Source: Murinocardiopsis flavida
GTDB taxonomy: Bacteria > Actinomycetota > Actinomycetes > Streptosporangiales > Streptosporangiaceae
Direction: 5' to 3'
DNA: 64,000 bases
Assembly (NCBI RefSeq): GCF_003014485.1
Contig: NZ_PYGA01000021.1
Coordinates: 62,001 to 126,000, forward strand
Shown: one piece after another, positions 1-64,000 of the stretch
Layout: every line of letters starts with the position of its first letter
Position numbering within the stretch: the stretch's first letter is position 1
Translations under genes and position numbers: made by a program
The notes under the pieces: model-generated
Told to the model about the DNA's origin: nothing
Databases searched by the model: none
What the model saw: the letters and a program-made list of their open reading frames with translations, nothing else

Positions 1-729
1 GCCGGGGAACCGGTCGGCGTAGTGGGCGCCGATGGCGGTCCCGTACGACTTGCCCAGGTAGGTGAGCGCGTCGTCGCCGAGGGCGGCGCGCAGGACGTCG
101 AGGTCGCGGGCGACGTCGGCGGTGCCGACGTGGCCCAGCATGGCGCCGGAGTTCTCCTCGCACGCCGCGACGAAGGTCTTGACCTCCCGCTGCATCTGGC
201 GCACGCCCTTGGCGGTGAGCTCGCTCTGGTCGCCGTCGCCGTCGCGGGTGTCGAACCGGGCGCCCTGGTAGGCGTCGAGCCCGGCGGCGTCCAGGCAGTA
301 CACGGGGCTGCTGCGGGCGACGCCGCGGGGGTCGAAGCCGACGATGTCGAAGTGCCGCCGGACGTCCTCGGACACGATGCCCGCCGCGCCGGCGACGTAG
401 TCGACGCCGGACCCGCCGGGCCCGCCGGGGTTGACCACCAGCGAGCCGAGCGGGTCGCCCGCGGCGGGCAGCCGTTTCGCGGCGATGGTCAGTGTGGCCC
501 CGCGGGGGCGGTCGTAGTCGCGCGGCACGGTGACGCCCGCGCATTGGAACCCGGATCCGCAGTCGCGCCAGTCGACCTGCTGGTCGTAGAAGCGCGCGAG
601 GCCGGGGGTGGGCTCCGCGGCGCCGCCGGCGGCGTCGGCGGTGCACCCCGCCGCCGCGAGGAGCGCCAGCGCGCACAGCACCGCCGCTCCGGCGCCCGCC
701 CGGTTCCGCCCCGCTCGCTCCTCGGCCAC
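1..729 (-). CDS. TAP-like alpha/beta hydrolase lipoprotein (C-terminus outside window)
   Basis: Reading the minus strand from GTG at 729 gives a short basic N-terminus, a hydrophobic stretch and a lipobox-like LLAAAGC, so the product is probably an exported lipoprotein. After it comes an NPGGPGGSG oxyanion-type motif, then FDPRGVARSSPV and the nucleophile elbow GKSYGT. These are hallmarks of the tripeptidyl-aminopeptidase-like alpha/beta hydrolases of actinomycetes (SlpD/SlpE type), which act outside the membrane on peptides. An AAGG ribosome-binding sequence sits about 8 bases upstream of the GTG. The gene runs off the left edge, so the acid and base residues of the triad and the C-terminal TAP domain are not visible. 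It follows holB in the same direction, a common neighbourhood in this group. Confidence 0.85.
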   Translation of the reverse strand, partial: MAEERAGRNRAGAGAAVLCALALLAAAGCTADAAGGAAEPTPGLARFYDQQVDWRDCGSGFQCAGVTVPRDYDRPRGATLTIAAKRLPAAGDPLGSLVVNPGGPGGSGVDYVAGAAGIVSEDVRRHFDIVGFDPRGVARSSPVYCLDAAGLDAYQGARFDTRDGDGDQSELTAKGVRQMQREVKTFVAACEENSGAMLGHVGTADVARDLDVLRAALGDDALTYLGKSYGTAIGAHYADRFPG

Positions 730-800
730 CCGGTCACCTTACGGCGCGCGGGCCCGCCGCCATGCGGTTTTCGGGCAGGGGCCGGCGGCGGCGGGCCGGC

Positions 801-1973
801 TCAGCCGATGAGGAGTGCGGAGGTCATGGCCTCCATGGCGATCTGGGGGTGGACGTTGGCGCCGATGCGGCCGCGGCAGCGCATGATGGCGTCGATGCGG
901 CGCAGGGTGGACTGCGGGGTGCTGCCCTGGGCGACGCGGCGGAGGTCGGCCTCGCGGGCGCGGGTGGACAGTTCGACGGTGGCGCCCATCTGGACGGCGA
1001 GGACGTCGCGGTAGAACGCCACGAGGTCCATCAGGGCGATGTCGTAGGTGTCGCGCTTGATCCTGGTGGCGCGGCGCTTCTGCTGCTCTTCGAGGTCCTT
1101 GAGGGCGCCGGCGGCGCCGCGCACGGCCTTGGCGACGCCTTTGCCGGTGGCGCCCTCGCCGAACGCCGCCTTGAGGCTGTCGGTCTCCTCCTTGTCGAGC
1201 CCGGCGGTGGTCGACTTGGACTCGGCCTCGGCGAGTTCGTACAGGCGGGCGGCCGCGACGACGCAGGCGCCCATGCCGTCGAGCCGCGCGGGGATGCCGA
1301 GGACCTCGGCGCGGCGTTCGCGCGCCTCGGGGTCGGTGGCGAGTTGCAGCGCGCGCTCGACGTGGCCGGCCGACGCCACGGCCGCCTCTTCGGCGAGGGC
1401 GGGTTCGACGCCGTGGCGGCCGGTGAGGAGCGCCGCGACCGCCCGGGTGGCGGGCGTGCGCAGGGTGACGAGGCGGCACCGGGAGCGGATGGTGACGAGG
1501 AGGTCTTCGGCGGTGGGCGTGCTCAGCAGCCACACGGTGCGCGGCGAGGGCTCCTCGACCGCTTTGAGGAGGGCGTTGGACGCCGCTTCGGTGGCGCGGT
1601 CGGCGTCTTCGAAGAGCACGACCCGGAAGCGGCCGCCGGTGGGGCTGGAGGCCGCGCGGAGCACGAGTTCGCGGGTGCGCTCGACGCCGAAGCTCAGCCC
1701 GCTCGGCTTGACGAAGAGGACGTCGGGGTGGGTGCCGGCCTGGACCTGGTGGCAGGAGGGGCAGTGCCCGCAGCCGCCGTCGCGGCATTGCAGGGCGGCG
1801 GCGAAGGCGCGGGCGGCTGCGGACCGGCCGGCGCCCGGGGGGCCGGTGAACAGCCAGGCGTGGGTCATGCCCGCGCCGGGGGCGCCGGCGAGCTGGGCCC
1901 CTGCCGCGGCCGTCGCGGCGCGGAGCTGGGTGATCACGGTGTCCTGGCCGACCAGGTCGTCGAAGACGCTCAT
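801..1973 (-). CDS. holB: DNA polymerase III subunit delta'
   Basis: About 390 residues. The protein begins MSVFDDLVGQ, has a P-loop-like GPPGAGRS near residue 48, a four-cysteine zinc module (CRDGGCGHCPSC) and the sensor region NALLKAVEEP, in the order seen in clamp-loader AAA+ proteins. The P-loop lacks the usual GKT lysine, as is normal for the delta' subunit, which is a rigid stator and not an active ATPase. It loads the sliding clamp at replication forks. A TTG nine bases further upstream is possible, but ATG at 1973 fits the family start better; no strong ribosome-binding site is visible. holB usually lies next to tmk in actinobacteria; here tmk is 7.6 kb away because two cassettes have entered between them. 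Confidence 0.93.
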   Translation of the reverse strand: MSVFDDLVGQDTVITQLRAATAAAGAQLAGAPGAGMTHAWLFTGPPGAGRSAAARAFAAALQCRDGGCGHCPSCHQVQAGTHPDVLFVKPSGLSFGVERTRELVLRAASSPTGGRFRVVLFEDADRATEAASNALLKAVEEPSPRTVWLLSTPTAEDLLVTIRSRCRLVTLRTPATRAVAALLTGRHGVEPALAEEAAVASAGHVERALQLATDPEARERRAEVLGIPARLDGMGACVVAAARLYELAEAESKSTTAGLDKEETDSLKAAFGEGATGKGVAKAVRGAAGALKDLEEQQKRRATRIKRDTYDIALMDLVAFYRDVLAVQMGATVELSTRAREADLRRVAQGSTPQSTLRRIDAIMRCRGRIGANVHPQIAMEAMTSALLIG

Positions 1974-2173
1974 CGACGACAAGCATAGGAGCCGGGCCGG
2001 ACATGTGCGGCCGGATCGCCGCCGGGGCGGGGGACGGCGCGAGGGCGCGGGGCTGGGGCGCGGGGCGGCCGTGGCACGTTCACGCGGAGTTCACCACCAC
2101 ATCACAGCCATGATCTTCGTCACTACGACGTGACCAGCACTAATGCCGGATGATAAGAACTTCCTAGCTAATA

Positions 2174-2200
2174 GTGCAATGCTTGTTGCACATGTTGCAC
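2174..2200. promoter_or_regulatory. Inverted plus direct repeat, candidate operator
   Basis: The 318-base gap between the divergent holB and peptidase genes contains GTGCAA, six bases, TTGCAC (inverted repeat, 2174-2191) followed by a further TTGCAC at 2195-2200. It lies about 90 bases before the peptidase start and is AT-richer than its surroundings. This is the size and form of a binding site for a dimeric repressor of the GntR or IclR sort, which often control catabolic operons. No regulator gene is adjacent, so the cognate protein is unknown. The rest of the gap (1974-2173) shows no recognisable feature. Confidence 0.4.
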
Positions 2201-2291
2201 ATCGATCGAATCGCCGTGGCAGCGCGCGCCGCAGGCCCGGCCCGCACCCGCGACCACGAGTCCCGAGCCCCGAGCCCCGCACAGGAGCACC

Positions 2292-3440
2292 GTGTCCCAC
2301 CTTGAGGATCTGCTCACGCAGATGATCCGGATACCCAGCGTCAACCCGCGCGGCGCCGGTGAGCCCGCCGAGACGGCGCTCGCGGAGTTCGTCGCCGACT
2401 GGGGCCGCGCACACGGCCTGGAGACGAGCCTGCACGAGGTCGCGGACGGGCGGTGCAACGTCATCGCCACGCTCCCCGGCGACACCGAGCGCCCGCTGCT
2501 CCTCGAAACCCACCTCGACACGGTCGAGACGGAGGGCATGACGGTCGACCCGTTCGAGGCCCGCGTCGCCGACGGCCGCCTGTACGGGCGCGGCTCCTGC
2601 GACGCCAAGGGACCGCTGGCGGTGTTCCTCACCGCCATGGCCGACCTCGCCGCCGCCGGCCCCCGCCCGCAGACGGTCACCCTCGCCGGCGTCGTGGACG
2701 AGGAGCACGTCTACCGCGGCGTGCAGGCCATGCGCGCCATGGACCTCGCGCCGTTCGGCGCGATCGTGGGCGAGCCCACCTCCATGCGCATGGTCACCGC
2801 GCACAAGGGGTGCATGCGCTGCCGGATCACCGCGCGCGGCCCCGGCGGGCACAGCTCCGAGCCCTGGGGCAAGACCAACCCCTTCGACACCGCGGCCCGG
2901 ATCATCGACTTCCTGCACGGCGAGCACACGGCCGAGCTCGACGCGAACCCGCGCCCCCTCATCGGCCCGCCGTCCATGACGGTCACCATGATCGAGGGCG
3001 GCTCCGGGCCCAACGTCCTGCCCGAGAGCGTGACCATGACCGTCGACCGCCGCACCGTCGTCGGCGAGGACCCCCACGCGGTCTGGGCCGAGCTGCGCGA
3101 CCTGCTGGCCGCCCGCTTCGGCGCGCAGGTCGAGGTCGCCGAGCCGCACGTCGTGGACTACGCGCTGGAGACCGACCCCGCGGACCCCTTCGTCAGCGGC
3201 TTCGCCGGGGTCCTCGGCGCACACGGGCTCGACCCGGCGCCCAAGGGGGTCGGCCACGGCACCGACGCGTCCAAGATCGCGCTCGACGGCGTGCCGTCCG
3301 TCGTCTTCGGCCCCGGCGCCATCGCCCAGGCGCACATGCCCGACGAGTTCGTGCCGCTGGCGGAGCTGCACGAGGCGCACAAGGTCGTCGCCGCCGCGCT
3401 GCGCACCCCGTTCGCCCCCGCCATCGGAGGTGCGCTGTGA
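2292..3440 (+). CDS. M20 family metallopeptidase (ArgE/DapE-like)
   Basis: A 382-residue cytosolic zinc hydrolase that would cleave an amide bond in an N-acyl amino acid or small peptide. ETHLDTVE carries the first metal His and catalytic Asp, GRGSCDAKGP the bridging Asp, DEEH the general-base Glu pair, and the C-terminal GHGTDASK / QAHMPDE the last metal ligands. The lid domain with GGHSSEPW lies between. Translation starts at GTG 2292. The stop overlaps the next gene's GTG by four bases (GTGA), so the two are translationally coupled, and a transporter follows. The context suggests uptake and hydrolysis of an acylated amino acid. The exact substrate cannot be read from sequence. Confidence 0.88.
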   Translation: MSHLEDLLTQMIRIPSVNPRGAGEPAETALAEFVADWGRAHGLETSLHEVADGRCNVIATLPGDTERPLLLETHLDTVETEGMTVDPFEARVADGRLYGRGSCDAKGPLAVFLTAMADLAAAGPRPQTVTLAGVVDEEHVYRGVQAMRAMDLAPFGAIVGEPTSMRMVTAHKGCMRCRITARGPGGHSSEPWGKTNPFDTAARIIDFLHGEHTAELDANPRPLIGPPSMTVTMIEGGSGPNVLPESVTMTVDRRTVVGEDPHAVWAELRDLLAARFGAQVEVAEPHVVDYALETDPADPFVSGFAGVLGAHGLDPAPKGVGHGTDASKIALDGVPSVVFGPGAIAQAHMPDEFVPLAELHEAHKVVAAALRTPFAPAIGGAL

Positions 3441-4759
3441 CCGGCTCCGCCGCGACCCCCGGCCGCTCCCCCGGCGACGCGTCCCCGCTGGACGACGGCG
3501 CCGTCGGTCTCCGCTTCAAAGGGCTGCCGCCCGACGCGGCCGACCTGACCCTCGCCGAGATCGGCGCCGAGCGGCGGAACCTCTTCGCCGGCGGGTTCAC
3601 CTTCCCGGCGCTGGTCCTGCGCGAGGCCGCGCTGCGCCACAACGCCGCGCTCATGGCCCGCTACACGGATGAGCGGGGGCTCTCCCTCGCGCCGCACCTG
3701 AAGACGACGTCCTCGCCCGACATCGCCCGCTACGCGCTGGACGAGGGCGCGTGGGGCGTCACCGTCGCCACCCCGTTCCAGGCGCGTGTGTTCATGGCCG
3801 CCGGGTGCACCCGTGTCCTGCTCGCCAACCAGCTCGTGGACCGCGCCTTCGCCCGCGAGGCGGCGGCGTGGCTCGCTGCGGACGACGAGCGGGAGTTCTA
3901 CTGCTACGTCGACTCCGCCGAGGGCGCCGCCCTGCTCGCCGACGCCTTCACCGGTGCGGCGCCCCGCCGCCCCCTGCCCGTCCTCGTCGAGCTCGGCCAC
4001 GAGGGCGGCCGGGGCGGCTGCCGGACCGGCGACGCGGTCCGCGCGGTCGCCGAGGCGGTCCGCAGCCACCCCGAACTGGCGCTCGCCGGCGTCTCCGGGT
4101 ACGAGGGGTCGGTGTCGCACTCCCGCGGGGCCGACGGACTCGACGCGGTCCGCGCGTACCTGCGGCGGCTCGACGCCGCCGCCCGCACCGTCGCCCCGCT
4201 GGCCCACCCCGCCCTGCCCGAGCTCGTCGTCTCCGCGGGCGGCAGCCTCTACTTCGACCTCGTCGCCGAGGTCCTCACCGGCGGCCCCGCCGATGGCAAG
4301 CAGCGGCGCGTCGTGGCACGTCCGGGCGCCTACCTCACCCACGACGAGGGCCTGTACCACGACCTGTCGCCGCTCGACGGCGACGCCGGGAGCGCCGACC
4401 CGGCGCTGCGGCTGCTCCCCGCCATCGAGGTGTGGGCGCCCGTCCTCACCCGGCCCGAACCGGGCCTGGTGATCCTCGGCGCCGGGCGCCGCGACCTCAA
4501 CTTCGACGAGGGCATGCCGACCGCCGCTGCGGCGCGCGACCACCGGGGCGGCGCGCCGCGCCCGCTCACCGGCTGCGAGGTCACCGCGCTCAACGACCAG
4601 CACGCCTACCTGCGCGTGCCCGCGTCGCTCGATCTGTCCCCCGGCGACCTCGTCCGCCTCGGCATCTCCCACCCCTGCACGGCGCACGACCGCTGGCTGA
4701 CCGCGCTGATCGCCACCGGCGACGACACGGTGTCCGCCGTCGCCCGCTGCTACTTCTGA
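3437..4759 (+). CDS. D-threonine aldolase / D-serine dehydratase-like PLP enzyme
   Basis: 440 residues with the fold-type III (alanine-racemase-like) plan: an N-terminal barrel with the PLP lysine in PHLKTTSS (around residue 97) and a C-terminal domain ending HPCTAHDRW, whose His and Cys match the zinc site of eukaryote-type D-serine dehydratases. Such enzymes act on D-serine, D-threonine or 3-hydroxy-D-amino acids. The start is GTG at 3437, inside the stop of the upstream peptidase gene. Together with the peptidase and the MFS carrier it forms a three-gene operon that looks like a route for uptake, deacylation and breakdown of an N-acyl D-hydroxy-amino acid. That pathway is inference. Confidence 0.82.
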   Translation: MTGSAATPGRSPGDASPLDDGAVGLRFKGLPPDAADLTLAEIGAERRNLFAGGFTFPALVLREAALRHNAALMARYTDERGLSLAPHLKTTSSPDIARYALDEGAWGVTVATPFQARVFMAAGCTRVLLANQLVDRAFAREAAAWLAADDEREFYCYVDSAEGAALLADAFTGAAPRRPLPVLVELGHEGGRGGCRTGDAVRAVAEAVRSHPELALAGVSGYEGSVSHSRGADGLDAVRAYLRRLDAAARTVAPLAHPALPELVVSAGGSLYFDLVAEVLTGGPADGKQRRVVARPGAYLTHDEGLYHDLSPLDGDAGSADPALRLLPAIEVWAPVLTRPEPGLVILGAGRRDLNFDEGMPTAAAARDHRGGAPRPLTGCEVTALNDQHAYLRVPASLDLSPGDLVRLGISHPCTAHDRWLTALIATGDDTVSAVARCYF

Positions 4760-4800
4760 CCCCGCACCCGACACCATCCACCGTCAAAAGGACACTTCCC

Positions 4801-6114
4801 GTGACTGCACAGAGCGCTGTCGGAGGGCGCCGCACGCGGACCCGCTTCGCGGTCCTCGCGTCGGACTTCGTCATCCTCGCCCTGAACTACGCGGACCGCG
4901 CGGTGATCGGCGTCGCCGCACCGCTGATCATCGCCGAGTTCGGGTTCTCCAAGGCCGCCTTCGGCTGGATCCTCGCCGCCTTCGCGTTCACCTACTCGCC
5001 GTTCGGCTTCATCGGCGGCTGGCTCGCGGACAAGTTCGGCCCGCGCAACGTCATGGGCTGGGCCGCCATCGCGTGGTCCGCGTTCACCGCCCTCACCGCC
5101 GCGGGCACCGGGTTCGTCAGCCTGCTCATCATCCGGCTGCTGTTCGGCGCGGGCGAAGGACCGCAGGCGACCGTCACGGCCAAGATCATGCAGAACTGGT
5201 TCCCAAAACGGGAGCTGGGCATGGCCGTCGGCATCGCCAACGCCGCCACCCCGCTGGGCGGCGCGATCGGCACGCCCGTCGTCGTCGCCATCATGGGGGC
5301 GACGCAGGGCAACTGGCGGCTGCCGTTCATCATCTTCGGCGCGCTGGGCATCCTGTGCGCCATCGGCTGGTTCGTCGTCGTCCGCGACACGCCGGAGCAG
5401 CACCCGCGGGTCTCCCCCGCTGAGCTCAGCCACATCCGCCAGGACACCGAGGCCCCGTCCACCGAGAAGGACCCGGCCGCGAACAAGGGCTGGTGGCGCT
5501 TCCTCGGCCTGCGCGCGGTCTGGTCGACGGCGATCGCGTTCTTCGGCTACGCGTGGATCCTGTGGACCTTCCTCAACTGGTTCCCCACCTACCTCGTGGA
5601 AGAGCGGGGCATCGACCTCGACGGCCTCGCCGTGAGCGCCTCGATCCCCTGGATCGGCGGCTGCATCGGCCTCGCCCTCGGCGGGATCTTCACCGACTGG
5701 CTCGTGCGCCGCACCGGGCTCACGGCGGGCCCGCGCCGCTGGACGGTCGTGCTGTGCCTCGCGGCGACCGGCGCCCTGTTCGGCGCGGTGCCCATGGTCA
5801 GCAGCGAGCCGGGCGCGGTGGCGCTGATGACCGTCGTGGTGTTCCTGCTGTACTTCACCGGCGCCCAGTACTGGATCATCGTCGGCGAGGCCGTGCCGTC
5901 GTCGGTCTACGGCTCGGTGTCGGGCGCGGTGCAGATGTTCGCGACCACCGCGTCCATCATCGCCCCGATGGCGACCGGCTACCTGGTCGACTCGTCCCTC
6001 GGCTGGGGCGGCATGTTCAGCGTCGCCGCCGGAATCGCCCTGCTCGGCTCCCTGCTGCTGGCGGTGTTCGGCCAGACCTACACCCGCAAACCCGCACCAG
6101 ACCCCGCGAGCTGA
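4801..6114 (+). CDS. MFS transporter, anion:cation symporter type
   Basis: 437 residues with twelve predicted membrane segments. The first-half signature GGWLADKFGPRNVM lies after segment 2, and a conserved GAGEGPQ motif marks segment 4 of the ACS subfamily (tartrate, glucarate and similar organic anion carriers). A hydrophilic central loop around residue 200 separates the two halves. The start is GTG 4801, preceded by AAAGGA, 41 bases after the PLP enzyme stop. It closes the operon and probably imports the compound handled by the two enzymes. A strong hairpin follows 15 bases downstream. Confidence 0.86.
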   Translation: MTAQSAVGGRRTRTRFAVLASDFVILALNYADRAVIGVAAPLIIAEFGFSKAAFGWILAAFAFTYSPFGFIGGWLADKFGPRNVMGWAAIAWSAFTALTAAGTGFVSLLIIRLLFGAGEGPQATVTAKIMQNWFPKRELGMAVGIANAATPLGGAIGTPVVVAIMGATQGNWRLPFIIFGALGILCAIGWFVVVRDTPEQHPRVSPAELSHIRQDTEAPSTEKDPAANKGWWRFLGLRAVWSTAIAFFGYAWILWTFLNWFPTYLVEERGIDLDGLAVSASIPWIGGCIGLALGGIFTDWLVRRTGLTAGPRRWTVVLCLAATGALFGAVPMVSSEPGAVALMTVVVFLLYFTGAQYWIIVGEAVPSSVYGSVSGAVQMFATTASIIAPMATGYLVDSSLGWGGMFSVAAGIALLGSLLLAVFGQTYTRKPAPDPAS

Positions 6115-6128
6115 CCCACACGAAGACA

Positions 6129-6168
6129 CCGGCGGCCCCGGGCCCCTGTTGGGGGCCGGGGCCGCCGG
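6129..6168. terminator. Bidirectional terminator hairpin
   Basis: CCGGCGGCCCCGGGCCCC pairs with GGGGCCGGGGCCGCCGG around a five-base loop, a 17-18 bp stem with one bulge. It lies between convergent genes (MFS from the left, NB-ARC from the right). No T-run follows, as is usual in actinomycetes. An identical hairpin stands downstream of tmk at 9577-9616. Confidence 0.75.
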
Positions 6169-6228
6169 TGGTCGTCACTCCTTGATGATCGGCATCATCC
6201 CCCGTGGGCGCCTCGGCGTCCTTGGGGA
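6129..6228. repeat. Copy 1 of a 99/100 bp direct repeat: tmk 3' end plus terminator
   Basis: This stretch repeats positions 9577-9675 with a single extra C as the only difference. On the minus strand it encodes the last residues of the thymidylate kinase (PKDAEAPTG, then the frame shifts) and then the hairpin that follows that gene. It sits between the MFS gene and the stop codon of the NB-ARC gene, four bases from the latter. It is thus a detached tail of tmk at the far side of a 3.35 kb cassette, the mark left by insertion or segmental duplication at the tmk 3' end. Confidence 0.95.
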
Positions 6229-6231
6229 GAC

Positions 6232-8607
6232 TCACCTCCCGGCAATGCCCTGGATGGCGAGCGCCACTCTCTCCCGCTCCCGCTGCGCCTCCGGGTCACC
6301 GAGCGTGTCGAGCAGCGCGTGCGCTTCGCGAAGGACCGCACCCGCCTCCGAGAGCTCCCCCGATCCGGCGAGCAGCCGACCGAGCCGCGCAAGCGCGAAC
6401 GCGAGTCGGCGCCGCGCCCCGTGCCTTCGACAGCTGGAAACCGCTTCTCGACACAGCTCGACGGCCTCTCCAATGCGTCCGGCGCTTCTCTGGACCTCGG
6501 CGGCTCCCAGAAGGGACTCGGCTTCGCGGTCGACCTCACCGAGGTCCCGATGCATGGCGGCTGCCAGGAAGAACGCCTCCAGGGCCGCATCGACCCCGCC
6601 CTCCGCGGCGTGCAGCCGGCCGAGTTCCAGTGACGCGTAGGCGATACGCACACTGTTCTCGAGTTCCTCCGCGACGCGTAAGGCATGGATGGTGTGCTCA
6701 CGTGCCTCCTCGCCCCTTCCGCCCTCCTGCGCGGTGCGGCCGAGCGTGATCAGCGTCGAGAACTCACCGAGCCGGTTCCCCGTGGCCCTCTGGAGACACA
6801 GCGCCGTGTGCGCGGCACTTTCGGCAGCGGCGAGTTCGCCCGTTTCCAGGAGGGCATCCGCGAGGTTGGCAAGGGCGATGCCCTCCCAACGTTCGTCGCC
6901 GAGTTCGCGAAACCGGGTCAGGGCTTCCTCGAAATGCGTCCGCGCGTCCGCCATCTGATGCGCGCGCAGCCGGACAAGACCGAGTGCATTGTGCGACGCG
7001 CCCTGACCGAAGAGGTCGTGCTCTGCGGTCCGGATCGCCAGCGCCTCTTCGTGGTGGGCCAGTGCGTCCTCTCCTTTCCCGGCCTGGACCAGGGCCATAC
7101 CGAGATTGTCGAGAAGGTCGGCGACGGCGGCGGCAGGCGCGCGCTCCCGGGCCGAGCTGAGGCCGACCCGACCGGTGTCGATCCAGTCCTCGATGTGCGG
7201 CCGGGACGCGTAAATCCGGCCCAGCGTCGCGGCCAACCGCCACGCGGGCTCGGGCAGGTCCGCTGCCTCGGCGCGCTTCACAGCGGCCACGAGGTTGGAT
7301 TTCTCCTGCTCAAGCCACTCCACGGCCGCGGCGCGGTCGGCGAACGCGAGGGGTGGAGCATCGTCGAGTACGGGCCACTCGGGCGTCCGGAACTGGGTGT
7401 CGATGAACGAGGCCGCGTGGTGCGCGGTACGCAGGTACCAGTCGAGCACCCGCCGGAGAGCGGCCACCCGAATCTCCTCGGCGTCGTGGCGTCGTCCGAG
7501 TTCTGCGGCATATGCGCGCAGGAGGTCGTGGAACTCGAACCGCTCCGCCCCCGATTGCTCCAGCAGATGCGCTCCGGCCAGGGCATCGAGCAAGCGGGCG
7601 GCCGCCCTGACGGGGAGGTCGGCCGCAGCGGCGGCGGCCGGAACGCTGAAATCCGTACCGGGCATCAGGCCGAGCACCCGGAAAAGTCGTGCCGCATCGT
7701 CCGGCAGGCCACGGTACGACCACGCGAACACCGCATCGATCGTGTCCTGCTCGTCCTCATCCACCACGAGGCTCTCCCATGGTCCCGTTCCGTCCTGCAA
7801 CTCGTTGATGAGGTCGGCCAGTGGCATATGAGGCCGTACTGCGGCACGTTCGGCCGCGATCCGCAACGCGAGGGGAAGCAGCGCGCACAGGCGGGCGAGG
7901 TGGGCCAGCTCGGCCGGCGCGTCTTTACCTCGGGCGGAGTCGGTGATCGTGCGCAGCAGAGCAACGGACTGCGGGGCCGAGAGCGTACCGACTTCGACCC
8001 GACGGGCACCGTCCCTCGCGACCAGGCCGGACAGGCGGCCGCGCGTGGTCACGACGACCGCGCAGCCGGCGCCGGGCAGCAACGGGCGCTCCTGCCTGGC
8101 AGAGGAGACGTTGTCCAAGACGACCAGAAAGCCGCCGCCCGCCAGAATCGACCGGTACAGCGCAGTACGGTCCTCGATGGCGGCCGGCGCCGCGGCCGGC
8201 GGGACGCCCAGTGCGCGCAGGAACCCGTCGATGACGCGCTCGACGGTCACGGGCTCCTGGGGATCGTATCCCCGCAGGTTCGCGTAGAGCTGTCCGGCCG
8301 GGTACCGCTCCTTCACACGGTGCGACCAGTGGACCGCGAGAGCCGTCTTTCCCGCTCCTGCCGTTCCGGCGATGAGCACGGTGCCGGAGCCGTCGGTTCC
8401 GATGCACGAATCGAGCTGCGCGATCTCGTCGGAACGGTTCACAAAGTCCCGCACCCCGCCGGGCAACTGCCGCGGGCCGGGGAACCGTGTGGCTTCGGGG
8501 CCATGGAAGTGGACGCCTCCACTGACGCTCCCCGCCTGGACCGCCTGTCCGAAGGCGCCGGCCATCGAGGACCGGACGTCCCGCGGAGGCCGGCCGTCGT
8601 CAGGCAT
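6232..8607 (-). CDS. NB-ARC / TPR STAND-type ATPase
   Basis: About 791 residues. A short N-terminus with QAGSVSGGVHFHG precedes an NB-ARC ATPase: Walker A AGTAGAGKTAL, Walker B FLVVLDNVSS, then a winged-helix stretch, and a C-terminal half of tetratricopeptide repeats (LDNLGMALVQAGKGEDAL, HNALGLVRLRAHQMADA and others). There is no SARP DNA-binding domain at the front, so this is not a full AfsR. Proteins of this plan sense a ligand through the TPRs and switch by nucleotide exchange. The ATG at 8607 is 10 bases after the DUF6879 stop; ATG 8565 is an alternative start. It is the last gene of a three-gene cassette bounded by the tmk-tail duplication. The ligand and output are unknown; regulation or defence are both possible. 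Confidence 0.82.
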   Translation of the reverse strand: MPDDGRPPRDVRSSMAGAFGQAVQAGSVSGGVHFHGPEATRFPGPRQLPGGVRDFVNRSDEIAQLDSCIGTDGSGTVLIAGTAGAGKTALAVHWSHRVKERYPAGQLYANLRGYDPQEPVTVERVIDGFLRALGVPPAAAPAAIEDRTALYRSILAGGGFLVVLDNVSSARQERPLLPGAGCAVVVTTRGRLSGLVARDGARRVEVGTLSAPQSVALLRTITDSARGKDAPAELAHLARLCALLPLALRIAAERAAVRPHMPLADLINELQDGTGPWESLVVDEDEQDTIDAVFAWSYRGLPDDAARLFRVLGLMPGTDFSVPAAAAAADLPVRAAARLLDALAGAHLLEQSGAERFEFHDLLRAYAAELGRRHDAEEIRVAALRRVLDWYLRTAHHAASFIDTQFRTPEWPVLDDAPPLAFADRAAAVEWLEQEKSNLVAAVKRAEAADLPEPAWRLAATLGRIYASRPHIEDWIDTGRVGLSSARERAPAAAVADLLDNLGMALVQAGKGEDALAHHEEALAIRTAEHDLFGQGASHNALGLVRLRAHQMADARTHFEEALTRFRELGDERWEGIALANLADALLETGELAAAESAAHTALCLQRATGNRLGEFSTLITLGRTAQEGGRGEEAREHTIHALRVAEELENSVRIAYASLELGRLHAAEGGVDAALEAFFLAAAMHRDLGEVDREAESLLGAAEVQRSAGRIGEAVELCREAVSSCRRHGARRRLAFALARLGRLLAGSGELSEAGAVLREAHALLDTLGDPEAQRERERVALAIQGIAGR

Positions 8608-8617
8608 GGCCGGGCGG

Positions 8618-9229
8618 TCAACTTCCGCTGGGAGGAGCGAGCGGCGCGACGTGCCGGTCGAAGTACCCGGGCAGCGGTGTCCCGACACGGTGGAGGCGGG
8701 CGATCTCTTCGCGGCAGGCGACGACGAGTCCCCGATCATCGTGGGCCGTTGCGCCGCACAATACCCCCTCCTCCGAGTAGCGGATCCGGTAAAGGACGGC
8801 ACTCCCGATGGCGACGACCTCGGGGAGTTCTCCCGCGGACTCCAGCGCGACGACCAGATCGGCACCGCCCACGCGGATGTCCTCGCCGTGGCGGTGCCGG
8901 ATGTGCAGCGCGTGGAACTCCCACTGGAGGTACGGCGAAAGGGGTTCTTCGGCGATGCGCAGTCGGTGTGCCTGGACACCCATACCGCCGAGCGTGGCCA
9001 GCTCGTTCGCCGTATCCGCGCTCGCGGCTTCGAGCAGCCTGAGCGCTTCGTCCCATGAGCCGCGGTCGAACGCAGCCCAACTGGCGTTCTCGGGCTGGCG
9101 AAAGCTCTGGCGGCGTTCGAGCTTCCAGACGCCTTCGTCGGCGGCGTGCGGGAGCCGGGAATCGAAATCGTCGAGGTAGTCGGCCAGCTCCAAATGCCGC
9201 CCGGGTTGAGCGACGACGCGTTCAAGCAT
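8618..9229 (-). CDS. DUF6879 family protein
   Basis: 203 residues, cytosolic, with no signal or membrane segment. The N-terminal LADYLDDFDSRLPHA, the central WEFHALHIRHRHGEDIRV and the end YSEEGVLCGATAHDD / GYFDRHVAPL match an actinobacterial family, DUF6879, that commonly sits beside small or XRE-like proteins. Its function is not known. It overlaps the upstream small gene by 8 bases and is followed after 10 bases by the NB-ARC gene, so the three are one transcription unit. Part of the same interval is also open in the NB-ARC frame, but the codon pattern supports this frame here. Confidence 0.8.
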   Translation of the reverse strand: MLERVVAQPGRHLELADYLDDFDSRLPHAADEGVWKLERRQSFRQPENASWAAFDRGSWDEALRLLEAASADTANELATLGGMGVQAHRLRIAEEPLSPYLQWEFHALHIRHRHGEDIRVGGADLVVALESAGELPEVVAIGSAVLYRIRYSEEGVLCGATAHDDRGLVVACREEIARLHRVGTPLPGYFDRHVAPLAPPSGS

Positions 9230-9509
9230 CGGCGATGTCGTCCTCGGCTGCGGTCAGTACGTTGCGGGGGATGACGACGAGGCGTTCGTCGGCGGCGATC
9301 TTCAGGTCATCGGGCATGTCATCGCGGTAACGATCGGTCAGGTCGCGGCCGACGACCGCGATGTCGCCGTTGCTGAGTTCCCACAGATCGGGGCACCCGC
9401 TGATCTTGTCCGTATTGCCGAGTTCACTCGGGGACCTTCCCAGGCGTCGAACAAGTCGGGCCGAGGAGTCGGCTTCCCAGGGGCGAGCCACGATCGCGTC
9501 TCCGTCCAC
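9222..9509 (-). CDS. Small actinobacterial protein of unknown function
   Basis: About 95 residues from GTG 9509, with a conserved-looking core: PDLWELSNGDIAVVGRD, then DERLVVIPRN near the end. I recognise the type (small proteins paired with regulator or DUF6879 genes) but no function. The frame stays open upstream to a GTG at 9626 that overlaps the tmk stop, but that extension would translate the tmk terminator hairpin, so it is unlikely to be the start. No clear ribosome-binding site precedes 9509, and the transcript may be leaderless. Any promoter must lie between 9510 and the repeat edge at 9577, because the terminator blocks tmk read-through. Confidence 0.65.
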   Translation of the reverse strand: MDGDAIVARPWEADSSARLVRRLGRSPSELGNTDKISGCPDLWELSNGDIAVVGRDLTDRYRDDMPDDLKIAADERLVVIPRNVLTAAEDDIADA

Positions 9510-9576
9510 GGTGAAGGGGGCGCCATCGTAACCCAGGGGTGCCGTAGCCCAGGGGCCTGATTTCCGGGTCGGACCG

Positions 9577-9675
9577 CCGGCGGCCCCGGGCCCCTGTTGG
9601 GGGCCGGGGCCGCCGGTGGTCGTCACTCCTTGATGATCGGCATCATCCCCGTGGGCGCCTCGGCGTCCTTGGGGA
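9577..9675. repeat. Copy 2 of the 99/100 bp direct repeat (native tmk 3' end)
   Basis: This copy is contiguous with the intact tmk gene: it contains the final 17 codons, the stop and the hairpin at 9577-9616. Copy 1 is at 6129-6228. The material between the copies, 6229-9576, is precisely the three-gene cassette. Recombination between the copies would remove about 3.45 kb and restore a simple convergent MFS-tmk arrangement. Confidence 0.95.
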
Positions 9676-11695
9676 CGGGGTCGGGCATGATCGGGCGGAG
9701 GCGGCGCTGGATCTGGCGGGTGATGTCGCCCTGCTCGCCTGCCGCGTCGACCACCAGGTAGCGCTCAGGGGCGCGCTGGGCGAGCGCGCGGAAGCCCTGG
9801 TGGACCCGCTGGTGGAAGTCGGCGGGCTCGGCCTCCAGGCGGTCGGTGGGGTCGCCCACGCGGGCCATGCCGGCCTCGGGCGCGAGGTCGAGCAGGACCG
9901 TGAGGTCGGGGACGAGGTCGTCGGTGCCCCAGGAGTTGACGTACTCGATGTCGGCGGGGTCGAGTTCGCGCCCCGCCCCCTGGTAGGCCAGCGTCGAGTC
10001 GACGTAGCGGTCGGTGATGACGATGGCGCCCCGCTCCAATGCCGGGCGGATGACCGAGTGCACGTGCTCGGCGCGGTCGGCCGCGTAGAGCAGCGCCTCG
10101 GTGTGCGGGGAGATGCCGGTGTTGTCGCGGTCGAGCAGCAGCGCGCGCAGCCGCATGCCGAGCTTGGTCGCCCCCGGCTCGCGGGTCGTGACGACCTCGA
10201 ACCCCTCGTCGCGCAGCCACACCGTGAGCCGGTGCGCCTGGGTGGACTTTCCGGCGCCCTCGCCGCCCTCCAGCGCGATGAACGTGCCGGGGAGCCGCTC
10301 GGTCTCCGTGGTCTCGGGCTCCAGCGGGACGCCGCGCAGCGACGCCGACAGCTCCTTGAGGACCGGCACCTCGGCTTCCTTGCTCTCGCGCATCTGCCGG
10401 TAGGAGACGAACGCGACCACGCTCGCCAGCACGCCCGCGAGGATCAGCACCCCGGCCGCGCCGGAGAAGTCGTAGGCGAGGTCGGCCCGCTCCCAGTGGT
10501 AGTCGCCGATGGCGGCGGCGAGCAGCGGTGCGACGGCGACCGACGCCATCAGCACGACCTTGGACGCGGCGTGCAGGAAGGCGAACGTGCGGCCGCGGAG
10601 TTCGTCGGAGACCTCGTTGCCGAGCATGGTCAGCCCGATGACCCAGGCGATGCCGGCCCCGGCGCCCATGACCGTGGTCAGCAGCGCCGCCATGACCATG
10701 TTGGGGATGAGCCCGACCAGGATCAGCGCGATGCCCGACATCGCGAGGGCCAGGCCGAAGAGCCGGCGGCGGCTGAAGTCCTTCAGGATCCGCGGCCCGG
10801 CGAACATGCCGAGGGCCATGCCGGTGAACACGGCGCCGAACATCACACCGAACCCGGCGTTGCCGGCCCCGAGCGTGTCGACGAAGAGCCGCGCCACGCC
10901 GACCACGGCGCCGCCCGCGGCGAACGCGCCGAGCATGCCCAGCAGCAGCCCGCGCACCAGTGGGGTGCCGCCGACGTAGCGCCAGCCCTCCCAGATGGTC
11001 TTGAGGACGTTGGAGTCCTCCAGCGGGGCGCGGTCCTTGCGCGGAATCGGCAGCCGCCAGATCACGGCGGCCGCGATGAAGAACGTGACGCCGTTGATGT
11101 AGAGGGCGACGTCGGCCTCAGGGGTGCTGAGCGACGGGATGAGCCGCCCCAGCACCGAACTGAAGGACGCCAGGACCGCGAACAGCAGCGCCGCGACCGG
11201 GGCCGAGCCGTAGGTCGTGAAGAGGCTGAGCTGGTTGGCCTGCTCCAGCTTCTTCTTCGGCACCAGGTTCGGGACGGTGGCGTCCTTCGCCGGCGCCCAG
11301 AACATGGCGACGCACTCGGCCAGGAAGTTGGCGATGAGCAGCCACTCGATACGCCCCACGATGGGGATCGAGATGTACAGCAGGCCGCGCACGATGTCGC
11401 CGACGACCATGGTGAGGCGGCGGTCGACGCGGTCGGCGATCCAGCCGGCGAACGGGCTCAGCACGATCGACGGGAGCAGCTTCAGCACCACGACGCCGCT
11501 GACAGCGAAGTACTGCACGACGGTTCCGCTGTCCTCGGTGAGGATCGTCGCGAGGGACATCAGCGCGAGCAGGCTGAGCCAGTCCCCCAGGCTGGACAGC
11601 GACAGCGAGATCCAGAGCCGCCGGAACGGCTTGATCGCGAGGACATTGCGCGCCTCGCCGGGCGCACCGATTGGGGCAGATCTGCTCATACTCAT
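9623..11695 (-). CDS. tmk: MFS transporter domain fused to thymidylate kinase
   Basis: 690 residues in two parts. Residues 1 to about 430 form an MFS-like membrane domain with about 12 segments (GWIADRVDRR motif near residue 85). Residues from about 465 are a complete dTMP kinase: P-loop ALEGGEGAGKST, the TTREPG strand, the DRYVDSTLAYQG lid-adjacent motif and a C-terminal helix. The kinase phosphorylates dTMP to dTDP for DNA synthesis. The same fusion is common in streptomycetes and relatives; why the kinase is tethered to a membrane carrier is not known. The start is ATG 11695, with a second in-frame ATG two codons later. It lies downstream of topA in the same direction, and its last 17 codons are duplicated at 6.2 kb. 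Confidence 0.93.
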   Translation of the reverse strand: MSMSRSAPIGAPGEARNVLAIKPFRRLWISLSLSSLGDWLSLLALMSLATILTEDSGTVVQYFAVSGVVVLKLLPSIVLSPFAGWIADRVDRRLTMVVGDIVRGLLYISIPIVGRIEWLLIANFLAECVAMFWAPAKDATVPNLVPKKKLEQANQLSLFTTYGSAPVAALLFAVLASFSSVLGRLIPSLSTPEADVALYINGVTFFIAAAVIWRLPIPRKDRAPLEDSNVLKTIWEGWRYVGGTPLVRGLLLGMLGAFAAGGAVVGVARLFVDTLGAGNAGFGVMFGAVFTGMALGMFAGPRILKDFSRRRLFGLALAMSGIALILVGLIPNMVMAALLTTVMGAGAGIAWVIGLTMLGNEVSDELRGRTFAFLHAASKVVLMASVAVAPLLAAAIGDYHWERADLAYDFSGAAGVLILAGVLASVVAFVSYRQMRESKEAEVPVLKELSASLRGVPLEPETTETERLPGTFIALEGGEGAGKSTQAHRLTVWLRDEGFEVVTTREPGATKLGMRLRALLLDRDNTGISPHTEALLYAADRAEHVHSVIRPALERGAIVITDRYVDSTLAYQGAGRELDPADIEYVNSWGTDDLVPDLTVLLDLAPEAGMARVGDPTDRLEAEPADFHQRVHQGFRALAQRAPERYLVVDAAGEQGDITRQIQRRLRPIMPDPVPKDAEAPTGMMPIIKE

Positions 11696-11901
11696 GAGGT
11701 TACTGACGATTCGAGCCCGTTCAGGGCGTTCGGGCAGGACGTGGGTCGCGCAGCGGACTCGCGCATGCGCGATGCGGGCGGGCGGGACCAGCCCGGGGAC
11801 GGTACGGGCATTTCCGGCGCTCTCCTGATGTCGTCGCCGGCACGGTGCGCGGATCGATCGCAGCGGTGCCGGGGAATTGGCGGTTCACACCCCCGACGCG
11901 G

Positions 11902-11942
11902 CAGTGCCGCGCGCCCCGATGCTAACGGGGCTCGCGGCACTG
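11902..11942 (-). terminator. Terminator hairpin after topA
   Basis: CAGTGCCGCGCGCCCCG pairs with CGGGGCTCGCGGCACTG (16 of 17 positions) around a seven-base loop, 22 bases beyond the topA stop. The remaining bases to the tmk start (11696-11901) hold no recognisable gene and probably contain the tmk promoter. Confidence 0.7.
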
Positions 11943-11964
11943 TACTGCGGATGCGGGGGCAGTA

Positions 11965-14793
11965 CTACCCCTCGTCGTTCTCCGACTTGGCCGCCGCGGC
12001 ACCCCGCGGCGCGGCGGCGGCCTTCGTGGCCGGTGCCTTCTTCGCCGCCGGCTTCTTCGCCGCGGTCTTCGCGGCCGGCTTCTTGGCGGCCGTCTTCTTC
12101 GCCGGCGCCTTCTTGGGGGCCGCCTTCTTGGGGGCCGGGGCCTTGGCGCGGCGCTCGGCGAGCAGCTCCGCCGCGCGCTCCACGGTGATCGACTCGACCT
12201 CGTCGCCCTTGCGCAGGGAGGCGTTGGTGGTGCCGTCGGTGACGTAGGGGCCGAACCGGCCGTCCTTGATGACCATGGGCTGCTCGGTCTCGGGGTCGGT
12301 GCCGACCTCGCGCAACGGCGGGGCTGCCGCCGCCCGGCGCCCCCGCTGCTTGGGCTGCGCGAAGATGGCCTTCGCCTCGTCGAGGGTGACCGTGAACATC
12401 TGCTCCTCGGTCTCCAGCGAGCGGCTGTCGGTGCCCTTCTTGAGGTACGGGCCGAAGCGCCCGTTCTGCGCGGTGACCTCGTCGCCGTCGATCTCGCCGA
12501 CCGTGCGCGGCAGCGACAGCAGCTTCAGGGCGTCGTCGAGGGTGACCGTGTCGAGCGTCATGGACTTCAGCAGCGACGCCGTGCGCGGCTTCGGGGCGTT
12601 CTTCGGCTTCTTCGGCTTGCCCTTGGAGTCGAGCTCCGGCTCGGGCAGGTCGAGGACCTCGGTGACGTAGGGGCCGAACCGGCCGCTCTTGGCGAGCACC
12701 GCCCGCCCGGTCTCGGGGTCGGTGCCCAACTGGCGGTCGCCGCTGGGCTGCGCGAAGAGCTCCTCGGCCTTGTCCTTGGTCAGCTCGTCGGGCGCGAGGT
12801 CCTCGGGGACGTTGACCCGCTCGCCGTCGCGCTCCATGTAGGGGCCGTAGCGGCCCACCCGCAGCATGATGTCGGTGCCGGGGAGGGGGAAGGAGCTGAC
12901 CTCCTTGGGGTCGATCTCGGCGAGGTGGTCGCCCACCAGCTCCTTCAGCCCGGTCTCGTCGCTCGCGCCGTAGTAGAAGCGGCGCAGCAGCGGGATGCGC
13001 TCGGCGTCGCCGCGCGCGATCTCGTCGAGCATCTGCTCCATGCGGGCGGTGAAGTCGTAGTCGACGAGGTTGCCGAAGTGCCGCTCCAGGAGCTGCACGA
13101 CGGCGAACGCGAGGAAGGCCGGTACCAGCGCCGACCCCTTCTTGAACACGTACCCGCGGTCGAGGATGGTCCCGATGATCGACGCGTAGGTGGAGGGGCG
13201 GCCGATCTCGCGCTCCTCCAACTCCTTGACCAGCGACGCCTCGGTGTAGCGCGCCGGCGGCCGGGTGCTGTGGCCCTCGGCGTCGACGCTCTCGGCCTTG
13301 AGGGGGTCGCCCTCGTCGACCGGGGGCAGCCGCCGCTCGCGGTCGTCGAGCTCGGCGTCGGGGTCGTCGGAGCCCTCGACGTAGGCCTTCAGGAAGCCGT
13401 GGAAGGTGATGATCTTGCCGGTGGCGCTGAACTCGGCGCGCTCGCCGCTGCTGGAGGTGCCGACGACCTTGACGGTCACCGACTCGCCCACGGCGTCCTT
13501 CATCTGGGAGGCGACGGTGCGCTTCCAGATGAGTTCGTATAGCCGGAACTGCGCCCCGGTGAGGCCGCTCTCGGCGGGGGTGCGGAAGGACTCGCCCGCC
13601 GGCCGGATGGCCTCGTGCGCCTCCTGGGCGTTCTTCACCTTGCCGGCGTAGACGCGGGGCTTGTCGGGGACGTAGGAGGCGCCGTAGAGGCGGACGGCCT
13701 GGTCGCGCGCAGCGGCGATGGCGCTGGTCGACAGGGTGGTGCTGTCGGTGCGCATGTAGGTGATGTGGCCGCCCTCGTAGAGGCGCTGCGCGACCTGCAT
13801 GGTCTGCTTGGCCGAGAAGCCGAGCTTGCGCGACGCCTCCTGCTGGAGGGTGGTCGTGCGGAACGGGGCGGAGGGCGAGCGCCGGTACGGCTTGCGCTCC
13901 ACGGCGCCGACCGAGTAGTCGGCCCCTGCCAGCCGGGACACCAGCCCGCGGGCGGCGTCCTCGTCGAGGTGCAGGACGCCCTTCGCGGAGCGCAGGACGC
14001 CGTCGGAGGTGAAGTCGCGCCCCTGCGCGACCCGCGCGCCGTCGACCGAGACGAGCTGGGCCTGGAAGGTGGCGGGGTCGCCCGCGCCGCTGCCGCCGAG
14101 GGTGTCGAAGACGGCCTTGAGGTCCCAGTAGCCGGCGGGGGTGAACGCGATGCGCTCGCGCTCGCGCTCGACGACGAGCCGGGTGGTCACCGACTGGACG
14201 CGGCCGGCCGAGAGCTTCGGCATGACCTTCTTCCACAGGACCGGCGAGACCTCGTAGCCGTAGAGGCGGTCGAGGATGCGCCGGGTCTCCTGGGCGTCGA
14301 CGAGGCGCAGGTTGAGTTCGCGGGTGTTCTCGGCGGCGTGCCTGATGGCGTCCCCGGTGATCTCGTTGAAGACCATGCGCCGCACCGGGATCTTCGGCTT
14401 GAGCTCCTCGCGCAGGTGCCAGGCGATGGCCTCGCCCTCGCGGTCCTCATCCGTGGCGAGGTAGAGCTCGTCGGCCTCGGCGAGGAGGTCCTTGAGCTTT
14501 TTGACGTGGGACTTCTTGTCGGCGTTGACGACGTAGAGCGGCTCGAACCCGTGCTCGACGTCCACGCCGAGCCGGGCCCACGACTCGCCCTTGTACTTGG
14601 CCGGGATCTCCGCGGCCTTGGTGGGGAGGTCGCGGATGTGTCCGATGCTGGACGCGACGACGTAACCGCGGCCCAAGTAGCCGGCGAGGGTCTCGACCTT
14701 CGTCGGCGACTCCACGATGACGAGGCGGTTGCCTCCGCTCGCGGCGGTGTCGTTCGAGCCGTTCGTTCCGGCGCTGCCCTTCTTGGCTGGCAC
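11965..14793 (-). CDS. topA: DNA topoisomerase I (type IA)
   Basis: About 942 residues. The N-terminal TOPRIM domain begins LVIVESPTKVETL and contains TDEDREGEAIAWHL; the active-site tyrosine lies in GGHITYMRTDST. Several short RFGPYV-type repeats in the last third replace the zinc fingers of E. coli TopA. The end is a tail of Lys/Pro/Ala repeats, typical of actinobacterial topoisomerase I, which gives processive DNA binding. It relaxes negative supercoils behind polymerases. GTG 14793 has an AGGGG ribosome-binding sequence 8 bases upstream; TTG 14799 is too close to it. The 290-base gap to the DUF5703 gene holds the divergent promoters. Confidence 0.96.
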   Translation of the reverse strand: MPAKKGSAGTNGSNDTAASGGNRLVIVESPTKVETLAGYLGRGYVVASSIGHIRDLPTKAAEIPAKYKGESWARLGVDVEHGFEPLYVVNADKKSHVKKLKDLLAEADELYLATDEDREGEAIAWHLREELKPKIPVRRMVFNEITGDAIRHAAENTRELNLRLVDAQETRRILDRLYGYEVSPVLWKKVMPKLSAGRVQSVTTRLVVERERERIAFTPAGYWDLKAVFDTLGGSGAGDPATFQAQLVSVDGARVAQGRDFTSDGVLRSAKGVLHLDEDAARGLVSRLAGADYSVGAVERKPYRRSPSAPFRTTTLQQEASRKLGFSAKQTMQVAQRLYEGGHITYMRTDSTTLSTSAIAAARDQAVRLYGASYVPDKPRVYAGKVKNAQEAHEAIRPAGESFRTPAESGLTGAQFRLYELIWKRTVASQMKDAVGESVTVKVVGTSSSGERAEFSATGKIITFHGFLKAYVEGSDDPDAELDDRERRLPPVDEGDPLKAESVDAEGHSTRPPARYTEASLVKELEEREIGRPSTYASIIGTILDRGYVFKKGSALVPAFLAFAVVQLLERHFGNLVDYDFTARMEQMLDEIARGDAERIPLLRRFYYGASDETGLKELVGDHLAEIDPKEVSSFPLPGTDIMLRVGRYGPYMERDGERVNVPEDLAPDELTKDKAEELFAQPSGDRQLGTDPETGRAVLAKSGRFGPYVTEVLDLPEPELDSKGKPKKPKNAPKPRTASLLKSMTLDTVTLDDALKLLSLPRTVGEIDGDEVTAQNGRFGPYLKKGTDSRSLETEEQMFTVTLDEAKAIFAQPKQRGRRAAAAPPLREVGTDPETEQPMVIKDGRFGPYVTDGTTNASLRKGDEVESITVERAAELLAERRAKAPAPKKAAPKKAPAKKTAAKKPAAKTAAKKPAAKKAPATKAAAAPRGAAAAKSENDEG

Positions 14794-15085
14794 GCTCAAT
14801 ACCCCTACGTCTCACCTTGCGTCGTCATTTGCGGGCGGCATCACATGCTGCAATCGTGCGGCGCCGGTCCGGCCGCTCACCCGGCGGAGATCTCTGCCGT
14901 TCGCGTCGGGCCCCCGGCAACCGACGGTAACCGACCCCGTGGCGTTCCAACGCCTTGGCAGGGGCGGCCTCTTCCGGCCAGGGACCCGGGTCGGAGGGTC
15001 CCGGCGGTGCGCGGCCCCCCTCCAAGGCCCGCGTGAGAGCACACGGTATGACACGAACCCTGTCGACGGTCGCAGAATAGGGCCA

Positions 15086-15271
15086 ATGCTTGAGTACGAG
15101 TACTGGGAGATCCGGCTGCCGCGCGGGACCTCGCGCAACGCGGCGCGGCAGGTCATGGCCGACCACGCCGAATACGGGCGCTGGGAGCTGGCCCGTGTGC
15201 TGCTGTACGGGGACGGCAGGCGCGTCGTCACGCTGCGCAGGAGGATCATCCGCCAAAGACGAATAATGTGA
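15086..15271 (+). CDS. DUF5703 family small protein
   Basis: A 61-residue basic protein beginning MLEYEYWEIRLPRGTSRNAA and ending with an Arg-rich stretch (LRRRIIRQRR). The plan, with GRWELARVLLYGDG in the middle, is that of a small conserved actinobacterial family (DUF5703) of unknown role. The start is ATG 15086, upstream of which AATAGGG may serve as a weak ribosome-binding site. It is divergent from topA and transcribed towards a strong terminator at 15360. Confidence 0.8.
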   Translation: MLEYEYWEIRLPRGTSRNAARQVMADHAEYGRWELARVLLYGDGRRVVTLRRRIIRQRRIM

Positions 15272-15359
15272 AATTCATCACATCGCATTCGCCATCGTTG
15301 GCGCGTCGGCCCGCATAGGCGCACATAGGCCGCAGGGCCCCGTTGCGGCGCGCAGCAGC

Positions 15360-15393
15360 GGTGGGCCCCCTTGGTCTCCCAAGGGGGCCCACC
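15360..15393. terminator. Bidirectional terminator between convergent genes
   Basis: GGTGGGCCCCCTTGG and CCAAGGGGGCCCACC form a perfect 15 bp stem around a four-base loop. It lies between the DUF5703 gene coming from the left and the chaplin-like gene coming from the right. The bases on either side (15272-15520) show nothing else. Confidence 0.8.
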
Positions 15394-15520
15394 GGACCGG
15401 GTCCGCTCACCGCGCCGGGCCGGGACGGGTCTGGCCCACCCGCGCGGTTCGCGCCCTTCGTCGTGTCCTACGGCCGAGCGTCCGTTGTCGCGACGGACAC
15501 CCGGTCACAGCAGGCCCTTG

Positions 15521-17092
15521 TTACAGCAGGCCCTTGGCGACGCCGCCCAGCGGGCCGGTCAGCATCGGCATGCCCGACATCTCGACGGGCGCGGCGGGCG
15601 CGCTCTGGTGGACGACGGCGGAGCCGTTGTCGTTGGAGTTGGCGTTGGCCAGGCCCAGGACCGCGACCGCGTTGCCGGTCACGTTCACGGGGACGTCGGC
15701 GTCCACGTCGGCCTGGTTGCCGCCGAGCACCGAGCCGTCGCCCGAGGACTCGTTCTCGTCGCCGCTCTGGTGGACGACCGCGGTGCCGCTCTCGTTGCAG
15801 TTGGCGTTCGCCAGGCCGATGACGGCCCCGACCGCGTTGCCGCACACGTTCACGGGGACGTCGGCGTCCACGTCGGCCTGGTTGCCGCCGAGCACCGAGC
15901 CGTCGCCCGAGGACTCGTTCTCGTCGCCGGAGCTCTGGTGCACGATGCCCTTGACCGAGCCCAGCTTGTCCGTGGACAGGCCCCCGGCGCGCTGGTGCAT
16001 GCGGTCGTCGTCGTCATGGTCGTGACCGGTCTCGACGACGGCCGCGCCCGCACCGTTGCAGTTGGAGTTCGCGGCGCCGAGGACGGCCACCGAGAGGCTG
16101 CACACGTTCACGGGGATGTCGGCCTCGGCGTCGAGCTGGTTGCCGCTCAGCACCGAGCCGTCGCCGGAGGACTCGTTCTCGTCGCCCGCGCTCTGGTGCA
16201 CGACGGCCGAGCCGGTGTCGTTGGCGTTGGCATTGGCAAGGCCCAGGACCGCGACCGCGTTGCCGGACACGTTCACCGGAACGTTGGCTTCCAGGTCCAG
16301 CTGGTTGCCGCTCAGCACCGAACCGTCGCCCGAGGTCTCGTTCTCGTCGCCCGCGCTCTGGTGCACGACGGCCGAGCCGGTGTCGTTGGCGTTGGCATTG
16401 GCAAGGCCCAGGACCGCGACCGCGTTGCCGGACACGTTCACCGGAACGTTGGCTTCCAGGTCCAGCTGGTTGCCGCTCAGCACCGAACCGTCGCCCGAGG
16501 TCTCGTTCTCGTCGCCCGCGCTCTGGTGCACGACCGAACCGGTGTTGTCGGCGTTGGCGTTGGTCAGCCCGATCACGGACACGGCGTTGCCGGACACGTT
16601 CACCGGAACGTTGACGTCGCCGACGACCTGGTTGCCGCCGAGCACCGCGCCGTCGCCGGAGGTCTCGTTCTCGTCGCCCCCGCGGTCGTGCACGATCGCC
16701 GCGCTGCCGTTGCAGTTGGCGTTCGCCAGGCCGACCACGGCGCCGACCGCGTTGCCGCAGGCGTTGACGGGGACGTTGACGTCGCCGACGATCTGGTTGC
16801 CGCTGCCCACCGCGCCGTCGCCGGAGGACTCGTTCTCGTCGCCGCCGCGCTGGTGGACGACCGCCGAGCCGGTGTCGTTGGCGTTGGCATTGGCAAGGCC
16901 CAGGACCGCGACCGCGTTGCCGGACACGTTCACGGGCACGTTGCCCTCGACGACGGCCTGGTTGCCGCTCAGCACCGAGCCGTCGCCCGAGGACTCGTTC
17001 TCGGAGTCCGCCATGGCGATTCCGCTGCCGAGGGCGACGAAGCCGGCGGTGAGCAGGGCGGTCCTGGCGGAGGTACGAACCCACTTACGCAT
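15521..17092 (-). CDS. Secreted protein of eight chaplin-like repeats
   Basis: 523 residues. A signal peptide (MRKWVRTSARTALL, hydrophobic core, AMA-DS) is followed by eight repeats of about 54 residues, each with GDG-VLSGNQ, then VPVNV-GNAVAVLGLANAN and a VVHQ spacer. The core resembles the chaplin domain of streptomycete aerial-surface amyloids. Repeats 2, 6 and 7 keep a pair of cysteines as in chaplins; the others have lost them. Repeat 6 carries an acidic-His insertion (GHDHDDDD). There is no LPXTG motif or membrane anchor, so the protein is probably released or assembled on the surface. The start has AAAGGAAA upstream. It is the first of a three-gene surface-protein group. Surface coat or amyloid formation is inference. 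Confidence 0.78.
   Translation of the reverse strand: MRKWVRTSARTALLTAGFVALGSGIAMADSENESSGDGSVLSGNQAVVEGNVPVNVSGNAVAVLGLANANANDTGSAVVHQRGGDENESSGDGAVGSGNQIVGDVNVPVNACGNAVGAVVGLANANCNGSAAIVHDRGGDENETSGDGAVLGGNQVVGDVNVPVNVSGNAVSVIGLTNANADNTGSVVHQSAGDENETSGDGSVLSGNQLDLEANVPVNVSGNAVAVLGLANANANDTGSAVVHQSAGDENETSGDGSVLSGNQLDLEANVPVNVSGNAVAVLGLANANANDTGSAVVHQSAGDENESSGDGSVLSGNQLDAEADIPVNVCSLSVAVLGAANSNCNGAGAAVVETGHDHDDDDRMHQRAGGLSTDKLGSVKGIVHQSSGDENESSGDGSVLGGNQADVDADVPVNVCGNAVGAVIGLANANCNESGTAVVHQSGDENESSGDGSVLGGNQADVDADVPVNVTGNAVAVLGLANANSNDNGSAVVHQSAPAAPVEMSGMPMLTGPLGGVAKGLL
16206..16535. repeat. Perfect 165 bp tandem duplication inside the chaplin-like gene
   Basis: Two adjacent 165-base units (from 16206 and from 16371) read the same throughout as far as I can compare them. 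They encode repeats 4 and 5 with identical protein sequence, while other repeats differ at many sites. The unit is a multiple of three, so expansion or contraction keeps the frame. Identity at silent sites points to a recent duplication. Confidence 0.85.
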
Positions 17093-17314
17093 GTGGGATT
17101 TCCTTTCGAAGCGGTGTTCTGAAATGAGATGGAATCGTGCGCGGTCGCTGCGTCGGGTGCTCCTGGCCGGAGCAGGCCGCAGAAACCTGGGATCATCCGC
17201 TGATCCGACACACCTGGCGGATGTGCCGCCACCGGACGGGCGGGCGCGCAACGCCTCCACGCTGGGGGGAGATGCACGCCGTGTCGGTTCCGCCCTGGTG
17301 GGGCGGCTGCCGAC

Positions 17315-17354
17315 GTGAGTCCCGCGACATCGGATGCCGCGGCGCGGGACTCAC
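17315..17354. terminator. Hairpin downstream of the LPLTG gene
   Basis: GTGAGTCCCGCG and CGCGGGACTCAC form a perfect 12 bp stem with a 16-base loop, 42 bases beyond the stop of the wall-anchored protein. It lies in the 303-base gap 17093-17395, which otherwise holds only the upstream region of the repeat-protein gene. Confidence 0.55.
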
Positions 17355-17395
17355 GACGGCCCCCGGTCGGCTCGACCGGGAAACCGGCGGTGGTG

Positions 17396-17908
17396 CTATC
17401 CGGCGGCCGAGCGGCGCCCGCGGCCCAGCAGGAGCGCTCCTGCCGCGCCGACCACCGCGGTCAGGGCCACCGCCACCAGCGCCATCAGGTTCGACCCGGT
17501 GAGCGGCAGCAGCGGCGACTCGGCCGTCATCGGGGCCGGGGAACCGGCGGCACCGGGCTGGGCGTCCGCTCGGGGCGCCGCGGCCGGGGCAGAATCGGAT
17601 TCGTCATTGGACTCCTCTCGTTCGGCCCCCTGCTGCGGGGAGGCCGGGGCAATGGTGTGGACGCGGGGCACCTCCGGCGCGGACCGTTCCGGGACGGCGG
17701 GGCGCTCCTGCTGGACGGGCACGGCACCGGCCCCGTCGCACGCGGCCCCCGTCAGCCCGATGCCCGACACCGCGTTGCCGCAGAGGCCCTCCGCGATGAC
17801 GTCTCCGGAGCTGTCGGCGAGCGCCGGCGGGGCCGACGCGAAGACCGGGGCGATCGCGATGAGCCCTGCGACGAGGGTCGCCTTTGCGGTCGTGGCGGTG
17901 CGAGACAT
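17396..17908 (-). CDS. Sortase-anchored short chaplin-like protein
   Basis: 170 residues. A signal peptide ending ALA-DS is followed by a single short chaplin-type motif, GLCGNAVSGIGLTGAAC, with two cysteines, then a Pro/Ser/Ala/Glu-rich spacer. The C-terminus has the sorting signal LPLTG, a hydrophobic segment and a basic tail (GRGRRSAAG). The mature protein would be covalently fixed to the wall by a sortase and hold its chaplin motif outwards, as the long chaplins of streptomycetes do (they use LAXTG). The sortase gene is not in this window. It probably acts with the eight-repeat protein next door. Confidence 0.8.
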   Translation of the reverse strand: MSRTATTAKATLVAGLIAIAPVFASAPPALADSSGDVIAEGLCGNAVSGIGLTGAACDGAGAVPVQQERPAVPERSAPEVPRVHTIAPASPQQGAEREESNDESDSAPAAAPRADAQPGAAGSPAPMTAESPLLPLTGSNLMALVAVALTAVVGAAGALLLGRGRRSAAG

Positions 17909-18117
17909 GGTGGTGCCCTTCGAGTGAGCTGGGAAATTCCGTGAGAGAGCTGCCGCGTCCCTGCGCCGGCGGATGTGCGCGGCGGGGCGCTGCGGAGGTC
18001 CGGCGGGCGGCGCACACTGCGCGGGGAAGGGTTTCCCGTCCTGGCGAGCGGGCCGCGTGGCGGCCGCCGCGGTCAGGTGCGCGCGGGTGTGCCGGCCGGT
18101 GCCGGAGAGGAGCGGAA

Positions 18118-19287
18118 CTAGTCGGGGGAGAACGACGGGTCGTCGGCGGCGTCGCGCACGACCAGCGTCGGGTCACCGGGCAGCACGGCACCGAGTGCCA
18201 GTGGCTTGCGGGCGTCGGCCCGGTGGGTGAGGAAGCCCGCTGCTGCCGCCATGGTCGGCGCGGCAGAGGAGGACACGGCGCCGGTGGACTCGGCGCCCTT
18301 GTTCCAGTGGGGTGCACCGGGGTCGGCCGCACCGGCGTCGTCGCCGGAACCGCCGTCGCGGTGGTCCCCGGGGTCCGCCGACGTGGCGTCGGCGAACTGG
18401 GCGTAGAGGTCGCGCTTCGCGGCGCGGTCGAGCGTTGCGGTGTGCGCGGTGTGCTTCTTCGCCGCGGACCGCGAGGTACGGGTGTCGTGCTGGGCCGGGC
18501 GTTCGGGCCGGTCGCGGTGCTCGGCACCGCTGCCTCCGCCGCCGTTGCCATCGCCGCGGGTCAGGCCCGTGATGTGCCCGACCGCCGAGCCCGCCTCACT
18601 GTTCTCGAGCTCGCGCCCCAGGCCGGGGCCGAGTCCCTTGGACGATGAGAGGCCGTCGGCGACCTTGCCGGTCAGACCGGGCTTGCCCAGTGCTCCTTCG
18701 GCGCGGTCGCCGACATCGGAGCCTGCGCGGACGGTCGAGGTCAGGACCTCGCCGGCGCCCTTGGCGGTGGAGTCGACGGTCGACCGCGCGGCCTTGCCCG
18801 TCCCGGTGGTGACCGTGGACAGCGAGGACGCTGCGCGCTCGGTGTCGGTGACGGCCCCGAGCGTGCGCCCGACGGCCGAACCTTCGGCGGGGCCGCCGCC
18901 CTGCGGGGCGGCCTGCTCCGGCTCGGGTGCCGGCTCGGTCTCGGGTGCCGGCTCGGGCGCGGACTCCTGCTGCTGCGGCTCGGGCGCTGACTCCTGCTGC
19001 TGCGGCTGGGGCGCCGGAGCGGCGGGCTGCGCCGCGGGCTTCGGTGCGGGTGCCGCCTCGACGCCCCCCTGCTCGGCCTGGTCCTGCGGACCGGGCTGGA
19101 CGAGCGAGGAGAGCTGCCCGGGCGCCTCGGCGTCGAGGCCGTCGGCGAACGCGGGCGCGGCGCCGACGAGCAGCCATCCGGCCGCCGCGACACCACCCAG
19201 GGTGATCACGCGCCGCACGGTGGGACCCATGAGCGAGCGAACCGCGCGCACGGGACTGACCCGCCGCTTTCGGTTCGTGACCGCCAT
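18118..19287 (-). CDS. Secreted Pro/Ala/Gln-rich protein of unknown function
   Basis: 389 residues from ATG 19287, which has GGAGGAG upstream; a longer frame to 19353 lacks one. The N-terminus is basic with one hydrophobic segment ending APAFA-DG, a signal peptide. A low-complexity region follows (two QQQESAPEP units, then PAPE-rich), then a Ser/Thr/Gly region and a His/Asp-rich C-terminal part. There is no sorting motif or second membrane segment. It is next to two chaplin-like genes in the same orientation, so a cell-surface role is likely, but I recognise no family. Confidence 0.7.
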   Translation of the reverse strand: MAVTNRKRRVSPVRAVRSLMGPTVRRVITLGGVAAAGWLLVGAAPAFADGLDAEAPGQLSSLVQPGPQDQAEQGGVEAAPAPKPAAQPAAPAPQPQQQESAPEPQQQESAPEPAPETEPAPEPEQAAPQGGGPAEGSAVGRTLGAVTDTERAASSLSTVTTGTGKAARSTVDSTAKGAGEVLTSTVRAGSDVGDRAEGALGKPGLTGKVADGLSSSKGLGPGLGRELENSEAGSAVGHITGLTRGDGNGGGGSGAEHRDRPERPAQHDTRTSRSAAKKHTAHTATLDRAAKRDLYAQFADATSADPGDHRDGGSGDDAGAADPGAPHWNKGAESTGAVSSSAAPTMAAAAGFLTHRADARKPLALGAVLPGDPTLVVRDAADDPSFSPD

Positions 19288-19530
19288 GGATACTCCTCCG
19301 AACGGAATAAGTCGGTGTGCCCGCGAGGGCCCGTCCGCAATCACGGAGAGCAACCTCTTGAGCTGAAAGTAACCGTAGCATTACCGTCCGCGCATGGCGC
19401 AAGCGGAACGAGGAAACACGCCGAAAGAAGTCCGGCGCGTCCCACCGCTCCCGGCGCCCCGGTGGGCCGGACCCGTTGCGCGGCAGGGATTCCCGCGTTC
19501 CGGTCCGGCCCGGGCGGGGCCGCGAAAAAT

Positions 19531-20847
19531 TCAGCTCAGTTCGATGAACCGGTCCAGCACGCGCGCGCCGAACCGCAGGCCCTCGACCGGCACACGCTCG
19601 TCCACGCCGTGGAACATGCCGGCGAAGTCGAGCTCCGGCGGCAGCTTCAGCGGCGAGAACCCGTAGTTGCGGATCCCCAGCTTCTGGAAGCTCTTGGCGT
19701 CGGTGCCGCCCGACAGGCAGTACGGAACGGTGAGCGCGCCCGGGTCCTCCGCGCGCAGCGCCGCCGACATCGCGGAGACGAGGCCGCCCTCGAACTCGGT
19801 CTCCACAGCGGGCAGGCACTGGATGAACTCGCGGCTGACCTTGGGGCCGAGCAGCCGGTCGATCTCCGCGAAGTACTCGTCCTCCAGGCCCGGCAGGAAC
19901 CGGCCGTCGACCTGCGCGGTGGCGGTCCCCGGGATGACGTTCGCCTTGTAGCCGCCGTCGAGCACCGTGGGGTTGACGCTGTTGCGCAGCGTCGCGCCGA
20001 TCATCTTGGCGATCGGGCCGAGGCGCGCGACGGTCGCCTCGACGTCGTCCTCCTCGAACTCGATGCCGAACGCCTCGCACACCTCCTCGAGGAACACCCG
20101 CACGGTCTTGGTCAGCCGGATGGGGAACTCGTGCCGGCCCAGGCGCGCGACGGCCTCGGCGAGTTCGGTGACCGCGTTGTCGTCGTTGACCATCGAGCCG
20201 TGCCCGGCGGTGCCGCGCGCGGTCAGCTTCATCCACGCGATGCCCTTCTCCGCCGTCTCGATGAGGTACATGCGCTTGTCGGCGCCGTAGGTGACGCTGA
20301 AACCGCCCACCTCGCTGATGGCGTCGCTGCAATCGGCGACCAGCTCCGGGTGCTCCTCGACGAGGAACTGCCCGCCCCACGTCCCCCCGGCCTCCTCGTC
20401 GGCGAGGAACGCCAGCACGATGTCGCGCGGGGGCACCCGCCCGGCGCGCATGCGCTCGCGGACCACGGCGAGCATCATGGCGTCCATGTCCTTCATGTCG
20501 ACGGCGCCGCGGCCCCACACGCAGCCGTCGGCGACCTCCCCGCCGAACGGGTCGCGGGTCCAGTCGGCGGCGTGGGCGGGGACCACGTCCAGGTGCCCGT
20601 GGATCAGCAGCGGCGGCCGCGACGGATCGGCCCCCGCGATCCGCGCCACCAGGTTGGACCGGCCGGGGTGCCGCTCATAGATGCGCGACTCCACCCCGAC
20701 CTCGTCCAGCTTCTCCGCGACGTACTCCGCCGCCACCCGCTCCCCGGGCCCCGAGTGGTCCCCGAAGTTCGACGTGTCGATCGCGATCAGCTCCCGGCAC
20801 AGGTCCACCACCTCGTCCTCCGCCGCCCGCACACTGTCGCCGGCCAT
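19531..20847 (-). CDS. M20/M25/M40 family zinc peptidase
   Basis: 438 residues. The motifs run in family order: LIHGHLDVVPA (metal His, catalytic Asp), WGRGAVDMKD (bridging Asp), ADEEAGG (general-base Glu), ISEVGG, the lid-domain GTAGHGS and the final FHGVDERVP (metal His). The protein is intact and cytosolic. Homologues of this size act as carboxypeptidases or dipeptidases on small peptides. It stands alone, divergent from the tRNA-Leu. It is only distantly similar to the M20 protein at 2.3 kb. Confidence 0.9.
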   Translation of the reverse strand: MAGDSVRAAEDEVVDLCRELIAIDTSNFGDHSGPGERVAAEYVAEKLDEVGVESRIYERHPGRSNLVARIAGADPSRPPLLIHGHLDVVPAHAADWTRDPFGGEVADGCVWGRGAVDMKDMDAMMLAVVRERMRAGRVPPRDIVLAFLADEEAGGTWGGQFLVEEHPELVADCSDAISEVGGFSVTYGADKRMYLIETAEKGIAWMKLTARGTAGHGSMVNDDNAVTELAEAVARLGRHEFPIRLTKTVRVFLEEVCEAFGIEFEEDDVEATVARLGPIAKMIGATLRNSVNPTVLDGGYKANVIPGTATAQVDGRFLPGLEDEYFAEIDRLLGPKVSREFIQCLPAVETEFEGGLVSAMSAALRAEDPGALTVPYCLSGGTDAKSFQKLGIRNYGFSPLKLPPELDFAGMFHGVDERVPVEGLRFGARVLDRFIELS

Positions 20848-20980
20848 GCCCGATCAACTCCTCACTCACCATCACGTGCAAGACACCCACCATGCTGCCG
20901 CCTCCCCGAAAACCGGGTTCGGGCAACCCAGGAGGTTTGCTATGGTTATCCGTGTCCGGCGCACAGCGCCGACGCCTCCG

Positions 20981-21066
20981 GTCCGGGTGGCGGAATAGGT
21001 AGACGCGCTAGCTTGAGGTGCTAGTGCCCTTTACGGGGCATGGGGGTTCAAGTCCCCCCTCGGACA
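20981..21066 (+). tRNA. tRNA-Leu (anticodon GAG)
   Basis: A full cloverleaf with the long variable arm of class II tRNAs: acceptor GTCCGGG with CTCGGAC (one G-T pair), anticodon stem CTAGC/GCTAG around TTGAGGT giving anticodon GAG, variable stem TGCCC...GGGCA, T stem GGGGG/CCCCC around TTCAAGT, discriminator A. CCA is not encoded. Its last bases (21053-21068) recur at 25487 and 28311, so it is the likely attachment site of the elements to its right. Confidence 0.95.
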
Positions 21067-21068
21067 CA
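21053..21068 (+). repeat. Attachment-site core at the tRNA 3' end
   Basis: TCCCCCCTCGGACACA spans the T-arm and acceptor 3' strand of tRNA-Leu. The same 16 bases occur at 28311-28326 and the first 15 at 25487-25501. Reuse of a tRNA 3' end beside recombinase remnants is the usual picture of attL/attR sites. Confidence 0.75.
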
Positions 21069-21080
21069 AGCTTTTGTACG

Positions 21081-21137
21081 TCTCGTGCGAGTCGAGCTTC
21101 GCCTCGGCTCGCACTTTGCGTTCCACGGGATGTAGGT
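21081..21137. repeat. Dispersed 57 bp repeat with hairpin, copy 1
   Basis: The first 34 bases, 21081-21114, are identical to 46801-46834, and similarity continues for about 23 more. The identical part folds as GTGCGAG...CTCGCAC with a further CGAG/CTCG pairing. On the minus strand it encodes the recombinase tail VRAEAKLDSHE. Both copies lie between convergent transcripts and may act as terminators. Confidence 0.8.
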
Positions 21138-21208
21138 CAGTCGCAGATCGAGCCCTGAGTAGAGTTCGTCCGCCTGTCGGATCATTGTGGTTCCGCTGCC
21201 GGTGGCCC

Positions 21209-22150
21209 TCAGTCTTTGCCGACCGTTCCGACCCCCCGGACGCCGTGGGGGACGATGGCGACGGGAACGCTGGCACTGCGAAGCACACGCTGGCTCACTG
21301 ATCCAAGGAAGAGACCGCGGACACCGCCCCGGCCGCGGGATCCGAGAACCACCAGGTCCGCCTTGGCGCCCTCGGCCAGAAGCGCTTCCACTGGGTCCGC
21401 TCGTGTGCAGAGCACGGTGATGTCGATGGCGTGGGTGGTGGCTTCCCCTGCTTCCGCGATCATGTCCGCGACCAGATCCTTCGACAGGTGTTCGGGCAGC
21501 CTGTCGGGCGCGGGCCCTCCCATAGAGACCAGTGACTGGGCAGCGAACGGAGTGGGCGCTTCCATACTGTTGACCACCACCAAAGAGGCGTCCGCGGTCC
21601 CGGCCCCCTGCTCCAGGGCGAATACCAGCGCCCGCTGCGAGCACTCGGAGCCGTCCACCCCCACTACGGTCCGTCTCGGCTCGGTGCTGGGGGCCCTGCC
21701 GCGCGTACCGTGGACCACGATCACCGGACAGGTGGCCTGAGCGACCAGCCGGACACTCGTCGACCCCAGGAAGGCCGTGCCCAGTGCGCCCAGGCCGCGT
21801 GAGCCGACGACGACCAGGTCCGCGGGCGTGGACTGCCGCATCAGGGCCACAGCAGGTTTCTCCAAGGCCAGGAGCGTCTCGACCGGTCCGGTGAACCGCT
21901 GTGTGCGCGCGTGTTCGGCCGCTTCTGCGAGAACGTGCTCGGCGTGCGCGACCGCCGTGTCGGACGGGGCCAAGCGGAACACCCCGGTGTTCTCCAGTTG
22001 CGCCAGCGGCACCGACAGGGCGTAGACCACGACCAGAGGAACGTTTCGCCGACCGGCTTGTGCTGTCGCCCAGATCAGCGCCTCCTGTGCTGGGGACGAT
22101 CCGTCGACCCCCACGAGCACCTTCGACGGGGCGGCCGTGTTGTCGACCAT
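21209..22150 (-). CDS. Universal stress protein, two UspA domains
   Basis: 313 residues, two tandem USP domains. Each opens with a strand ending VGVDGS (residues 12-17 and again near 165) and closes with the nucleotide-binding pattern G-x2-G-x9-GS/T (GSRGLGALGTAFLGSTS; GSRGRGGVRGLFLGSVS). Such tandem USPs bind ATP and are induced under hypoxia or stationary phase. A GAAGGAG ribosome-binding site precedes ATG 22150. Whether it belongs to the old chromosome or arrived with the elements at the tRNA is unclear. Confidence 0.92.
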   Translation of the reverse strand: MVDNTAAPSKVLVGVDGSSPAQEALIWATAQAGRRNVPLVVVYALSVPLAQLENTGVFRLAPSDTAVAHAEHVLAEAAEHARTQRFTGPVETLLALEKPAVALMRQSTPADLVVVGSRGLGALGTAFLGSTSVRLVAQATCPVIVVHGTRGRAPSTEPRRTVVGVDGSECSQRALVFALEQGAGTADASLVVVNSMEAPTPFAAQSLVSMGGPAPDRLPEHLSKDLVADMIAEAGEATTHAIDITVLCTRADPVEALLAEGAKADLVVLGSRGRGGVRGLFLGSVSQRVLRSASVPVAIVPHGVRGVGTVGKD

Positions 22151-22474
22151 GCCCGACTCCTTCGTGAAAACGGTCGGCGTAGTCTGCCGTACTCCTGTGT
22201 CTTCCGTTCAGCCAACGCGGGAAAACATTCCTGAACTGCTCTTTTGCGGTCTCGTGACTATGAAGGGTCCGAAGTTCTTGTGATCCTTGTTGCGATGGAA
22301 CGGGGACAACGAGCGGGTGTGACCGTGGCCGGCTTCATCGCCCCGGCAGCCCTTGCGGCCTCGGTACTCCTGCCCAAGCTCGCCCTACGTGGCAACCGTG
22401 GCAGCGTCTGGCGCCGCACCACACTGGGTGCGCGGGTGTTCCGGGCCATGACGCGCCTGCGCGCGCTGCCGGCG

Positions 22475-23224
22475 ATGAGCATGGTCGTCGCGGCCCCGAG
22501 CGACCGCAGGCTCCAGCGGACCTCCCGCACCGCCAAGGACCCCGTCAAACTGCGCCGCGCGATCGTGGTGATGATGTCGGTCCAAGGACAATCAGTCCCC
22601 GACATCACCCCGCTCATGCAGGTCAGCTCCGATTACGTGCGCCAGGTGGTCCACACGTTCAACGAGCGGGGTTCGAAGCGCTGGACCCAAAATGGAGCCG
22701 AGTCCCGGCCCCGGCGATCAGTGACAGGACACGCGAGCACCTGCGCCGGATCCTGCGTGACCAAGGCGTCAGTTGGCAGTCCACCACCACGTGGAAGACC
22801 TCGAACGACCCCGATTTCCTCGCCAAGATGCAGCGGGTGCTGGAACTGGACGAGCACCCGCCCGCCGGCGGGCGGGTGGTCTGCGTCGATGAGTTCGGGC
22901 CGCTGAACCTGATGCCGCGCTCGGGCAAGCGGTGGCGGCCGCAGGGACGCCCAGCGCGGCTGCGCGCCGGCCAGCGGCTGTATGTGGTCCTGGACAACTA
23001 CTCCCCGCATCGTCACCCGCAGGTCCGGGCCTGGGCCGCGGACAACGACGTGGAACTGGTGTTCCTGCCGACCTATGGGTCGTGGCTGAACCGGATCGAG
23101 TCGGAGATCGCCGCGCTGCGCTACTACGCGCTCAACGGCACCGATCACCGCAGTCACGCGGAGCGGAACGCGGCGATCGGTGCCTATGTGCGCTACCGCA
23201 ACCGGCGGGCGCGGCCCAAGATCA
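22475..23224 (+). pseudogene. IS630-family transposase, frameshifted and internally deleted
   Basis: The first frame gives a helix-turn-helix N-terminus (PVKLRRAIVVMMSVQGQSV, VSSDYVRQVVHTFNERG). The reading frame then shifts and continues with DDE-type catalytic stretches: VCVDEFGPLNLMPR, YVVLDNYSPH and SWLNRIESEIAALRYYALNG. Compared with full IS630 transposases, blocks are missing after the helix-turn-helix and between the first and second catalytic regions. The element cannot transpose. Its right edge cuts into the cation-exchanger gene at about 23225. Confidence 0.85.
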
Positions 23225-23741
23225 GCTTCGCTCGGAGTTCACCGACCGCGAGATTGAGCACGTCCAGGCTGTTGCCTCCGATGACGGCCGACACCGCCAG
23301 GATCATCGCACCTCGGCGCACTGCGGCGATCGCCGTCACGGTCTCCGGCAATGCGTTGACCAGCCCCATGAACACGGCTCCCACAAAGCCCGCACTGAGC
23401 CCGGTCGAGGCCACGATCACCTCGGCGGCCTCGGCGATGATCCAGCCCCCTGCGGCCACAACGGCCCCGACCGCGATGAACTGCGCCCACAACGCACCAG
23501 CGCCGCGGAGCCCCGGCTGAACCGACGCCGCGCTCACCGCTGTCATGACGATTCCGGACGACGACGTGGCGAGCCCGAAGAACACCGCGCCGAAGACCGC
23601 TTCGCCCCATCCCGTCCGGTCGGCCAGCACATCGCCGAGCCCGGCCATCCGGACGCTCCCCACCACCGTGGCCGCGGCTGCGATCACGAACAACGCAATG
23701 CTCCACCCCAGCGGCCACGGAGGGCTGGGCAGCTCGAACAC
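23225..23741 (-). pseudogene. Truncated sodium/calcium-exchanger family gene
   Basis: About 170 residues of a cation antiporter. The N-terminal segment WSIALFVIAAAATVVGSV with FGLATSSSGIVMT and the second alpha-repeat region FVGAVFMGLVNALPETVT with GGNSLDVLNL are present. The stretch normally separating the two repeats is reduced to a few residues (an in-frame deletion after MTAVSAAS), and the C-terminus runs straight into IS630 sequence. It is therefore a non-functional remnant. It is divergent from the CorC-type gene. Confidence 0.75.
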
Positions 23742-24048
23742 CCCACTCCGATCGGTTCCGCGTACCGGCCCGCCTTACTACCCGCTCAGCCACCGCCCAA
23801 TACGCCAGGGACGCTCCGGAACCCTGTGGGCAGTACGGTGGGGATGAGTCACGTGCCTCGCGGGCGGTTACCCCGGTGCCAGGCCCGGGTCCCGGCCCGG
23901 CTGCCCCACCACCTCCGGCGCCCCGCACCGGCCTCGCATGAAGCGAACCGACCCGTCTCCAGGAATCAGGAATCAGGACTACGGTGCCCGAGCCCGCAGA
24001 CAGCAGCATCCACTCTCAGCAGTCGACCGCGCGTGAGGACCGAGCCTG
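23742..24048. other. Non-coding gap
   Basis: 307 bases between the broken exchanger and the CorC-type gene. I see no gene, repeat or hairpin of note; it must contain the CorC promoter. Confidence 0.5.
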
Positions 24049-25320
24049 ATGGACGCCGGAACGTGGGTCAACATCGCGCTCGTCGTCGCCTTCGTCCTTC
24101 TGGGTGGACTGTTCGCCGGTACGGAACTCGCGCTGGTGTCTCTCCGGGAGAGCCAGTTGCGCCAATTGGAGCGGAGGAACGCGCGCGGGGCCAAGGTCGC
24201 CGCCGTCGCGCGCAACCCCAACCGGTTCCTCTCGGCAGTGCAAATCGGTGTCACCGTCACCGGCTTCTTCTCCGCCGCCTACGGCGCCTCGACCCTGGCG
24301 CCCGACTTCGCCCCGCTGCTGGTCGGTGCCGGACTCCCGCAGAGCGCTGCCGACGGCACGGCCCTGGTGGCGCTCACCCTGCTCATCGCCTACCTTTCGC
24401 TCGTCCTGGGCGAGCTGGTGCCCAAACGCTTCGCCTTGCAGCGCTCAGTCGGCATCGCGCTGGTCGTCGCCCCGCCCCTGGACCGGTTCGCCATCCTGAT
24501 GCGCCCGGTCATCTGGCTGCTGTCGGTCTCCACCAACATGGTGGTCCGCCTCTTGGGGGGCGACCCCACCACCAGGAGCGAGGAGGTCAGCCGTGAGGAA
24601 CTGCGCGAGATGGTCTCGGCCAACGAGGACCTGGCCCGCGACGAACGCGACATCGTCGCCGACGTGTTCCAGGTCGCCGACAGGACGCTGCGCGAGGTCA
24701 TGCGCCCCCGCGTCGAAGTCGCGTTCCTCCCGGCCGACATGTCGCCGACGGAGGCGAAGCGGCACGTGGCGGGCCAGCCCTACTCCCGCTATCCGATCAC
24801 CGGCGACGACACCGACGACGTCATCGGGTTCCTGCATGTGCGCGACCTGCTCACCGACCACCCGGCAGAGACGGCACTGCGCGAGGTGATGCGGCCCATC
24901 GTCGCCCTGCCCACCAGCAACCTCACGCTCCCCTCACTGACCGACATGCGCAACGAGGGCACCCATATCGCCGTGGTCGTCAACGAGTACGGCGGCACAG
25001 CCGGGATCGTCACCCTGGAAGACCTGGTCGAGGAACTCATCGGTGACATCCGCGACGAGTACGACCCTGTCGAGGCTCCGGCGACCGACTCCGACGGCGC
25101 CGACACCTACGATGCCGGGCTGCGCCTGGACGAGTTCACCGAGCAGTCCGGGGTCGAGCTCGCCGAGGGCCCTTATGAGACGGTGGCAGGTTTCATCGTC
25201 ACGCGGCTACGCCGTTTGGCCCGCCAAGGCGACACGGTCACAGTCGGCGACCGCGTCCTCCGCGTCACCGAGACCTCAGGCAACCGGATCCGGCAGGTGG
25301 AGGTCCAGCGCCGAAGCTGA
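24049..25320 (+). CDS. CNNM/CorC-type membrane protein (hemolysin C family)
   Basis: 423 residues. An N-terminal DUF21 membrane domain (three to four segments; GGLFAGTELALVSL, LGELVPKRFAL), a pair of CBS domains (from about residue 215: MRPRVEVAFLPADMS and GFLHVRDLL ... VVNEYGGTAGIVTLEDLVEELIG) and a C-terminal CorC/HlyC domain (GLRLDEF ... ETVAGFIVTRLRR). Members are linked to magnesium or cobalt efflux. Despite the name they are not shown to be haemolysins. The gene is intact and starts at ATG 24049. Confidence 0.92.
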   Translation: MDAGTWVNIALVVAFVLLGGLFAGTELALVSLRESQLRQLERRNARGAKVAAVARNPNRFLSAVQIGVTVTGFFSAAYGASTLAPDFAPLLVGAGLPQSAADGTALVALTLLIAYLSLVLGELVPKRFALQRSVGIALVVAPPLDRFAILMRPVIWLLSVSTNMVVRLLGGDPTTRSEEVSREELREMVSANEDLARDERDIVADVFQVADRTLREVMRPRVEVAFLPADMSPTEAKRHVAGQPYSRYPITGDDTDDVIGFLHVRDLLTDHPAETALREVMRPIVALPTSNLTLPSLTDMRNEGTHIAVVVNEYGGTAGIVTLEDLVEELIGDIRDEYDPVEAPATDSDGADTYDAGLRLDEFTEQSGVELAEGPYETVAGFIVTRLRRLARQGDTVTVGDRVLRVTETSGNRIRQVEVQRRS

Positions 25321-25418
25321 GCGGCGGCAAGCCCGGCACGCCATCCCGCGTCGACGATCCGTTCGTGTACAGCGGCACGACTGACCTTGCTCGACGCGAT
25401 CTTGCCCGGCGACCGCGG

Positions 25419-25501
25419 ATTGCAGGTCACCGCCTGTCCAGCGCGAAGGATGTGGACAGGTCGAAGGCATGTGCCAGAGGTTGGTCTCCCCCCTCGGACA
25501 C
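25419..25501. repeat. 83 bp direct repeat, copy A, with tRNA-end core
   Basis: Matches 28243-28325 at 80 of 83 positions. The last 15 bases are the tRNA-Leu core TCCCCCCTCGGACAC. To its right lies a recombinase 3' remnant, as at the other two core copies. The left part matches the leader of the DUF2637 gene at copy B, so copy A probably marks the far end of an element that has lost that gene. Confidence 0.9.
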
Positions 25502-25846
25502 CCTCGAATTTCCTATGATGTGCGGGCTGAAGAGTACTTCAGTCCGCACTTTCTCTTCGGAAGGCTCGTACGTGAGCTTCAAACCGAGCTTGCGATACAG
25601 GTCGGCTTTGTCATCGGGATCGGCCCCGTCCAGCACGAGGTGGGAGGTTGCGTGCCCGCGTGCCTCGTCCAGGACCTGGTGCAGGTCTGGTGCCTGCTCG
25701 GCGAGCACGCCGGTGCCCTCATCGGCGTAGCGGTAGGCGGTGAAGCGGCCGATGCCGACGTCGCGGGCCAGGCAAGCGAGAGGTGCGCCGTCGCGGTAGT
25801 GGCGCAGCACGAGCGCGGGCGCCACCAGGTATTGCCGCACCTCCAA
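25427..25846 (-). pseudogene. Chimera: IS5-type transposase start joined to recombinase end
   Basis: The frame is open for 139 residues, but its halves belong to different genes. Residues 10 to about 72 (VLRHYRDGAPLACLARD, AYRYADEGTGVLAEQAPDLH, HLVLDG) are the N-terminal part of IS5-family transposases common in actinomycetes. From residue 75 (DPDDKADLYRKLGLKLTYEP, then EKVRTEV) it is the tail of a serine recombinase. No catalytic residues of either remain. The join is in frame, so a small protein could be made, but decay is the likelier reading. Confidence 0.7.
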
Positions 25847-25980
25847 CTGAGCGGGCGCGCCTGATGCGGATCCGCTTGCCTTCGGAACCCCTCACAACTC
25901 TTGGCGGCTGATGTCGCGCGCAGCACTCCGGCCCGGCAGCGTGGCTCACCGGCATGTTCCCTCTGCGTTCCACATGCCTT
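25819..25980. repeat. IS5-type left-end remnant, copy 1
   Basis: About 160 bases, spanning the first codons of the transposase fragment and its upstream flank, match 36947-37110 imperfectly but over the full length. Shared blocks include CCGCTTGCCTTCGGA and GGCGGCTGATGTCGCGCGCA. The two sites look like ends of the same kind of insertion sequence. Confidence 0.75.
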
Positions 25981-26089
25981 CTGGCAGCACAGAGGGACTC
26001 GCAGAGATCCTTGAACAGACTGCGCACCTGTCAAACTTAAGGCCACTATCCTTTGATAGAGGACAGTCCCGCGAAAGGAAAATCCGCTG

Positions 26090-27382
26090 ATGGCAAGGTG
26101 GGAAGAGGCCCACTGGGAGTCCAGCGTGGACGCTGGCCTACCGCGCTCGGCGCAACGCTCCGGGCCGTACCAGCGGTATGTTCCTGACACCATCGATGGC
26201 TTCGCACTGGGTATCGACGGCGGCCTCTCGCGGGAGGTTACTGCTATCGAGCGAAGTATCCGCGCCCTCAACAGCCTGGGGGCGGAGAACTTGTCCGGCA
26301 TTGCACGGTTCCTGCTGCGCTCCGAGGCCATCGCCAGCTCACGAATCGAAGGCATCAGCCCATCGGCACAGCAGGTCGCCCTCGCTGAACTGGGCCAGTC
26401 TGCGGCCGTTCGTGGTGTAAGCGAACAGGCGCAAGTCGTCGCCAACAACATGACGATCGTGCGGCAGTCGACGACCGGACTTGCCGAGGTCGACACCTTG
26501 ACGGTCGACCACGTCGTCTGGCTCCATCAGTCACTGCTTCCCGACCAGCCGCGGCACCACGGCCTGCGCAAAGTGCAGAACTGGATCGGTGGCTCGGACT
26601 GGAGCCCGATCGGGGCGGACTTCGTCCCGCCGGATCCCGAGCGGGTACCTGAGCTGATGGCTGACCTCATCGACTACATGAACGGGGCCGCCCATGCTCC
26701 GTTGATCCAAGCCGCTGTCGTCCATGCTCAATTTGAGACGATCCACCCCTTCACCGACGGCAACGGGCGCGTGGGCCGTGCGCTCATCCACACAGTCCTG
26801 GCTCGTCGCGGGCTGACCGAACGCGCGGTTCTACCGATCAGCCTTGTACTCGCCACACTGCGAGACACCTACATCACCGGGCTGAACGCGTACCGGCACG
26901 ATGCGCCTGCTGCCAGCGTGGACGCGAGTGCATCAATCAATGGATGGCTGGCGACCTTCGTTCAATCCTCCGCTGTCGCTGTCGAACAATCGCAGACGCT
27001 TATGGAACAGATCGAGGATCTCCGTTCCGACTGGACCAGTCGCTTGTCGACCTATCGAAAATCTGTCGGCCTACGCGCAACGCCGCGCGCGGATTCAGCC
27101 GTTGCGCGCTTGTTGGGCCAACTTCCCGAGGCGCCTGTGGTTACAGCAACGACCTTGTCGAAGATCCTCGATATCTCGTTCCCCGCAGCGAGCGCCGCCC
27201 TGGATGAGCTGCATCAGGCCGGGGTTCTGCGGACCAAGTCGATCGAACGTGGGGCCACCGCCTACCTCGCCCGCGAGGTGTTCGATCTGATCACACTGAC
27301 AGAGCGCGCCTTGGCGAGCACGAAGTTCGACACCCGTACTACTCCTCCGAACCGTCCGGTTCCAGCCCGCCCTGAGAAGTGA
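26090..27382 (+). CDS. Fic family protein (class II, autoinhibited)
   Basis: 430 residues. An N-terminal Fic_N region carries SSRIEG near residue 86, which fits the (S/T)xxxE(G/N) inhibitory motif that blocks the ATP site in cis. The catalytic loop HPFTDGNGRVGR starts at residue 219 with all key residues, so AMP transfer to a target hydroxyl is expected once inhibition is lifted. The C-terminal part ends in a winged-helix-like stretch (TATTLSKILDISFPAASAAL). Its GC content looks lower than its neighbours' and it lies inside the tRNA-linked region, consistent with transfer. Targets are unknown; roles in toxin-type growth control or in regulation are both possible. Confidence 0.9.
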   Translation: MARWEEAHWESSVDAGLPRSAQRSGPYQRYVPDTIDGFALGIDGGLSREVTAIERSIRALNSLGAENLSGIARFLLRSEAIASSRIEGISPSAQQVALAELGQSAAVRGVSEQAQVVANNMTIVRQSTTGLAEVDTLTVDHVVWLHQSLLPDQPRHHGLRKVQNWIGGSDWSPIGADFVPPDPERVPELMADLIDYMNGAAHAPLIQAAVVHAQFETIHPFTDGNGRVGRALIHTVLARRGLTERAVLPISLVLATLRDTYITGLNAYRHDAPAASVDASASINGWLATFVQSSAVAVEQSQTLMEQIEDLRSDWTSRLSTYRKSVGLRATPRADSAVARLLGQLPEAPVVTATTLSKILDISFPAASAALDELHQAGVLRTKSIERGATAYLAREVFDLITLTERALASTKFDTRTTPPNRPVPARPEK

Positions 27383-27494
27383 TCGCCCTCCCGCCCATCT
27401 CAGGACCCAACCTGGATGAACAAGCTGCCCCAAGCGCAGCATCATTCATCCGAAGAAGAGGGCGTTCTGCGGGAGGCTGCTGCCGACCTGACGC

Positions 27495-28244
27495 CTACAT
27501 CGCTGCGTCAGCGAAGCGTCCTTGCCCACCCCACTGCTTGATCAGCCGACCCCAGCGATCCTTGTGATCGAAGCGGGCCGCGATCTCGCGTCCGGTGGGG
27601 AGGGAGCCGTCCTCTCTGCGGTTGGCCAGGGCCGAGTACCATGCCTCGATCTGGACCTCCGGCACTGCATCCGACGGGTTCACGGTCTCCGTGGCTGTGG
27701 TCATCCAAGGCTCCTCCGCCGCATCGACCACATGCAGCCGCGGACGACCGTCACTGGCGGGCCCGGACTCCTCTGCGTTCACGGGTGTCTTCGGATCCGC
27801 CGGATCGTCCTCAGCGATGCGTACCGCTTGCTCATCGTCTGCGTTCGCGGTGCGTACGCTGCGGGCGTCGATGCGGAACTCACGCATGAGCAGTTCTTAG
27901 GCGCCCATCAGGGCGAAGCTGGGCCAAGCGTGGATCACCCGCGACCACACGGTGGGGTCGGCGACAGCGATGTTGGCCGCGAGCGACGCGACACTGCCAA
28001 GGACAAGCAGTGTCCACGGCAGCATTCCTCCGCGTCGGCCATGCCTGGCATCGGCCAGCAGCGCCATCGAGGATGCGACGATCATCCCGTCGACCGACAG
28101 CGGGAACAGGGCCGCGCGCCAAGGCGGCTCCCCGTGGCGCTGGGCCAGATCGAACATGTGGCTGTACGAGACGACGGCCGCGATGGCGGCCAGCATGAGC
28201 ACGGAGGCGATGGTTGTCCGGCGGGACCAGCGGGAAGTGTCCAT
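27495..28244 (-). pseudogene. DUF2637 membrane protein gene split by one in-frame stop
   Basis: From ATG 28244 the frame encodes four hydrophobic segments typical of DUF2637 proteins, found in actinomycete integrative and conjugative elements (SYSHMFDLAQRHGEPPWRA, PLSVDGMIVASSMALL). At codon 116 it meets TAA (27899-27901), and the same frame continues at once with ELLMREFRIDARSV and a C-terminal part to 27495 ending in DRWGRLIKQWGGQGRF. The expected sequence across the gap is MGAYELLMR, so a single TAC/TAT to TAA change explains the break. Translation could restart at the ATG three codons later. The start lies at the edge of the 83 bp repeat. Confidence 0.8.
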
Positions 28245-28325
28245 TGCAGGTCACCGCCTGTCCAGCGCAAAGGACGTGGCCAGGTCGAAGGCATGTGCCA
28301 GAGGTTGGTCTCCCCCCTCGGACAC
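28243..28325. repeat. 83 bp direct repeat, copy B, with tRNA-end core
   Basis: Begins at the DUF2637 start codon and ends in TCCCCCCTCGGACACA (28311-28326 including one more base), the full 16-base core of the tRNA-Leu 3' end. Copy A is at 25419-25501. A recombinase remnant starts four bases to the right. Confidence 0.9.
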
Positions 28326-28329
28326 AGAA

Positions 28330-28705
28330 TTACCCCATGAGCGGGTACAAGCCCGGTCCCGGCTGAACTTTCAGGTCGCCTGAAGCCGGGACCGCGACGT
28401 CTCCCGCCGACGCAACCCTCCAGGTCGCTCGGTCGCACACGATCATCAGGTCGGTCGCACGCAAGTGCCGGACGACATCGAGCGGTTCGCGCCCTGGGAA
28501 AGCCCCCGGCAATGCCTCCAGCAGCCGGTCCTCGCGCACATGCAGTCCCTTCGTCCGACCGACGCCATGCGGCCGGGCACTGCTGTGACCGTGGCGACAG
28601 CGATACCCCGCCCGATCGTTGGCCCAGTGCGCATCCATCCGCCGGCCGCAGTCCCGGCACGCCAGCCCGCAGGCGCCGGTTGCACTCGGGCGGTTCAGAG
28701 TTGCT
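28330..28705 (-). pseudogene. Recombinase zinc-ribbon remnant
   Basis: The minus strand reads CGLACRDCGRRMDAHWAND then AGYRCRHGHSSARP, a zinc-ribbon of the kind found near the C-terminus of large serine recombinases, and continues for about 75 residues to a stop at 28330, beside the attachment core. A stop codon lies in frame just upstream of the ribbon and no catalytic domain is present. It is the third recombinase remnant abutting a tRNA-end core in this window. Confidence 0.6.
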
Positions 28706-28718
28706 CACGTGTCCGATT

Positions 28719-28748
28719 TTGCCGGGTTGCCCCGTTGACCAGTATACT
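28719..28748 (+). promoter_or_regulatory. Promoter, probably giving a leaderless mRNA
   Basis: TTGCCG (28719-28724), an 18-base spacer and TATACT (28743-28748) make a good housekeeping-type promoter. The expected transcription start, about seven to ten bases after the -10, falls at or next to the GTG start codon at 28758, and no ribosome-binding sequence is present, so the transcript is probably leaderless. Confidence 0.55.
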
Positions 28749-28757
28749 TTAGCGCTT

Positions 28758-30539
28758 GTGAGAGAAACCACGGCGAATCTCCCATCAGCGGTTCGCCGCG
28801 TCAGCGCTCTACAACCCGGTTGGCGGACCAACCGAACATCACTTCGAGTGCTCTGTGTCCTCCACAGTGTCACCGCGGCCACGCGCATCACCGACGTGCT
28901 ACCCGCCTTCTATGATCGACGTGTGCAACTCTTCTGCACGCAGACCAGCGATGCCATGTTCTCTGCTGGTGTCGAGGAATACATGAGCGAGTACGGATTC
29001 CTCTGCTTGTCTTGGGAACAGGCAATGAGCATCGATTTCGATCTTGTCATTGCAGCGAGTCTCGGCGACAACCTCCACGAAATAAAATCTCCGATTCTGC
29101 GCCTAGCGCACGGAAACGGTTATAATAAGTATAGTAATAGGGAGCCGGGAGCCGGGAGCCGGGAGCCGGGAGCCGGGAGCCGGGAGCCGGGAGCCGGGAG
29201 CCGGGAGCCGGGAGCCTTCGGGTTGACCGAGGACACGTTGAAGTACGGCGATCGCGTCGTTCCATCTGCTATCGGGCTTTCTCACTTCGAGCAGTTGGAT
29301 CGGCTCGCTGAAGGGTGTCCCGATGCTCTTCCGCGGGCATTTATCGCGGGTGACCCCTGTTACGACCGACTCATCGCAAGCCTCCCCCGCCGACTCAATT
29401 ACCGCCACGCGTTCGGGCTGCACCCCGGCCAGCGGCTCATCACCGTCAATTCCACGTGGAAATATGACTCCCTCTTCGGGATCGACCCTATGCTCATCCC
29501 GCGTCTTCTCGAACAATTGCCCTATGACGGGTTCCGGATCGCTCTCATTCTGCATCCCAATATCTGGGCCTCCCATAGCAGACTCCAAATCGAGTCATGG
29601 CTTTTCGATGCGCGCCGCGCCGGCCTGCTGTTGATCCCACCGAACGAGGGCTGGCGGGCGGCTGTCATCGCTGCCGATTGGGTGGTCTCCGATCATGGGT
29701 CCGTCAGTATGTACGCCGCCGCTCTGGGGCGTCCGGTGCTGCTGGAGAAGAGCGCCTGGTCCGCGATCGATCCGAGGTCCGGGCTCGGCAGGCTCTTCGA
29801 CGTGGCGCCCACTCTCGACCCCTTGGCGCCCATCACACCGCAGTTGCGGCTCGCCGATGACCTTCGTGCCCAGACGCACGCTCTTGCCGAGACCTGGGTC
29901 AGCTCTGCTCCCGGCCACGCCCTCGCATTGATACGGAACGCGGCCTACCGGCTCATGGGCACGCCGGCGCCCACGGCCGAACCGGTGCTTCTCGCCCTCC
30001 CCGACCCCGAGATCGGTGCGGCCATACCCTCTGCCTTGTGGATGCACGTCGAGCAGACCAACGGTGGCGGCGGACCCAGCGACCTCGACGTACGGCGGAC
30101 CCCGGCCGCCGTCGCCAACAAAGCTCCGATACCCGCCCATGGCGCGGAGGGGGTACTGATCGTCTCCGACGGGGAGCTGGACCACCGGCTTTCGAGCATG
30201 GCCGACATTGTCGGCATCGCCCGCTCAGCCCTACCGGCTGATGAAGTGACGTGGTCGCACAGCATTTTCGAGCACCGCTTCGGGGTCCGGCTGACCGTCG
30301 TCCACGACAGCGGCAGCGCCAAGGTGCGTTCACGCGAGGGCCGGGTGGCCTCAATCGCCCTCGAATCGATCACCCACCCTGGTGACGCCGAACTGGTGTT
30401 CGCCGTGCTGGCCGAACGCGCCCTCGGCGACGAGAGTGCTCTTGAGGACGTTGCGGCGCTGAGACAGCTGCGGCTCAACGTCTCGCCGGACCGCACCATC
30501 GCCGCCGAGTTCCGCACCACGCTGGGGCCGACGGGGTAA
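28758..30539 (+). CDS. GT-B-like protein with in-frame heptanucleotide repeat
   Basis: 593 residues from GTG 28758. The first 380 or so residues look like a GT-B / CDP-glycerol glycerophosphotransferase-type fold: FDLVIAASLGD, LAHGNGYNKYS, FIAGDPCYDRL, RIALILHPNIW, WVVSDHGSVSMYAAALGRPVLL. Related actinomycete proteins are mostly uncharacterised. Between YNKYS and the GLTEDTLKYGD region, eleven copies of a 7-base unit encode a REPGAGS-like repeat. Because seven is not a multiple of three, gain or loss of one unit would switch the gene off. The C-terminal third is of unknown type. It is convergent with the NB-ARC gene with only four bases between stops. A role in surface polymer or in a defence pair is speculation. 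Confidence 0.75.
   Translation: MRETTANLPSAVRRVSALQPGWRTNRTSLRVLCVLHSVTAATRITDVLPAFYDRRVQLFCTQTSDAMFSAGVEEYMSEYGFLCLSWEQAMSIDFDLVIAASLGDNLHEIKSPILRLAHGNGYNKYSNREPGAGSREPGAGSREPGAGSREPGAFGLTEDTLKYGDRVVPSAIGLSHFEQLDRLAEGCPDALPRAFIAGDPCYDRLIASLPRRLNYRHAFGLHPGQRLITVNSTWKYDSLFGIDPMLIPRLLEQLPYDGFRIALILHPNIWASHSRLQIESWLFDARRAGLLLIPPNEGWRAAVIAADWVVSDHGSVSMYAAALGRPVLLEKSAWSAIDPRSGLGRLFDVAPTLDPLAPITPQLRLADDLRAQTHALAETWVSSAPGHALALIRNAAYRLMGTPAPTAEPVLLALPDPEIGAAIPSALWMHVEQTNGGGGPSDLDVRRTPAAVANKAPIPAHGAEGVLIVSDGELDHRLSSMADIVGIARSALPADEVTWSHSIFEHRFGVRLTVVHDSGSAKVRSREGRVASIALESITHPGDAELVFAVLAERALGDESALEDVAALRQLRLNVSPDRTIAAEFRTTLGPTG
29140..29216 (+). repeat. Eleven perfect GGGAGCC units (simple sequence repeat)
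   Basis: 77 bases made of eleven uninterrupted copies of the heptamer GGGAGCC inside the coding region. With eleven units the frame is open on both sides; 8 or 14 would also be open, while 9, 10, 12 or 13 would not. Directly upstream is an AT-rich stretch with TATAAT (29121-29126), unusual for this DNA. Confidence 0.95.
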
Positions 30540-30543
30540 CGGT

Positions 30544-32733
30544 TCACCCGTCCTCGACGGCACCGGCCGCTCTCAACTTGGCGCCTATGCGCTCGGCCGC
30601 CTCAGTGTTGCCGATGCGGGTGTAGATCTCCAGCGCCGCCCGCCAGTGCCCCAGTGGGCTCGCCTCGGCGTCGTCGTGGCCACCGAGATCCCCCAAGGCT
30701 TCTAGTGCCTTGCCCTCCTGGTAGGGGCGTTGGGACGTGCGGAACAGGCTCAGCGCCTCCGCCGCCAACGCTCGCGCCTGGCGCGGCTGCGCCTGCGACA
30801 TGAGTTCCGCCTGCCGCAGCAGGACCTTGCCCTCGTTGGCGTGGTCGCGCTTCACCCGCGCATGTTCACGGAAGTACACCAAGGCCGCGGCGTAGCTCTC
30901 CAGCGCCGCCGCGGAATCCCCGTTGACGACGTGGGCGTCGGCCCGGTGCATGCGGTGCAGGGCTTGGCTGCGCGGCCGTTCGGGGTCGAGGAACGGCTCC
31001 GACCGGTCGAAGAAGTCAAGGGCCTCCCCGGCTCGACCGCGGCGGCGCTCGGTGATGCCCAGGCCCTCCAAGGCCCCACCTACCCCGCGCCATTCGGTAC
31101 CGGCCTGGGCCGCCTCCAGCGAGCGGCGGAACCGCTCCTGCGCATCGTCAAGCCGACCCCTGCCCAGCATCATCTCGGCCCACTGGGCCTGGATGCGCGC
31201 TTGCGCGTCGGGGTCCCCGCACGCCTCCGCGTCCTGCTCGGCCCAGGAGAGGATGGTGGCGCGCTCGTCGTCGCGCCCGTTGGCGGTGAAGTAGCCGTTG
31301 GTCGCCTCGGCCATCTGCCACCCGTAGCCAGGAGCGGGCGAGCCGTCCGCCCAGATCCGAGCGGACCGCTCCATACACGCCATGATCGCGTCGAGGTTGT
31401 CGCCGAACCACTCCATCGGCGTCGGCGGTTCACCACGGCGCCACTCGCGACTGGAGGTGCCGCGCGGTGCGTCCGCGAAGACGGGTGGCACGAGCGGGGG
31501 ACGCTCTGCGTACAGCGGGCTGAGCCGCCACCGCTGGGTGATCTGCTTATCGGCGGCGATGGCGCCGTAGAGATAGAAGTCGGCGATCCGTTCGCGCAAC
31601 CGTGCGCGTTCACCCGGGCCGGTGGTCCGCTGGGCAAGCAGCGCCGCGTGCTCGTAGGTGAGGTCCTCCATGAGGTAGCGGCCGCGCCGGTCCTCTTTGA
31701 CAAGGCCGCGGTGCAGCAGTTCACGCAACCCGGCTTCGCTGTGCGCGGTGGAGGCGGGAAACAGCGCCGCGATCAATCCGGCCCCGAAGTCGCGCGTGGG
31801 ATGCAGGCCGATGGCTCGGTATACCTCGGCCGCCGCAGAGCCGAGTTCGCCATAGGACACATCGAACACCGTGGACGGGCGGGTCATGGTGTCTTCGTTC
31901 CCGTCCTCAAGCGCGGCCAAGCGGCCGCGATCGGCCATCCTGGCGACCAGTTCGCCGATCATCAGGTCCGGCCGGTCGTAAAGCACGCCGGCCGCGTGAC
32001 TGACGATCAGCGGGAGGCCTTGGCACACCCGCACCAACTCGGCGAAGGCGCCGGATTCGGCCGCGGTGCGTTCCGCACCCAGGATCTCCACGAACAGGTC
32101 CGCCGCGGCCTCGTCCATCATGGGGCTCAGGTCCAGTCGGCGCGGCCGTTCCTGGGCGAGCCCGGTGATCGGGACCCGGCTCGTGACGATCACCAGCAGA
32201 CCAGGGAGGTTGGTCAGGAACGGCCAGACCTGTGCCGCCGACTGGACGTCATCCAACAGCACCACGGCTGGGCGCTCCTCGATCAACGACCGGAACAAGT
32301 CCACTTTCGCGGCAGGGCCCTCCAGCGTGCGTCCCTCTGTCACGAATCCGGTCAAGGCGAAGTAGCGCTCGCACACTTCCTCGATGCCCCTGCCGCGGCC
32401 GCCACCGGCACCGCCACCACACTCCATCGCGATCTGAGCGTGGCCGAAACGGTGGCGGTTCTCGTTGATCCAGGTGAGGGCGAGCGTCGTCTTACCGACC
32501 CCGGAGTGGCCCGTGACATTCCACAGCCGGCGTCCGCTGACGTCAGCCTCATCCGCCCAGCCGTCGAGTTCACCGAATTCCTGTGTGCGGTCCTGGAATG
32601 CTGAGGTCACCGAAGGCAGAAGACGGACTTCCCGACGCCGCGGCTGGCCGAGGTCCACGGAGCCGTTGAGCGTGCCGATCTGGACCAGGGTCCCCGATAC
32701 GGGCCCATAGGAGGAATTGCAGATTGCGCTCAC
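30544..32733 (-). CDS. NB-ARC / TPR STAND-type ATPase
   Basis: 729 residues from GTG 32733; a longer frame to 32871 looks non-coding. The N-terminus has GTLVQIGTLNGSV, a motif also seen as QAGSVSGGV in the NB-ARC protein at 6.2 kb. Then Walker A VTGHSGVGKTTLAL (about residue 75), Walker B AVVLLDDVQSA, LLVIVTSR and GLPLIVSHAAG give a full NB-ARC module; a winged-helix region follows, and the last 250 residues are TPR-like helices (ALEGLGITERRRGRAGEAL). No C-terminal or N-terminal enzyme domain is apparent, so the output is unclear. It ends four bases from the stop of the convergent repeat-containing gene. Confidence 0.82.
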   Translation of the reverse strand: MSAICNSSYGPVSGTLVQIGTLNGSVDLGQPRRREVRLLPSVTSAFQDRTQEFGELDGWADEADVSGRRLWNVTGHSGVGKTTLALTWINENRHRFGHAQIAMECGGGAGGGRGRGIEEVCERYFALTGFVTEGRTLEGPAAKVDLFRSLIEERPAVVLLDDVQSAAQVWPFLTNLPGLLVIVTSRVPITGLAQERPRRLDLSPMMDEAAADLFVEILGAERTAAESGAFAELVRVCQGLPLIVSHAAGVLYDRPDLMIGELVARMADRGRLAALEDGNEDTMTRPSTVFDVSYGELGSAAAEVYRAIGLHPTRDFGAGLIAALFPASTAHSEAGLRELLHRGLVKEDRRGRYLMEDLTYEHAALLAQRTTGPGERARLRERIADFYLYGAIAADKQITQRWRLSPLYAERPPLVPPVFADAPRGTSSREWRRGEPPTPMEWFGDNLDAIMACMERSARIWADGSPAPGYGWQMAEATNGYFTANGRDDERATILSWAEQDAEACGDPDAQARIQAQWAEMMLGRGRLDDAQERFRRSLEAAQAGTEWRGVGGALEGLGITERRRGRAGEALDFFDRSEPFLDPERPRSQALHRMHRADAHVVNGDSAAALESYAAALVYFREHARVKRDHANEGKVLLRQAELMSQAQPRQARALAAEALSLFRTSQRPYQEGKALEALGDLGGHDDAEASPLGHWRAALEIYTRIGNTEAAERIGAKLRAAGAVEDG

Positions 32734-33219
32734 GGCACCATCTTGGCCCAGAGCTCGGTTCCCCCACCACTCAAGCAGGTCGGCGACCCGAAGGAGAGGC
32801 GTAGACGGGCAAAAGAGGCCGACACCGACGAGGTCGCGCCAAATTCTTGCCATTCGAGGGAGAGGTGTCACGAAGACTCTTCACGTCCCCCACTCCCTCC
32901 AACGGGCTCCCGGGCGACTCACACCGCCGCGTTGTCGAAAGCGCGCCTGTCGTCCCTACTTCGGCAAGGGCCCTGGAACGTCCCGCCCCGGCCGAATCGG
33001 GCAGGTGCAGAACCCATGCCCGGTTCGGAACAAGCTCGTGAATGCTCTCGGTAGGCAGACCGACCAGCGGGTCGAAGGCGGTGTGCGCCTCCTTGATCTT
33101 GATTTGCAGGCCGGCCCTGTGCCGCCGCGCTACTCGGCCGGTCTTGCCAATGACGTTGGCCGCCGCGGGTCAATGGCTTTTCCCGGGCTGAGTTCAAAGG
33201 CAACGGAGAGTTCTGATTC
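32734..33219. other. Gap with a possible decayed gene
   Basis: 486 bases between two minus-strand genes. On the minus strand one frame from about 33165 to 32935 is open for some 75 codons (including HTAFDPLVGLPTESIHELV) but has a stop just upstream, no good start and no family I recognise. It may be the tail of a lost gene. The part near 32734-32900 must hold the NB-ARC gene's promoter. Confidence 0.35.
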
Positions 33220-33534
33220 CTATTGGTCGGTGCCGCGGATCTCCTCGTTGATCCGCTGGGCCTCCGCCAACTGGTCCTGCAAGATCACGATCTTGCAGGC
33301 CGCCTCGATCGCCGTACCCTCATCGACCAGGTCCCGGGCCCGGGCGGCAATACGCAACTGGTACCGGGAGTAGCGCCGGTGCCCGCCCGCCGAGCGCAGT
33401 GGTTCGATCAGCCGGGCCTCGCCCAGGGCGCGCAGGAACGCCGGCGTGGTGCCGATCAGCTCCGCCGCCCGGCCCATGGTGTACGCGGGAAAATCGTCGT
33501 CGTCCAGCCGCCCTGCGGCATCGGAACCCGTCAC
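33220..33534 (-). CDS. MerR-family regulator
   Basis: 104 residues. After an acidic lead, the winged helix-turn-helix reads YTMGRAAELIGTTPAFLRAL, then LIEPLRSAGGHRRYSRYQL, the classic MerR DNA-binding domain, followed by a short coiled helix (DEGTAIEAACKIVILQDQLA). There is no C-terminal effector domain, so it belongs with the short MerR-like regulators and not with metal sensors. No target gene is obvious; the neighbouring accessory genes are candidates. Confidence 0.85.
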   Translation of the reverse strand: MTGSDAAGRLDDDDFPAYTMGRAAELIGTTPAFLRALGEARLIEPLRSAGGHRRYSRYQLRIAARARDLVDEGTAIEAACKIVILQDQLAEAQRINEEIRGTDQ

Positions 33535-33564
33535 AGCACCTCGTCATCGTCTCCGGGAGCACGT

Positions 33565-33600
33565 CGAGGGCCCCGGCGCCATTGCGGCGCCGGGGCCCGA
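33565..33600. terminator. Strong hairpin upstream of the MerR gene
   Basis: CGAGGGCCCCGGCGCC and GGCGCCGGGGCCCGAG form a near-perfect stem of 14-15 bp around a five-base loop. It lies 31 bases before the MerR start with no gene directly feeding into it, so it may be the terminator of a gene since lost from 33.6-34.2 kb. Confidence 0.55.
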
Positions 33601-34214
33601 GAGTTCAACACCATCTACCTACCGGCTCTGAGGGCCGGTCTGCCGATTCCCGAGAACCTACTGCGACGGGAATGCGGGGATCGCGGTTGTGTGACCGGGG
33701 ACCACCTTCTCTCCGAACCAGGGTCCTGCGGCACCCGAGCGGCGACGTTCCTCGCCCGGGCGATCCTGATGGCATCTACTCCTCTCGTCCTCACAACCTG
33801 CAACTGCATCTACTTCGGTCCTGCGCTACTACCGGCCCCCGGCGCCTTGTCGCACGTGCGCACCGGTCGAGCCGACCTGCTCCGCCACTGCGTTCCTGGC
33901 GGCCATCCGCAGCCTGTTTTCTCGGCCACGACAGGAAACCTAGCAACCGACCTGGATCATGTCTACTCCGACGGCAACAGTTTTTCGCGTGTCCCGCGAC
34001 CATGAATCCGCTCAGCCCGCGAAAAGTACGGTAGCCGCCCGGGGCCGGCGTTTCACCGGGCCGCGTCCAGCACTGCCGGCCCAGGCTCGGCGCACCTCCA
34101 TAGCCGTCATTGATATAGGAGACCGGCTATCGGCCCGGATCGGCGCCTGACCACCACCGAGCAGGTGTGAACCGCCTGCTCATCGAGAGCCGGACCACGT
34201 CATAGGCTGCCCCT
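33601..34214. other. Gap without a recognisable gene
   Basis: 614 bases. Open frames on either strand are short and resemble nothing known to me. The upstream region of the pRiA4b-type gene is at the right end. I see no repeats. Confidence 0.5.
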
Positions 34215-35732
34215 ATGGCACACGGTGCTGACGACAATGGTGTTCCCGACGGCGTGGATGCTTCCTTGCGGAGCGTGGCAGGTTCTGAAGGCGGGGGCGG
34301 GCCGGGGTCGGCGGACGGCCTGATCGCCGCGCTGCGCGGCTCCGTCGACCCATCCGGCCGACCCGCGCCCGCCTCACAGCGGCGGCCGCGCCGCGGCGAC
34401 GTCGCCACCTACCGGGTGCGGGTGGAGCTCACGGGGACGAACCCGCCCCTGTGGCGGCGCCTGGAGCTGGATTCGGACCTGTTCCTCAACGAGGTCCACG
34501 GCATCCTCCAGACCGTCTTCGGCTGGCAGGACTACCACTTGCACCGCTTCGCCAGCGGCCCGTTGTACTACAGCGATGACACCGAGTACTACCTGGCTCC
34601 GTTCGAGGCCGCCGAAGGCGAGACGGGCATCCCCGAGGAACAGGTGCGCCTGGACGAGGTCCTGGCCGAGGCGGGAGACCGGCTGTTCTACCTCTACGAC
34701 TTCGGTGACGACTGGGAGCACCTGATCACCCTCCAGGCGGTACTGCCCCGCACCGAGAACGTACCGAAAGCCAGGTGCACCGACGGCAAGCGCCCCGCTC
34801 CAGCCGAAGACTGCGGGGGCATAGGCGGCTATGAACTCCAGGTCGCGGCCACCGATCCCGGCCATCCCGACCACACCGCGGCGCTCGCCGAGTACCGCGC
34901 CTCCTTCGGTGAGGAGTCCGATCCGGGCGAGTTCGCGCCCGCACCGTTCGAGATCGACGCGACCAACGCCGCCCTGACCGCGCTGTCCACACCTCCTCCA
35001 ACCAACCTGCCCGGTCCCGTCGCGGACCTGGTGGCCGCCACTCGCGACCCCGCCGCCGCGCGCCGCCTCTACGAGCTGATCGACCAAGCCGGTCTTGGGG
35101 AGCCCGCCGACATCGACCCGACCGACGCGGCAGCGATGGTGCACCCCTATGCCTGGCTGCTGGACCACGTCGGGACCGAGGGCATCAAGCTCACCGGCGC
35201 CGGCTACTTGCCGCCCGCCAGCGTCGAGGCCGCGGCGGCAGAGCTCGACCTCGGCAAAGAGTGGATCGGCAAGCTCAACCGGGAGATCCAGACCTACCCG
35301 GTGTTCCACCTGCGCACATCGGCCCAGGCCCTGGGACTGCTGCGCAAGCACCGGGGCCGGCTCCTGCCCACCCCGGCCGGCAGAAGAGCCAAGAGCGACC
35401 CCTCGACCCTCTGGAACCATCTGGCCCAGCGCCTGCCGCTCAAGACCGGACACGTGCACGAACGGCAGGCCGGACTGCTCCTGCTCCTGGCCGTTGCCGC
35501 CGAACGCGGTGGCGGTTTCCAGGTGGCCGCCGACATCCTCAACGGGATCGGCTGGCGCCTCGACGGCCATACCCCCCTTGTCCACACGGACGCGTCCGGC
35601 GCCGCCCGCGACACCACCGACGTGCTGAGCCGCATCGGCGCCGCCACAACCGACGGGTGGCCGCCGCAACTCCGCACCCTCCCCCACGGCTCCGCCTTCG
35701 CCCGCGCCGCCCTGCGCTCATGGCCCGACTGA
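34215..35732 (+). CDS. Plasmid pRiA4b ORF-3 family protein
   Basis: 505 residues. Residues about 65-230 form the domain named after plasmid pRiA4b ORF-3 (also seen as a passenger of IS1096): YRVRVELTGTNPPLWRRLEL, then LHRFASGPLYY, then LFYLYDFGDDWEHLITL. This domain is widespread on mobile DNA and has no firmly known function. The remaining 270 residues are helical, without a named domain. A GTG or ATG upstream is absent; ATG 34215 is used. It lies in the accessory region and is consistent with mobile DNA. Confidence 0.85.
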   Translation: MAHGADDNGVPDGVDASLRSVAGSEGGGGPGSADGLIAALRGSVDPSGRPAPASQRRPRRGDVATYRVRVELTGTNPPLWRRLELDSDLFLNEVHGILQTVFGWQDYHLHRFASGPLYYSDDTEYYLAPFEAAEGETGIPEEQVRLDEVLAEAGDRLFYLYDFGDDWEHLITLQAVLPRTENVPKARCTDGKRPAPAEDCGGIGGYELQVAATDPGHPDHTAALAEYRASFGEESDPGEFAPAPFEIDATNAALTALSTPPPTNLPGPVADLVAATRDPAAARRLYELIDQAGLGEPADIDPTDAAAMVHPYAWLLDHVGTEGIKLTGAGYLPPASVEAAAAELDLGKEWIGKLNREIQTYPVFHLRTSAQALGLLRKHRGRLLPTPAGRRAKSDPSTLWNHLAQRLPLKTGHVHERQAGLLLLLAVAAERGGGFQVAADILNGIGWRLDGHTPLVHTDASGAARDTTDVLSRIGAATTDGWPPQLRTLPHGSAFARAALRSWPD

Positions 35733-35962
35733 CGAGCACTCCACGGGCCCCGCCCATGACCGGAATGCAACGAACCCTCCCCGCACCGATGGGCCGACGC
35801 GGCACCGCAGGCCATCGGAGCCGTGGCGACACCCGGACAAAATCCCGACCAGCACTGATTCAGGCTCTGTGCAGCCACCGCGTTCCGCCGGGGCGCGCAG
35901 AGAATGCGGCGGAGGAGGGGAGAGTGACGGACCCTGCCTGGCGCTTCCCGCGACGGCGACAT

Positions 35963-35996
35963 CCCCGCCCACCCCGCCCACCCCGCCCACCCCGCC
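35963..35996. repeat. Short 9 bp tandem repeat
   Basis: CCCCGCCCA is repeated about 3.7 times directly before the open frame at 36003. It lies in non-coding DNA or at the edge of a decayed gene. Confidence 0.8.
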
Positions 35997-36002
35997 GGCA
36001 GG

Positions 36003-36245
36003 GTGCCGCATGTGGTGAAACCGAGCAAAGCCGAACTGGATGCATTGGTCGAGCGGGCCGTCGTCGACGCTTACGGCGAGTACGAACAGCTCACCGCCTT
36101 CCGTACAGCGGTCGCGCAAGGCAACGGTGCGCGGGTCCAGATGGAGTTGCTGCGCCGTTTCCGAGGCGAGCCCGACATTCTCAGCGGCGACGGCCGCCCC
36201 CGCCGCACGGTGGCCGAATTGCTGGACACCACCGCGACACCGCGA
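36003..36245 (+). pseudogene. N-terminal fragment resembling a small actinobacterial protein
   Basis: From GTG 36003 the frame reads KPSKAELDALVERAVVDAYG then EYEQLTAF, which resembles the N-terminus of a small actinobacterial family sometimes named calcium-binding protein, normally about 120-150 residues. Similarity fades after residue 40, and the frame runs on through the inverted and tandem repeats to 36965, which is not believable as protein. I take it as a gene start whose remainder has been replaced. Confidence 0.35.
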
Positions 36246-36315
36246 CACCAGGGGAGGATCCCCGCCGGGATCGCCCCGCACCGCTGTAGTCGGCGGGGCC
36301 ACGTAAGAGGAAGCG

Positions 36316-36648
36316 CGGGCCGAGACCACCCCCACCACAGCAGACCTCGGCAAGGCTGCCTGGAGGCTGCGAAGCAGCTACGGCCGAAGCACACCCCGAC
36401 GCGTGGCAACCAGACCCCGCCCGAAGACCGAGGTCGAGGTGCAGGCCCCCGCCTCGGACAGCAGCATCGGGCCCAGGTCCCGCGAAGCCTGCACAGCAGC
36501 CGAGGTGACGGGCGGTTCGGCCAGCGGCCGACTCCAAGTGCGGCCAGGGCCTGGCGATCACGAATCACGACGCGTATCGGCCGTAGCTGCTTCGCAGCCT
36601 CCAGGCAGCCATGCCAAGCTCCGCGGTGGTGGGGGTGGTCTTGGCCCG
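36316..36648. repeat. Long inverted repeat around a 190 bp core
   Basis: 36316-36387 is the reverse complement of 36577-36648, with the inner 34 bases of each arm (36354-36387 and 36577-36610) matching perfectly and the outer halves with a few differences. The 189 bases between the arms hold no gene I recognise. The arms could be ends of a small non-autonomous element or could form a large cruciform. Confidence 0.88.
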
Positions 36649-36871
36649 CCACCTCCGTGCGGAATTGCCGAGGTCCGCGGCGGTGGGGGGTGGCCTCGGC
36701 CCGCACCCCCGCGCGGAACTGCCAAGCTCCGCGGCGGTGCGCGATGGACTCGGCCCACCACCCCCACGCGGAACTGCCAAGCTCCGCGGCGGTGCGCGAT
36801 GGACTCGGCCCACCACCCTCACGCGGAACTGCCACGGTCCGCGGCGATGCGGGGCCATCTCGGCGAACACC
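36616..36871. repeat. Tandem array, about 4.7 units of 54-55 bp
   Basis: Units start at 36616, 36670, 36724, 36779 and 36834 (partial). Each begins with a TCCGCGG box and ends GCGGAA(C/T)TGCC, so that neighbouring ends pair as CGCGGA...TCCGCG, a hairpin at each junction. Units 3 and 4 differ at one site. The array starts inside the right arm of the inverted repeat. There are no spacers of unique sequence, so this is not a CRISPR. Confidence 0.9.
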
Positions 36872-36946
36872 GACGGCTGGCGGTTCTGGCGGGCGCCACT
36901 GGAAGGCTCCTGGACTCACTCCGCGACAAGTAGGGCACACGGGCGA

Positions 36947-37110
36947 GGGCGCCACCAGGGTATGACTACGCCTCCGGCTGAGTGGACGCGCTGCTACGGG
37001 TCCGCTTGCCTTCGGAGTCCCTCCCAGCGTTGGCGGCTGATGTCGCGCGCAGCCCTCCGGCCCGGCAGCGCGGGCTCACGGGCATGGCCCCTCCGCGTTC
37101 CGCATGCCGT
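36947..37110. repeat. IS5-type left-end remnant, copy 2
   Basis: Imperfect repeat of 25819-25980. Here no transposase body follows; the sequence runs directly into the end of the biosynthetic operon, whose last gene stops at its edge. It marks the junction between the repeat-rich stretch and the gene cluster. Confidence 0.72.
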
Positions 37111-38198
37111 CAGTATTCGCGGCCGGCGTCCTGCCGGCGCAGCCGCGATCTGAGCTGGAGCATCTGCCGGCACACCTCGGGCAGGTCGGTGACGTGGAGC
37201 CGGTCGGGGATCTCCGGGGCTTCGGCGACCGGGTGCACGTCGTCGGTCGAGAGGCTGACCGCGCCGCCCTCGGAGATCTGAACGCCTTCGAGGGCGGTCC
37301 ACCGCTGGTTGAGGGCGATGGCCTCTTCGAGCGTGACGGTATCGGGCAGGCAGAGTTCGATATCGCCGTCCCGGACTCGGACCGGATATCCGCCGGGGAG
37401 GCCCGCGAAGCCCGGAAGGCTGGTCAGGAACTCGCGGCCGCTGAGCAGTGCGTCGAGGACGAGCGCGGTGACATGGCCGTTGATGATGTTCAACTCCGCA
37501 CGCGATGCAGAGCGCTGGGGGGCGAGGAGTCCGGTGACGCCGGGAACGGACGCGCCGTCGAGCCAGACCTTCGCCTCGTGGTCCGCGCGGTGCGGGGTGT
37601 GCAGATGCCAGTGGTGTCCCAGGACGCGCAGCCCGGCCTGGTCCCGGAGCCCGAGCCGTGCCTGGAGGGTGGCCGCGAGCAGCGCCACGTTGCCGATGCC
37701 GCATAGCACCGGCAGGCCCGTTGCCTTCAGGACGGGGTTGACCGCGTCCGGAAAGCACGCGTTGAGGAACTGTGTCGCGGCATCGGCAGTGGCGATGACT
37801 CGGGACAGCTCGACAGCGATCGCGGCCTGCAACGGGAGGGTGAACCCGAAGCCCCGCCGGCGGACCAGATCGGTCCAGGCCGACGGCGTGTGCGTGCCTT
37901 CCCATGGGGATTGGTGGGAGGCGCAGTTGAGGACAATGGCGGGTGAGAGTTCGCGCAGGATCGGGCCGAAGGTGCCAGCCGAGTACCGCTCCACCGTGAC
38001 CGGCCGGAACCGCACACGGGATGTGCTCAGCGCCGCGCGTACATTTGCAACGTAGCAGACCTCTGCGGCATTGGAGCCGGTCCTCGACACCACCGTCACC
38101 GTGCAGGCGGCGGTACCGATGGTGGCGAGCGCATAGCAGACGGCTCTGGTGAGCGATCCGCCGCCGACGATGAGCACATCACGTTCTGACACTGTCAC
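37110..38198 (-). CDS. Rossmann-fold oxidoreductase of unknown substrate
   Basis: 362 residues. The N-terminal dinucleotide site DVLIVGGGSLTRAVCYAL is followed by VTVVSRTG, and then LSPAIVLNCASHQSPWEG, VNPVLKATGLPVLCGIGN, a pattern reminiscent of saccharopine or opine dehydrogenases. I do not recognise a characterised homologue. It is the last gene of the seven-gene operon with the N-hydroxylase, cupin and MetRS-like genes and may reduce or oxidise a late intermediate. The final codons border the IS remnant, but the C-terminus looks natural. Confidence 0.65.
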   Translation of the reverse strand: MTVSERDVLIVGGGSLTRAVCYALATIGTAACTVTVVSRTGSNAAEVCYVANVRAALSTSRVRFRPVTVERYSAGTFGPILRELSPAIVLNCASHQSPWEGTHTPSAWTDLVRRRGFGFTLPLQAAIAVELSRVIATADAATQFLNACFPDAVNPVLKATGLPVLCGIGNVALLAATLQARLGLRDQAGLRVLGHHWHLHTPHRADHEAKVWLDGASVPGVTGLLAPQRSASRAELNIINGHVTALVLDALLSGREFLTSLPGFAGLPGGYPVRVRDGDIELCLPDTVTLEEAIALNQRWTALEGVQISEGGAVSLSTDDVHPVAEAPEIPDRLHVTDLPEVCRQMLQLRSRLRRQDAGREY

Positions 38199-38331
38199 CC
38201 CTGTCGCACTCGGTCCGCCGATGGTGGGTCGCCGCTTTTCGCGCGCTCCGCGAACACGTTCCGGCGGTTCGCCTCCGGCGGCTCCGGCGGGTTCGTGGAG
38301 CGACCGCCCGAGGAAGCGGCGGTCGTCGGAG

Positions 38332-38745
38332 TCACCGGTGCGACTCGTCTCCGCGCATGGTGTCCGGCTGGACCGCCGCCGCGGCGTCGTGCCCGATCGA
38401 CACGGCCCTGTTCTCGCTGTCGACGAAGACGACGGTGGGCTCGTGGGTTTTGGCCTCGTCCGCGGTCACCGAGGCATAGGCCATGATGATCACGATGTCC
38501 CCGGGCAGGGCCAGCCGGGCGGTGGGACCGTTGATGCCGATGATGCCGGAGCCGCGCGGGCCCGGCATCACGTACGTCGTCCAGCGTTCACCGTTGTTGA
38601 GGACGACGACGTCGACCTTCTCGTGCTGAAGGAGGTCCGCCGACTCCATCAGGTCCAGGTCGATGGTGATGGATCCGACGTAGTTCAGGTCCGCCTGCGT
38701 CACGGTCGCGCGGTGGATCTTCGACTTCATGAGTTCGCGCTGCAC
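38332..38745 (-). CDS. panD: Aspartate 1-decarboxylase (PanD-like)
   Basis: 137 residues from GTG 38745, which has GGAGAG upstream. KSKIHRATVTQADLNYVGS carries Lys9 and the Gly24-Ser25 self-cleavage site that generates the pyruvoyl group; INGPTARLALPGDIVIIMAY contains the conserved Asn and Thr and the C-terminal barrel strands. PanD makes beta-alanine from aspartate, usually for coenzyme A. Its place inside a biosynthetic operon, away from panB/panC, suggests it supplies beta-alanine to the product or decarboxylates an aspartate-derived intermediate. Whether the genome has a second panD cannot be seen here. Confidence 0.9.
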   Translation of the reverse strand: MQRELMKSKIHRATVTQADLNYVGSITIDLDLMESADLLQHEKVDVVVLNNGERWTTYVMPGPRGSGIIGINGPTARLALPGDIVIIMAYASVTADEAKTHEPTVVFVDSENRAVSIGHDAAAAVQPDTMRGDESHR

Positions 38746-38791
38746 GGTTCTCTCCTCTGGGTGGTAGTCGTTCGACTCCTCGCGGCAGGGG

Positions 38792-40195
38792 TCAGATCCT
38801 GCCGTGCTCCTGGGTGCCAGGGACCGCGCGCAGCATGTCGGCGAGGCAGCCCACCTCGACCGTCTGGGCGCGACTCACCGCGTGCTCCGAGTGGTGCGGA
38901 TACATCCCGGAGCCGTGCACGACGACCTCGTTGAACTGGTCGATCAGTGCACGGTCGGCCGCATTGGTCATGCCGGTGAGCACCATGACGAGCGACCACT
39001 CGGCCAGCGTCCGCGGATCGGCCGGCAGTTCGCACCCGCTGAGGGCGAGCATCTGGCGAGCCAGGCTGTAGCGGGTGAGGCATTCGTACAGTGACACCAC
39101 GATGCCGGTGCCGCCGTGTGCGGCGATCAGTCCGGTCATCTCGGGTGAGGTCACCGGCGTCTTGGTGTAGAAGGTGGGTTCGAGGTCCTCCCCCAACGAC
39201 CAGGTGGCGTACGGGAAGTGCGGAGACGCCTGCTGACGCAGCAGACCGGTCTCCGGGTCCGGCTGGTAGTCGATGTCCATCTCGAAGCCCGCGCCGCCGC
39301 TCAGGTGGTGGGCCACCATGTCGCTCGTCGCCAGGTGCTGGACGAGGAGGAACCCGGGCTGGGCGATCGGCAGGCCGAGGCGCGCGAGGACGCCGAGCCC
39401 GTGCTGATATCCCAGCAGCCCGTATGCGCTGGACACGGCATGGGCGTGCAACCGCCGCCGGTGCGCCGGGTCGGCGCCGCCGAACTCGTACTCGAAGAAC
39501 GCCCGGCAGGCGTCGGCGACCTTGTAGTTGGCGATGTCGAGCGTGTACCAGACGCGGCACGTGCGGGGCCCCCCGAACTGTGCGGCGCGGACGAACTCCT
39601 GGCCCAACTCCTTGACCGCGGCAGGCTGCGGTCCGTCGAGGACCAGGATCGGGTTCAGGCGGCGCAGTTCCTCCGACTCGGTCAACAGGTTCCTGCGGAA
39701 CTTGTACGTCGTGCGGGCCGGCGTGAACGTCGCTATGCGCAGTTCGTCCGGGGCGGCGAGCCCGAGGTCGATCGCGCGTGCCACGGCGTCGCGCAGAGCC
39801 ACGGCCTTGTTCCCCGAAGACGGGCAGAAGATGAGGATCGATTCGCCGGTGCGGCGGATGTGGTGGACGGCGCGGGCCACCATCAGCAGGGAAGCGGTGG
39901 TCTTGGTGGTGCGGACTTCGGGATTCTTCATCAGATCCAGCAGCACCACGCGTTTCCCGCCGTAGTCGTCGAGGTGTTCCCACGAGGCGCCTGCCGGACT
40001 GAAGTACTGCTCCCAGTCGTCGGTGAGGTCCGGGTACTCGAACGGCGGGCAGAAGCCGTTCCCGGTCCGCTTCTTCTCCAGTTCGGCCGATGCGAGCTGA
40101 ATCCCCTGGTAGTACCGCGTGATCAGGCTCTCCGACGAGGTCGTCCTGATGGCCTTGTCGAACACGCTCGGCGCGTGGGGGGCGGACTGCGTCAT
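38792..40195 (-). CDS. Threonine-synthase-like PLP protein
   Basis: 467 residues. RTTKTTASLLMVARAVHHI fits the PLP-lysine region, and FCPSSGNKAVALRDAV the phosphate-proximal SSGNxxxA motif of fold-type II PLP enzymes such as threonine synthase. The rest diverges from that family, with no clear tail motif, so chemistry could be beta- or gamma-replacement or the protein could be non-canonical. It lies between the MetRS-like gene and panD in the operon, after a 200-base gap (40196-40398) that holds no gene. It may bind an activated Ser/Thr/homoserine-type substrate, which is inference only. Confidence 0.6.
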   Translation of the reverse strand: MTQSAPHAPSVFDKAIRTTSSESLITRYYQGIQLASAELEKKRTGNGFCPPFEYPDLTDDWEQYFSPAGASWEHLDDYGGKRVVLLDLMKNPEVRTTKTTASLLMVARAVHHIRRTGESILIFCPSSGNKAVALRDAVARAIDLGLAAPDELRIATFTPARTTYKFRRNLLTESEELRRLNPILVLDGPQPAAVKELGQEFVRAAQFGGPRTCRVWYTLDIANYKVADACRAFFEYEFGGADPAHRRRLHAHAVSSAYGLLGYQHGLGVLARLGLPIAQPGFLLVQHLATSDMVAHHLSGGAGFEMDIDYQPDPETGLLRQQASPHFPYATWSLGEDLEPTFYTKTPVTSPEMTGLIAAHGGTGIVVSLYECLTRYSLARQMLALSGCELPADPRTLAEWSLVMVLTGMTNAADRALIDQFNEVVVHGSGMYPHHSEHAVSRAQTVEVGCLADMLRAVPGTQEHGRI

Positions 40196-40398
40196 CTCGA
40201 CCTGCCTTTCGGGTGGTTCGTTGAAGGGGGCGACTCGGCCTGAGCCCGGGTACGGGGTGTGCGGCGGTGATCGTGGAGGGGATCCGGTCGTGATGGCGCC
40301 CCTCGAAGAACCCGTGCCGCCGCAGCCGCGTAGAACGGTCCGCTCGCCGACCCGGACGGAGGCGGGGGGCGGTTACCTGGGGCGGACATCCCACTCGG

Positions 40399-41997
40399 TC
40401 ACGCAGACCGCCGCTTCCCGAAGACGGGTTCTGCCGGAACCGGCAGTCGGGTGCCTGGTACGGGCGGGCGGAGCGCGTCGACGTGTACGGGCCCGAAATG
40501 GGGGAGACCCAGCAGTGCGGCGAGTCGTTCCGCGCCTCGGGGCAGCACGGGTGCCGCCCACGCCGTCAGCCCCGCCGCGACCGCCAGTTGGGCGACCAGT
40601 GCCTGCTCATAAGCGCTCCTGCCCTGGGGGCGGTCACGGTGGTGGGCCTGGACGTGTCCGAAGTCCTCAGCGCAGGCCACGATCTCGTCCAGGAGCGCGG
40701 TCGCGCGGCGCGGGTCGAAGCCGTTGATCGAATACGCCTCGGACAGCTCCGCCACGCATCGGCGCAAGCGCCCAGCCAGTTCCGACCAGGCCGGACCGGA
40801 GGGCGGCAGATCCGGCACAACGCCGCCGCAGTCGCTCTCCACCGCGGTCAGCAGCCGGTGCAGCCACCCGCTCCACCGGTGCCGCAAGTGGTCGGAAGTC
40901 CGTTCGAGTTCCGCGGCGGTGAAACTGGTCTGGCGCCCGGTCGGCCGGTCGGCCAGCACGTGGAAGCGGACGGTGTCCGCGCCGAACGCGTCCAGCGCCT
41001 CCAGCGCCCAGACCACGTGGCGTCGCGACGTGGAGAACTTGGCACCGTTGAGCAGGTAGAACTCGTTCGTGACGAGCTTGGAGGGCAGGTTGCCGGCAGG
41101 CGCGTAGGCCGAGAACAGCACGGGAATGAGCACGGCTTGGAAGAAGCTGTTGTCGATCCCGAAGAACTGCACGGTGTCGGCCGGCGGCGGCCCATGGCTC
41201 GCCGGGAGCTGGCGCAGGTAGCTGGGCGCCATCTCCACCCACGGCAGGATCCGCTGGTCGTCGAAGCCGGGCACTGCCGTCGGCACACCCCAGTCGACCG
41301 GATGGCTAACCGCGAGTTCGGGCAGGCCCTCGGCGGTGAGGTTCTCGCACAGCGCGCGCACCTGGGGGGTCATGTCGGCCTGCTCCCAGAATTCGGCCAG
41401 GCGCTGTTCGAAGGGCGCGAGCGGCAGGAACAGGCGCTCACAGGACCGCAGCTGTGCGGGACGCTCACAGATGGCGCACCGGGGGGCGGTCAGGTCCGCG
41501 TTGTCGTTGGGCATGCTACAGATCTCGCAGATGCTGCCGCCGGACTCGCTGCCGCAGTGCGGACAGCCTCCGCTCACGTAGGCGTCGTGCAGCCACCGCT
41601 CGCATTTTGCGCAGTACGGCAGTGGCCGGGTGCGGGGCACGATCACCCCCTGCTCGTACAGTCGGCCGAAGAACCTCTGGACGAACGACTCGTAGCCGGG
41701 GTCGCGTTGCGGAACGACGATCTCGTCGAAGTCGATAGCAGCTTCGGACCACGCCCGCACGATGAGGCCGCAGTACTCGTCGGCTGCTTCGATCGGCTTG
41801 ACCCCTTCCTTCAGCGCCCGCATGGCCACATGGCTCTCGGTGATGTCCAGGCCGGTCGTCAGCACCGACGGCACGTTCTCGGCGCGCAGGAAGCGGTGCA
41901 GCACGTCGGCTGCGATGTAGGGGCCGGCTAGGTGGCCGATATGCATCTCGCCGTTGGTGGCGGGCTGGGGGACGGTGATCCATACACGCGCGCTCAT
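40399..41997 (-). CDS. Methionyl-tRNA-synthetase-like enzyme of an N-N bond pathway
   Basis: 532 residues of class I synthetase. GEMHIGHLAG gives the HIGH motif near residue 18, four CxxC-type pairs form the MetRS zinc knuckles (CAKCERW, CPHCGS, CEIC, CAIC), and AKFSTSRRH stands in place of KMSKS. It is shorter than housekeeping MetRS and lacks a clear anticodon-binding fit. In known hydrazine pathways a MetRS-like domain fused to a cupin (Spb40 of the s56-p1 pathway) activates an amino acid and joins it to the hydroxylamine nitrogen of N6-hydroxylysine. Here the cupin is a separate gene overlapping by ATGA, so the pair probably forms one complex. Confidence 0.85.
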   Translation of the reverse strand: MSARVWITVPQPATNGEMHIGHLAGPYIAADVLHRFLRAENVPSVLTTGLDITESHVAMRALKEGVKPIEAADEYCGLIVRAWSEAAIDFDEIVVPQRDPGYESFVQRFFGRLYEQGVIVPRTRPLPYCAKCERWLHDAYVSGGCPHCGSESGGSICEICSMPNDNADLTAPRCAICERPAQLRSCERLFLPLAPFEQRLAEFWEQADMTPQVRALCENLTAEGLPELAVSHPVDWGVPTAVPGFDDQRILPWVEMAPSYLRQLPASHGPPPADTVQFFGIDNSFFQAVLIPVLFSAYAPAGNLPSKLVTNEFYLLNGAKFSTSRRHVVWALEALDAFGADTVRFHVLADRPTGRQTSFTAAELERTSDHLRHRWSGWLHRLLTAVESDCGGVVPDLPPSGPAWSELAGRLRRCVAELSEAYSINGFDPRRATALLDEIVACAEDFGHVQAHHRDRPQGRSAYEQALVAQLAVAAGLTAWAAPVLPRGAERLAALLGLPHFGPVHVDALRPPVPGTRLPVPAEPVFGKRRSA

Positions 41998-42359
41998 GAC
42001 GGCTCCTCGTCCGGAATCTCGTGCACGGGCCAGTAGAGGTCGAGGAAGGCGAGCCGCTCCGAGCCCGGGTTGCTGACGACGTGCCGGTGACGGGGCGGGA
42101 GCACCAGCATGTCCCCGGCGGAGAAGGGTTCGTCCTCGTGCCCGTCCATGTGGACGATTCCCGAGCCGGACAGGCCCAGGATGATCTCCTCCTGGGTGTG
42201 GTAGTCCACTCCCGAGCGGCCGCCGGGCTCGACCCAGAGCGCCATCGCGCCGAAGGGCGGTTCCGGGGCGTCGCCGGACCACGGGAGTATCCGCTGGCAG
42301 AACAGGCCGAATTCGGGTGTGGCGGAAGCAAGGTCCACGCGCAGTCTGGTGATCACCAT
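41994..42359 (-). CDS. Stand-alone cupin of the hydrazine-type pathway
   Basis: About 121 residues, one cupin barrel: VDYHTQEEIILGLSGSG gives motif 1 with His/Glu ligands, and LPPRHRHVVSNPGSE gives motif 2. In hydrazine synthases the cupin, a zinc-binding domain, rearranges the ester of hydroxylysine and the amino acid into the N-N linked product. ATG 42359 is only a base or two from AAGGAGG, so the next codon, GTG 42356, may be the true start. Its stop overlaps the MetRS-like start (ATGA), which implies coupled translation in fixed ratio. Confidence 0.82.
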   Translation of the reverse strand: MVITRLRVDLASATPEFGLFCQRILPWSGDAPEPPFGAMALWVEPGGRSGVDYHTQEEIILGLSGSGIVHMDGHEDEPFSAGDMLVLPPRHRHVVSNPGSERLAFLDLYWPVHEIPDEEPS

Positions 42360-42366
42360 TCCTCCT

Positions 42367-43617
42367 TCAGGGGCCGTCAGGCCCGCGGTCTGTTGTCGCG
42401 AACGACCTTCGATATGGGCCCCCCTCGGTTCTCGCGGGAGCGATGCGGTGTACGGCGGGGCCGTCGGTCTCGACGATCGTGGCTCCGTGCCGCCGCAACC
42501 GGCCGAGCAGGTCCCGCAGCAGGTGGCCGGTGAACACCTCGGCCGCGCGCAGTACGCCGTGGGGCAGCGCCGGGTTCTCGCGCAGCAGCACCCGGACCGA
42601 CTCGGCGAGGGCGCCGCCGGTGAGGAGGGCCATGCCCGAGACCGCCGAGCGGTCGCCGCCACGCGCGAGGACCAGGAGGGACCTGCGTTCGGGCTTCGGG
42701 CCGTGCCGCGCGACCCCCTCGGCCACGAGGACGGTCACGTCCCGGTCCCGGGCACGAGGGGTGATCCGGGGAGCGAGCACGGCGTCGAGCACGTCGCGCG
42801 GGACCACGTGGACGCCGCCCACGCGCACAGGGGACTCCTGGAGCATGCCGACGGCCGCGAGCAGCCGCACCTTCTCGGCGAACCCGGGCCAGCGCAGGGT
42901 CTTCTGCGTCATGTCCGACACGCCGGACAGCAGCGGTCCGTCGGCCGGCCACGTCTGCATCGCGTCATGGCTCGCCTCCAGGACGCCGACACCGGGTACC
43001 TCCACCAGCTCCGTTCCGGTGAAGCGTTCGACCTCGACGATCCGGCCCCGGCGGACGGCATGGGCCCGGCGCTGGTCGATCGTGAGCCGGGTGCCGAACC
43101 AGCTGCTGTGCCCCAACGGGGGGCGCGGTTGCTGTGGGACGCCGCCGCACAGGACGCTCAGTCCGGTGCCGTCGCCGAGGCGGGCGAGCAGTTCGGTGGC
43201 CAGGATCTCGGTCAGCCCCGGCTCCAGGCCCACGGGCAGCAGCGCCCGGCAGCCCCGGGCCGACTCGCCGAGCAACTGGCGGGGGTCGCCCGGCGGCTGC
43301 CCGATGCCGGTCACCGGCACACCCCGGCCGAGGCCATACGCGATGATCGGTTCCGCGTCCTTCCAGGTCAGCGCCGTTGCTAGCACGTTCGCGCGGCTTA
43401 CCGCCCGCCGCACCTGCTCCTGCTCCGCGGTGCCGTGCACCACCTCGACCGAGCCGCCCAGCTCGGCGTAGCGCGTCCTCGCGTGTGCGGCCCGGTCCGG
43501 ATCGCGATCGGCCAGCAGCAGGCGCAGGCGGCCGTCGCGCACGTCCTCGGTGAGGTTGTCGGCGGCGGCGATACCCATGGGACCGCAGCCCACGAGCACA
43601 CATTGCGGCGCGCCCAC
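42367..43617 (-). CDS. Saccharopine-dehydrogenase-like protein
   Basis: 416 residues from GTG 43617, one base after the N-hydroxylase stop. CVLVGCGPMGIAAADNL is a Rossmann dinucleotide site, followed by LLLADRDPDRA; the middle holds VGLEPGLTEILA, typical of saccharopine dehydrogenase-type folds. An N-N adduct of lysine with an amino acid resembles saccharopine in shape, and oxidative cleavage would release the hydrazino acid and aminoadipate semialdehyde. I propose that step for this enzyme; in the s56-p1 pathway the step is done by an FAD oxidase instead. Confidence 0.72.
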   Translation of the reverse strand: MGAPQCVLVGCGPMGIAAADNLTEDVRDGRLRLLLADRDPDRAAHARTRYAELGGSVEVVHGTAEQEQVRRAVSRANVLATALTWKDAEPIIAYGLGRGVPVTGIGQPPGDPRQLLGESARGCRALLPVGLEPGLTEILATELLARLGDGTGLSVLCGGVPQQPRPPLGHSSWFGTRLTIDQRRAHAVRRGRIVEVERFTGTELVEVPGVGVLEASHDAMQTWPADGPLLSGVSDMTQKTLRWPGFAEKVRLLAAVGMLQESPVRVGGVHVVPRDVLDAVLAPRITPRARDRDVTVLVAEGVARHGPKPERRSLLVLARGGDRSAVSGMALLTGGALAESVRVLLRENPALPHGVLRAAEVFTGHLLRDLLGRLRRHGATIVETDGPAVHRIAPARTEGGPYRRSFATTDRGPDGP

Positions 43618-43618
43618 G

Positions 43619-45160
43619 TCAGCCCCGCCGCCCTTCCGCGGGCACCGTCACGTCCAGGTAGGCGCCGTCCACCGCGGTGGTCTCGTTCGCGGTGTGCAGG
43701 CCCGGCCATTCACAGGTCGACGTCCGTCCTCCGGTTCGAAAATGAGCCGTCCCGACCAGGGAGTTGAGGATATGCGCGGCCCGCCAGGACGCCAGGCTCA
43801 GGTTGGGATCGGCGATTCCGTGCGAGTGGCGTCCCGCGTTGAGGAAGAAGATCCGGTTGCGGTCGGGGCCTGCCCAGGGCACCGAGTAGTCGTCCCGCAG
43901 CGGGAGACCCAGCGGGCTGGGGTCGGGAAGCCGGTCCGCCAGCGGAGCGAGGAAGTCGGGCAGCGCGAACTCGTAGCCCGTGGCGAGTACGACAGTGTCG
44001 ACGATGGACCCGCCCCGGGTCCCGGAGTCCTGATGCAGCAGCCCCAGGTGCCAGCCGGTTCCCTGCGGGCTCATGTCGCGCAGGGCGTTCCCCGGCAGCA
44101 ACCGGTAGCGGATGGGGTCGGGGTCGGCGAAGTCGTTCTCGTACAACCGGCGATATATGTGCTGAAGCAGAGCGGTCGAGATCCCGTCGCTGGCCAATTG
44201 CTGCCGGCTCAGGAGGTCATGGCGCCGCTCCGGGGCCAGTTGGTGAAAGTAACGGACATAGTCCGGATGGAAGAATTCGTTGGTGAATGCGGAGTCGTCC
44301 ATGCACGCGAATGTGTTCCGTCTGGTGATCCACGTGATGGAGGCCGGCCGCCGCGCGGGCGGCCGATCCAGCAGATGCGAGAATATCTCCGCGCCGCTCT
44401 GCCCCCCGCCGACTACTGCGACATGCTGGCCGACCATGCGTTCACGCGCCGCGAGAAAGTCGGAAGAATGCAGGACCCGGGGTCCGACGTGCGATTTCGC
44501 GCAAGCGGGGATCGACGGGACCAGTCCCGCTCCGACGGATAGGTTCCGTGCGGTGTACACCCCTTGTTCGGTGTGCACGTGAAAGGAATCCGAGAGGAAC
44601 TGCACGTGCGTCACGCCACGGCTGAATTCGGCGTTGGCCAACTGCCCGGCCGCCCATGCGTAGTACCGGGCGAACTCCCAGCGCGGCACCGGGACCTGCG
44701 GCGTGCTGGCGAAACGGTGGATGCGTCCGGTGTGCACAAGGAAGTTGAGGAAGCTGAAGCGATTGGTGGGCTCCACCAAGGACACGAGGTCCTTGAGGAA
44801 TGACACTTGCAGGTCCGACTCGGGGAAGAGGACGCGCGGGTGCCATCTGTTGTCGGCCCGCTGCTCCAGGAAATGGGTGCGCATTTGCGGAACAGAGGTC
44901 GCCAGGCAGGCGGTGCTGAGGTTGAACGGGCCGAGTCCGATGCCCAGCAGATCGAATTCCCGACTCCTCGCCGGATCCCCGCCGTCCGTGTCCCGCTTGC
45001 GCGGCCGTGGCGCCTCGGCGCGCATGTTCTCGCCCGTTTGCCCGTTGACCGACTCGAATTGCGCCGTCCGGTCGATAGGGCCCGAGAAACCGTCGGGAAT
45101 CCCTGGCGGCAGCGGACCATTGGTCGGTCCGCCGCCACCAGGCGCTGCCTTCTCGTTCAT
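43619..45160 (-). CDS. Lysine/ornithine N-monooxygenase
   Basis: 513 residues. FAD site GIGLGPFNLS (residues 73-82), substrate motif FPESDLQVSFLKDLVSLVEP, NADPH site VAVVGGGQSGAE (about 250), and the C-terminal VLATGYEFALPDFL. This is the SidA/IucD/PvdA family, which hydroxylates the side-chain amine of lysine or ornithine with FAD and NADPH. The first 68 residues are a Pro/Gly-rich extension not usual in the family; ATG at residue 46 is an alternative, but ATG 45160 has a good GGAGGG site. It is the first gene of the operon. With a cupin and MetRS downstream, N6-hydroxylysine for N-N bond formation is likelier than siderophore synthesis. Confidence 0.92.
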   Translation of the reverse strand: MNEKAAPGGGGPTNGPLPPGIPDGFSGPIDRTAQFESVNGQTGENMRAEAPRPRKRDTDGGDPARSREFDLLGIGLGPFNLSTACLATSVPQMRTHFLEQRADNRWHPRVLFPESDLQVSFLKDLVSLVEPTNRFSFLNFLVHTGRIHRFASTPQVPVPRWEFARYYAWAAGQLANAEFSRGVTHVQFLSDSFHVHTEQGVYTARNLSVGAGLVPSIPACAKSHVGPRVLHSSDFLAARERMVGQHVAVVGGGQSGAEIFSHLLDRPPARRPASITWITRRNTFACMDDSAFTNEFFHPDYVRYFHQLAPERRHDLLSRQQLASDGISTALLQHIYRRLYENDFADPDPIRYRLLPGNALRDMSPQGTGWHLGLLHQDSGTRGGSIVDTVVLATGYEFALPDFLAPLADRLPDPSPLGLPLRDDYSVPWAGPDRNRIFFLNAGRHSHGIADPNLSLASWRAAHILNSLVGTAHFRTGGRTSTCEWPGLHTANETTAVDGAYLDVTVPAEGRRG

Positions 45161-45205
45161 GAACCCTCCGTCTCGCCGGTGACGACCGCGCGCACATGAA
45201 AGAAA

Positions 45206-45505
45206 CAGGTGTGCGGCGAAGGTCGCGGTGCCGGAAAGGGGTGGTTGATCTCGACGTCAGGCGTAGAAGGGGTCGGCAATGGACGCGAGGAAACTTCTTC
45301 CCCATGCGCTAAAGCACGATATGGGTCACATCGGAGAAATGCAAGGTGTGCGGCGAAGCCCGAGGGATCGAAAAGGGTGGCCTATTTGAACGTCAGGCGC
45401 AGAAGGGGCCAGCAATAGACACCAGGACACTCCGTCCCCATGCGTCACTGCACCATGTGTGCCGAAATGTGGGCGACGTCGGATAAATGCAAGGTGTGCG
45501 GCCGG
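45206..45505. repeat. Imperfect tandem repeat in the divergent promoter region
   Basis: The block starting AGGTGTGCGGCGAA at 45206 is followed by a diverged second copy from 45343 and the start of a third at 45491 (periods of about 137 and 148 bases). Shared landmarks are ACGTCAGGCG, AGAAGGGG and CCCCATGCG...AAATGCAAGGTGTGCGG. It fills the 369-base space between the N-hydroxylase and ATP-grasp genes and may carry duplicated operators for both. Confidence 0.7.
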
Positions 45506-45529
45506 GGGCCCAGGGGTACCTGTCCCACC

Positions 45530-46783
45530 ATGACCAGTCGCTCGGTAATCTTCGCCGGAACCCGATTCCTCCCTGCCGAGGTGATCCCCGCGGCATTCGG
45601 AGCATTGGAAGCCGGCTACAAGGTGGCACTCCTGTCATCGGCCCCACCTCTGTTCTCCTCGGCTGCCCTGGACGACATCGAGATCGTCGATATGAGCGAC
45701 CGCGCTCAAGCGATGGAGGCCGCACTGCGGCTGGCCGACCGGACGAACGCCCAGGGTGTCATTACCTGGTCGGAGCTTTACGTGGAACTCGCAGCGGCCA
45801 TCGCCCAGAAATTCGGCTGGCCCGGACCGAGCCCGGAAGCGGCGCACCGCGCCAGGAACAAGCACTCGATGCGCCAGGCCCTCAAGGACCGGCCCGACCT
45901 GATTCCCGACTTCCGCCTCGTCCGCAGCCTGGAAGACCTGCGAACGGCGTCCCGGGAAATCGGTGCGCCCGCAGTACTCAAACCCGCGGGCGCCGCCGGA
46001 AGCAAGGCCATCCTGACCGTGGATCACGGCTGCGACCTGTCCGAGCTGTACGCCACGGCCACCCGGCTGACGGCACTGGAACGGTGCGACCCCTACTTCG
46101 GCGAGTATCCCGGTGAATTCGTGTACGAGGAGCGCCTCGGCGGCACCGAGCACTCGGTCCACGGATTCGTCTACCAAGGCAGGATGTCCATCGCCGGTAT
46201 CACCGACAAGTGGGTGACACCCGATGTGTTCTCCGAGTACCAGGCGGTCCACCCCTCGCGCCTCGGCGACGCCGAGCAGAGGGCGGTCCGTGCGCTCACC
46301 GACGCGGTAGTGACGCGCATCGGGCTGGACAACTGCGCGTTCCACCTGGACTGCCGCGTCTTGGACGACGGCACCGCCCGCATGCTCGAAATCGGTGCCC
46401 GCCCCGGTGGCGGATACATCACATCGCACCTGATTCCCGCCAGCACCGGCATCCCCTTCCACGCGAACGCGGTGCGTGTGGCTACGGGTGAGGCGCCGCA
46501 CATGACCCCGACGCGGTCCCTCTACGCAGGCGGCCGCTACATCCTCGCCACCGAACCCGGGGTGTTCCACGGCTTCGAGGGGTTGAACGACGTACTCGGC
46601 CTGGCCGGAATCGAGCACTTCACGATGGAGAAGGAGATCGGCGCCGACGTGGTCCTGCCCCCGGAGGAGGCGCTGAGTTCCCTGATCGGCTCGGCCATCG
46701 TCCGGGCCCCTGACTACGACGAGGTCCTAGGGCTCATGCAGTCCGCCGAACGCCTCTCCCGGCCGCGCATCGCCAGTTGCTGA
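45530..46783 (+). CDS. ATP-grasp ligase
   Basis: 417 residues from ATG 45530. The N-terminal Rossmann-like domain (SVIFAGTRFLPAEVIPAAF) is followed by the ATP-grasp module: LKPAGAAGSKAIL loop (about residue 150), EFVYEERLGG, and the metal-binding end CRVLDDGTARMLEIGARPGGG. Such ligases couple a carboxylate to an amine through an acyl phosphate, often making amides or dipeptides. It is divergent from the N-hydroxylase operon and probably joins the hydrazine or beta-alanine unit to another acid. An upstream in-frame ATG at 45440 would add a 30-residue CxxC...CxxC segment, discussed among the findings. Confidence 0.85.
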   Translation: MTSRSVIFAGTRFLPAEVIPAAFGALEAGYKVALLSSAPPLFSSAALDDIEIVDMSDRAQAMEAALRLADRTNAQGVITWSELYVELAAAIAQKFGWPGPSPEAAHRARNKHSMRQALKDRPDLIPDFRLVRSLEDLRTASREIGAPAVLKPAGAAGSKAILTVDHGCDLSELYATATRLTALERCDPYFGEYPGEFVYEERLGGTEHSVHGFVYQGRMSIAGITDKWVTPDVFSEYQAVHPSRLGDAEQRAVRALTDAVVTRIGLDNCAFHLDCRVLDDGTARMLEIGARPGGGYITSHLIPASTGIPFHANAVRVATGEAPHMTPTRSLYAGGRYILATEPGVFHGFEGLNDVLGLAGIEHFTMEKEIGADVVLPPEEALSSLIGSAIVRAPDYDEVLGLMQSAERLSRPRIASC

Positions 46784-46800
46784 GCGACTCCGCCGGGGGA

Positions 46801-46857
46801 TCTCGTGCGAGTCGAGCTTCGCCTCGGCTCGCACCACGCGTTTCACGGGATGGCAGG
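46801..46857. repeat. Dispersed 57 bp repeat with hairpin, copy 2
   Basis: The first 34 bases are identical to 21081-21114. On the minus strand it reads CHPVKRVVRAEAKLDSHE, a recombinase C-terminal tail like that beside tRNA-Leu. It lies between the convergent ATP-grasp and rifampin phosphotransferase genes and may end both transcripts. It may also mark the right edge of the acquired region. Confidence 0.8.
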
Positions 46858-46960
46858 TCCCGGCCGCCGGCGCCGCTCGGTAGCGGGCGGGTTTCACGTG
46901 TCGCATCCCGCGATCGCGGGATCCGCCGCTTGGCGGGCCGCCGCTTCTCTGCGCGGGCGG

Positions 46961-49630
46961 TCATGGCAGGATCTCGACGTAGCCGTCGGTTCCGTGTACG
47001 CGGATCCGCTGCCCGTCGCGGATCCGCCGGGTGGCCTGCTCCACCCCCACGACGGCCGGCAGGCCGTACTCCCTGGCGATCACCGCGCCGTGGGTCATCA
47101 GTCCGCCCACCTCCGTCACCAGGCCCGCGATTCCGACGAACAGCGGCGACCAACTGGGGTCCGTGAAGGCCGTGACCAGGATGTCGTCCGCGTCGAGGTC
47201 GGCGTCCGCCATGTCCAGGACGACGCGGGCCCGTCCCTCGACGGTCCCGGCGGACACGGCCAGGCCGACCAGGGCTCCGGCCGGCACGTCGGCGCGCCGG
47301 TACGCCCCGTTGACGGCCTCACCGTCCGAGGTGAGCACCCGGGGCGGTGTGAGCGCGCGGTACGACCGGAACGCGTCCTTGCGCTGCGGGATGAGCCGGT
47401 CGTCCACCCGGTTCGAGCGCACGGCGTCGTGGAGTTCCTGGAAGGTGAGGTAGAAGATGTCCTCCTGCTCCGCGAGCACGCCGGCCTGCACGAGGCGACC
47501 GGCCTCCGCCAGCAGGGCCCGCTTGTAGACGAAGTAGCGGCTGATGATGCCGTACTTCGGGTACTCCCGGTACCCGATGAAGGCTCTGACCTGGTCGATC
47601 ATCCGCTTGGCCGCGTCGGCCCTGCTGTCCCCGTCCGGCAGGGCACGCAAGCGTGACAGCACGTCCCGTTCCTTCTGCTGCGCCTTCTGCCGCCCCTGCT
47701 CGAAGCGCCGCTCGGCGGCGCCCGGCTCGAAGTTCTCGACGTTGTCGAGGATCACGGGCACGAGCGTGGCGGGGCGCTCGCGCCAGCGCGGCCTCGTGAT
47801 GTCGATCTCGCCGACGCAGCGCATGCCGTACCGGTCGAGGTAGGCCTCTATGGCGTCGCGCGCCTCGGTCCCGCCCGCGAGCTTCGCCAGCGCGTCGAGG
47901 AAGTCGTCGTCCTCGAAGCCCTGGAGGCCCTGGACCCCCTGGACGCCCCGGACGCCCCGGACGCCCCGGACGCCCTGGAGGAACGCCACCACCTCCGGCC
48001 GCGGGCGGATCACGTCCGCGACGTCGAGCAGCGCCAGTCCCATCTCCGACGTGATGTTGTCGGGGGCGGACAGCGTGAGCGTGTCGGCCGCGTTCTTCTC
48101 GCCCAGCCACTCCTGCAACTTGTCGTTGAGCCACCACGTGGCCTCCATCCCCGCCATGATCGCCTGGAGGCTCAGCGGGTCACCGAGGACGCGCTTGTGC
48201 TCCTCGAATGCCTCCAGCAGGAAGTCGAACAGCGCCGGCCCGCTCAACGTCTGGATGTCGCGCTCCAAGGCGGCGATGGACGCCCGGCTGCGCTCGATCA
48301 GCTCGGCGACGATGGCCGGATCGGTCTTGATGGCCGGATCGGTCTCGATCGGGGACGGCGCGCCACCGGCCGGGGGCCCGCCGGGGTCCGCGTCCGGGTG
48401 TGACGGGACGAAGTCGTCGCGGTCGAGGACGGTCTCCAGCGCGTCCCTGACCAGGGGATCGCCTTTCCCCATGGCGTCCAGCAGGCCGGCGCGGCTCGCG
48501 GGCGCGGCCAGGCGGCTGGTGACGTCGACGAACAGCCTCCCGGCGGCCTCGTGCATCGGCACCATGGCCGTCAGCCGCCACATGGACAGCCCCAGTGGCT
48601 TCATGGGGTCGGTCATCATCTGCTGATGCCCCACGGAGACGTAGACGTGGTTCTCCTGGTCATCGGCCTCAGGGACGGGGAACAGCGTCGTGATCGGCCG
48701 GCTCTGCACGATGTGGAAGCCGTCATCGGCCAGGCACCATTCGATGTCCTGCGGGCGGCCGAAGTGCGCTTCGATCCGCCGGCCGAGCCCCACGAGACGC
48801 ACGGCCTGCACGTCCGTCAGCGCCGGCTGCTCCTGCTGCCGCGCGCCGATCGCCACGTCCTGTGTACCGCCCGCCGGCAGGGCGTGAACGGCGCGCTGCT
48901 TGGCGGCGATCGCCTTGGCGACGACCTCGCCGTCTCGCACCGTGAACACGTCCGGGTTCACCAGGCCGGAGACCAGGGCCTCGCCGAGACCGAAGCCGGC
49001 GTCCACGGTGGCGACCTTCCGGTTTCCCGTGACGGGGTCGGCCGTGAACAGGATCCCGGCCGCGTGCGGGAAGACCATCCGCTGCACGACCACGGCCATG
49101 TGGACCGTGCGGTGGTCGATGCCGTTGCGCCGGCGGTAGGTCACGGCCCGCTCGGTGAACAGCGAGGCCCAGCACCGGCTGATGTGCCGGAGGATCGCCG
49201 CATGCCCCGCGATGTTCAAATACGTGTCCTGCTGGCCGGCGAAGGAGGCCGTCGGCAGGTCCTCCGCCGTCGCGCTGGACCGGACGGCGTAGGCGGCGTG
49301 CTCGCCGGACCGGGCGAGTGCGCGGGCGATCGCCGCTGCGAGCTCATCCGGGACGGCGGTCCCCTCGATGGTCCTGCGGACCTGTGCGCTGAGCGTGCGG
49401 ATCGCGTCCCTGTCGTCCGGGTCCGTGCGCGAAAGCCGATCGAGCGGATCGCCGACCGACGGTGCTTCCGCCATGATCCGCCGGAAGGCGTCCGTCGTCA
49501 CGCAGAAGCCGGCCGGCACGCGGATGCCGTCGATCCGCGACAACCCGCCCAGGTGCGCGCCCTTGCCGCCGACGACCGCGGCCTGAAACTCGTCTGCCTC
49601 CTGGAGATCCACCACGTACTGCTCGATCAT
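46961..49630 (-). CDS. rph: Rifampin phosphotransferase
   Basis: 889 residues, near the usual 860-870. The N-terminal part is a PEP-synthase-like ATP-grasp domain (GGKGAHLGGLSRI, AVRSSATAEDLPTASFAGQQ), the middle the rifampin-binding region, and the C-terminus the swivelling phosphohistidine domain with GGLMTHGAVIAREYG (His about 847). It phosphorylates the C21 hydroxyl of rifamycins using ATP and gives resistance. A 9-base tandem repeat (about 47925-47987) encodes a GVRGVRGV-type linker. ATG 49630 has AGGAGGT upstream. The RAE palindrome 139 bases upstream supports the assignment over a plain PEP synthase. Confidence 0.88.
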   Translation of the reverse strand: MIEQYVVDLQEADEFQAAVVGGKGAHLGGLSRIDGIRVPAGFCVTTDAFRRIMAEAPSVGDPLDRLSRTDPDDRDAIRTLSAQVRRTIEGTAVPDELAAAIARALARSGEHAAYAVRSSATAEDLPTASFAGQQDTYLNIAGHAAILRHISRCWASLFTERAVTYRRRNGIDHRTVHMAVVVQRMVFPHAAGILFTADPVTGNRKVATVDAGFGLGEALVSGLVNPDVFTVRDGEVVAKAIAAKQRAVHALPAGGTQDVAIGARQQEQPALTDVQAVRLVGLGRRIEAHFGRPQDIEWCLADDGFHIVQSRPITTLFPVPEADDQENHVYVSVGHQQMMTDPMKPLGLSMWRLTAMVPMHEAAGRLFVDVTSRLAAPASRAGLLDAMGKGDPLVRDALETVLDRDDFVPSHPDADPGGPPAGGAPSPIETDPAIKTDPAIVAELIERSRASIAALERDIQTLSGPALFDFLLEAFEEHKRVLGDPLSLQAIMAGMEATWWLNDKLQEWLGEKNAADTLTLSAPDNITSEMGLALLDVADVIRPRPEVVAFLQGVRGVRGVRGVQGVQGLQGFEDDDFLDALAKLAGGTEARDAIEAYLDRYGMRCVGEIDITRPRWRERPATLVPVILDNVENFEPGAAERRFEQGRQKAQQKERDVLSRLRALPDGDSRADAAKRMIDQVRAFIGYREYPKYGIISRYFVYKRALLAEAGRLVQAGVLAEQEDIFYLTFQELHDAVRSNRVDDRLIPQRKDAFRSYRALTPPRVLTSDGEAVNGAYRRADVPAGALVGLAVSAGTVEGRARVVLDMADADLDADDILVTAFTDPSWSPLFVGIAGLVTEVGGLMTHGAVIAREYGLPAVVGVEQATRRIRDGQRIRVHGTDGYVEILP

Positions 49631-49768
49631 TGCGCTACCTCCTGGGAAGCCGTGCTTCGTTGCACTGCGGCGGCCGATCGAATCACCGGCGTCTCCATCC
49701 CCGTCGACCCTCGTGCCCCCCTGCTTTCGCGCGATGGGGCCTCGACCGATGATTGTGCGCCTCCCCCA

Positions 49769-49788
49769 GGGGCTTGCCGCAAGGCCCC
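49769..49788 (-). promoter_or_regulatory. Rifamycin-associated element (RAE)
   Basis: GGGGCTTGCCGCAAGGCCCC is a near-perfect inverted repeat matching, from memory, the RAE that precedes rifamycin-inactivating genes in actinomycetes and makes them inducible by rifamycins. It lies 139 bases before the rph start. A CACAAT -10-like hexamer follows on the minus strand. Confidence 0.8.
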
Positions 49789-49804
49789 CCATGCGCTATA
49801 CCTT

Positions 49805-49847
49805 GAGAAAGGCAAGGAGATTTTTTCTCCTTGCCTTTCTCTTTTTT
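49805..49847 (+). terminator. AT-rich factor-independent-type terminator
   Basis: GAGAAAGGCAAGGAGA (49805-49820) and its exact complement (49826-49841) form a 16 bp stem around five Ts, followed on the + strand by six Ts. This is a textbook terminator, rare in such GC-rich DNA, but no + strand gene leads into it. On the minus strand the A-run precedes and no T-run follows. The 299-base gap 49631-49929 otherwise holds the rph promoter. Confidence 0.7.
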
Positions 49848-49929
49848 ACATTCTCAATAACTGCACGGTGGGATACGTCCACGCCTGTCGATACGGGTCG
49901 AATTGCGGACGGCCGTCGGCCGCGGAGCG

Positions 49930-50922
49930 TCAGGCATCGTGGAGCCGCACTTTGTCGCCGGGGACGGTCACCGCCGCGCCGCCGTCGCGGCCGATGGTGA
50001 GTTCCTCGGCCACGTATTCGGCGCCCCACGCCCAAGCGCTGCGCAGCGCCTCGGCCGCGGTTTCGAACCGGGTCGTGCGGGTGCCGCGGTCCTCCACGAC
50101 GAGGAACCGGCAACCGAGCACCCGGTCCCCGCGGCGGACTCCTGCCGTGCTGCTGGTGCCGCTGGTGCGTGCCTCGATCCGGCGGCCGTCGGGGTTCTGC
50201 ACGACGTACTCGAGTGCGATGGTGCCGCCGCCCATCGGGTCGTCGTGGAGTTTCCGCTGGGCCTCGGCGTGGCTCTCGCATCGCACCCGGGACGCTCGTT
50301 CCGGCTGGTACCACCAGCGGCGCCGCACGACCTCCGCGCCGACCTGGGTCCACGTCCGGTCTTTGATCATGTCGCGTCGTGAACGGACGCGCAGGTCGGC
50401 CGTCCCGCGGTGGGGATCGTGGGCGGTGACGGTGATCGCGTCGGTCACAAGGACGCGGTTGTCGCCGGGGCCGGCGGGCCGCAGCGGCACCCGGGCGGCG
50501 AGCCGGTCGGTGTCGCCGGTGGTGAAGTCGCCGAACACCACCAGCGCCGCGCCTTCGCCGTGGGCGGTGATGTGGCCGGCGATGGAGTCGAGGACGCTGT
50601 CGCGGTCGGCACCGTGGAGCGCTCCGAGGCGGGTGAGTGCGCAGGTGATGGGCGTGCCCCCGGTTGCGGGGCGCAGCCGCATCTCCCACCCGGCGGGGTG
50701 CCCGGCGGATCCGGCCCACTCGCGGACGGCGGGGGCGGCCAGACTGCCCGGGTCGTAGCTGAGGGTGGTACTGGGCGCGGTGCCGTGCCCGTGGCTCCAC
50801 CACCGGTAGCGGGGGTCGCGGACCGGGTCGGTGTCGAGGGCGGCGGTGATGTCCGGTGCCGGGTCGATGTCGGAATGGGGGTCGACGGCGACGCGCAGGT
50901 CCAGGGTACGGATCATCGTCAT
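49930..50922 (-). CDS. Protein of unknown function
   Basis: 330 residues from ATG 50922; a second ATG two codons on has better spacing from AGGAGG (nine bases against three), so either may be used. No signal peptide or membrane segment. Visible features are a Trp-rich stretch (RYRWWSHGHG), a middle domain with LVVFGDFTTGDTDRLAARV and RRRWWYQPERASRVRC, and a mixed-charge C-terminal domain. I recognise no family. It is divergent from the small membrane protein gene over a 361-base gap. Confidence 0.7.
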   Translation of the reverse strand: MTMIRTLDLRVAVDPHSDIDPAPDITAALDTDPVRDPRYRWWSHGHGTAPSTTLSYDPGSLAAPAVREWAGSAGHPAGWEMRLRPATGGTPITCALTRLGALHGADRDSVLDSIAGHITAHGEGAALVVFGDFTTGDTDRLAARVPLRPAGPGDNRVLVTDAITVTAHDPHRGTADLRVRSRRDMIKDRTWTQVGAEVVRRRWWYQPERASRVRCESHAEAQRKLHDDPMGGGTIALEYVVQNPDGRRIEARTSGTSSTAGVRRGDRVLGCRFLVVEDRGTRTTRFETAAEALRSAWAWGAEYVAEELTIGRDGGAAVTVPGDKVRLHDA

Positions 50923-51283
50923 ACGCCTCCTGTGGTGATGCGGCCGCGGTCGGCAGCGGTCTGCGGGGAGGCGGCATGCGGGTGATGGTGGTCGGCGTGC
51001 CGCCGGGCGCCTCCAGGCCCCGCGATCCACGATATTGGGGCGCCGCACTCCGCCATCCGGTCCGCCGGTGCGGCGATCCGATGGCCGCCTCTTCTCGCCA
51101 TCCTCATGCACGACCCACGATCCGAGGCGGCGTCGCGGACCCGGGAGGCGTCGCCGGACGTGTTGTGGACAGGGGGCGATGTCGGCGAAGATCAGGTCCT
51201 GCCGCGGTCTCCCCGGCCGGGCGACGGTCCCGCCCGGCCCGTGCCGGCCGGATCCGCCTCCGCCCCGTTGGAGGGACCATCTC
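50923..51283. other. Divergent intergenic region
   Basis: 361 bases between two divergent genes of unknown function. Apart from the two ribosome-binding sites at its ends (AGGAGG on the minus strand, GGAGGG on the plus) I see no clear promoter, hairpin or repeat. Confidence 0.5.
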
Positions 51284-51985
51284 ATGCGCCTCCCCCCGCC
51301 TTTCGGACGCGCACGGTCGATACGCCTGCGCTGCGTCCCGCCCCGCAGGGTGAGCGACCTGGAGTTCCGCTTCTGGACCCTCGTGGGGGTCGGGGTCTTC
51401 TGCGTCCTCTTCGCCATGCCTCTGTTCACCCTTGTCGTGCCGGACCATCTCGACGAGGGGCACGGACTGGCCGCGGCGCTGTGGCAGCCGGGCACCCGGA
51501 ACCTGACGATCGCCCTGTCGGTGTGCGTGCTGCTGTTCGCGACGCTCAGCGCCGTGTACACCTTCGGGATCCCGCGGACCCTCATCCGCCGCGCGGTCGC
51601 GGTCGACGACGCCGGGCTCACGGTGGTCGAGCGCCCCGTGTGGTGGTTCGGCGGCACGGCCACCCGCATCGGCTGGGCGGACGTGCGGGCGGTCGACGCG
51701 GGCGCAGCCCTGTTCCGGGCGACGCCCGGTGCCGCACACGGCGCGGGCGCCGCGGTCGACGTCCACCTGCACCGGCCAGTGCCCGGCCTGCCGCTCTTCG
51801 CCGCCTGCGGCTACGTGCGGGGCGGCACGTCCGAAGGAGCCGATCCCGGCGGATACCGGGTGCGCTTCGGCGGCCCGGGCCGGCAGATGCGGCGCGACCT
51901 GCGCCGCCTGGCCGACGCGCTGCACAGGGCGCGTCCCGACCTCTGGCGCGGTCCCGCCCCTTCAGACGACGCAGCGGCGGCCTGA
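51284..51985 (+). CDS. Membrane protein with two N-terminal segments
   Basis: 233 residues from ATG 51284, preceded by GGAGGGA. Two hydrophobic segments (WTLVGVGVFCVLFAMPLF and NLTIALSVCVLLFATLSAVY) are followed by a soluble domain rich in beta-type sequence (VDDAGLTVVERPVWWFGG, WADVRAVDAG), which suggests a PH-like cytoplasmic domain. The function is unknown. Confidence 0.72.
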   Translation: MRLPPPFGRARSIRLRCVPPRRVSDLEFRFWTLVGVGVFCVLFAMPLFTLVVPDHLDEGHGLAAALWQPGTRNLTIALSVCVLLFATLSAVYTFGIPRTLIRRAVAVDDAGLTVVERPVWWFGGTATRIGWADVRAVDAGAALFRATPGAAHGAGAAVDVHLHRPVPGLPLFAACGYVRGGTSEGADPGGYRVRFGGPGRQMRRDLRRLADALHRARPDLWRGPAPSDDAAAA

Positions 51986-52036
51986 GCAGAGCGGCCGCCC
52001 GCCCACAGGCCCGGCCGCCCCGCGGCACGGCCGGGC

Positions 52037-53167
52037 TCAGTCCGGCGCCACACCCGTGAAGAACCCGCGGATATCGTGCACCAGCAGGTCCGGCGCGTCC
52101 TGGGCGGCGTAGTGCCCGCCGCGGTCGTACTCGTTCCAGGACGCGATGTCGTGGTGGTGTTCGGAGAAGACCCGGATCGACGGCAGGTCGCCCGGGAACT
52201 GCGCGACCCCGAGCGGGACGGTGCTGGGGCCGGTGGCGGGCTCCTCCCGCGCGTGCTCGGCGTAGATCCGGATGGCCGAGCCGGCGGTGCCGGTGAGCCA
52301 GTGGATCGTGACATGGGTGAGGATGGCGTCGTTGTCCAGGCCGTGCTCGTGCATGGCCTGCGCGTTCCACCCCAGCAGCCCGACGGGTGAGTCGGCCAGC
52401 GCATGCGCGAGGGTCTGCGGCTGCTGGGCCTGCACGACCCCGTAGGCGGCTTCGTTGTCGACGTAGTTCTGGAAGGCGTCCCACGCCGCCTTGTCCTTCG
52501 GCCCCAGCTCCGCCACCCATTTCGGGTCGTCGTCCGGCGGCGGGTCCCAGGTCTGGGTCACATGCGCACCGACCACGCGTTCCGGGGCCTCCCTGCCGAG
52601 TTCGACCGCGATCCCCGAGCCCCAGTCGTTGCCGGCCGCGCCGTACCGGTCGTAGCCGAGGCGTCGCATCAGCACCGCCCACGCCTTGGCGATCCGCCGA
52701 GGGCCCCAGCCGGTGTCGGTCGTCGGACCGGAGAAGCCGGAGCCGGGCAGCGATGGCACCACGAGATCGAAGGCGATCGACGGGTCGAGTCCATGCCGGC
52801 GCGGGTCGCTGAGCGGGCCGGCCACGTCCAGGTACTCCGTGACGGAGCCGGGCCAGCCGTGGCTGAGCACCAACGGCAGCGCGTGCGGCTCCGGCGAGCG
52901 GACGCGCAGGAAGTGGACGTTCGTGCCGTCGATGGTCGTCGTGTACTGCGGGTGCGCGTTGAGCCGGTTCTCCCAGTGGCGCCAGTCATAGTGGTGGCGC
53001 CAGTGCTCGACCAGTTCACGCACCCTGGCGACCGGTACGCCGTAGCCCGTGTCGCCGCCGCGCGGCTCCGGGGCCCAGCGGATCCGATCGAGCCGGTGCC
53101 GCAGGTCGGCCAGGTCCTCCTCGGGAATCGCGATCCGGAACGGGTGGATTTCCGCATGAGTGGTCAT
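52037..53167 (-). CDS. Epoxide hydrolase (EHN-type alpha/beta hydrolase)
   Basis: 376 residues. The N-terminal EHN domain (FRIAIPEEDLADLRHRLDRI, WRHHYDWRHWE) precedes the catalytic fold: HGWPGS oxyanion motif, nucleophile Asp in GNDWGS, lid region, and the C-terminal His in GGHYAAQDAP. It opens epoxides to diols and may detoxify xenobiotics. It starts nine bases after the sigma-factor stop, so it is the third gene of the DGPF-sigma-hydrolase operon. Confidence 0.9.
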   Translation of the reverse strand: MTTHAEIHPFRIAIPEEDLADLRHRLDRIRWAPEPRGGDTGYGVPVARVRELVEHWRHHYDWRHWENRLNAHPQYTTTIDGTNVHFLRVRSPEPHALPLVLSHGWPGSVTEYLDVAGPLSDPRRHGLDPSIAFDLVVPSLPGSGFSGPTTDTGWGPRRIAKAWAVLMRRLGYDRYGAAGNDWGSGIAVELGREAPERVVGAHVTQTWDPPPDDDPKWVAELGPKDKAAWDAFQNYVDNEAAYGVVQAQQPQTLAHALADSPVGLLGWNAQAMHEHGLDNDAILTHVTIHWLTGTAGSAIRIYAEHAREEPATGPSTVPLGVAQFPGDLPSIRVFSEHHHDIASWNEYDRGGHYAAQDAPDLLVHDIRGFFTGVAPD

Positions 53168-53176
53168 TTCACGTCC

Positions 53177-54424
53177 TCACGTCGGTGGGTGTTCTCCGAG
53201 GCGTTGCGCGCGGTTGGTCAGGTAGCGCACGTGGTGGAGGTTGGTGGCGAGTTCGGCGGCCCGGGTGTAGGCGGCCTTCGCAGCGCCGTGTTCTCCTGCC
53301 ATCTCCAGGAGGTGGGCGCGGGCCGCGTGCGGCCGGCGGTCCTGGGCGAGGCGCGGGTCGTCCAGGGCGTCGAGCAGCGCCAGACCCGCGGCGGGCCCTT
53401 CGGCCATCGCCACGGCGACGGCGTGGTTCAACCGGACGACGGGACTCGGGGAGACCTGCATCAGGAGGCGGTAGAGGGCGACGATCTGCGGCCAGTCGGT
53501 GGCCTCGGGGCTCGGCGCCTCGTCGTGGATCGCGGCGATGGCGGCCTGCAACTGGTACGGGCCGACCGGACCGCGGGGCAGCGCCCGGGTGAGCAGTTCC
53601 ACGCCGCGCCGGATCGATTCGGCCTTCCACAGCGTCCGGTCCTGCTCGCGCAGCGGGACCAGTTCGCCGTGCCCGGTGATCCGGGCCGGGGTGCGTGCGT
53701 CGGTGAGCAGCATCAAGGCCAGCAGCCCGGTCGCCTCACTGTCGTCCGGCAGGAGCGCGGCGGTGATCTCGGCCAGCCGGATCGCCTCCGCGGCCATGGC
53801 GGTCCGATGCAGGTCCGGTCCTGTCGTCGCGGCGTAGCCCTCGGTGAAGATCAGGTACAGCACGTGCAGGACCGCGTCGAGTCGTCGCGGGCGTTCGGCT
53901 TCGGGCGGCATCCGGAACGGCACCCCGCTGTCCTGGACCGTGCGCTTGGCCCGCGAGATCCGCCGGGTCATGGCGGACTCCGAGGTGAGGAAGGCCCTGG
54001 CGATCTCGGCGGTGGTCAGCCCGCCCACGGCGCGCAGCATCAGCGCGATCTGCGACGGCGGTGACAGGGACGGGTGGCAGCACAGGGTGAGCAGGATCAG
54101 GGTGTCGTCCCCATCGTCCTTCGCCGCGTCGGCGGGCGCGTTGACCCAGTCCTCCGGCAGCCTTCGGCCGGCGGCCGCGGCCTCGCGCCGCCGCCGGGCC
54201 TGCTCGGTGCGCAGCAGATCGGTCAGCTTGCGCGAGGCGACCCGGAGCAGCCAGGCGTACGGCCGCTCCGGGACACCGTTGTCGCGCCAGCGCTGCGCGG
54301 CGACCAGAAGCGCCTCCTGGACGGCGTCCTCGCTGGAGTCGAAACGGCCGTAGCGCCGCACGAGTGCGCCCAGGACCTGCGGGGCGAGGCGCCGCAGCAC
54401 CTCCTCGGCGGATTCGTCGCCCAT
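53177..54424 (-). CDS. ECF42-type sigma factor with C-terminal extension
   Basis: 415 residues. Sigma2-like (YGRFDSSEDAVQEALLVA, RPYAWLLRVASRKLTDLLR) and sigma4-like (LTTAEIARAFLTSESAMTRR) regions are followed by a 230-residue helical TPR-like extension with ATGLLALMLLTDAR. That extension and the neighbouring DGPF gene define the ECF42 group, which has no anti-sigma factor and is thought to be controlled through the C-terminal domain. It probably drives its own operon. The start ATG 54424 lies eight bases after the DGPF stop. Confidence 0.88.
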   Translation of the reverse strand: MGDESAEEVLRRLAPQVLGALVRRYGRFDSSEDAVQEALLVAAQRWRDNGVPERPYAWLLRVASRKLTDLLRTEQARRRREAAAAGRRLPEDWVNAPADAAKDDGDDTLILLTLCCHPSLSPPSQIALMLRAVGGLTTAEIARAFLTSESAMTRRISRAKRTVQDSGVPFRMPPEAERPRRLDAVLHVLYLIFTEGYAATTGPDLHRTAMAAEAIRLAEITAALLPDDSEATGLLALMLLTDARTPARITGHGELVPLREQDRTLWKAESIRRGVELLTRALPRGPVGPYQLQAAIAAIHDEAPSPEATDWPQIVALYRLLMQVSPSPVVRLNHAVAVAMAEGPAAGLALLDALDDPRLAQDRRPHAARAHLLEMAGEHGAAKAAYTRAAELATNLHHVRYLTNRAQRLGEHPPT

Positions 54425-54432
54425 GGTGCCGG

Positions 54433-54837
54433 TCAGATGTCGTCGGTGTCGTTCTCCGACCCCATGACCGGACGGATCACCACTCCGGCGTCGGCCGGCG
54501 GCCCCGGGGCCTGAATCAGCCGGGCGGCGATCTCGGTGGCGCGGTCGAAACTGACGCAGTCGACGATCCAGTAGCCGGCGGCGACCTCCTCGGTCTCGGC
54601 GAACGGGCCGTCGGTGACGACCTGCACGCCGTCGCGCAGGTGCACCCGGCGGGCCAGTACCGGCGCGGCCAGGCCCTGCGCATCGACCAGTTCCCCCGAG
54701 GCGGCCAGATCACCGGTGAAACCGCTCAGGAACGCGTCGATCTCGGCCGGTTCCTCGGCGGAGGCGCCCGCTCCGTCCTTTCCGGCGAGCGAGTCGTAGT
54801 CCTGCTGCGAGCCGTAGGCCAGGATCATGTACTTCAT
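54433..54837 (-). CDS. DGPF (YCII-type) protein
   Basis: 134 residues with the conserved MKYMILAYGS start and the core VVTDGPFAETEEVAAGYWIV, whose DGPF gives the family its name. These small ferredoxin-like proteins accompany ECF42 sigma factors and may sense a small molecule or peroxide. It is the first gene of the operon; 172 bases separate it from the P450 gene and presumably hold the promoter. Confidence 0.9.
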   Translation of the reverse strand: MKYMILAYGSQQDYDSLAGKDGAGASAEEPAEIDAFLSGFTGDLAASGELVDAQGLAAPVLARRVHLRDGVQVVTDGPFAETEEVAAGYWIVDCVSFDRATEIAARLIQAPGPPADAGVVIRPVMGSENDTDDI

Positions 54838-55009
54838 CAGGGTTCCCCTCTTTCGCCGGACGCCCCGGTGGCACCCTTCACAATGAGAACGGGGCCGGGC
54901 ACCGGATCCGGACACCCACCCATCGGCGGGTCCGGGAATTCCTCTGTGATCCCGGACACCCGTGGTGACACGGGCCTGCCGGGGCGGCGCAGGTTCGCCG
55001 CTGTGGCGG

Positions 55010-56197
55010 TCACCAGCGGACCGGGAGCGCGACGAGGCCACCGGTGAGGGTGTCGGCGCGGGTGTGGAGTTCGTCGAGGGCCGCGGCCAATTCCATGCTG
55101 GGGAACCGGGCGGGCAGGCGGGAGAGTACGGCGCTGAGTTCGATGCGGGCGAGCGGGGCGCCGATGCAGTACCGGGCGCCGTGGCCGAAACTCAGGTGGG
55201 CGGCGGCGCGGCGTTCGGTGTCGAAGCGGTCGGGGTCGTCGAAGACGCCGGGGTCGTGGTTGGCGGCGCCGGTGTCGCACATCACCAGCTCCCCGGCGGC
55301 GATGGTCACGCCGGCCAGGTCGATGTCGGTGCGGGCGTAGCGGGGGATGCCCCCGGTGTTCTTACCGGGGGCCCGCAGGACCTCCTCGACCGCGGCGTCG
55401 GCGGCCTGCGGGTACTCGGCGAGGCGGCGCCACTGGTCGGGGTGGGTGAGCAGCAGAAGGGCGCCCATGCCGATCTGCACGACGGTCGTCTCGTGCCCGG
55501 CGAACAGCAGCGCCATGGACAGCATCGCGGCCTCGTCGTCGCCGATCCCGTCCGTGGCGGCGAGCGCGGAGATGACGTCCTCGCCGGGGCTGCGGCGCTT
55601 GTCGGCCACCAGGCGCGTGCCGTAGTCGAACAGGTCGGCCAGCCCCTGTTCGGAGCGGGCCTGGTCGGTGACGTCGGCGGCCGCCGCGGTCCAGGCCCGG
55701 AACTCCTCGCGGTCGCCGTAGGGCACGCCGAGGAGTTCGCAGATCACCAGGATCGGCAGCGGGACCGCCAGTGCGGCGTTCAGGTCGCCCGGTGACCCGT
55801 GCCGGGCCAGGTCGTCCAGGAGGCCGGCGGTGAGTTCCTCGACGCGGGGGCGCAGTGCGCGCATGCGCTTGGGGGTGAAGTGCGGTCGCAGCAGGGAGCG
55901 CATCCGGGCGTGCTCGGCGTGCTCCGTGGCGAAGTCCCCCTGGGGCCCGCCGAACAGGGCGGAGGCGCCGGAGCGGGCCGCGTTGGCGGGGTCGGGGTGG
56001 GACCGGCCCAGGCGCGGGTCGTCCAGCAGGGCGCGCACCTCGGGGTACCCGGTGACCAGCCAGGCGGCATCGCCGGTTCGGGTGCGCACGCGGTGGACGG
56101 GCCCCGCGTCCTGCAAGGCGCGCAGCTCCCACGGGGGCTGCGCGGGATGGTCCTGGGCAAAGGGCAGGCGAGCGGTCACGGCGGCCTCCGAGGTCAA
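55010..56197 (-). CDS. Cytochrome P450
   Basis: 395 residues, soluble bacterial type. The I-helix oxygen-binding motif LFAGHETT, the K-helix ExxR in EEVLR and the haem loop FGHGARYCIG (Cys about 344) are all present. It needs ferredoxin partners, none of which is adjacent. The substrate is unknown. It is divergent from a TetR regulator over a shared inverted repeat, so it is very probably the regulator's target. Confidence 0.93.
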   Translation of the reverse strand: MTSEAAVTARLPFAQDHPAQPPWELRALQDAGPVHRVRTRTGDAAWLVTGYPEVRALLDDPRLGRSHPDPANAARSGASALFGGPQGDFATEHAEHARMRSLLRPHFTPKRMRALRPRVEELTAGLLDDLARHGSPGDLNAALAVPLPILVICELLGVPYGDREEFRAWTAAAADVTDQARSEQGLADLFDYGTRLVADKRRSPGEDVISALAATDGIGDDEAAMLSMALLFAGHETTVVQIGMGALLLLTHPDQWRRLAEYPQAADAAVEEVLRAPGKNTGGIPRYARTDIDLAGVTIAAGELVMCDTGAANHDPGVFDDPDRFDTERRAAAHLSFGHGARYCIGAPLARIELSAVLSRLPARFPSMELAAALDELHTRADTLTGGLVALPVRW

Positions 56198-56250
56198 CTT
56201 GTTTATCCTTGAGTAGACAAAACTAGATGTACACTCTCAAGGAAACAAGT
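56198..56250. promoter_or_regulatory. Inverted-repeat operator between P450 and TetR genes
   Basis: ACTTGTTT-at-CCTTGAG (56198-56214) and CTCAAGGAAACAAGT (56236-56250) are reverse complements apart from two inserted bases. The 21 bases between contain TAGACA and TACACT, possible -10 elements for the two directions. Size and position fit a TetR-type operator controlling both genes. The right arm overlaps an upstream ATG at 56227, which argues for translation from ATG 56260. Confidence 0.7.
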
Positions 56251-56259
56251 GGGGTGTGG

Positions 56260-56856
56260 ATGGCTCATGACGAATCGGGGACCGAACCGGCCGGGCCCGT
56301 GCGCCGGATGGCACGTGCCCAACGGCGCGAGCAGATCCTGGCCGCCGCCACCCGGGCCTTCGCCAGCAGCGGCTACAGCGGAACGAGCCTGGACGACATC
56401 GCGGGCGAAGCAGCGATCAGCCGGGTGATCCTGTATCGCCACTTCGACTCCAAGGCCGCGATGTACCGGGCCGTGCTGGATCGGGCGTGCGTGCGGCTGA
56501 CCGAGCGGGTGGGCGACGACGACTTCACCGCGCAGAGCATCCCCGCGCTGCTGCACGCGGCCTCCGCGGACCCTGACGGGTTCCGGCTGCTGTTCCGCTA
56601 CGCCGCCAGGGAGCCGGAGTTCCGCGACCTGACCGACGGCCTCACCGCAGCATCGGCCGAGATCGCCTACCGCAATCTCACCCGGCTCATCGCCGACGAG
56701 GCGTGGGCGCGGTGGGCCACCCAGGTCGTGCTGAACGTGGCGACCGAGGGGGTCATCGCGTGGCTGGACGCCGGCCGGCCCGATCCCGAGCAGGCCGCGC
56801 GACGCATCGGTGCCGCGATCGACGGCGTCATCGACGCGGCCCGGCGAGCGCTCTGA
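56260..56856 (+). CDS. TetR-family repressor
   Basis: 198 residues from ATG 56260 (209 from ATG 56227, which lies within the operator). The N-terminal domain reads RREQILAAATRAFASSGYSG then TSLDDIAGEAAISRVILYRH, a standard TetR helix-turn-helix. The C-terminal half is the ligand-binding helical domain. It probably represses itself and the divergent P450. Confidence 0.9.
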   Translation: MAHDESGTEPAGPVRRMARAQRREQILAAATRAFASSGYSGTSLDDIAGEAAISRVILYRHFDSKAAMYRAVLDRACVRLTERVGDDDFTAQSIPALLHAASADPDGFRLLFRYAAREPEFRDLTDGLTAASAEIAYRNLTRLIADEAWARWATQVVLNVATEGVIAWLDAGRPDPEQAARRIGAAIDGVIDAARRAL

Positions 56857-56904
56857 ACAGACGCGGTACCCGGCGACCGATGCGCCGGATCCCCGTCAGG
56901 TGTC

Positions 56905-56922
56905 CGTTGCCGACCGGCAACG
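56905..56922. terminator. Short hairpin between convergent genes
   Basis: CGTTGCCG-AC-CGGCAACG, an 8 bp perfect stem with a two-base loop, between the TetR gene and the amidohydrolase stop. It is weak but suitably placed. Confidence 0.4.
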
Positions 56923-57021
56923 ATCCTCAGGCGGCACCGATCACGCGTTCCTCTACTGCGGTTCCTTCAGCCACTCCGCGACGAGCATTGCGTCGGCACC
57001 GGGAATCACGGTGAAAAGCAT

Positions 57022-58290
57022 TCACTCCGCCCGCCGGTCGTCGCTGCGCGTCCGCTCGTCCCACACGACCGCGCCGGCCTTCACCACCACTCTCGGGCGC
57101 GACCGGTCCCACAGCACGCTCACGTCCCGCAACGGGTCCGCGCGCAGTGCCACCAGGTCCGCCGGGCTGCCCACAGCCAGGTGGCCGCGCCCCGGGTCCC
57201 TGATCAAGGAGGCGTTGACCACGGTCATCGCCCGCAGGAGCTCAAGCGGTTCGAGCACCTGGGCCTGCAACTCGATCCCGCTCAACTGCTCGTCCTCCAG
57301 GTCCCCCATGAGATCCGTCCCGAATCCCACGCGCACGCCGGCCTCCCGTGCCAGCCGGATCGCGTCCCGGCCGGCCGAGAGCACCTCGGCGTTCTTCGCA
57401 CGCCCCACGGATGAAAGCCCTGCCGCCTCGCCCCGGCGATGCATCGCGTCGTACGCGGCCAGCGTCGGCACGAGGTACGCCCCGTGCGACGCCATCACCC
57501 GCGCCGCCTCCGCATCGATGAGGTTCCCGTGCTCCACCGAGCGCACACCGTTGGTCACCGCGTGCACCACGGCCTCCGCGGAGTACGCGTGCGCGGCCAC
57601 ATAGCTGCCGCGCCTGCCCGCCTCCTCGCACACCACCGCGATCTCTTCGGCCGAATACTGCGGCACCGCCAGCGGATCCGTCGGCGAGATCACCCCGCCC
57701 GAGGCCATGATCTTGATGACGTGCGATCCCGTGCGCAACCGCTCCCGCACCGCTCGCCGCAGATCGTCGACGCCGTCGACCACCTCGTGCGTGTGATCGC
57801 AGCCGGCGTGGAGATCGTGCTCGGCGGGCCGCACGTCCCCGTGCCCACCCGTCTGGCTGAGCACCCTCCCACTGAAGAGGTAGTTGGGCGCGCTCACCAT
57901 TCCGCGGTCGATCGCCTCCCGCAATCCGATGTCCCCGCCGGCCACATCGCGCACCGTCGTGAACCCGCGCCGCAGCGCGGCGGTGAGCCGGTTCACTCCG
58001 TTGATCACCACGAAGCTCTTGGTGCGCGTGGCCATCATGATCCCGCCCATTCCGGCGGCGTACGCGTGGAAATGCGCGTCGATCAGCCCGGGGATCACCG
58101 TCGCGCCGCCGAGGTCCAGGACGGAACCGGCGCCGCCCCCGGCCGCGCCCACGTCGCCGACCTCCGCGATCGCACCGTTCTCGATGCGCATGTCGCCCTC
58201 TGTCGCCGTGCCGGTCTCGGGGTCAAGGAAGCGGCCGTTGCGGAGCACGGCCGGCTCCGCACCTCCCACGCGCGGTCCGCGTGCCGTCAT
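57022..58290 (-). CDS. Amidohydrolase (imidazolonepropionase/prolidase-like)
   Basis: 422 residues. GLIDAHFHAYAAG gives the paired metal His; the carbamylated-Lys position is in HVIKIMASGG, further ligands in AAHAYSAEAV and RSVEHGNLID, and the catalytic Asp in GFGTDLMGD. The protein is intact and starts with an ATGA overlap with the hydantoinase B stop. It probably hydrolyses the ring-opened or N-acyl product of the hydantoinase reaction, as the last enzyme of the operon. Confidence 0.88.
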   Translation of the reverse strand: MTARGPRVGGAEPAVLRNGRFLDPETGTATEGDMRIENGAIAEVGDVGAAGGGAGSVLDLGGATVIPGLIDAHFHAYAAGMGGIMMATRTKSFVVINGVNRLTAALRRGFTTVRDVAGGDIGLREAIDRGMVSAPNYLFSGRVLSQTGGHGDVRPAEHDLHAGCDHTHEVVDGVDDLRRAVRERLRTGSHVIKIMASGGVISPTDPLAVPQYSAEEIAVVCEEAGRRGSYVAAHAYSAEAVVHAVTNGVRSVEHGNLIDAEAARVMASHGAYLVPTLAAYDAMHRRGEAAGLSSVGRAKNAEVLSAGRDAIRLAREAGVRVGFGTDLMGDLEDEQLSGIELQAQVLEPLELLRAMTVVNASLIRDPGRGHLAVGSPADLVALRADPLRDVSVLWDRSRPRVVVKAGAVVWDERTRSDDRRAE

Positions 58291-60125
58291 GCGCCACCCG
58301 CCCGCGCGGCTTCGCGCCCCTGGCCCCGGCCGTGCCCCGGCGCCTCCTCCGGGTCGGCGGTCGGCTCCTGCCCGCGCGTCCGCCGCAGCTCCGCACGGGC
58401 GCGCGTCGTCTCCTCGGCGTCGACCGCCGCAGTGGGTCCGGCAGCCGTCGCGTCGCCCCCGGCGACGCCGGTCAGCACCACCCCGTAGTCCGATGCGGCG
58501 GCCCTTCTGGACAGGTAGCCGTCGAGCACGTCGTCGAGTACGCGCCGCGGTTCGCGTGCCAGCGGATCACCGTAGCCGCCGCCGCCCCCGGTGTAGTTGT
58601 TGAGCCGCGTCCCCGCCGGCCGCGGATAGGTCCCGCCCCGCGTGACCACCTCGTCCTCGGTCCCCTCGTCGAGGACGATGCGCGCCGGCCGGCCCGCCTG
58701 CCCGCCCTCGAGCGCCCAGGGCGCCGACTTCGTCTTCGACACGAGGCAGATGCCCGTGGAGTCGGCCTCGAAGCGGTAGTGGCGGTGCACACCCACCCCA
58801 CCGCGGTGCAGGCCCGCTCCGCCGGAATCGGGCACGTAGCCGTAGGACTCGATGAACAGGGGCGCCTTCGTCTCCAGGACCTCGACCGGGTTGTTGCGGC
58901 AGCCCGGCTGTGTGAGGTGCATGATGCCGTCCTCCCCGTCGTCGGCCCGGTGCGCGCCGTAGCCGATCGCCTCGTTGGTCGCCTCCAGCCACGCCTGGCC
59001 GGTCCGCGGGTCCGTGCCCCACCCCATCATCGAGGAGACGTCCCCGCCGGAGCACGCCGGGATGCGGTCCGGCATCCCCTGGGCGAGTGCCTTGAGGACG
59101 ACCTCTCCGGCGAGGATCCCGGTCCACTGGGTGAAGGTGGGCATCGGGTCGAGCGCGTGCATGATCGATCCCGGCTCCGTGACCACGCGCAAAGGCGCGA
59201 AGTTCCCCGCGGCCACCGGCGAGTCCGGGGTGGTGAGCGACTTGAAGACCAGGCCGGACAGGGCGAGTGTCTTGCCCACGGGCAGGTTGAACGGGCCCTT
59301 CACGTCCGTCTCGCTGCCGGTCCAGTCGATCACCATCTCCTCGTCCGTGACCGTCACCGTCGCCCTGAGCTTCAGCGGGGTGTCGAGGTCGATGCCGTCG
59401 CTGTCCACGAAGTCCTCGGCCGTCCAGGTGCCCCGGGGCAGCTCCGCAAGGGCCAGCCGGGCCAGGCGTTCCCCGTGGGCCTGGATGTCGGCCATCGCCT
59501 CGCGCAGCACATCGGCGCCGTACTTGGCCGCGAGTTCCCGCATCCGCTGCATGCCGCTCCAGCACGCGGAGACCTGGGCCTGGACGTCGCCCAGCGTGCG
59601 CTCGGGCATCCGCGAGTTGAAGCGGATGACGTTGAGGACGTCGTCGTTGGGCTCACCCTCCCGGTACAGCCGGCCGGCGGGGAACACGATCCCCTCCTCG
59701 TAGGCGTCCGTCGAGTCGAGGACGTAGCCGGCGTTCTTCTGCTTGAGGTCGAGCACGTGCACGCGGCACGAGGAGAAGCCGATGACCTCCCCGTCGTGGT
59801 GGACGGGGGCGAAGACGAGGGGGTCGAGGGTGTGCGCCGAGGACCAGTACGGGTAGTTGAGGATGAAGACGTCGCCCTCACGCATGGCGTCGATGCCCAG
59901 GAACTCGACCGACCTCTTGATCCCGTAGTCGTTCGCGCCGGTCGAGATGGCCAGCCCGGGCGAGTCCGCGACCACGTCGCCGACCGCGTCGTGCAGGCCG
60001 ATCCCGTAGTCGTGGATCTCGTACACGACGGTGTTGTAGGCGGTCCGGCACAGGTTGCGCGCCATCTCGTCCGCGCTCGCGATCAGGGCGTAGCGGATGA
60101 CCTCGAGGGTGACGGGGTTGCTCAT
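58287..60125 (-). CDS. Hydantoinase B / oxoprolinase subunit
   Basis: 612 residues. N-terminal VTLEVIRYALIASADEMA, GIGLHDAVGDVVADSPGLAIS, then DVFILNYPYWSSAHTLD and PGGAGLHRGG-like SGGAGLHRGGVGVHRHY near residue 460 are typical of HyuB. With HyuA it performs ATP-dependent opening of a hydantoin or 5-oxoproline ring. AAGGAG precedes ATG 60125, three bases after the HyuA stop. The last 90 residues are a variable Ala/Arg-rich tail. Confidence 0.92.
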   Translation of the reverse strand: MSNPVTLEVIRYALIASADEMARNLCRTAYNTVVYEIHDYGIGLHDAVGDVVADSPGLAISTGANDYGIKRSVEFLGIDAMREGDVFILNYPYWSSAHTLDPLVFAPVHHDGEVIGFSSCRVHVLDLKQKNAGYVLDSTDAYEEGIVFPAGRLYREGEPNDDVLNVIRFNSRMPERTLGDVQAQVSACWSGMQRMRELAAKYGADVLREAMADIQAHGERLARLALAELPRGTWTAEDFVDSDGIDLDTPLKLRATVTVTDEEMVIDWTGSETDVKGPFNLPVGKTLALSGLVFKSLTTPDSPVAAGNFAPLRVVTEPGSIMHALDPMPTFTQWTGILAGEVVLKALAQGMPDRIPACSGGDVSSMMGWGTDPRTGQAWLEATNEAIGYGAHRADDGEDGIMHLTQPGCRNNPVEVLETKAPLFIESYGYVPDSGGAGLHRGGVGVHRHYRFEADSTGICLVSKTKSAPWALEGGQAGRPARIVLDEGTEDEVVTRGGTYPRPAGTRLNNYTGGGGGYGDPLAREPRRVLDDVLDGYLSRRAAASDYGVVLTGVAGGDATAAGPTAAVDAEETTRARAELRRTRGQEPTADPEEAPGHGRGQGREAARAGGA

Positions 60126-60128
60126 GGC

Positions 60129-62168
60129 TCAGGCTCCTTGTGCGCCGATGGTGATGACGAGCTCGCCCAGCCCGCCCACGCGGAGTGTGTCCCCGGTGTG
60201 CAGGACGGTGGTCGCGGTGTGCTCGGCGATGATCGCGGGGCCGGGGATCTCGTCACCGGCGTGCAGGGTCTCCCGGGTGTACACCGGGTACTTCCCGGGC
60301 TCCTCGCCCCCGTGGACGGTCCGCGTGAGCACCGGCTCCGCCGTACCGCCCTCGCGCGGCCGCGCCGCCGGCCAGGCGGGCTTGTCCACCACGCCCACCG
60401 CGTTGACCCGGAGCGTCGTCACCTCGACGGGGTCGGTCATGGTGTGGCCGTACATGCGCCGGTGCAGCACCGCGAAATCCGCCGCGATCGCCGCGGTGAC
60501 GTCCTGCCCGTCCCGCGGATACGGCACGTTCACGGCGTGCTCCTGCCCCTGGTAGCGCACGTCCACGGACCGGTGGAAGGCCCAAGCGCGGGGTGCGAAC
60601 CCTTCGCCGCGGAGCGCCTCTCCCCCTTCGACCTCCATGCCCTCGTAGGTCGACTCGAAGAACCCCTGATCGAGGGAGTCCAGCGCCCGCACCGCGGTCC
60701 GGGCGAAGTCGTGCTGGACATCGGCCATGAGCATGCCCAGTGCCGAGAACGCACCCTGGCCGGGAGGGACGATCACCCGGGGGATCCGCAGTTCGCGCGC
60801 GACGTCGACGGCGACGAGCCCGCCCCCGCCGCCGAACGACATGAGGGCGAAGTCCTGCGGGTCGCGCCCCAGGTCCACCGTGATCGCCCGGACCGCTCCC
60901 ACGATCTTCATGTTCGCGATCTGGACGGCGCCGCGGGCCAGCTGCTCCGGCGTCATCGACAGCCGCCCCGCCACGGGGGCCAGTGCCCGTCGCGCCCTCT
61001 CCTCGTCCAGGACGAGGTCCCCGCCCAGGGCGAGATCGGCGCCCATGTACCCCATGACGACGGCGGCATCCGTGAAGGTGGCCCGTTCACCGCCGCGCCC
61101 GTAGGCGGCCGGCCCCGGGTCCGCGCCCGCGCTCTGCGGCCCCACGTGCAGTGCACCGGCCTTGTCGAGGGAGATCAGCGATCCGCCGCCGGCGCCGATT
61201 GTGTGGATGTAGAGCGACGGCGTGTTGATGGGCAGCCCTTCGAAGGCGGCGCCCTGGTACAGGACCGGTTCGTGATCGAGGACGAGCGAGGCGTCCAGGC
61301 TCGTCCCGCCCATGTCGATCGTGATGACGTTCGGTTCGCCCAGTTCCTTCGACAGCGCCGCCGCGCCCACCACACCGCCCGCCGGCCCGGACAGGATCAG
61401 GTTGACGGGCTGTTCGGCGGCCGCGACGGCGGTCATCGCCCCTCCTCCGGAACGGGACATGAGGAACCGGCCGTCGAAGTCCGCAGCCCGCAGATCCTCG
61501 CGCAGTTCGGTGAGGTATCGGCGCATGATCGGCTTGATGTAGGCGTCCAGCACGGCGGTGCTCGTGCGCTCGTACTCCCGGTACTCGCGGGAGAGCTGGT
61601 GGGACAGGGTCACCTCGACCTCCGGCGCGACCTCGCGCAGGATCTCCCCCATCGCGACCTCGTTCGCCGGGTTGGCGTACGAGTGCAGGAACCCGACCGC
61701 GACACCCTGGTACCCGCCCGCCGCGATCTCGCGGGCGACCCGGAGCGCGCCGTCCCGGTCGAGGGCGGAGCGCAGTGTGCCGTCGTACAGGGTGCGCTCG
61801 GCGACCTCGAAGGTGTCGCGGCGGCGGACGAGCGCCTGCGGCTTGCGGAACGTGATGTCGTACATGACCCGGCTGCCGGCACGGCCCAGCAGGTACACGT
61901 CGCGGAACCCCTGCGTGCCGACCACCGCGATTCGCGCCCCGGTCCGGGTCAGCAGGGAGTTCAGCCCCAGTGTGGAACCGTGGTTGAACGTCTCCACCTC
62001 GTGGATCGCGGTCTCCGCCTTGTCGAAGGCGTTGAGCACGCCCTTCTTGGGGGACTGCGGAGTGGTCGGCACCTTCTCGAACCGCAGCGCGCCCGTCGCC
62101 GGGTCGAGTCGCACCACATCCGTGAACGTGCCTCCGACGTCGACGGAGATCCGTGTTCCTGCCTTCAT
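60129..62168 (-). CDS. Hydantoinase A / oxoprolinase subunit
   Basis: 679 residues. The actin-like ATPase signature SVDVGGTFTDVVRLD opens the protein, FNHGSTLGLNSLL follows, and TIDMGGTSLDASLV marks the second phosphate loop near residue 285. HyuA binds ATP and phosphorylates the ring carbonyl, then HyuB completes the hydrolysis. It precedes hyuB in the operon. The transporter gene lies 80 bases upstream in the same direction. Confidence 0.92.
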   Translation of the reverse strand: MKAGTRISVDVGGTFTDVVRLDPATGALRFEKVPTTPQSPKKGVLNAFDKAETAIHEVETFNHGSTLGLNSLLTRTGARIAVVGTQGFRDVYLLGRAGSRVMYDITFRKPQALVRRRDTFEVAERTLYDGTLRSALDRDGALRVAREIAAGGYQGVAVGFLHSYANPANEVAMGEILREVAPEVEVTLSHQLSREYREYERTSTAVLDAYIKPIMRRYLTELREDLRAADFDGRFLMSRSGGGAMTAVAAAEQPVNLILSGPAGGVVGAAALSKELGEPNVITIDMGGTSLDASLVLDHEPVLYQGAAFEGLPINTPSLYIHTIGAGGGSLISLDKAGALHVGPQSAGADPGPAAYGRGGERATFTDAAVVMGYMGADLALGGDLVLDEERARRALAPVAGRLSMTPEQLARGAVQIANMKIVGAVRAITVDLGRDPQDFALMSFGGGGGLVAVDVARELRIPRVIVPPGQGAFSALGMLMADVQHDFARTAVRALDSLDQGFFESTYEGMEVEGGEALRGEGFAPRAWAFHRSVDVRYQGQEHAVNVPYPRDGQDVTAAIAADFAVLHRRMYGHTMTDPVEVTTLRVNAVGVVDKPAWPAARPREGGTAEPVLTRTVHGGEEPGKYPVYTRETLHAGDEIPGPAIIAEHTATTVLHTGDTLRVGGLGELVITIGAQGA

Positions 62169-62248
62169 TCGGCTGCCACTTTCCTAGTTCTCGGTGCCGC
62201 GTTCGGGTGCGGGGGGAGGCGCGTTCGGCGGCCCCGCCCCGTCGGGCG

Positions 62249-63883
62249 CTAGCGGAATATCTGTCCCAGTGAGGCGAACGCGTCGCCGGTGATGATCCCC
62301 GCGCCCACAAGCTGAAGGCTCTCCTCGGCCTGCTCGCCCCTGATCCGCACCACGGCGATCCTGAGCGCGATCGCGCCCAGTACCAGCCATCCCGCGTACG
62401 GTGCAGCGATGAGCAGGCCGGTGGCGAGCATGACCCCCATCTGCCGCCTGGCGCCGCCCGCCACCTGGAGCACCGCGCCCAACAGGCCCCACAGCGCCAT
62501 GTTCTGAAGCGCCTCACTGTTGGTGAGCCCCACCTTGATGGTGTCCGCGAAGACCTCAGCGACCGGCGGGATCCGGCCCGCCTCGAAGTAGGGCTGCCAG
62601 AGCAGCGCGACCATGCCCAGGGCCACGACGAAACCGATCATCGCGGAGTAGTACTGCTGTTTCCGGCCGGAGCGCTCGTAGTGCGCGTACCCGGGGTGGC
62701 GCGAGTGGACCCGGCGAAGGATCCACCCGGTCTTGAAGTCGTAGCCCATGTCCGCGAACGCGGGGCCGGTCGCCGCGGTGTACCCCACCAGCACGAGCAG
62801 CGGCTCGGGCGGGAAGCCCAGGAGGAGCCCGAGCATCAGGAAGATCAGCGTGATGGCCGTGGCCGGGAACCAGCCCGCGTGCATCGCCGCCAGTCCCACG
62901 ATCAGCTCGCTCACGAATGCCGCGACCGCGGCGAAGAGGACCCAGCCGATCAGGGCGGGCACGGACATCTCCACCCACAGCCCGGAGGCGAACGCGAGCA
63001 GGACCGCGATGGCGATGAACAGCGCGAATCCCGAGCCCAGCCCCTTGCCCAGTTGGTTCGGGGCCACGGTGTCCCGCAGGGAGGGGTCGGGATCCGTCGG
63101 CGCCTGGTGCGGGACACCCTTCCGGCGGTCGGCGAGGATGAAGCCCACCTGGACGAGGGCGACCATCCCCGCCCCGATCATGATCCCGTGCGGGATGTAG
63201 TTGTCGGCGAGGGAGAAGTCCGCGAGCCCCGGGACCAGACCGTAATACTGCGCCACGAGCAGCCCGAGGCCGAACATGAGCAGCGCGACGACGTTGCCGA
63301 TGAGAGCCACGCCGGCCGCCGACGCGGAGAGGCCGAACCAGGCGAGGACGAACCCGACCACGCCGCCGCCCAGCAGGACCGCCGCGCGACGGCCGCCTTG
63401 GTCGCCGGCCTTGATCGCCTCCGCGGCGGCGACCCCGGGCGGCCACGCGCCGTGCGCGGAGAGGAACTTCGACCCGAACGTGCGGTAGAGGATCCACGCG
63501 TCGACGAACAGCCCGCCCGCCGCGCCCATGAGCATCGGCCAGATGAGGTCCGGACGGCCGAAGGCCCACGTGATCGCCAGCGGGACGATGAGCGCGTTCG
63601 CGGCCCCGAAGGTGCCGGCGGAGATCGCCGTCTGTGCGAGGTTCTGCCGGTGCACGCTGCGGAACCTCCCCAGGCCCAGGAACCCGAGACGCCCGATCAG
63701 CATCGCGATGAGCGCGCCGATGACGGAGGTGTGGGTGGAGATGCCGAGCTGGGTGATGAGGTGGATCCCGATGAACGCGCCGACAGCCGCGAGAACGATC
63801 GTCAGGACGAGCGTTCCGGGTTCGAGCGCCCGCGGATGCTGCGGGACCTGCTGGTCCTGCTGGGACGCGGCATCAGCTGGCAT
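62249..63883 (-). CDS. OPT-family-like transporter
   Basis: 544 residues with about 14 hydrophobic segments, e.g. GTLVLTIVLAAVGAFIGIHL and GGVVGFVLAWFGLSASAAG. Arrangement and the GAANALIVPLAITWAFGRP region suggest the oligopeptide/OPT-type family that accompanies hydantoinase operons. It would import the ring compound or peptide hydrolysed by the downstream enzymes. ATG 63883 is the first start of the operon and has AGAGAGG upstream. Confidence 0.75.
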   Translation of the reverse strand: MPADAASQQDQQVPQHPRALEPGTLVLTIVLAAVGAFIGIHLITQLGISTHTSVIGALIAMLIGRLGFLGLGRFRSVHRQNLAQTAISAGTFGAANALIVPLAITWAFGRPDLIWPMLMGAAGGLFVDAWILYRTFGSKFLSAHGAWPPGVAAAEAIKAGDQGGRRAAVLLGGGVVGFVLAWFGLSASAAGVALIGNVVALLMFGLGLLVAQYYGLVPGLADFSLADNYIPHGIMIGAGMVALVQVGFILADRRKGVPHQAPTDPDPSLRDTVAPNQLGKGLGSGFALFIAIAVLLAFASGLWVEMSVPALIGWVLFAAVAAFVSELIVGLAAMHAGWFPATAITLIFLMLGLLLGFPPEPLLVLVGYTAATGPAFADMGYDFKTGWILRRVHSRHPGYAHYERSGRKQQYYSAMIGFVVALGMVALLWQPYFEAGRIPPVAEVFADTIKVGLTNSEALQNMALWGLLGAVLQVAGGARRQMGVMLATGLLIAAPYAGWLVLGAIALRIAVVRIRGEQAEESLQLVGAGIITGDAFASLGQIFR

Positions 63884-63920
63884 GGCGGGGCCTCTCTCGA
63901 GGGGGGTGGAACCACGATCG

Positions 63921-63934
63921 TCAAATCGATTTGA
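63921..63934. promoter_or_regulatory. Palindromic operator candidate
   Basis: TCAAATCGATTTGA is a perfect 14-base palindrome, AT-rich against a GC-rich background, 38 bases upstream of the transporter start. It is placed to overlap the promoter and to bind a dimeric regulator (GntR/IclR/LacI type). The regulator gene is probably beyond the right edge. Confidence 0.6.
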
Positions 63935-64000
63935 TTCCGCCGAGTGTGCCCCGTGGCCGCCGTCACGTCAATAGGGGCCGCGGGGTCCCTAGCTGCGCCG

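Follow-up and report, generated by a model that had tools for sequence, protein, structure and literature searches.

How does a complete operon come to stand between two copies of the end of an essential gene? The question is raised by a locus of Murinocardiopsis flavida in which the 3′ end of tmk is present twice, with three further genes between the copies. We analysed this locus in a stretch of 64,000 nucleotides (assembly GCF_003014485.1, contig NZ_PYGA01000021.1, positions 62,001 to 126,000 of the forward strand), hereafter called the window. A preliminary description of the same DNA had proposed either a module whose insertion at the end of tmk regenerates that end, or a segment captured by homologous exchange. 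Most likely, according to our results, the structure was left as a scar when a common operon was captured in a one-off event, and does not represent a new kind of mobile element.

Two copies of the tmk 3′ end frame three genes

The features of the locus are listed in Table 1. When the two copies of the tmk 3′ end were aligned, 99 of 100 columns were identical, which confirms the duplication as first reported, and the longest exact block common to both was 74 bp. The copies do differ by one base, and this difference is now seen to be a single gap without any substitution (CCCCC in copy A, CCCC in copy B). The extra C in copy A is thus an indel, which puts this copy outside the tmk reading frame. 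Copy A contains the 3′ codons of tmk, its stop codon and the terminator hairpin, and is part of no gene. A search of the genome revealed no tmk tail beyond copies A and B; two extra weak matches were the same hairpins on the opposite strand.

Table 1. Annotated features in and around the tmk–holB interval, in window positions
Feature	Position	Strand	Remarks
holB (DNA polymerase III delta′)	813..1982	-	ancestral tmk neighbour
M20 family peptidase	2292..3440	+	
ORF, C-terminal half D-Ser dehydratase / 3-hydroxy-D-Asp aldolase-like	2453..4759	+	start ambiguous
MFS transporter	4789..6114	+	convergent with operon
Copy A	6129..6228	-	presumed displaced tmk tail and terminator, 100 bp, one extra C
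NB-ARC/TPR STAND-type protein, 791 aa	6232..8607	-	TPR_12 2.2e-20, NB-ARC 1.3e-4
DUF6879 protein, 203 aa	8618..9229	-	PF21806 1.1e-33; overlaps orf1 by 8 bp
orf1, 89 aa	9222..9491	-	likely GTG start, from relatives
Probable promoter/leader of operon	9492..9576	-	-10-like TACGAT common to relatives, by eye
Copy B	9577..9675	-	final tmk codons, stop, terminator hairpin, 99 bp; in-frame tmk end
tmk, MFS-dTMP kinase fusion, 690 aa	9623..11695	-	PF02223 2.1e-45, MFS_1, NCBIfam TIGR00041; end is copy B

Between the copies lie 3348 bp (6229-9576) with three minus-strand genes. The earlier count of exactly three genes in 3.35 kb therefore holds, except for the start of orf1: the listed reading frame (9222-9626) begins within copy B, and because relatives begin at M-x-R-PWEAD, the GTG at 9491 is the likely start. 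Since the TACGAT box upstream of orf1 is common to relatives, the operon apparently has a promoter of its own. The final stop codon of the cassette (6232-6234) adjoins the repeat, as previously noted, with 3 bases (6229-6231) in between. One edge of the repeat coincides with the base of the terminator hairpin; at the other edge is this 3-bp filler after the stop codon. The abrupt junction beside the operon end is at an arbitrary codon of tmk, and the whole tail including the terminator is duplicated.

Flanking repeats were scored as direct repeats of at least 50 bp and at least 90% identity between 1.5-kb flanks. Only 2 of 438 random 3.3-kb segments, drawn from 73 control loci, were flanked in this way, indicating that the duplication is not due to chance. 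The duplicated-tail structure is real and young. The GC3 of the cassette (0.76-0.81, compared to 0.97 for tmk) supports a foreign origin. The absence of an integrase from the cassette, claimed from the start, was borne out: the Pfam scan, which covered genes from holB through topA, detected no recombinase.

The tmk–holB interval has grown in this lineage

In relatives, holB directly follows tmk. The gap could be measured in 44 of 50 tmk entries, which represent 39 distinct genomes once repeats from the same genome are removed, and ranges from -4 to 2144 bp. It is at most 544 bp in 36 of the 39 relatives, compared to ~7.65 kb in the window. As the gaps of the relatives are far smaller, the interval grew in this lineage. 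Besides the operon and copy A, the extra DNA comprises a gene set on the plus strand (M20 peptidase, D-Ser dehydratase-like protein and MFS transporter). This set was probably also acquired, since of 30 other genomes searched a single one contained a match to the MFS gene at E ≤ 1e-80. On the far side of tmk, after topA, the window contains a 165-bp direct-repeat array (15487-17011).

A duplicated tmk coding tail was found in none of the 39 relatives with a measurable gap, most entries covering ~1.5 kb downstream. Within mostly the same ~1.5 kb, none of the 50 tmk entries contained an exact copy of at least 18 bp starting in the last 300 bp of tmk, and two of them had intergenic repeats of 38 and 41 bp. 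Among the genomes searched, the duplication is therefore unique to this assembly. The preliminary description had regarded such uniqueness as speaking against its interpretation; it counts against a recurrent module and not against a one-off capture.

The three-gene operon is common among actinomycetes

A scan of genome contigs with the NB-ARC protein gave no match, and orf1 was used as locus marker instead. Eighty named loci were fetched, and orf1, the DUF6879 gene and the NB-ARC/TPR gene were contiguous in 31 of these. The gene set is present in Streptomonospora, Nocardiopsis, Streptomyces, Saccharopolyspora, Acrocarpospora and others; the three-gene operon is common among actinomycetes. When we looked for the same cassette at tmk in other genomes, as had been suggested, the tmk kinase domain was found near orf1 or the operon at 0 of 111 loci in the DNA fetched around them.

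Flanking direct repeats were likewise rare, being absent from 35 of 37 other three-gene operons. One of the two exceptions (L126) was discarded as a parallel because a paralogous operon lies there in tandem and its end accounts for the 99-bp exact repeat, a trivial case. In the other, in Streptomyces inhibens (L124), the operon follows a complete PTS gene and is itself followed, after 75 bp, by a 362-bp copy of the 3′ part of the PTS gene with 97% identity. This 3′ part is present in three copies within L124 4288-12267, the third lying further on. The S. inhibens locus is a true parallel to the tmk case, yet a single one (1/37), and other histories also fit. The C-termini of PTS relatives gave no answer as to which copy is native. 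Together with the recombinase-free interval and the lack of a duplicated tail in the 39 relatives, the counts of 0/111 and 35/37 leave the idea of an inserting module that regenerates an essential gene's end unsupported.

Within the genome of M. flavida itself, orf1 has five matches, counting the present one. No second copy of the operon was found at the DNA level, and copying from another resident locus was rejected for this reason. Carriage by a plasmid was rejected as well: 33 plasmid records matched, 32 at 60-80% and one at 80-90% identity, and none covered 80% of the query. No phage records with DUF6879 were found. Elsewhere in this genome, two DUF6879 paralogues that are otherwise ~73-79% alike share identical 95 bp at their 3′ ends (contigs C53 and C26; L159 and L160, first 95 bases), owing either to recent recombination or to an assembly overlap.

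The operon probably encodes a STAND/NLR-type switch with a PLD-fold partner

NB-ARC/TPR proteins belong to the STAND switches. In the 791-aa protein, the NB-ARC match (21.8 bits) is just below the Pfam cut-off of 23.5, and TPR_12 is well above its own cut-off; an NTPase domain followed by repeats, the layout of bacterial NLR/STAND proteins, is present. The N-terminal motif VQAGSVSGGVHFHG of this protein is kept in relatives and may resemble amyloid-signalling motifs. In an amyloid-signalling (BASS) NLR pair, the adjacent effector would carry the N-terminal motif of the NLR as well; the kept N-terminal VQA..GGVHFH motif was not spotted by eye in orf1 or DUF6879. Among the PADLOC anti-phage models, only a generic TPR model matched the operon (2.5e-9). 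A published discussion treats bacterial relatives of such proteins as putative receptors for immunity or cell death (PMC7889193).

The two small proteins were modelled, orf1 with AlphaFold2. orf1 had no significant match in Pfam, NCBIfam or PADLOC, and its model (pLDDT 85.5) gave no Foldseek match at E ≤ 0.001. For DUF6879, which was named in no paper found in a literature search, the model reached a pLDDT of 96.2 and the top Foldseek match was Zucchini (E 1.2e-3). With VIA-align, DUF6879 was superimposed on SauUSI (Z 10.3, rmsd 3.8, 147 aligned) and on Nuc (Z 10.1, rmsd 4.0, 136 aligned), Z values of ~10 calling for caution according to the tool's own note. The top structural matches were mostly PLD-fold proteins (PLD, Nuc, Zucchini, PLD-type restriction enzymes and FAM83), together with TrmB-type regulators. 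Sequence profiles revealed no solved relatives, the best E values being 0.32 for DUF6879 and 0.098 for orf1. The HKD motif (HxKx4D) occurred in only 2 of 45 DUF6879 sequences, at unrelated, scattered positions, and the invariant residues are K36, E38, R89, R91, E104 and E137. DUF6879 is thus predicted from its model to adopt a phospholipase-D-like fold that lacks the HKD motif, and because the motif is absent, it is likely to be a pseudo-enzyme or to use a different active site. As a whole, the operon probably encodes a STAND/NLR-type switch with a PLD-fold partner, a putative function. The locus thereby draws attention to a widespread, unnamed NLR operon of actinomycetes whose DUF6879 partner is a predicted non-HKD member of the PLD fold.

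Origin of the duplicated tail

We favour the explanation that the operon was horizontally acquired and added behind tmk by additive recombination in a one-off event, and assign it a probability of roughly one half. The incoming DNA would have carried a near-identical tmk tail and terminator already joined to the operon. It may have been re-circularised and integrated by a single crossover within the ~100-bp tail; alternatively, homology may have acted on one side only, at the tail, with illegitimate joining just past the NB-ARC stop codon. The product would have the order tmk, tail B, operon, tail A and old downstream DNA, with the old gene end of the recipient left behind. We infer a donor, a crossover and this direction (A old, B new); the intergenic DNA of relatives is too diverged to tell the old copy from the new.

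The sharp joint 3 bases past the stop codon and the repetition of the whole gene end are as expected for a single crossover in the tail. A homologous gene-end duplication around foreign DNA, by which single-crossover or HFIR products are recognised, is present. One hundred base pairs is short for efficient homologous recombination. A tail that is 99% alike requires a closely related donor, and such relatives are unsampled. As the genus is represented by this genome alone, we found neither an empty-site strain nor, in the genomes and loci searched (0/111 orf1 loci), a donor in which the operon adjoins a homologous tmk tail. Capture by homologous exchange, the second of the two original proposals, fits best all the same, and the locus would then be a clean, young case of an essential-gene border receiving a whole operon without mobile-element machinery, with both junctions readable.

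The foremost alternative, though an unlikely one, is break repair. A double-strand break at the tmk tail, its ends long and single-stranded, could have been closed by ligation of the operon into it, or templates could have been switched at the hairpin, and fill-in would have given the 100-bp duplication. The repeat edge at the hairpin foot and the 3-bp filler on the other side are consistent with such an event, which needs neither homology with a donor nor a donor of the tmk tail, and none was found. However, staggered ends of 100 nt would be long, and such flanks show no general excess (2/37 operons, one of them trivial).

Next in rank, and doubtful, is later copying of the tail. Here the operon would already have stood behind tmk when a fragment with the tail and terminator was copied to its 3′ end, before the convergent MFS gene, where it was perhaps kept as a terminator; copy A does supply a strong hairpin between the convergent genes. 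Short, near-identical copies of nearby genes also lie behind the operon at other loci. In L085 and L089 (4073-4233 and 7045-7205), a 161-bp fragment of the adjacent divergent gene, ~98% identical, is located just behind orf1-DUF6879; in L103, a ~62-bp near-copy (94%) of a nearby gene is found just behind the operon; and L124 has been described above. We therefore considered these operons as recurrent acceptors of nearby-gene fragments. This was rejected, as the pattern was present in 0 of 27 further orf1 loci and in 0 of 45 Streptomyces DUF6879 loci, the latter being those in which the profile found the gene out of 60 fetched, and the same counts speak against later tail copying.

It is improbable that the operon is a cis-mobilisable integrative element on which an integrase acts in trans, the tails in the tmk 3′ end serving as attL and attR. 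The regenerated gene end, the direct repeats and the foreign GC3 would suit such an element, and the genome has 13 tyrosine-integrase matches, one of them on this contig. That integrase (the closest PF00589 match, C21:58620-59201), however, belongs to a tRNA-Thr(CGT) element of ~6.6 kb outside the window (L276 8694-15404, about -9307 to -2629 in window positions). In this element the tyrosine integrase adjoins the tRNA, and one of the two 44-bp direct repeats (window positions -9307 and -2672) falls inside the tRNA gene. It is an ordinary integrative element and an example of an integrase-made repeat in this genome, at a different site ~8.8 kb from copy A. Moreover, among the other operons of this kind only L124 and the trivial L126 are similarly flanked, no relative has a duplicated tmk tail, and a literature search on such elements gave no match.

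Very improbable in our judgement is a general mechanism by which orf1-DUF6879-NB-ARC operons move gene-exact without an integrase, each duplicating the end of the preceding gene (tmk here, the PTS gene in S. inhibens), with the PLD-fold DUF6879 as a conceivable helper. If the tail duplication did recur with the operon, this would be a new route for spreading immune-like genes; the evidence presented here opposes it. The least probable explanation is an assembly artefact: the genome is a draft of 75 contigs, but the two copies, which differ by one base, lie in the interior of one 129-kb contig, and the assembly seems to break at exact repeats of ~95 bp, as suggested by contigs C53 and C26, which end in a common exact 95 bp, longer than the 74-bp block here.

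Comparison with known systems

The predicted fold of DUF6879 resembles that of the PLD superfamily (Nuc, Zucchini, SauUSI and NgoAVII R; Z ~10), whereas the HKD motif is not kept and different invariant charged residues are found instead. The NB-ARC/TPR protein has NB-ARC and TPR in common with AfsR and HaaT, and its NCBIfam matches to these (320 bits for AfsR and 334 bits for HaaT) are far under the curated cut-offs of 1430 and 1125, respectively. It differs from both in having no DNA-binding domain among its Pfam hits and in its partner genes, orf1 and the DUF6879 gene.

Integrative elements whose insertion restores the end of a protein or tRNA gene likewise leave gene-end direct repeats on both sides and the gene intact. 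At tmk such repeats are present, whereas a recombinase in or beside the element and reuse of the site in the 39 relatives are absent.

The capture that we propose has its closest counterparts in two systems. For the T6SS effector-immunity modules of V. cholerae, addition by one-sided homology has been proposed, with the old 3′ end shifted back; in this account the modules, like the operon at tmk, stand behind a conserved anchor with the old 3′ end pushed downstream, but they are recurrent at the same loci while the tmk case was seen once (PMC5361080). In E. coli, the event was obtained with a laboratory plasmid, pJA2, and 1 kb of homology, compared to ~100 bp and an inferred event in the window. 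In the experiments concerned, 56 of 60 Lac- clones gave a PCR product diagnostic of a duplication of the lacZ end, and the duplications measured 109-950 bp in 14 sequenced clones; the authors' account invokes partial degradation, re-circularisation and a single crossover (PMC3240628). Like the locus described here, these products have a foreign segment flanked by directly duplicated copies of the target gene's 3′ end, and they arose without an integrase (PMC3240628).

Follow-up and report, generated by a model that had tools for sequence, protein, structure and literature searches.

The window analysed here is a 64,000-nucleotide stretch of the Murinocardiopsis flavida genome. The gene of interest is an open frame of 593 codons that runs from a GTG at 28758 to a TAA at 30537-30539 and contains a tandem heptamer array. 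Tandem Repeats Finder describes this array as period 7, with 11.0 copies, a 100% match and no indels, in exact agreement with the eleven error-free GGGAGCC repeats in a coding frame reported by the initial annotation. There is an alternative in-frame start upstream (ATG at 28512). However, the GTG is favoured because a putative promoter, TTGCCG-18-TATACT (consensus scan, 9/12 matches), ends 10 nt 5' of it. An in-frame tandem array whose unit size is not divisible by three is the layout of an SSR contingency locus. When 0-23 GGGAGCC units were simulated, a protein of 572-621 aa resulted at 2, 5, 8, 11, 14, 17, 20 and 23 units, and all remaining counts gave fragments of 132-207 aa. As read from its sequence, the window gene is ON at 11 units (Table 1).

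Table 1. Features of the repeat-bearing gene, with positions in the window.
Feature	Position	Strand	Basis
Promoter-like TTGCCG-18-TATACT, near-leaderless start	28719..28748	+	Consensus scan, 9/12; alone no proof of function
Putative phase-variable TagF-like GT-B gene, 593 codons, predicted ON with 11 units	28758..30539	+	Open frame, homologues, fold
HGNGYNK codons, corresponding to the conserved HGxGY[NT]K motif, directly 5' of the repeat site	29109..29129	+	Invariant residues, 54 homologues
TATAAT (TAYA[ACG]T hexamer; last T is the synonymous site coupled to array presence)	29121..29126	+	155/157 arrays, array-less relatives, tree test
(GGGAGCC)x11 putative frame-switching array, encoding disordered REPGAGS repeats	29140..29216	+	Tandem Repeats Finder; pLDDT <50
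C-terminal part (FGLTEDTL...), read in frame only at copy number 2 mod 3	29217..30536	+	Frame simulation

Several other features were recorded in the window. Genes for a Fic protein, a DUF2637 protein and a plasmid pRiA4b ORF-3-like protein lie near the repeat-bearing gene (26090-28340 and 34215-35729) and are possibly the remnant of an integrative element. A 579-aa ORF on the minus strand (15521-17260) contains repeats of ~55 residues (GNQ...NVPVNV.GNAV.VLGLANAN) that seem chaplin-like on visual inspection, and a 55-bp tandem repeat of 4.4 copies (36612-36851) lies within or beside the ORF at 36003-36962.

Arrays of at least four GGGAGCC units were found in 18 of the 299 genomes of the window's family, with up to 17 overlapping matches per genome, compared with 1-2 matches in a handful of the same genomes for the reversed unit. 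The abundance of GGGAGCC arrays is therefore far above chance. In four other genomes of this family, long GGGAGCC arrays occupy the codon position of the window array, between the codons for HGNGYNK and FGLSED, and one assembly (G136) is broken within its GGGAGCC array. The only other long GGGAGCC array in the window genome has 12 units and lies at the 5' end of a paralogue (C14), as a leader-type array, while two further paralogues carry in-frame arrays of AATCCAC (C26, 10.7 units) and GGAAAAG (C7, 7.3 units). A genome-specific, templated repeat unit was ruled out, since paralogues within this one genome differ in their units.

A protein search led to a large family of homologues, others of which have perfect arrays of GGGAACA, GGATCGGC, GGAACCA, GGGAATCC, GGAAACC or GGAGTCA at the same site. 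A scan of named genomes yielded 80 loci (from Nocardiopsis, Nonomuraea, Actinomadura, Amycolatopsis, Saccharothrix, Lentzea, Frankia, Streptomyces, Kitasatospora, Nocardia and others), and its 59 at-site array calls had periods of 7 (51 calls), 8 (six) and 10 (two). Adding class-wide genomes, Streptomyces genomes and plasmid records gave an enlarged set of ~155 distinct arrays (period 7 in 136, period 8 in 13 and period 10 in seven), with ~60 different units at 3 to 33.7 copies (median 7.9); a period-6 call at L252, a three-copy GC run adjoining a two-copy heptamer remnant, was excluded. By comparison, only 15 comparable off-site arrays were present in ~1 Mb of related-locus flanks, and neighbouring paralogues account for several of these. 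The unit itself is not the same in two S. coelicoflavus strains (GGGAGCC versus GGAAGCC), which suggests that units can be replaced over a short time scale. G-quadruplex formation was ruled out as a common property of the arrays, as the G runs of many units are limited to GG or missing altogether, and single-strand structure of the array region was ruled out as well, its DNA fold being equal to shuffles or worse (z -0.5). No conserved teichoic-acid or defence cluster was found among the neighbouring genes of the few loci compared.

Some further arrays deserve mention in their own right. Adjacent paralogues on one Actinomadura contig (L112) each have an array, at ~2404 and ~6370. The two arrays differ in unit and in period (8 and 7), and only one of them is in frame. 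GGGAGCC also forms arrays of nine and 14 units at G264:C1:2888379-2888441 and G294:C4:1613938-1614035, with flanks unlike this TagF-like family. Approximately 1 kb upstream of a Streptomyces rimosus homologue lies a heptamer array of TGCCCAT (L171 5049-5117, 9.9 copies), preceded by GACAAT on the opposite strand.

Comparisons of copy number draw on relatives, as the window's own genus is represented by one genome only. For example, Lentzea albidocapillata has 7.4 units and is ON (L131), whereas its subsp. violacea has 8.4 units and is OFF (L145), at 96.1% identity over 3 kb. The same single-unit difference separates ON from OFF between Streptomyces loci L249 (4.3 units) and L281 (5.3 units), and between L228 (3.9 units) and L270 (4.9 units), where the unit is 10 bp long. 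Within Streptomyces anthocyanicus, strains NBC_01668 and NBC_01372 are eight units apart, with flanks that are 98.8% and 99.8% identical. The former has 17.6 units and is OFF, its annotated CDS beginning 3' of the array (1311 bp, 437 aa), while the latter has 9.6 units and is ON, with a CDS that spans the array (1770 bp, 590 aa). In OFF alleles, the reading frames on either side of the array are long and intact.

In a first deduplicated set of 73 arrays, compiled before Streptomyces was sampled, 64 were in frame and nine out, and no unit contained a stop codon in any frame. The enlarged set has frame 0 in 112 arrays and frames 1 or 2 in 44, a ratio that cannot be read as a rate, given the deliberate selection of OFF candidates. 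Sampling is in fact biased both ways, with best-matching loci favouring ON and many OFF alleles picked on purpose. The excess of ON alleles over the expected one third could reflect slow switching or selection for ON. These observations bear out the initial annotation's proposal that a change of unit number turns the gene on and off: copy number varies among relatives, OFF alleles occur in many assemblies and single-unit pairs flip the frame. Copy number among relatives is neither invariant nor restricted to three-unit steps, the two patterns that the annotation had named as speaking against a switch. Taken together, it is highly likely that the window gene is a contingency (phase-variable) gene, switched by its repeat and belonging to a class-wide multi-copy family.

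The encoded protein was modelled with AlphaFold2 using 54 homologues (pLDDT 90.6, pTM 0.91), and the predicted structure confirms the GT-B-like character noted initially. The repeat-encoded residues 130-147 are disordered in this model (pLDDT <50), and residues ~425-593 form a further C-terminal domain. The best Foldseek match was TagF (E 1.2e-10), closely followed by UDP-GlcNAc 2-epimerases. The window protein shares with TagF (PDB 3l7i-3l7m) an HG motif and a GT-B fold over model residues ~1-406. However, identity is only 10-12%, and VIA-align gives a Z of ~22 to TagF and to the epimerases alike, so the fold match is shared between them. Five residues of the HGxGYNK motif (H118, G119, G121, Y122 and K124) are invariant over the 54 homologues, and H118 would fall near H444 of TagF, as judged by the offset of the aligned ranges. 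Searches by sequence gave no Pfam match for the window protein (E cut-off 1), no NCBIfam family, no PADLOC anti-phage defence match (with one chance-level match among 21 family members) and no match at a useful E in a profile search of PDB sequences. Weak matches to PF04464 occur in six of 21 family members (best E 0.0015), short of the curated threshold. The model thus supports describing the window protein as a TagF-like GT-B protein, without a claim of PF04464 membership, and its fold together with the weak Pfam matches points to a putative enzyme.

A sister clade with the motif HG[IV]GF[HQN][KR] has no array at the HGxGY[NT]K site and carries one in the 5' leader instead. In the window's family, 13 such loci have arrays of period 7 (five) or 8 (eight) with up to 41 copies, and in most of them a TAnnnT sequence, often TAGAAT, lies 0-14 nt upstream of the array. 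In Streptomyces, 29 of 30 sister-clade loci have a leader array (28 of period 7, one of period 8) of up to 53 copies, most of them adjoining a conserved TTG...GATA promoter-like stretch. The longest examples are 53 units of GAGCCGC at L350 (-431..-61 relative to the projected gene start) and 41 units of AGGAGCCC at L323 (-337..-10), copy numbers that far exceed those of the intragenic arrays. Many leader arrays lie outside the reading frame, and selection on the frame alone therefore does not explain the 7/8-bp period. This weakens one argument for a switch but leaves the ON and OFF alleles unaffected.

The presence of an intragenic array is coupled to a synonymous nucleotide. Where an array is present, the codon before the motif's Lys is AAT in 102/102 Asn cases and ACT in 47/48 Thr cases, compared with AAC in 20, AAT in three, ACC in five and ACG in two of the array-less relatives; some of these array-less AAT cases show decayed arrays. 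Elsewhere in array genes, AAT accounts for 15% of Asn codons and ACT for 3% of Thr codons. The T completes a TAYA[ACG]T hexamer that is kept in 155/157 arrays, 3-16 nt (in one case 19) 5' of the array. A tree of the C-terminal part shows ~15 changes in array presence and ~14 in the T, and in seven supported independent pairs the two agree, with none opposite (median p ~0.016). General AT-richness upstream of the array was ruled out, as the preceding Tyr codon is TAC more often than TAT, although nearly all codons that follow it are NNT. The conserved hexamer is probably a functional nucleotide element, and would most simply be a -10-like element.

If so, the hexamer may add a second layer to the switch, as an internal -10 that starts transcription at the array, with promoter and array evolving as a unit, whether for mutability or for an internal transcript, both within coding sequences and in leaders. 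This idea is tentative. It is favoured by the near-constant hexamer, the codon usage and the tree test, as well as by the TAnnnT and TTG...GATA sequences beside leader arrays. However, no canonical -35 was found 17 nt 5' of the intragenic hexamer and the promoter scan called no promoter there. The same T also creates a TAA in the +2 frame, the T is absent at L251 and L264, and one array (L085) lies 30 nt further downstream without a TAYA[ACG]T. Within the leader set, L211 and L319 are weak cases, and leader genes require a promoter near the array regardless. A bolder version is somewhat less likely still: a dedicated, class-wide module in which a -10-like hexamer a few bases 5' of a 7/8/10-bp array, placed in active-site-loop coding sequence in one TagF-like clade and, in its sister clade, in the 5' leader, would keep the array alive or mutable, linking transcription start to repeat instability.

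Could the arrays instead be a mutational hot spot without function, born by slippage and merely tolerated in a disordered loop? Heptamers are over-represented in bacterial genomes, for which a slippage reason has been proposed (PMC4692102), and together with the leader arrays this means that a unit not divisible by three is no proof of selection for frame switching. The disorder of residues 130-147 would also suit a tolerated insertion. Nevertheless, the arrays recur at one codon across orders with few off-site in the flanks. Genes with an array retain the synonymous T, whereas most array-less relatives have lost it, and selection should remove junk that knocks out its host gene at two of every three copy numbers. 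A hot spot is accordingly improbable. Even less probable is a length-variable protein linker serving structural tuning, with out-of-frame copies as pseudogenes. The hydrophilic, disordered loop encoded by the repeat and the in-frame majority of the first set would fit such a linker, but units divisible by three would then be expected and there are none among the ~155 well-assigned arrays. The intact frames flanking the array in OFF alleles, and single-unit differences between near-identical strains that point to recent change, also speak against it.

Frameshifting by the ribosome or polymerase at the repeat, such that every allele yields some full-length protein and copy number tunes its level, is similarly hard to credit: G-rich repeats could stall either machine, an indirect argument only, but unit sequences vary widely and no shared slippery sequence was seen. 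Assembly artefact can practically be dismissed. Some contigs do end, or have N runs, inside arrays, yet the arrays come from many independent assemblies, and some of these are complete records whose copy numbers differ while their flanks are intact.

Under the favoured reading of a repeat-switched gene, replication slippage would probably add or remove 7-bp units, presumably reversibly within a clone. At a copy number of 2 mod 3, the N-terminal part, which extends through the catalytic-type HGxGYNK motif, would be translated in one frame with the remainder of the TagF-like GT-B enzyme, whereas other numbers would leave a fragment of ~130-210 residues and turn the enzyme off. The surface or wall polymer that it presumably makes or modifies, perhaps teichoic-acid-like, would then be switched off too, which may help cells to escape phages or competitors. 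Across the class Actinomycetes, most GY[NT]K-type members of this paralogous family carry an array of their own at this codon, and the units have been exchanged in the course of time. Several independent switches may thus operate per genome, and their paralogues could generate combinatorial surface states.

Similar systems are known from other bacteria. The closest is neuO of the E. coli K1 prophage CUS-3, which encodes a surface-polysaccharide-modifying enzyme, has an in-frame 7-bp array (AAGACTC) that sets the frame by copy number mod 3 and forms mixed ON/OFF populations (PMC13001214). However, the neuO array lies in the 5' region of a prophage cargo gene and has one unit sequence (PMC13001214), whereas the actinomycete arrays lie ~128 codons into chromosomal or plasmid paralogues, with units that vary between genes. 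The leader arrays of the sister clade instead resemble those of the Haemophilus influenzae adhesin genes hmw1A/hmw2A, where a 7-bp 5' UTR array directly follows the P2 -10 box and longer arrays lower expression (PMC8262952); the window gene is of the intragenic type. The initial annotation held contingency loci to be unusual in GC-rich actinomycetes, which does not hold: they are common in this gene family, and pglX of Streptomyces coelicolor, a DNA methyltransferase gene of an unrelated family and repeat type, is phase-variable by length change in a single G tract, with a phage-related benefit (PMC4365076). Tandem repeats in Mycobacterium tuberculosis promoters also vary in copy number within isogenic populations, and the accessible part of that source describes no 7/8-bp intragenic arrays of a TagF-like family (PMC12817950). 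The G-rich GGGAATC heptamers of Xanthomonas and Nostoc are similar in sequence to the window array but are dispersed, mainly intergenic and tied to no gene family (PMC4692102). No description of arrays like the present ones in actinomycetes was found in the open-access literature.

Simple-sequence contingency loci have been described mostly from host-adapted pathogens. New here is a conserved, multi-copy family of putative repeat-switched enzymes across Actinomycetes, with turnover of units at a fixed codon. Also new are the contrasting positions of the array in the two sister clades and the link between the intragenic array and a synonymous nucleotide. Judging from these genomes, soil actinomycetes very probably switch the enzymes on and off through gain and loss of repeats. 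Ordinary annotation conceals such a switch, as in S. anthocyanicus, where the OFF allele was entered as a shorter hypothetical protein. The coupling of a synonymous site to the array provides a testable clue to how bacterial repeat arrays persist. If the switch is real, stochastic surface variation would be a normal trait of free-living, antibiotic-producing soil bacteria, with several switches per genome, and would bear on phage resistance as well as on strain instability and colony variation in industrial Streptomyces.

Follow-up and report, generated by a model that had tools for sequence, protein, structure and literature searches.

What does a small gene cluster of Murinocardiopsis flavida make when it places an N-hydroxylase beside a cupin, a MetRS-like protein and several genes rarely seen in their company? 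The locus lies within a window of 64,000 nucleotides (the whole stretch of DNA that was analysed) and comprises eight genes: a seven-gene leftward run and one divergent ATP-grasp gene. We consider it fairly likely, from sequence and a structural model, that this is an orphan biosynthetic cluster around a two-protein hydrazine synthetase, for which we propose a pathway below. The gene set probably joins two amino acids via a rare N-N bond. This would be known chemistry, but the MetRS-like protein has an unfamiliar pocket and the helper genes are unfamiliar too, and the cluster product may hence be a compound so far undescribed. The features are:

45160-43619, minus strand: N-hydroxylase (PF13434, 333 bits)
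43617-42367, minus strand: saccharopine-dehydrogenase-like protein (PF16653, 72 bits against a cut-off of 31)
42359-41994, minus strand: stand-alone cupin (PF07883, 50 bits; start codon chosen in the analysis)
41997-40399, minus strand: stand-alone MetRS-like protein (PF09334, 218 bits)
40195-38792, minus strand: DUF6002 protein (PF19465, 634 bits)
38745-38332, minus strand: PanD (PF02261; TIGR00223, 151.8 bits against a cut-off of 106)
38198-37110, minus strand: Rossmann (saccharopine-dehydrogenase-NADP-like) protein (PF03435, 19 bits, under the cut-off of 25)
45440-46783, plus strand: ATP-grasp protein (PF13535, 51 bits)
45161-45530, no strand: divergent control region (direct repeats spaced 136-148 bases)

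Profile matches bear out all eight genes that an earlier note on this DNA had listed, at the positions it gave, the label of the DUF6002 gene aside. Cupin and MetRS do form two genes overlapping by ATGA (41997-41994), as it had described, and a spacer of 1 base separates the hydroxylase from the saccharopine-dehydrogenase-like gene. Because gaps of 203 bases before the DUF6002 gene and 133 bases before the Rossmann gene interrupt the run, the DUF6002, PanD and Rossmann genes are perhaps not co-transcribed with the core. The note's statement that peptide synthetases and polyketide synthases are missing holds for the ten genes scanned at 34.2-49.8 kb, and the ten genes of 34-50 kb include no recognised transporter or regulator.

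The flavin-dependent N-hydroxylase probably acts on L-lysine (or L-ornithine), judging by its sequence. It has K123 and N294, where 6xbb, 7us3 and 5o8p carry S/A and L; we take 6xbb and 5o8p to be enzymes acting on diamines, and 123 and 294 to be the positions with a known role in PvdA. K123 occurs in 43/52 hydroxylase rows and N294 in 44/52, and the diamine-like A and L are found at these positions in seven loci. The best overall PDB matches are diamine-type enzymes, and among NCBIfam models histamine N-monooxygenase comes first, its 257 bits falling short of the cut-off of 700. A diamine substrate (DesB, FbsI type), hinted at by these PDB matches, is thought unlikely given K123 and N294. What adjoins the synthetase genes is an amino-acid-type N-hydroxylase, by its PF13434 match and the two retained residues.

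We propose from its sequence that the stand-alone cupin is the N-N bond-forming half of the synthetase, with a predicted zinc site. It matches the RHS1 crystal 5uqp (E 2e-5), and with ligand positions D52, H54, E58 and H93 the D/H/E/H metal site, essential Glu included, is intact by motif. H54, E58 and H93 are present in 51/51 cupin rows and D52 in 27/51, with H at that position in 23. Judged from the matched ranges, D52/H54/E58/H93 can be placed on RHS1 D63/H65/E69/H103 with one gap. The earlier note stressed the split between cupin and MetRS, but it is not novel: the available parts of two papers describe cupin and MetRS-like proteins encoded apart in RHA1, the source of RHS1 (PMC8664883), and list Afn8/Afn9 with several further separate pairs (PMC11705231). 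Separate cupin and MetRS calls also appear in our own locus set (e.g. L092, L099, L103 and L104).

The MetRS-like protein looks like the amino-acid-activating half of the hydrazine synthetase core. The top fold match of its model (built with 32 aligned rows; pLDDT 90.7) is the PyrN C-terminal domain with glutamyl-sulfamoyl-adenosine (9l8v, TM 0.88), above every true MetRS listed, and 9l8v also heads the sequence search. The protein scores far under the NCBI methionine-tRNA ligase cut-offs of all listed models (e.g. 225 vs 587 bits). It has the HIGH and KFSTS-type ATP motifs, with H19, H22 and K320 aligning with PyrN, and it keeps D51, W253, N283 and K320. The PyrN-like fold, the cupin metal site and hydroxylase K123/N294 together support the earlier note's proposal of an N-N-forming cluster with a Spb38/Spb40-like core.

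For comparison we used 98 MetRS-like loci, namely the best 80 of 328 contig matches and 18 loci picked from a family search, with three genomes counted twice (L074=L104, L075=L145, L076=L157). Within this set (best 80 of 328 plus 18), Q11, A13, T14, E54, S259 and Q287 each occur in 0/63 of the rows that keep D51, four of which are gapped at position 11, and Q11, E54 and S259 occur in 0/98 rows overall. Among rows of the same set without D51, A13 and T14 are common (33/98 and 26/98) and Q287 is found in 3; 35 rows lack both D51 and W253. PyrN has V57, A262, R268 and R303, which we infer to hold glutamate, at the window's D51, W253, S259 and Q287. The PyrN glutamate pocket is not matched, both arginines being replaced, by S259 and Q287. 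The odd residues and the missing arginines suggest that the second amino-acid partner is a new one, and we predict an activated amino acid that is neither glutamate nor a partner of the common pocket type. In the MetRS tree (94 rows, 400 letters) the window's branch is long (0.58) and adjoins a 35-row clade at whose loci tblastn found no hydroxylase or cupin. Since A13, T14 and Q287 occur without D51, the oddity of the pocket may partly be shared descent with this clade of other function.

Gene presence meant a tblastn match at 1e-4 with a minimum query coverage of 40% at MetRS-like loci and 35% at DUF6002 loci; because of the 1e-4 and coverage thresholds, remote relatives, PyrL-type dehydrogenases among them, would escape. 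By this measure, 51 of the 98 MetRS-like loci (best 80 of 328 plus 18) have the hydroxylase, with the cupin found at 44 of these 51 and a DAO-type oxidase at 45 of them. Matches to the saccharopine-dehydrogenase-like, DUF6002 and Rossmann proteins were found at 0/98 (tblastn, same set), and no other genome among those examined carries the identical gene set. We withdrew a negamycin label from L145, L154 and L147, since the available text of PMC12154649 has negamycin made with NegJ, a homologue of KinJ.

Within the ten genes of 34-50 kb, the DAO-type FAD oxidase gave only a sub-threshold match, inside the hydroxylase. The saccharopine-dehydrogenase-like protein, which carries a GCGPMG nucleotide-binding motif, is proposed to cleave the hydrazine intermediate; cleavage of this type has been proposed in print for PyrL of pyrazomycin, in the portion of that work available to us. 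Relatives at E <= 1e-20 were found in its own genome only, among 394 of the class, with four candidates scored per genome where more existed.

The earlier note named the fifth gene a threonine-synthase-like PLP protein, which is unsupported as stated: Pfam assigns it to DUF6002. The protein is possibly a remote fold-type-II PLP enzyme, the signal being weak: its profile reaches a probability of only 22% and 28% against 30 pooled fold-type-II PLP enzymes (Rossmann-profile control 8%), and 0.3-9.5% against PLP subgroups among the values listed. In this weak alignment K98 (23/26 rows) falls on the PLP lysine and S127-x-N129 (26/26) on the SGN loop. A single-sequence model has a pLDDT of 39.5, and the literature searched yielded no paper on DUF6002. 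A search for DUF6002 in plasmids and viral contigs was uninformative.

PanD is a pyruvoyl aspartate 1-decarboxylase by score (TIGR00223) and by its G24-S25 self-cleavage pair. K9, H11, R54, T57, Y58 and N72 are also present, and we take all of these to be positions of known role. It is one of two copies found in the genome, the second being at C6:209204. At other DUF6002 loci (n=25), tblastn found a Rossmann homologue in 17 and PanD in 3 (L071, L225 and L226, all without a hydroxylase, cupin or MetRS-like match by tblastn). Rossmann and DUF6002 genes occur together in 12/18 short loci, or 15/18 in stretches up to 20 kb, and a rough chance estimate for the PanD/DUF6002 co-occurrence is 4e-5 to 3e-4. 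Because PanD is found at only one of the 98 MetRS-like loci (L159; best 80 of 328 plus 18), its tie to DUF6002 is the stronger, and the idea of PanD as a general hydrazine synthetase partner was rejected. The other DUF6002 loci adjoin NRPS-like, amidinotransferase, TauD, AMP-ligase or methyltransferase genes; adenylation-domain codes read by pattern had many gaps and were uninformative. The PanD/DUF6002/Rossmann recurrence, the odd MetRS pocket and the absence of DAO with a dehydrogenase-like protein instead went unmentioned in the earlier note.

The divergent ATP-grasp protein is predicted to be an amino-acid ligase, with PF18603 (LAL_C2) at 23 bits (under the cut-off of 29) and matches to the BacD and DdaF models far under their cut-offs. 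Its true start may be 45530. The repeats of the control region are a 90-base repeat at 76% identity and a 36-base repeat at 86%.

Drawing on relatives, we propose that the flavoprotein would first hydroxylate the side-chain nitrogen of L-lysine. The MetRS-like protein, with ATP, would then activate the second amino acid and esterify the hydroxylamine, and the zinc cupin would convert the ester to the N-N bond. The latter two steps have been demonstrated for PyrN, and the last for RHS1, in the literature as available to us; the window's versions are known from motifs and fold. The N-N product would look like saccharopine that has gained one nitrogen; using NAD(P), the saccharopine-dehydrogenase-like protein would split it into a hydrazino acid and aminoadipate semialdehyde, as suggested for PyrL. 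PanD, whose product is likely beta-alanine, would provide a non-standard building block together with DUF6002 and the Rossmann protein, and the ATP-grasp ligase would link the pieces into a small peptide-like molecule. A product of this kind had been surmised before, and is consistent with the lack of an assembly line among the genes scanned; literature searches likewise found no described pathway that matches. We tentatively suggest, with less confidence than the overall reading, that the partner lies outside the reported Gly, Ala, Ser, Glu and Tyr, possibly as a non-protein amino acid made locally by PanD, DUF6002 and the Rossmann protein through chemistry not yet described, and that NAD(P) dehydrogenase-like cleavage replaces the flavin oxidase.

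Beta-alanine made by PanD could instead be the substrate of the MetRS-like protein, so that the N-N product bears 3-hydrazinopropionate. At L159, from Microcystis aeruginosa, PanD is flanked by the hydroxylase and cupin-MetRS genes (~21 and ~29 bases away by called starts) and a second PanD lies elsewhere in the genome; pocket residue P252 is also common to the window and L159 alone among the 98 other rows (best 80 of 328 plus 18). However, the strain is the source of an identified hydrazine synthetase (PMC11705231, Table 2), and the partners given in that section, as available, are limited to Gly, Ala, Ser, Glu and Tyr. PanD is tied to DUF6002 instead at the three loci named above, and a single residue shared by two rows is thin; the sharing would be convergent, because the two sequences are remote from each other in the MetRS tree. 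We therefore regard beta-alanine as an unlikely partner.

More doubtful still is a siderophore, or some other metabolite derived from a hydroxylated amine, as the product, with the cupin and MetRS-like protein acting otherwise. The hydroxylase family is often siderophore-linked, and the closest solved structures of this member include siderophore enzymes. Yet no siderophore synthetase or receptor was found among 20 window genes scanned (two of the second ten without a family), the cupin and MetRS-like motifs are intact, their genes overlap, and PF13434 finds a stronger match at C6 in the same genome. Least probable is a drifted core, its MetRS-like protein repurposed to activate an amino acid for some other transfer without an N-N bond: the long branch, sister to 35 rows without hydroxylase and cupin at their loci (tblastn), and the occurrence of A13, T14 and Q287 in rows without D51 point that way, but against it stand the retained D51, W253, N283, K320 and HIGH motif, together with the cupin metal site and adjoining hydroxylase of the window.

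Few natural products contain N-N bonds, and cupin/MetRS enzymes are sought as biocatalysts. If the locus does encode a hydrazine synthetase, its naturally separate cupin and odd-pocketed MetRS-like protein offer a ready means of testing what governs the choice of second amino acid. The cluster also gives DUF6002 a more defined chemical setting, with recurring PanD and Rossmann genes, so that hypotheses about its reaction are easier to frame and test.

The comparison with known N-N clusters that the earlier note called for upholds the shared core, although not the split as a distinguishing mark. The s56-p1 (Spb38-40), triacsin (Tri26-28) and azaserine (AzsL-N) pathways share the hydroxylase and cupin/MetRS core, but there, in the available text of PMC11705231 and PMC10445470, cupin and MetRS are fused, the partner is glycine and hydrazinoacetate is released. 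Cleavage in these pathways falls to an FAD oxidase (Spb39, Tri27, AzsM), of which none is present among the window's ten genes scanned. The available part of PMC8664883 gives PyrN/PyrM/PyrL and RHS1 of Rhodococcus jostii RHA1 an N-hydroxylase, cupin, MetRS-like protein and putative saccharopine dehydrogenase, as in the window, and makes no mention of DUF6002 or PanD; glutamate is the substrate of both PyrN and the RHA1 enzyme, with V, A, R and R in PyrN where the window has D51, W253, S259 and Q287. Albofungin (Afn8/Afn9/Afn18) resembles the window in its separate MetRS-like and cupin genes and lysine hydroxylase, but there the cluster includes polyketide genes and a hydrazine transferase resembling asparagine synthase (PMC11705231, as available), neither of which is found among the window genes scanned. 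The L159 locus of M. aeruginosa S464 has the hydroxylase, PanD, cupin-MetRS and ATP-grasp ligase close together, as in the window; it differs in its fused cupin-MetRS, DAO-type oxidase and TauD, is distant in the MetRS tree and has no DUF6002, Rossmann or saccharopine-dehydrogenase-like match by tblastn. Relatives of its enzyme at E <= 1e-60 were confined to itself among 291 genomes of its order. Other actinobacterial DUF6002 loci (L071, L225, L226 and more), unlike the window, have no cupin/MetRS pair by tblastn, but they share with it the combination of DUF6002 with PanD and/or the Rossmann gene.

Eight genes of the window, which the earlier note had read as a hydrazine-type cluster forming an N-N bond, were confirmed at their proposed positions by gene calls and family profile searches. 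The observation stands; the interpretation placed on it was partly right. The features are:

45160 to 37110, minus strand: leftward run of seven genes, in order flavin N-hydroxylase, saccharopine-dehydrogenase-like protein, cupin, MetRS-like protein, DUF6002 protein, PanD and Rossmann protein
Start at 45440 or 45530, opposite strand to the seven-gene run: ATP-grasp ligase
46961-49792, convergent with the ATP-grasp gene: rifamycin-inactivating phosphotransferase (NF041857, 1615 bits, cut-off 999)

The first four genes are tightly spaced: 1 base separates the hydroxylase gene from the dehydrogenase-like gene, 7 bases lie ahead of the cupin, and the cupin gene overlaps the MetRS-like gene by 4 bases. 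The intergenic distances ahead of DUF6002, PanD and the Rossmann gene are 203, 46 and 133 bases, respectively. The phosphotransferase gene lies past the ATP-grasp gene and is not counted as a cluster member. The divergent control region (45207-45502) is filled by direct repeats, one of 90 bases at 76% identity and one of 36 bases at 86% (spacing 136-148); the second copy extends into the beginning of the ATP-grasp frame, which is rich in Cys (CxxC ... CxxC). To the left of the cluster, 36315-36873 holds a five-copy repeat (36582-36873, spacing 54-55 bases) overlapping a 109-base inverted repeat. The host genome (7.4 Mb, 75 contigs) is the only one of its genus among the genomes covered.

Judging from sequence and from a model of the MetRS-like protein (32-row alignment, pLDDT 90.7), the cluster core looks like a hydrazine synthetase. 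The top match of this model in a fold search was the C-terminal domain of PyrN, the fused cupin-MetRS enzyme of pyrazomycin, with a glutamyl-adenylate analogue bound (9l8v, TM 0.88, 32% identity); true MetRS enzymes ranked behind it. Aligned with PyrN, the protein keeps HIGH and the catalytic lysine. In PMC8664883, the MetRS half of PyrN forms an unstable ester of an amino acid and N6-hydroxylysine, which the zinc cupin converts by rearrangement, giving the N-N bond. In the window's cupin, H54, E58 and H93 are each present in 51/51 aligned rows and D52 in 27/51; judged from matched ranges, these four appear superposable, with one gap, on the zinc ligands described for the cupin of RHS1, the split system of Rhodococcus jostii RHA1 (PMC8664883).

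The closest solved structures to the hydroxylase in a PDB search were 6xbb, 7us3 and 5o8p. 6xbb and 5o8p are diamine enzymes. According to its PDB title, 7us3 also acts on a diamine. In all three, the window's K123 is replaced by S or A and N294 by L. The equivalent residues of PvdA bind the amino-acid end of the substrate. Since the window enzyme has K123 and N294, absent from these diamine-type structures, its substrate is probably an amino acid; K occurs at position 123 in 43 and N at position 294 in 44 of 52 hydroxylase rows. Counter to this reading, histamine N-monooxygenase is the enzyme's top-scoring NCBIfam model, although the score of 257 bits is below the cut-off of 700. The hydroxylases of seven hydrazine-type loci (L146, L148, L150, L152, L156, L168 and L170) carry A and L instead, resembling the diamine enzymes; the N-hydroxylated partner in these loci may therefore be a diamine.

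The amino-acid partner of the MetRS-like protein is probably unusual. Among 98 other MetRS-like rows (including the best 80 of 328 collection matches), 63 keep D51, and none of these has the window's Q11, A13, T14, E54, S259 or Q287 (four are gapped at 11). Q11, E54 and S259 occur in none of the 98, and A13, T14 and Q287 in 33, 26 and 3, every one without D51. In PyrN, which uses glutamate, R replaces both S259 and Q287, while D51 is V and W253 is A. The window pocket thus matches neither the other D51-keeping rows nor PyrN. Partners reported for such enzymes in PMC11705231 are Gly, Ala, Ser, Glu and Tyr, and a possible partner here is one of this set other than Glu. The tree places the window on a lone long branch (0.58) adjoining a 35-row clade, mostly from Streptomyces (L112-L141, L151 and others), in whose loci tblastn found no hydroxylase or cupin; D51 and W253 are missing from 35 rows. 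This clade is possibly a repurposed synthetase; because the long branch adjoins it, the odd pocket may partly be a product of drift. Asparagine-synthase-like and PIG-L genes lie close by in L116, one of the clade's loci.

An N-N product of lysine would be saccharopine plus one extra nitrogen, so the saccharopine-dehydrogenase-like protein is a natural candidate for its cleavage. Of the 51 loci having both hydroxylase and MetRS-like genes, tblastn found a DAO-type oxidase within the stretch in 45, but relatives of the dehydrogenase-like protein in none; at E <= 1e-20, the host's own genome was its sole match among 394 class genomes. L145:4833-14451 combines the hydroxylase, cupin, MetRS-like and DAO genes with lysine-2,3-aminomutase-like, methyltransferase and pre-ATP-grasp genes; this set is seen also in L154 and partly in L147. 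It is negamycin-like, and cupin/MetRS would replace the heme enzyme.

DUF6002 is present in 19/297 family and 12/394 class genomes, own included. Around 25 other DUF6002 genes (stretches of <=20 kb, some ending at a contig edge), a Rossmann homologue occurs in 17 and PanD in 3; random placement would put PanD near DUF6002 with a chance of roughly 4e-5 to 3e-4, ignoring relatedness. In L226, PanD and DUF6002 overlap by their gene calls. Several of these loci have NRPS-like genes (identified by adenylation patterns), L225 has an amidinotransferase gene (matching 1bwd and others), and O-methyltransferase, RimK-like ATP-grasp, TauD and AMP-ligase genes are found in L225 or L226. The three genes thus look like a portable module, joined to the hydrazine core in the window. 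L227 has an amidinotransferase-like gene near DUF6002, by likeness of its first residues only; the genes in L225 and L227 hint that the module makes an amine. The DUF6002 profile matched a pool of 30 PLP enzymes weakly (22-28% probability), with the lysine and SGN loop in register; values seen against PLP subgroups were <=9.5%, with 8% in a control comparison. The host's second PanD gene lies elsewhere in the genome (C6), near siderophore-interacting and MFS genes, and either of the two copies may be the one that serves pantothenate. One PanD paralogue, at L071:10632-11033, lacks the G-S self-cleavage pair; it is close to a normal PanD gene and to Rossmann and DUF6002 genes.

Near the best 80 of 328 MetRS-like matches in an 84,980-species collection (up to 58% identity to the window), no DUF6002, Rossmann or dehydrogenase-like relatives were detectable within the stretches; this collection may omit records close to the window. 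We did not find the gene set described in titles, opening abstracts and passages on cupin/MetRS hydrazine synthetases and their specificity, aspartate decarboxylase, ATP-grasp, N-hydroxylase, saccharopine dehydrogenase, negamycin and DUF6002, nor any paper mentioning DUF6002, in a search whose scope left out most subscription journals.

A parallel is seen in L159 (Microcystis aeruginosa S464), where hydroxylase, PanD and fused cupin-MetRS genes are consecutive and a DAO-type oxidase gene follows, with TauD and ATP-grasp genes on the opposite strand and a second PanD elsewhere in the genome. Like the window, it combines hydroxylase, PanD, cupin/MetRS and ATP-grasp genes; unlike it, its cupin and MetRS are fused and it has the oxidase. 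Its MetRS-like row is distant from the window in the tree, and it alone among the 98 rows (including the best 80 of 328 matches) shares P252. As a single locus, this is a lead only. In pyrazomycin, a cleavage role comparable to that suggested here is proposed for PyrL, a putative saccharopine dehydrogenase (PMC8664883). The cluster represents a known kind in altered form, with an orphan product.
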